A stretch of DNA of 10,262 bases. Origin: Bacteroidota bacterium. GTDB taxonomy: Bacteria; Bacteroidota; Bacteroidia; Bacteroidales; JADFUO01. Of the stretch, positions 1 to 10,262 are shown in pieces. The position numbers and the translations under genes were made by a program. Numbering within the stretch: the stretch's first letter is position 1; each line of letters begins with the position of its first letter. The DNA lies in NCBI GenBank assembly GCA_030614305.1, contig JAUWKH010000038.1:1-10262 (forward strand). The letters are read 5' to 3'. A model generated the notes under the pieces. It had not been told where the DNA came from and did no database searches. It worked only from the letters and a program-made list of their open reading frames with translations.

Positions 1-54
1 CTTCTCACCGGAAATGAACTTAAATTACCTTATGAAGTTGTTAAATTTGATTAA
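1..54 (+). CDS. C-terminal end of probable [NiFe]-hydrogenase small subunit (partial)
   Basis: An open frame enters from the left edge and ends at a TAA at 52-54, giving LLTGNELKLPYEVVKFD. Thirteen bases then separate it from the ATG of the hydrogenase large subunit, so the two are almost certainly in one operon. In group 3 [NiFe]-hydrogenase operons the gene directly upstream of the large subunit normally encodes the small, Fe-S-cluster-bearing subunit (HoxY type). A short tail of the 'LLTGK..LPYE' kind is compatible with that protein's end. The visible piece has no cluster-binding cysteines, so the identity rests mainly on position. The reading frame and stop are seen; the product name is inference. 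Confidence 0.6.
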   Translation, partial: LLTGNELKLPYEVVKFD

Positions 55-67
55 AATCATATAAAAA

Positions 68-1519
68 ATGACAAAAAAAATAACTATAGAACCTGTAACC
101 AGAGTTGAAGGACACGGAAAGGTCACTATTCATCTGGACGATAATGGAAATGTAGTACAAAGCAGATTACATATTGTTGAATTCAGAGGCTTTGAACGCT
201 TTGTTCAGGGCAGACCATATTGGGAAGCTCCGGTTCTTGTTCAACGACTTTGCGGGATTTGTCCTGTTAGCCATCATCTTGCTGCTGCTAAAGCAATGGA
301 TGTGATTGTTGGAGCAGGTGCAGGTGACGGATTAACACCAACAGGAGAAAAAATGCGAAGGCTTATGCATTACGGACAAATATTCCAGTCGCATGCCTTG
401 CATTTTTTCCATCTTGCATCTCCTGATTTACTTTTTGGAATTGATGCTGATCCTGCAATTCGTAATATAATCGGTGTTGCGATGAAATTTAAGGACCTTG
501 CTGTTCAGGGTGTGATGATGCGTAAATTCGGGCAGGAAATAATTGAAGTTACTGCCGGTAAAAAAATTCACGGAACAGGTGCAATTCCGGGAGGAATAAA
601 TAAGAACCTCAGTATCGAAGAACGTGATAGATTTCTATATGGACCGGACCCGATGAATGCTGATAAAATGATTTCATGGTCACTGGATGCAGTTAACTTT
701 TTTAAAGATTATCATAAAAAACACAGAGAACTTATTGACACATTTGCTGCTTTTCCATCAAGTCATTTAAGTCTTGTAAGAAAAGACGGTGCAATGGATC
801 TTTATGATGGTGTTATCAGGGCAGTTGATGCAGAAGGTAAGAAAATTTTACATGATGTTGACCCACAGGATTATCTGAAATATATTGCAGAAGAGGTCAG
901 GAACTGGAGCTATATGAAATTTCCATATTTAATTGAATATGGTAAAAAAGACGGATGGTATCGTGTAGGTCCTCTTGCACGTTTAAATACTGCCGATTTT
1001 ATTCCATCACCATTGGCTCAAAAAGAATTTGAAGAATTCAAAGCATACACAAACGGTAAACCAAACAATATGTCAATGCACATGCATTGGGCAAGATTGA
1101 TTGAAACGCTCCATGCTGCAGAAATGATGAAAGAATTATTGAACGACACTGACCTCCAGAAAGATGATCTGGTTATTAAAGGAACAAAAGTTAATGAAGG
1201 CGTGGGAATGCTTGAAGCCCCACGAGGAACTTTGTTTCACCATTACAGGGTTAATGAAAACGACCAGATAACAATGGCAAACCTTATTGTTTCAACAACA
1301 AATAATAATGAGCCTATGAACGTTGCCGTTAAATGTGTGGCAGACAGCATGATTGCCGGTCAAAAAGAAATTACCGAAGGAATGCTGAATGCTGTTGAGG
1401 TTGCTATCAGAGCTTATGATCCGTGTCTTAGTTGTGCAACACATGCATTAGGTAAAATGCCTCTGGAAGTTTCATTATACGATTCAAAAAATATTCTTAT
1501 TGATAAAAAAAGAACATAA
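68..1519 (+). CDS. hoxH: [NiFe]-hydrogenase large subunit, group 3d-like (HoxH)
   Basis: Catalytic subunit of a cytoplasmic bidirectional [NiFe]-hydrogenase, which interconverts H2 with protons and electrons; in group 3d the electrons go to or from NAD(P) through partner diaphorase subunits. The 483-residue length fits HoxH. The N-terminal block EPVTRVEGH (residues 8-16) is followed by the first nickel-binding motif RLCGICPVSH (60-69; Cys62, Cys65). The second motif, DPCLSCATH (451-459; Cys453, Cys456), lies near the C-terminus. A 24-residue tail follows His459, the usual site of maturation cleavage, so the protein is made as a precursor. The block from VEFRGFERF to GRPYWE also resembles cyanobacterial and bacterial HoxH. 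The ATG at 68 places the EPVTR motif at the usual distance from the N-terminus; I see no strong Shine-Dalgarno site. The maturation protease gene follows 7 bases later. Group 3d rather than 3b or 3c is judged by eye. Confidence 0.95.
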   Translation: MTKKITIEPVTRVEGHGKVTIHLDDNGNVVQSRLHIVEFRGFERFVQGRPYWEAPVLVQRLCGICPVSHHLAAAKAMDVIVGAGAGDGLTPTGEKMRRLMHYGQIFQSHALHFFHLASPDLLFGIDADPAIRNIIGVAMKFKDLAVQGVMMRKFGQEIIEVTAGKKIHGTGAIPGGINKNLSIEERDRFLYGPDPMNADKMISWSLDAVNFFKDYHKKHRELIDTFAAFPSSHLSLVRKDGAMDLYDGVIRAVDAEGKKILHDVDPQDYLKYIAEEVRNWSYMKFPYLIEYGKKDGWYRVGPLARLNTADFIPSPLAQKEFEEFKAYTNGKPNNMSMHMHWARLIETLHAAEMMKELLNDTDLQKDDLVIKGTKVNEGVGMLEAPRGTLFHHYRVNENDQITMANLIVSTTNNNEPMNVAVKCVADSMIAGQKEITEGMLNAVEVAIRAYDPCLSCATHALGKMPLEVSLYDSKNILIDKKRT

Positions 1520-1526
1520 AAGTATA

Positions 1527-2000
1527 ATGAAAGTATTACTTTACGGATACGGTAATCCTGGAAGACAAGATGATGGTTTGGGAAATGAGTTTATAAACCG
1601 TATGCAGGAGTGGGTTAATAAAGAAGGTTTGGAAGGTTTTGAATTTGATAGTAATTACCAACTCAATATTGAAGATGCACATGTTATCTCCGATAAGGAG
1701 TTGGTAATTTTTGTTGATGCCTCAATAGAAGATATTCCTGATTTCTGTATTTCAAAAGTTACCGAATCTTCAAAAATGTCTTTCACAACACACTCAGCCT
1801 CTCCCGGCTATGTTTTAGACTTGTGTAAAAAACTCTATGATAAGTCACCTGTTACATTATTACTTCATATAAAAGGATATGAATGGAATTTTAAAGAGGA
1901 ACTGACAAAAAAAGCTGAAGAGAATCTTGAAAAAGCCATAGATTATTTTAAAGAAAAATTGAAAAATCCCAAAGTTTTGATCCAAACTAATAGTGAATAA
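1527..2000 (+). CDS. hoxW: [NiFe]-hydrogenase maturation endopeptidase (HoxW-like)
   Basis: Protease of the HyaD/HybD/HoxW family that removes the C-terminal tail of the large subunit after nickel insertion, which closes the active site. From the ATG at 1527 it is 157 residues, the usual family size. The glycine-rich start GYGNPGRQDDGLG (7-19) is the family signature. The three nickel-sensing positions known in HybD (Glu16, Asp62, His93) appear to correspond to Asp16, Asp64 (in FVDAS) and His89 (in THSASP). The frame is open to a TTG at 1500, which would overlap hoxH. I prefer the ATG because it puts the signature at the N-terminus as in the family. The start lies 7 bases after the hoxH stop, so the pair is co-transcribed and this is very likely the dedicated HoxH protease. 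No clear ribosome-binding site is visible. Confidence 0.9.
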   Translation: MKVLLYGYGNPGRQDDGLGNEFINRMQEWVNKEGLEGFEFDSNYQLNIEDAHVISDKELVIFVDASIEDIPDFCISKVTESSKMSFTTHSASPGYVLDLCKKLYDKSPVTLLLHIKGYEWNFKEELTKKAEENLEKAIDYFKEKLKNPKVLIQTNSE

Positions 2001-2004
2001 AAGG

Positions 2005-2050
2005 CAAAATAATATTTTGATGTGCTGATAAAACATATTTGGTTTTCATT
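2005..2050. terminator. Possible weak terminator region between convergent genes
   Basis: The hydrogenase operon and the leftward gene run meet tail to tail over 50 bases. The gap holds an AT-rich inverted repeat CAAAAT-AAT-ATTTTG (2005-2019). It also holds a short AAAAC/GTTTT stem (2030-2034 and 2042-2046) followed by a T-rich run on the + strand. Both stems are weak, so the call rests mostly on convergent orientation. Confidence 0.3.
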
Positions 2051-2842
2051 TTATTTTTTCATTAGGATATTAACCACTGTTTCAATTATTTCGTGAGCAT
2101 TGGGGCTTTTTATTATAACTTCATCTGCACCGGCTTCCAAAGCTCTTTTCCTGGTTTCTTCTTCTTCATCGCCGGTAAATAAAATTAATTTTATGTTTTT
2201 GTATTCTTCTTCTTTACGTATTTGTGAACATAACTCAATTCCTGACAATATAGGAAGCATAAAATCAATAACAGCAGCAACCGGTTTTTCCTGTCTGATT
2301 AAATCAAGGCCTTCTTTACCGTTAACGGCAGTTACAGGTAAAAAGCCGTTTTTATAAAAAAGTCTGGCATATAAATGTAAAATAATAGGATTATCATCAA
2401 CAATAACGAGCTTTTTTAATTTCTTTGTTTTTTCTCCTAATTTATTTTCTTCAATAATTTTATCATCTACAACAAGTAACATATCGTCAACCTTTAATTT
2501 AATCTCAGGGTCAGGAAAGATAAAGTCGCGACCGATACGACGTAGTCCGAAAACTTCCCTGTTCATTTCATTTGATACTTCGGCTATTGTTTTTTCGAGC
2601 ATTCCCGAACCACTTTTAATAGTTATCCATTGTGGTGTAATTTCAGATGTTGCCGTAGGTTCGGTTAGGCCATAAGATATCCCTGTTCCACCAAGTACTG
2701 TATCAGCTATTTGTTTACCTGTTGACACATAAGGAGTAATAACTTTATCAGCTCCTGCACGAATAATTTTACTTTCTGATGAAATATCTTCGGCTCTTGA
2801 AATAATTTTCAGTGTGGGATTTAATTCACGGGCAGTAAGCAC
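2051..2842 (-). pseudogene. 5'-truncated RCK (TrkA) potassium-channel regulator fused to response-regulator receiver domain
   Basis: The 263-residue frame opens with LTARELNP..KIISRAED and AGADKVITPY (residues 2-37), which is the second half of a TrkA-N/RCK nucleotide-binding fold. A TrkA-C domain follows (about 68-127), then a linker and a full CheY-like receiver (about 144-263). The receiver has acidic pair Asp149/Asp150, phospho-acceptor Asp193, Thr223 and Lys245, all in expected places. Missing are the GxGxxG half of the RCK fold and any pore helices. The only start is a GTG at 2842, inside a conserved strand. Upstream in frame the codons still read NNLFLV, extending the RCK match, before a TAA at 2879-2881. 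I therefore read it as the 3' part of a longer channel- or RCK-receiver gene that lost its 5' end. Alternatively, it could be translated from the GTG as a TrkA-C/receiver protein. It lies last in the leftward run, 86 bases after the cyclase. Confidence 0.7.
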
Positions 2843-2928
2843 AAGAAATAAATTATTTATATATTTTACTATAATTTGTTAAATAATCAGTTCTTTTAAA
2901 TACGATAGAAATCAGTTATTCACTTATT

Positions 2929-3576
2929 TCAAACATCAATCATCCTGAACTCAGTTGGTTCGGGAACTCCTTTAAAATCTTCAATATACTTTTGTGAAAT
3001 TTTATCAAAACAAGTATTTTTTCGTTCTCCATATAAATTAAAATAATCAGCTTTTACTTTATTGTAAAATTTTTCACTCATTACTATCCTGTTAGCTTTT
3101 GCCTTTGACATTAAGCGGGCTGTTAAATCAATATCCTGTCCGTAATAATCATTAGCTCCTTTAAAAAATGTAATATTATAAACTTCAGTGCAATAATGAA
3201 TCGAAACCTTACAGTTAAGAAATACATTTTCAATTGGGTAATTTTTAATATTATCAATGGTAGCATAAATCTCTTCCAGCAAAGCGAAATAATCGTTATA
3301 TGTTGATTTTGCCTTTAAATCTTCATCAGGAATATAAAGCATTATTTCATCTCCTATCCCTTTAACAACATTATCAGGGAAGTCATTTAAAAAAGAAATA
3401 AAGTTAAAAGTGTTGTTTAGTTTTTTACCCCAGTCTGCTAAACTTGTGTTATATTTTATATCTGTTGAATTGATAATATCTATAAAAAAACATGTACCGG
3501 GGTATTTTGACAGTGAGCTAAGAACTTTTCCTATTTCTTTAGAGTTGGGATTTTTGAAATTTATGAATGTTACCAT
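2929..3576 (-). CDS. Class III adenylate/guanylate cyclase-like protein
   Basis: A 215-residue soluble protein that is essentially one class III cyclase catalytic domain, predicted to make a cyclic nucleotide from an NTP. The first metal-binding aspartate is Asp33 in FFIDIINST, and the second is Asp76 in the block VKGIGDEIM (71-79), which also supplies the likely base-contacting Lys72. The last active-site block, DYYGQDIDLTARL (143-155), contains Asp143 at the adenine-recognition position and transition-state Arg154. The usual Asn of the Asn-x3-Arg pair is Asp150 here, a deviation that may lower or alter activity. No membrane segment or sensor domain is attached, so it would work as a homodimer or be recruited by another protein. 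It begins 53 bases after the ABC ATPase on the same strand, with no Shine-Dalgarno site. Nucleotide specificity cannot be settled from sequence. Confidence 0.8.
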   Translation of the reverse strand: MVTFINFKNPNSKEIGKVLSSLSKYPGTCFFIDIINSTDIKYNTSLADWGKKLNNTFNFISFLNDFPDNVVKGIGDEIMLYIPDEDLKAKSTYNDYFALLEEIYATIDNIKNYPIENVFLNCKVSIHYCTEVYNITFFKGANDYYGQDIDLTARLMSKAKANRIVMSEKFYNKVKADYFNLYGERKNTCFDKISQKYIEDFKGVPEPTEFRMIDV

Positions 3577-3629
3577 AATTTATTTATTTAGTTTTGAAAA
3601 TCAATATTTCAGTATTCTTCCATTTGATT

Positions 3630-4442
3630 TTATATATAATTTTTCTCAAGCATTTCAGCGGTTGAAAGATTAATTTGTTCTTTTCGCCTGATTTCGTCAA
3701 ACAAAGACAAAAGATCATTTACTTTTAATCTTTTTTTATCATCACCTTCGAAATCATAAACAATTTTACCGTTATGCATCATTAAAATCCTGTTGCCCAT
3801 ATTAACAGCTTGTTGCATCGAATGTGTGACCATAAGTGTTGTAATATTGTCTTTTTCAACAACTTTTTCGGTTAGCTGAATAACTTTATTTGCTGTTTTG
3901 GGGTCTAATGCAGCAGTATGTTCATCAAGCAATAACAGCTTGGGTTTTTGCCATGATGCCATTAACAAAGTAAGTGCCTGACGTTGTCCACCTGATAATT
4001 TTCCCATAGGATTTTCAAGCCGGTCTTCCAATCTCATATTTAACGGTTTAACCCTTTTTTGAAATTCCTTTAAAACACTTTTGGGAATTGCCCATCCAAG
4101 TCCCCTACTCTGCCCTCTTTTTGATGCTAATGTTAGGTTTTCAGCTATAGTCATGTCAGGAGCGGTTCCTGTGAATGGATTTTGAAAAACCCTTCCGAGA
4201 TGTTTAGCTCTTTTGTATTCCGGAAATTTTGTAATATCCATCCTATCCAAAATAATTTTTCCTAAGTCAGGAATGAATGTTCCGGCTACTGCATTTAATA
4301 AAGAGGATTTGCCTGAACCGTTTGTTCCGACTATAGCAACAAAACTCCCTTCTTCTACTTCGCAACTTACACCCTGTAATGCTTTTACCTGATTTGCTGT
4401 GCCAGGGTTAAAAGTTTTGTAAATATTTATGATTTTTAACAT
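3630..4442 (-). CDS. ABC transporter ATP-binding protein (TrpZ-like)
   Basis: The 270-residue ATPase subunit of an ABC importer of the TrpXYZ type (PF04392 binding protein with a BPD_transp_2 permease). All nucleotide-binding motifs are intact: Walker A GTNGSGKS (39-46), Q-loop Gln87, signature LSGGQ (149-153), Walker B LLLLDE (169-174), D-loop to Asp180, and the switch His207 in MVTHS. It should bind the cytoplasmic face of the permease and power uptake. The ATG overlaps the permease stop by 7 bases, and the purine-rich stretch AAGAGGAAAGGG lies just upstream, so translational coupling is likely. Characterised relatives in streptococci move tryptophan, but the family is broad and the substrate here is unknown. 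Confidence 0.92.
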   Translation of the reverse strand: MLKIINIYKTFNPGTANQVKALQGVSCEVEEGSFVAIVGTNGSGKSSLLNAVAGTFIPDLGKIILDRMDITKFPEYKRAKHLGRVFQNPFTGTAPDMTIAENLTLASKRGQSRGLGWAIPKSVLKEFQKRVKPLNMRLEDRLENPMGKLSGGQRQALTLLMASWQKPKLLLLDEHTAALDPKTANKVIQLTEKVVEKDNITTLMVTHSMQQAVNMGNRILMMHNGKIVYDFEGDDKKRLKVNDLLSLFDEIRRKEQINLSTAEMLEKNYI

Positions 4443-5362
4443 ATCCCTTTCCTCTTAAACTTATTTAACATACCTGGCATTATCAGTGCAATAAATACAA
4501 ATAATGCAGTGATAATTTTCAGATCGTTAGGATTCATTCCCCAGCGAAGAGCAATAGCTACAAGCAATCTGAAAAGTATTGATCCCATAATAGCTCCGGT
4601 TATAAGTAATCCTAAACTTTTTTTACTTAATAATGCCTCACCAATAATTACACTTGCCAAACCCCATACAACCATACCTATACCCATCTGTACATCTGCA
4701 AATCCTTGGTATTGGGCTAAAAAAGCACCTGACAATGCAATTAAACCATTTGATATTGCCAGTCCCAGTATTATCATTAAATTTGTGTTAACTCCCAGTG
4801 CTTTGATCATTTGTTGATTATCGCCGGTAGCTCTCATTGCTGTCCCGAGGTTGGTTTTAAAAAACAGGTATATAATTATGCTTATTAAAATTATTGTAAT
4901 CAAAATAAATAATAATACGTAAATGTCTTTTTCGGATGCAGTCCAGCCCAAAATATTTATTGATTCAATATTGGGAGTGATAAAATCGGCAAATTGTTCA
5001 AAATAAGTTATCAGGGTAATATCGGATAGCAGAGGTACATTACTTCTGCCCATAACATGAAGATTAACTGAATATAATGCGGTCATGACAAGTATTCCTG
5101 CAAGTAAGCCGTTTATTTTAAATTTAGTATGTAGCAATCCTGTAATTCCACCGGCTACAAATCCTCCTGCAAATGCAAGTATAGTTGCTATTAAAGGATG
5201 AACGCCATACACAATCAATGAAGCTGCAATAGCTGCTCCGAGTGTAATTGAACCTTCGGTAGTAAGGTCAGGAAATTTGAATATCCTGAAACTTATATAT
5301 GATCCTACTGCCAGTAATGAAAGTATTAATCCGATGGTTATTGAGCCAATTAATAATGTCAT
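4436..5362 (-). CDS. ABC transporter permease, branched-chain amino acid type family (TrpY-like)
   Basis: A 308-residue, very hydrophobic inner-membrane protein with about eight to ten predicted transmembrane segments spread through its length. The N-terminal segment (about 5-30) is followed by FPDLTTEGSITLGAA (about 30-44). That stretch closely matches the conserved 'PDLTVEGSF.LGAA' motif of permeases partnered with PF04392-type binding proteins. The region RATGDNQQMIKALGVNT is the cytoplasmic coupling loop that contacts the ATPase. As the only permease gene in the locus, it probably forms a homodimer. The ATG at 5362 is preceded by GAGGG at a suitable distance. Its stop overlaps the ATPase start. 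A 221-bp spacer separates it from the STAS gene upstream, so it could have its own promoter, although I found no convincing one. Confidence 0.9.
   Translation of the reverse strand: MTLLIGSITIGLILSLLAVGSYISFRIFKFPDLTTEGSITLGAAIAASLIVYGVHPLIATILAFAGGFVAGGITGLLHTKFKINGLLAGILVMTALYSVNLHVMGRSNVPLLSDITLITYFEQFADFITPNIESINILGWTASEKDIYVLLFILITIILISIIIYLFFKTNLGTAMRATGDNQQMIKALGVNTNLMIILGLAISNGLIALSGAFLAQYQGFADVQMGIGMVVWGLASVIIGEALLSKKSLGLLITGAIMGSILFRLLVAIALRWGMNPNDLKIITALFVFIALIMPGMLNKFKRKGIC
4445..4454 (-). promoter_or_regulatory. Ribosome-binding site for the ABC ATPase
   Basis: On the - strand, GAGGAAAGGG precedes the ATG at 4442. Its AGGA lies about 7 bases from the start codon. It sits inside the permease coding end and supports the overlapping start. 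Clear Shine-Dalgarno sequences are rare elsewhere in this window. Confidence 0.6.
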
Positions 5363-5367
5363 TATAT

Positions 5368-5373
5368 CCCTCT
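5368..5373 (-). promoter_or_regulatory. Ribosome-binding site for the ABC permease
   Basis: AGAGGG on the - strand ends 5 bases before the ATG at 5362. It confirms that start and resembles the site in front of the ATPase, suggesting that the transporter pair is translated more strongly than its neighbours. Confidence 0.6.
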
Positions 5374-5502
5374 TTTATTATTTTACTTATATTATTCGAT
5401 TTAAACGAGTTTTATTAGTATCAGGATGATTGTTAAAAGTTATAAGTTATTAAAAAATCATATAACAATTAAGCTTTCATAAATAGTTTTCAGTAACTTC
5501 AT

Positions 5503-5560
5503 AAATCAAAAACCGTTAATTCTACCTGTCGGTAGACAGGCGATATTCTGAAATCAAAAA
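5503..5560. repeat. 10-bp direct repeats flanking the palindrome
   Basis: AAATCAAAAA occurs at 5503-5512 and again at 5551-5560, bracketing a 38-bp segment that contains the palindrome. This could be a target-site duplication left by insertion of a miniature element. In sequence this AT-rich, chance is also plausible. Confidence 0.4.
5522..5540. repeat. REP-like short palindrome
   Basis: CCTGTC-GGTA-GACAGG (5525-5540) is a perfect 6-bp stem with a 4-base loop. An alternative hairpin, CTACC-TGTC-GGTAG (5522-5535), overlaps it, so the RNA could adopt two mutually exclusive folds. It is markedly GC-richer than its surroundings. Short palindromes of this kind recur in many Bacteroidetes genomes and resemble REP elements mobilised by TnpA-REP (RAYT) transposases. 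No U-tract follows on either strand, so it does not look like an intrinsic terminator. Confidence 0.55.
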
Positions 5561-5583
5561 AACACATACTTTATGGACGAATA

Positions 5584-6834
5584 CTAATTATCTTTTATCA
5601 ATTCACTGACCTTTCCTATCCAGCATGTACCATTGATAAATTCACTTTCGCCCACTCCTATTATTTCCCGGTTGTCATTAATTAAATGAATGATATTTTG
5701 AATTTTATCCACTTCAAATAGGGATCTTATAGTTTTTGATAAATCAATATTTTCTTTTTTAACAGGATGATAATAAAAAATTGCAGAATGAAAATGTCCG
5801 TAAATCTCTTTTCCGGTTGATAACTGCCTTGTAAATGCTTTCAGATTTTTATCAATTTTATTAGAAGCTATTCCTATTGTTATTGATAACATTTTATTAA
5901 ACTCGGGTTCGGTAGTATAATTGATTTTATTCCTGATATCCGGAAATTGAAAGGGCGAACTGCCTTTACTGTTATCCATTGGTGATCTATTAATTGATGC
6001 ACCTACAATCCCCGATATCTCAGCTATCATAACCATTAGAAAAGTTTCGTATTCTGTAATTAGATTTATTGCATCAATAATTTCACTAAAAGCTACACTT
6101 TGATTTTTGTCAATAGTGTTAAATCGTATAAGATCATTAAATTTCCCGTCAAATATTAGTCCGTAAAGCAATTTTATTTCAGGTAAAAGTTTTCCTGTTT
6201 TAATAATATAATCAGGTTTGTTTGTGCCATCAGTTGGCATATATGCGACTGCATTATTTAATCCGATAAATTCACCGAACCTGTTTTTACAATCTTCAAA
6301 ACCTGTACCAATAGCTCCAAGACCTATCCCGAATTTATTTTCAAAAAATACCTCATTTTGAATATCCTGTTCTGAAAACCCTGAATCTTTTAACAGCTCA
6401 GGATTTCCTAATATTTTACACTTTACTGAAGTTTCTTTATTTAATTCCGAACATGTATATTTAGTTTTATTTATTTCAAATTCCTTTTCCTGTTCTTTTT
6501 TATCAACAAAATCAATTTTTGCAGGTTTTGTAAACATTTCGGTTAATCCAACCATTTCCAAAACCGATTTAACATTTTCTGATAATTCTGTAATTGTAAA
6601 AGTACCTTGAATACTTTTTAACTGCTTGTAGAACTTAACTAATATTCTTACACCTGCGGAGCTGATATAATTTACATGTTTTAAGTTAAGTGAGATATAA
6701 TAATGACCGGCACGTATTTCTTCATCAATAAAATCGCTTAAGTAGTTTGCCCAGTATGCATCAATTCTGCCACTTAAATGTAATTCAAGGATATTATCCC
6801 TGATTTTTTTTCTTATATCAAGTTTATCAATCAT
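5584..6834 (-). CDS. STAS-domain protein with unrecognised C-terminal region
   Basis: A 416-residue soluble protein. Residues about 1-105 form a STAS (anti-anti-sigma factor) domain, including LELHLSGRIDAYWAN (16-30) and YISSAGVRIL (56-65). By alignment with SpoIIAA-type proteins, Ser59 is the probable phospho-acceptor, so partner switching with a serine kinase or phosphatase is possible. After a charged linker (about 106-120), the remaining roughly 290 residues match nothing I can name. They include glycine-rich GIGLGAIGTG (about 169-178), a YMPTDGTNKPDY segment and a hydrophobic stretch FLMVMIAEISGIVGASINRS, which could form a degenerate phosphatase-like or other alpha/beta fold. No membrane segment is obvious. 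The start lies 5 bases after the stop of the binding-protein gene, so both are co-transcribed. It may relay binding-protein or transporter status to a regulator, but that is inference. No kinase or anti-sigma partner is visible in the window. Confidence 0.75.
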   Translation of the reverse strand: MIDKLDIRKKIRDNILELHLSGRIDAYWANYLSDFIDEEIRAGHYYISLNLKHVNYISSAGVRILVKFYKQLKSIQGTFTITELSENVKSVLEMVGLTEMFTKPAKIDFVDKKEQEKEFEINKTKYTCSELNKETSVKCKILGNPELLKDSGFSEQDIQNEVFFENKFGIGLGAIGTGFEDCKNRFGEFIGLNNAVAYMPTDGTNKPDYIIKTGKLLPEIKLLYGLIFDGKFNDLIRFNTIDKNQSVAFSEIIDAINLITEYETFLMVMIAEISGIVGASINRSPMDNSKGSSPFQFPDIRNKINYTTEPEFNKMLSITIGIASNKIDKNLKAFTRQLSTGKEIYGHFHSAIFYYHPVKKENIDLSKTIRSLFEVDKIQNIIHLINDNREIIGVGESEFINGTCWIGKVSELIKDN

Positions 6835-6839
6835 TTATT

Positions 6840-8804
6840 TTAATATAATATTTTATCAGCAGATTTAATAACATCTCCGCAAATATTTATTCCGTAAAAC
6901 TTTGCTGCATCAAGGTTAATAATAATATTTGTTTTACTAACAAATTCAAAAGGAATATCTTTTGGATTTTCACCCTTAAATATTTTATTTGCCAGATTAA
7001 CCGCATCAACTCCTGCCTGATAATAATCTCTTGCTACCACAGCAACTGCACCATCATTAGCTTGTTTGCTGACAAACCCGAAAAACGGAATATTAGCTTT
7101 TTTTGATATTTTTAAAATAGTTGGATAAGATGAAGAAGTAAGATTATCAACAATCTGGCAAATTGCATCCAAATCGTTTGATATTAATGATTTTGCAGCA
7201 TCAGTAACTTCAGAGCTTGAATTTACAGGAACAACTATCAGCTTCAATCCATATTGATTTGCATATTTTTCAAGTTCATCTTTATTATTTACCGAATTTA
7301 TTTCTCCAGGTGTAAATAATGTACCTATAGTTTTAGCATCGGGAAGTATTTGTTTTAATAATTTTATCATCCCTTCAAAATCACCTAAAGTTGAGATCCC
7401 TGTAAAGTTGGGTAAATGTTCGGTAAAGCTTTTGCCTGCACCTGCGATTATAGGATCTGCGACAACTGAAAAAACCACAGGGGTGTTTTTTATCTTTTTT
7501 GCTGCTGTTTGAAGCGTTGGTGTTGATGTTACAAAAACAAGGTCATAGTTTTCGGTTATTGTTGCATCAACTATCAAGTTAAGTGTGCTGATGTCGGCCT
7601 GTGCATTTCGTGCTGTCAGTTCAAAGTCAATTTCAGGTCGTAAACCTAAATTGACCAAAGCATCAATAATTCCTTCATGCGACGGCTCGGAAATTGGTGA
7701 ATCATTGTATTGGATTAATGTCAGATTCAGCTTTTTAGTAAGTTTAAGTTTTTCGGATTTAGCATTAATAAAATCAAAGATATCATCAGGAATCTGTATT
7801 TCTAATTTTTCAATTTTATCAAAATTAATATCAATATTTTCCTCAACAATATTTTCTATTGGAATATTTTCAGTATTCTCACCGAGCAAAACCCGAGCAA
7901 CCATAGGAGCGGTTTTATATCCTGTATGATACCAGCCGATTCCAATAGCTGCTGTTGCGCCCTTTTCAACAAATTCAATATCATTAACTATTAAAGGTAT
8001 TTTTGATCTATCCGTATTTTTAAGAATACCATCAAATGCCTGTAAAGAAGTGTTATCGCCGGTTATCCATAGCGCCTGTATATCTCTTGATGTTATCACC
8101 TGAGCAGCCTGATAAACTTCATTAGCATTCGTAACGGTCATTTCTTTTAATTTAATCCCTTTTTGTTTAAATAATTCTCTTGCTACACTCATAACTTTTC
8201 TTGAATTAGCCTCTGAAGAATTATAAATCGTTCCTACGGATTTGATGCCCGGCAATAATTTCTCAATAAAATTTATGGTTTGTTCAATTGGAGGAAAAGA
8301 ACCTACACCGGTAATATTAGGCAAATGATCAGAATAACTTTTACCTGCTCCTGCAGTAATTGGGTCGTAACAATATGTGAAGACAACATTTTTATTTTTA
8401 ATTGCAGCACACGCTCCTGTTAAACACGGAGTTGTCATTGTCATAATAAGGTCAACATCCTTATTATCCATATTTTGTAAAACAGGCTGTATATTACCTG
8501 TTTCGCCGTTAGCATGAGAAAATGTAACCTGCAGGTTGCTATCTTTTACAAAACCGATTTCTTTAAGTCCTGTGAATAAACCGTTAAATAAAATGTCAAG
8601 AGAAATATCGGGAGCAAAATAAACTATTCCGATTTTATATGTTTCACCAGGTTCTGCAAAAAATTCGGATCTATGTTTTATATCAAAAAATCTATTTTCT
8701 TTTTTTTGCTTATTACGATTATTTAAATCTGAAAAAAGCAATATTGCAGCAATAATAACAATTAATAATATTCCTTTATATAAGTGTTTTATGTAATCAA
8801 ACAT
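6840..8804 (-). CDS. Membrane-anchored tandem ABC substrate-binding protein (two TrpX-like domains)
   Basis: A 654-residue protein made of two PF04392-type periplasmic-binding domains in series (about 57-340 and 360-654). Members with one domain are roughly half this length. Internal duplication is clear: DPITAGAGKSYSDHLPNITG (147-166) matches DPIIAGAGKSFTEHLPNFTG (450-469), and each domain has a comparable 'VGTIYN/IGTLFT' strand and a C-terminal 'LLGEN..NIP/FKGEN..DIP' block. A hydrophobic helix (about 11-25) has no lipobox cysteine and no good cleavage site, so the protein is probably tethered. Positive residues lie on both sides of the helix, leaving topology ambiguous. It presumably delivers ligand to the permease encoded downstream, or senses it. 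The substrate is unknown; tryptophan is one precedent for the family. It is the first gene of the leftward run, its ATG has no Shine-Dalgarno site, and the STAS gene follows after 5 bases. Confidence 0.9.
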   Translation of the reverse strand: MFDYIKHLYKGILLIVIIAAILLFSDLNNRNKQKKENRFFDIKHRSEFFAEPGETYKIGIVYFAPDISLDILFNGLFTGLKEIGFVKDSNLQVTFSHANGETGNIQPVLQNMDNKDVDLIMTMTTPCLTGACAAIKNKNVVFTYCYDPITAGAGKSYSDHLPNITGVGSFPPIEQTINFIEKLLPGIKSVGTIYNSSEANSRKVMSVARELFKQKGIKLKEMTVTNANEVYQAAQVITSRDIQALWITGDNTSLQAFDGILKNTDRSKIPLIVNDIEFVEKGATAAIGIGWYHTGYKTAPMVARVLLGENTENIPIENIVEENIDINFDKIEKLEIQIPDDIFDFINAKSEKLKLTKKLNLTLIQYNDSPISEPSHEGIIDALVNLGLRPEIDFELTARNAQADISTLNLIVDATITENYDLVFVTSTPTLQTAAKKIKNTPVVFSVVADPIIAGAGKSFTEHLPNFTGISTLGDFEGMIKLLKQILPDAKTIGTLFTPGEINSVNNKDELEKYANQYGLKLIVVPVNSSSEVTDAAKSLISNDLDAICQIVDNLTSSSYPTILKISKKANIPFFGFVSKQANDGAVAVVARDYYQAGVDAVNLANKIFKGENPKDIPFEFVSKTNIIINLDAAKFYGINICGDVIKSADKILY

Positions 8805-8892
8805 TTTTAAATCCGAATTAAAATGTAAAATTAACTATTAAATTTATTTTATTACTTTTATATTGTTATTTTTGTAATTTAATAAAATAAAC
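8805..8892. promoter_or_regulatory. Divergent intergenic region between binding-protein and TPR genes
   Basis: These 88 very AT-rich bases separate two divergently transcribed genes and must hold the start signals for both unless transcripts enter from outside. A rightward promoter element is recognisable. I found no TAnnTTTG element for the leftward operon. Confidence 0.6.
8843..8874 (+). promoter_or_regulatory. Bacteroidetes-type promoter for the TPR gene
   Basis: TATTTTTG at 8867-8874 is an exact match to the Bacteroidetes primary-sigma -7 consensus TAnnTTTG. TTTA at 8843-8846 is a near match to the -33 TTTG at about the right distance. Transcription would begin near 8879, leaving a leader of about 14 bases before the TTG start. 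The consensus is established knowledge; use of this site is inferred. Confidence 0.5.
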
Positions 8893-10262
8893 TTGAAAAA
8901 GAACAGAATAAATATCGTAATTATTTTATTTTATTTTATTTGCTTCCCCTCTATAGCAATATCTCAACAAGCATCTGATAAAACAAAAATTAAGATTGAT
9001 AGTCTTGTAACAATCCTTGCAAGCTCAAAAGAAGATACAAACAAGGTAATTATTCTGAATAAACTATCTTATGAATTAAATTATACCGATGCCGGAAGTG
9101 CCGAAGAATATGCCTTACAAGCATTAGCAATAGGGGAAAAATTGAATTTTTATAAGGGAATAGCTCAGGCTTATAATATTTTAGGAATCATTTACAAAAA
9201 TATCGGAAAATTTGACATTTCAATAGAAAATTGTAAAAAATCAATTGAAATATGCAGGAGTATTGGTGATAGTTCAGGAGTAGCCGGAGCTTTGAACACA
9301 ATTGGCACTGTTAATTATTATTTAGGAAACTATTCTGAAGCTTTAATCTGGTATCAGAGAGCATTATCAATTTATATCCAGCTAAACCTTCCATCAAGAG
9401 AAGCATTATTGATAAATAACATAGGCTTGGTTTATAGTATGTTAAGTGATTACAACAAAGCTCTTGATTATTATTTCAGGTCATTAAAAATACAGGAAGA
9501 AAACAATAACAATAATGGAATCGCTTTGGCATTAAGCAATATCGGTATTATTTATTTTAATCTCGGCGATACCGACAAAGCTCTTGATTATTACGAGAAA
9601 TCCTTAAAGATACGATTAGAATTGAATGATGATTTTGGCATAGCCTCTTGTTATTCAAACATGGGAAATGTTTACGAACATCGCAGCGAATCAGACAAAG
9701 CAATGGAATATTATTTTAAGGCACTTGAAATATTTGAAGCAAAAAACGATTTGAATAATGCTTCTACAACAATATTTTGTATCGGCTATAATTATTTAAA
9801 CCAGTCAAAGTATTATAAAGCTATTGAATATTTTAGCAAATCAAGGGATTTATCTATTGAATTTGGTAATAAATCAAGCCTTGCTTATGCTTATATGAAT
9901 ATTGGATTGGCTTATCTTGAATTACAAAAGTATAATAAATCACTCGAAAATTTAAAAAACGGTTTAAAACTATTTACCGAAATTGATAATAAAAACTATA
10001 TTTCATATTCTTATAGTTGTCTTTCCCGATTATTTGAAGCCATAGGCAATTATAAAGAATCATTAAAATATTTCAAACAATATTCAACATTGAGGGATAG
10101 CCTTTATAGTGAAGAATCCTCAAAAAAGATTGCTGAAGCAGAAGTTCTTTACGAAACTGAGAAAAAAGAAAATTCAATTAAATTATTAACAAAAGAAAAA
10201 GAGCTGCAAAGTTTACAAATAGAAAAACAAGAATATTTCAGGAATTTTTTTATTGTCCTTTC
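8893..10262 (+). CDS. TPR-repeat sensor protein with signal peptide (3' end outside window)
   Basis: The frame is open from 8878, after a TAA at 8875-8877, and runs off the right edge. It contains no ATG near the front. A TTG at 8893 gives MKKNRINIVI followed by a hydrophobic stretch and SIAISQQ, a good signal peptide, so I choose it. Mature residues then form about eight tetratricopeptide repeats with a 40-residue period, for example ALNTIGTVNYYLGNYSEAL and ALSNIGIIYFNLGDTDKAL. A charged coiled coil follows (ETEKKENSIKLLTKEKELQS), then the start of a hydrophobic segment (FFIVLS) at the cut. This layout, with TPRs outside the membrane, one membrane helix and a cytoplasmic output domain, is common in Bacteroidetes histidine kinases, SpoIIE-type phosphatases and HTH regulators. 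Which one applies cannot be told. It is divergent from the transporter operon and could regulate it or act with the STAS protein. Confidence 0.88.
   Translation, partial: MKKNRINIVIILFYFICFPSIAISQQASDKTKIKIDSLVTILASSKEDTNKVIILNKLSYELNYTDAGSAEEYALQALAIGEKLNFYKGIAQAYNILGIIYKNIGKFDISIENCKKSIEICRSIGDSSGVAGALNTIGTVNYYLGNYSEALIWYQRALSIYIQLNLPSREALLINNIGLVYSMLSDYNKALDYYFRSLKIQEENNNNNGIALALSNIGIIYFNLGDTDKALDYYEKSLKIRLELNDDFGIASCYSNMGNVYEHRSESDKAMEYYFKALEIFEAKNDLNNASTTIFCIGYNYLNQSKYYKAIEYFSKSRDLSIEFGNKSSLAYAYMNIGLAYLELQKYNKSLENLKNGLKLFTEIDNKNYISYSYSCLSRLFEAIGNYKESLKYFKQYSTLRDSLYSEESSKKIAEAEVLYETEKKENSIKLLTKEKELQSLQIEKQEYFRNFFIVL
9455..9593 (+). repeat. Exact 19-bp repeat, 120 bp apart, within the TPR region
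   Basis: The 19-base sequence from acaaag to gattatta is identical at 9455-9473 and 9575-9593, exactly 40 codons apart. It encodes NKALDYY/DKALDYY in successive repeats. Identity at the DNA level suggests a fairly recent repeat duplication or conversion. Confidence 0.6.

Follow-up and report, generated by a model that had tools for sequence, protein, structure and literature searches.

The window, by which we mean the whole stretch of 10,262 nucleotides that was analyzed, carries a run of six genes on the minus strand; all six lay at the coordinates given in an earlier note on this DNA. The run comprises genes for a substrate-binding protein (SBP) of 654 aa (6840..8804, Pfam PF04392), a STAS protein of 416 aa that we call STAS-ALDC (5584..6834), a BPD_transp_2 permease of 308 aa (4436..5362, Pfam 2.8e-26), an ABC ATPase of 270 aa (3630..4442, ABC_tran 1.6e-27), a class III cyclase homologue of 215 aa (2929..3576), and a 5'-truncated RCK (TrkA) and receiver gene (2051..2842). 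The STAS start lies 5 bp past the SBP stop (gap 6835-6839), 221 bp separate the STAS and permease genes, the permease and ATPase reading frames overlap by 7 bp, and spacings of 53 bp and 86 bp lie on either side of the cyclase gene, toward the ATPase and RCK genes, respectively. The domain content that had been described from the letters was recovered by Pfam as ABC_sub_bind, STAS, BPD_transp_2, ABC_tran, a weak Guanylate_cyc match (2.5e-7), and TrkA_N with Response_reg.

The earlier note had treated the six genes as one run, which their common strand and short gaps support, but the run is a composite. The sister genome G001 has its hydrogenase protease, cyclase, and TPR genes in an unbroken row; blastn and the junction letters show that it lacks both window 3591-8815 and window 1958-2930, that is, the importer stretch and the RCK stretch. 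In a second genome, G002, the absent stretch corresponds to about window 3618-8818. The four-gene operon is therefore an indel between the cyclase and TPR genes (3591..8815; blastn against L138 and L139, junction letters). A chimeric contig was rejected as the source of this arrangement, since both flanks of the indel match a single sister contig at 92-97%, so that a chimera could have arisen only through two misjoins at orthologous positions. The RCK-receiver gene forms a piece of its own, truncated and absent in G001, and is a bystander remnant: although its TrkA_N and Response_reg domains were found as described, the TrkA_N match starts only at profile position 81 of 116, TrkA_C falls under its own cutoff, and homology extends upstream of the GTG start, toward a stop. 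A 68%-identical relative in G079 occupies a 457-residue frame that includes the missing N-terminal part.

Window 3630-8804 encodes an ABC importer of the TrpXYZ type plus one further component, with the PF04392 SBP, PF02653 permease, and ABC ATPase together in one operon. The SBP consists of two tandem TrpX-like PF04392 domains at about residues 57-342 and 360-645 (Pfam 9.2e-112, two stretches in one chain), preceded by an N-terminal hydrophobic stretch, seen by eye, that is likely an anchor or signal. It scores 374.5 bits over two domains against the NCBIfam tryptophan SBP equivalog NF041285, under the cutoff of 390, and has the PDB relatives 3lkv, 6hni, and 3lft. Canonical TrpXYZ-type relatives were examined in nine of 75 plasmid records; all nine were without a STAS gene within flanks of 3-5 kb, and two of them adjoin genes of aromatic amino acid catabolism. 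Judging from the relatives of known fold and from gene context, the importer probably takes up an aromatic amino acid or some small molecule like it.

Placement of a STAS gene between the SBP and permease genes, singled out in the earlier note as an unusual transporter layout, proved to be no accident but a conserved, clade-defining part of an importer found across phyla. Loci were scanned for the best 80 of 385 relatives, ranked by STAS similarity; with no more than four candidates scored in each genome, the phylum-wide search may have missed relatives. One carrier of the operon is Acidobacteria bacterium AB60 (locus L101). In most of these 80 loci the STAS-ALDC gene lies between the SBP and permease genes; a permease gene follows it in 78 of 79 evaluable loci, and an ATPase gene follows the permease in 71 of 75. 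The linkage of STAS gene to importer is near-universal in the loci scanned, which carry about ten phylum labels, and the importers form a single clade in a permease tree. This tree leaves out L050, L056, L057, L065, L066, and L092, which have no long permease stretch, and holds two identical rows, L075 and L152 being one contig fetched twice. Among 61 complete SBPs, 24 have one PF04392 domain, 30 have two, six have three, and one has four; in the one example scanned from a divergent branch, SBP and permease form a single fused protein. STAS-ALDC is thus very probably a conserved, dedicated importer subunit.

The STAS domain of this protein spans about residues 1-105 (Pfam 5.4e-18), with conserved Asp25 and Ser59. 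The serine, which we take to be equivalent to SpoIIAA Ser58, is present in 102 of 102 alignment rows. The protein scores 70.1 bits against the STAS superfamily model TIGR00377, above the cutoff of 53.45; scores against the narrower SpoIIAA model (46.7 bits, cutoff 114.75) and the NCBIfam MlaB model NF033618 (22.4 bits, cutoff 90) are under their cutoffs. The C-terminal domain, about residues 115-416, is predicted (AF2 pLDDT 92) to adopt the acetolactate decarboxylase (ALDC) fold, which is also that of PTD012 (Foldseek/VIA); a degenerate PP2C/SpoIIE phosphatase, our first guess for this domain, was dropped when the fold search returned ALDC. No PF03306 match was found in the C-terminal domains of 39 members (Pfam scan at E 10, to which HMMER filters apply), and PF03306 was found in one of 60 relatives. 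Run against PDB sequences, the C-terminal profile gave chance matches only. Aligned with the PF03306 profile by hhalign, the C-terminal profile reached a probability of 0.8% (E 0.07), with the aligned motifs in the expected order. A canonical acetolactate decarboxylase is rejected on these PF03306 and hhalign results. Conservation within the domain is strict: all 103 of 103 rows have E188, D208, H347, and H349, and H383 is found in 102 of 102. A different HxH (347, 349) together with H383 is invariant; by eye, V, I, L, or M stands in 102 of 102 rows where ALDC has the first histidine of its HxH pair. An ALDC fold beside a STAS domain constitutes a domain family new to Pfam. The domain is about as likely as not to be a ligand sensor rather than an enzyme, and the invariant histidine and acidic residues would also suit an enzyme.

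Kinase, STAS, and phosphatase genes of the partner-switching type are strongly clustered near the operon, which supports the earlier suggestion that the importer is linked to partner switching; we consider such a link likely. These clusters were defined by BLAST, with a few members of each scanned by Pfam. Clusters of ORFs place a HATPase_c_2 kinase in 26 of the 80 loci (best 80 of 385 relatives). In a Pfam control covering 41 of their genomes, picked for long flanks and with in-locus flags assigned manually, a kinase lies near the operon in at least 23, or 24 if the permease-fused kinase of L061 is counted. The kinase-cluster profile run on ORFs finds 21 of these 23 again; L052 and L098 are flagged by the Pfam control alone. 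Only 22 of the 80 loci have both a kinase and a small STAS gene within the flanks, which makes 16 of the 57 groups formed at 70% identity; in L062 the kinase, small STAS, and STAS-ALDC genes come one after another. Where a kinase lies nearby, its sole partner might be the adjacent small STAS protein. The genome from which the window comes carries its kinase, phosphatase, and small STAS genes on a separate contig, C387.

A near-constant protein combining a switch domain with an enzyme-like domain in an importer gene set suggests that uptake may be switched in an undescribed way, and literature searches for a STAS-ALDC importer system found no description of one. We propose that the STAS domain would dock on the importer ATPase, as MlaB does on MlaF, and set transporter assembly or activity; that the HATPase_c_2 kinase would phosphorylate Ser59 and so release STAS-ALDC, a step that a SpoIIE-type phosphatase would undo; and that the ALDC-fold domain may bind the imported compound or a metal, giving cytosolic feedback. 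Gating of transport by STAS-ALDC, a predicted cytosolic regulatory subunit, through docking on the ATPase is a balanced proposition, and the scheme of docking, phosphorylation, and feedback taken as a whole could hold or fail about equally well. More tentatively, an importer clade spanning about ten phyla could be switched by reversible serine phosphorylation, with a kinase and phosphatase acting on its STAS subunit. In this reading, the metal site of the ALDC-fold domain would be re-sited and the domain would sense what is imported; one subunit would then combine a cytosolic signal, the substrate, with a signal that is extracellular or receiver-borne and arrives through a SpoIIE phosphatase of the dCache or receiver kind.

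Signaling could also flow in reverse, with the importer as sensor: STAS-ALDC would bind ligand through its C-terminal domain, sequester the HATPase_c_2 kinase in the manner of an anti-anti-sigma factor, and alter gene expression. RsbR likewise combines a ligand-type domain with STAS, kinase and small STAS genes lie near the operon, and an ECF-type sigma gene cluster (cluster 11, from which one member was scanned) occurs in four of 83 loci. We regard this reading as rather unlikely, as the STAS-ALDC gene in most loci sits between the SBP and permease genes and not with the kinase, and sigma factor genes are rare nearby. The ALDC-fold domain might instead be a metal enzyme acting on the compound during entry, with STAS merely tethering it to the transporter. 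Its fold and the enzyme-like conservation described above would agree with this, but the replaced histidine and the missing PF03306 match speak against it, and tethering alone leaves the invariant switch serine unexplained, making this reading improbable. That the STAS gene is a hitch-hiker with no role in the transporter, as one genome of the order sample (G675) might suggest by keeping SBP, permease, and ATPase without it, is hardly credible given near-universal linkage within one clade under about ten phylum labels.

The earlier note had further coupled the importer to cyclic-nucleotide output and proposed looking for conserved neighborhoods; STAS with importer recurs, but no cyclase homologue was found at E 1e-3 in any of the 80 importer loci (best 80 of 385 relatives), and the RCK part occurs in one. 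The cyclase is found in three of three same-genus genomes, once as two partial pieces, and all three are without the STAS protein and permease. In two other genomes, its orthologue lies downstream of its own HATPase_c_2 and STAS genes and may therefore belong to a partner switch, though not to the importer. The cyclase is a native neighbor, a bystander outside the importer unit. A six-gene unit in which ligand uptake steers partner switching and, by way of the cyclase and the RCK-receiver protein, a cyclic-nucleotide output, as the common strand and short gaps might suggest, is ruled out for practical purposes by these counts, the cyclase's occurrence without the importer, the empty site in the sister genome, and the truncated RCK gene.

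Among known systems, the TrpXYZ-type aromatic amino acid importers share with the STAS-ALDC importer the PF04392 SBP, PF02653 permease, and ABC ATPase; the nine canonical relatives examined are without a STAS gene, while the SBPs of STAS-ALDC importers carry one to four tandem domains. STAS-ALDC has the STAS fold and switch serine of RsbV/SpoIIAA, and many of the operons have close by, as candidate counterparts of the RsbW/SpoIIAB and RsbU/SpoIIE switches, genes for a HATPase_c_2 kinase, a small STAS protein, and a SpoIIE phosphatase. Unlike the RsbV/SpoIIAA switches, it carries a fused domain, is encoded in a transporter operon, and has no regular sigma factor nearby. The predicted fold of its C-terminal domain matches acetolactate decarboxylase and PTD012 (C11orf54), from which it differs in lacking significant sequence similarity, in its histidine pattern (by eye), and in its fusion to STAS. 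Like MlaB of MlaFEDB, STAS-ALDC brings a STAS fold into the operon of an ABC transporter. MlaB, however, consists of one minimal STAS domain and belongs to a phospholipid transporter, whereas in STAS-ALDC the STAS domain is joined to an ALDC-fold domain of 300 residues and the transporter is of the TrpXYZ type, with binding proteins. A study of MlaFB describes its STAS-ABC contact as unlike that of any earlier structurally characterized ABC transporter, and leaves open whether phosphorylation controls this contact (PMC7367683). In the STAS-ALDC family, STAS and ABC proteins are paired a second time, independently and widely, here in solute importers, and with an invariant switch serine and a candidate kinase and phosphatase nearby in many loci, the question of phosphorylation becomes directly testable.

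The window is the whole of a 10,262-b contig (C265) from a 2.14-Mb genome in 413 contigs that is 81% complete. It opens on the plus strand with a [NiFe] hydrogenase large subunit and then its maturation protease, and ends on that strand with a TPR-like protein recognized by eye. Between them, all on the minus strand, lie from left to right an RCK-receiver ORF, a class III cyclase homolog, an ABC ATPase, a permease, the STAS protein (5584-6834), and a 654-aa substrate-binding protein (SBP). ORF positions and domain scans bore out the domains, gene order, and coordinates of the earlier note. A hairpin-forming 16-mer in the gap between the STAS and permease genes, CCTGTCGGTAGACAGG (5525-5540), has five copies in the genome versus none for a reversed control.

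Pfam recognizes only the N-terminal STAS domain of the 416-aa STAS protein. A protein search returned 174 relatives at an E-value of 0.001, and the 120 matches listed cover 91-100% of the query at 35-98% identity; conservation therefore extends to the C-terminal 300 residues. The STAS protein and its relatives form a family. The protein is uncommon in neighborhood whole genomes (8 of 99, its own counted) and rare phylum-wide, a 395-genome sample with at most four candidates scored per genome yielding eight matches. Half of these are short STAS matches; the four full-length ones are that in its own genome and three others, 27-28% identical.

Scanning species genomes with an alignment of 12 rows brought up 385 relatives; loci for the 80 best were then fetched and scored by tblastn with the window's own proteins, excluding loci cut by a contig end. 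Of 79 loci evaluable for the permease (1 cut), 78 have its start no more than 450 bp downstream of the STAS gene. The SBP gene ends no more than 450 bp upstream of the STAS gene in 71 of 76 (4 cut), and 71 of 75 (5 cut) have an ATPase start no more than 500 bp from the permease. Among the exceptions, the SBP follows the ATPase in loci L051 and L070 and is absent just upstream of the STAS gene in L036, L062, and L067; the ATPase lies 4.4 kb further on in L046, and the permease is split in two in L066. The window ATPase found no match in L081, nor the window permease in L050. The STAS protein is tied to the importer, and its placement between SBP and permease, which the earlier note had singled out as unusual, recurs in most of the 80 loci. 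By record titles and tree labels the carriers span Bacteroidota, Acidobacteriota, Verrucomicrobiota, Planctomycetota, Myxococcota, Pseudomonadota, Nitrospirota, Lentisphaerota, Sumerlaeota, and Dependentiae; they are mostly metagenome-assembled, and some names (Klebsiella, Akkermansia) appear misassigned.

The association also holds from the permease side. The 295 genomes of the order contain 19 permease matches at E 1e-30 (the window's own counted), and a STAS gene adjoins 18; the single exception, in genome G675, is an SBP-permease-ATPase set without it. In the phylum of genome G700 (247 genomes), the STAS gene is found at all 11 permease places, in nine genomes. Nine relatives on plasmids, from the 9 of 75 plasmid records examined, are 37-47% identical and have no STAS gene within 3-5 kb; two of the nine lie beside aromatic amino acid catabolism genes, one homogentisate and one kynureninase. 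A permease tree built on 107 rows (106 of them distinct) puts the 97 STAS-bearing permeases and the one nested loss in a single clade (ultrafast bootstrap 97, SH-aLRT 90); the bootstrap had yet to settle completely, and long branches lead to some plasmid rows. STAS-gene presence needs two character changes on this tree. The split was kept after three long-branch plasmid rows were dropped (SH-aLRT 82). A divergent branch (L104-L106, L144, L179, and L180) retains the STAS gene, its product 24-27% identical, in the order STAS-permease-SBP-ATPase; the one example scanned has its permease fused to the SBP. Tandem SBP domains number one, two, three, and four in 24, 30, 6, and 1 of 61 complete ORFs of the window SBP and related genes.

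The cyclase (2929-3576) and RCK-receiver gene, which had been counted as parts of the importer unit, do not belong to it. None of the 80 loci contains a cyclase homolog at E 1e-3; one has the RCK part. All three same-genus genomes carry the cyclase, two of them at 99% and 96% identity and the third as two partial pieces, and neither STAS protein nor permease was found in them. G001 has the protease, cyclase, and TPR genes side by side and lacks window positions 3591-8815 and 1958-2930; in G002 the cyclase and TPR gene likewise adjoin. Because the flanking genes meet in both, the four-gene operon constitutes a discrete indel of 5.2 kb. The RCK-receiver ORF (2051-2842) is a remnant that has lost its 5' part: a relative in G079:C41 (68% identical) has a 457-residue frame including the N-terminal part missing from the window.

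In two other genomes, G055 (L141:7903-9646) and G078 (L143:8283-9691), the cyclase ortholog comes immediately after genes for a HATPase_c_2 kinase and a small STAS protein; Pfam supports both kinases and the G055 STAS. Because of this arrangement the cyclase may be a partner-switch output elsewhere, and these gene sets are a possible partner-switch-to-cyclase cassette. The window cyclase and the L141 ortholog read IDLTARL, and the L143 ortholog IDLSARL. Class III cyclases usually have Asn at a position covered by this motif, and the activity of the window cyclase may be altered.

Of the signaling coupling proposed earlier, the cyclic-nucleotide part is not supported, given that the 80 loci lack a cyclase homolog at E 1e-3; partner-switch genes are enriched near the operon. 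BLAST clustering of neighboring ORFs placed small STAS (28 of 80 loci), HATPase_c_2 kinase (26), and SpoIIE phosphatase (23) at the top after the operon genes. Kinase and small STAS occur together in 22 loci and at least one of the three in 35; none was seen in 45, within flanks that are sometimes short. Among 57 groups at 70% identity, 16 have kinase and small STAS, 20 have the kinase, and 26 have any. Five phosphatases were scanned: a receiver domain is present in three and dCache-HAMP in the other two. Across 41 genomes, each with between 2 and 45 matches to the Pfam kinase family, a kinase lies inside the locus in at least 23, where density predicts 2.0 (Poisson P 5e-17); the top-scoring kinase of the genome does so in 21 versus 0.17 expected, P values here being rough given gene clustering and relatedness. 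The window's own genome has a receiver-SpoIIE phosphatase, HATPase_c_2 kinase, and small STAS together on another contig (G000:C387, L107:4488-6435).

Other neighbors include permeases of the xanthine/uracil type that carry a fused HATPase_c_2 kinase domain (L061:11983-13701 and L067:32-1849, the cluster also occurring in L063 and L053). A ~750-aa protein with a STAS domain at its N terminus and an APH-like/TCAD9 kinase domain (cluster 9, one member scanned) is encoded near the importer in eight of 80 loci (L030:6868-9126 and seven others). Twelve of the 80 loci (L073:3312-6234, L062, L077, and others) have a gene for an NMT1-type binding protein (one member scanned), and in 10 of these 12 it directly precedes a SpoIIE phosphatase gene, which suggests a paired extracellular sensor.

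One account of MlaFEDB (PMC7367683) describes the STAS domain of MlaB as binding the ATPase MlaF via the surface holding the phospho-site equivalent, and as needed for assembly. By analogy, the STAS domain here would dock on the importer's ATPase, phosphorylation of the putative switch residue Ser59 would break that contact, and the C-terminal domain, with its predicted decarboxylase fold, may read a cytosolic ligand. The main rivals are that information flows in reverse, the transporter being a sensor that feeds a partner switch, and that the C-terminal domain acts as an enzyme. No description of this STAS-bearing importer system was found in searches of open papers. A STAS subunit in an ABC transporter is a kind already known from Mla; what appears to be new is the class of importer, the domain fused to STAS, and the neighborhood of partner-switch genes.
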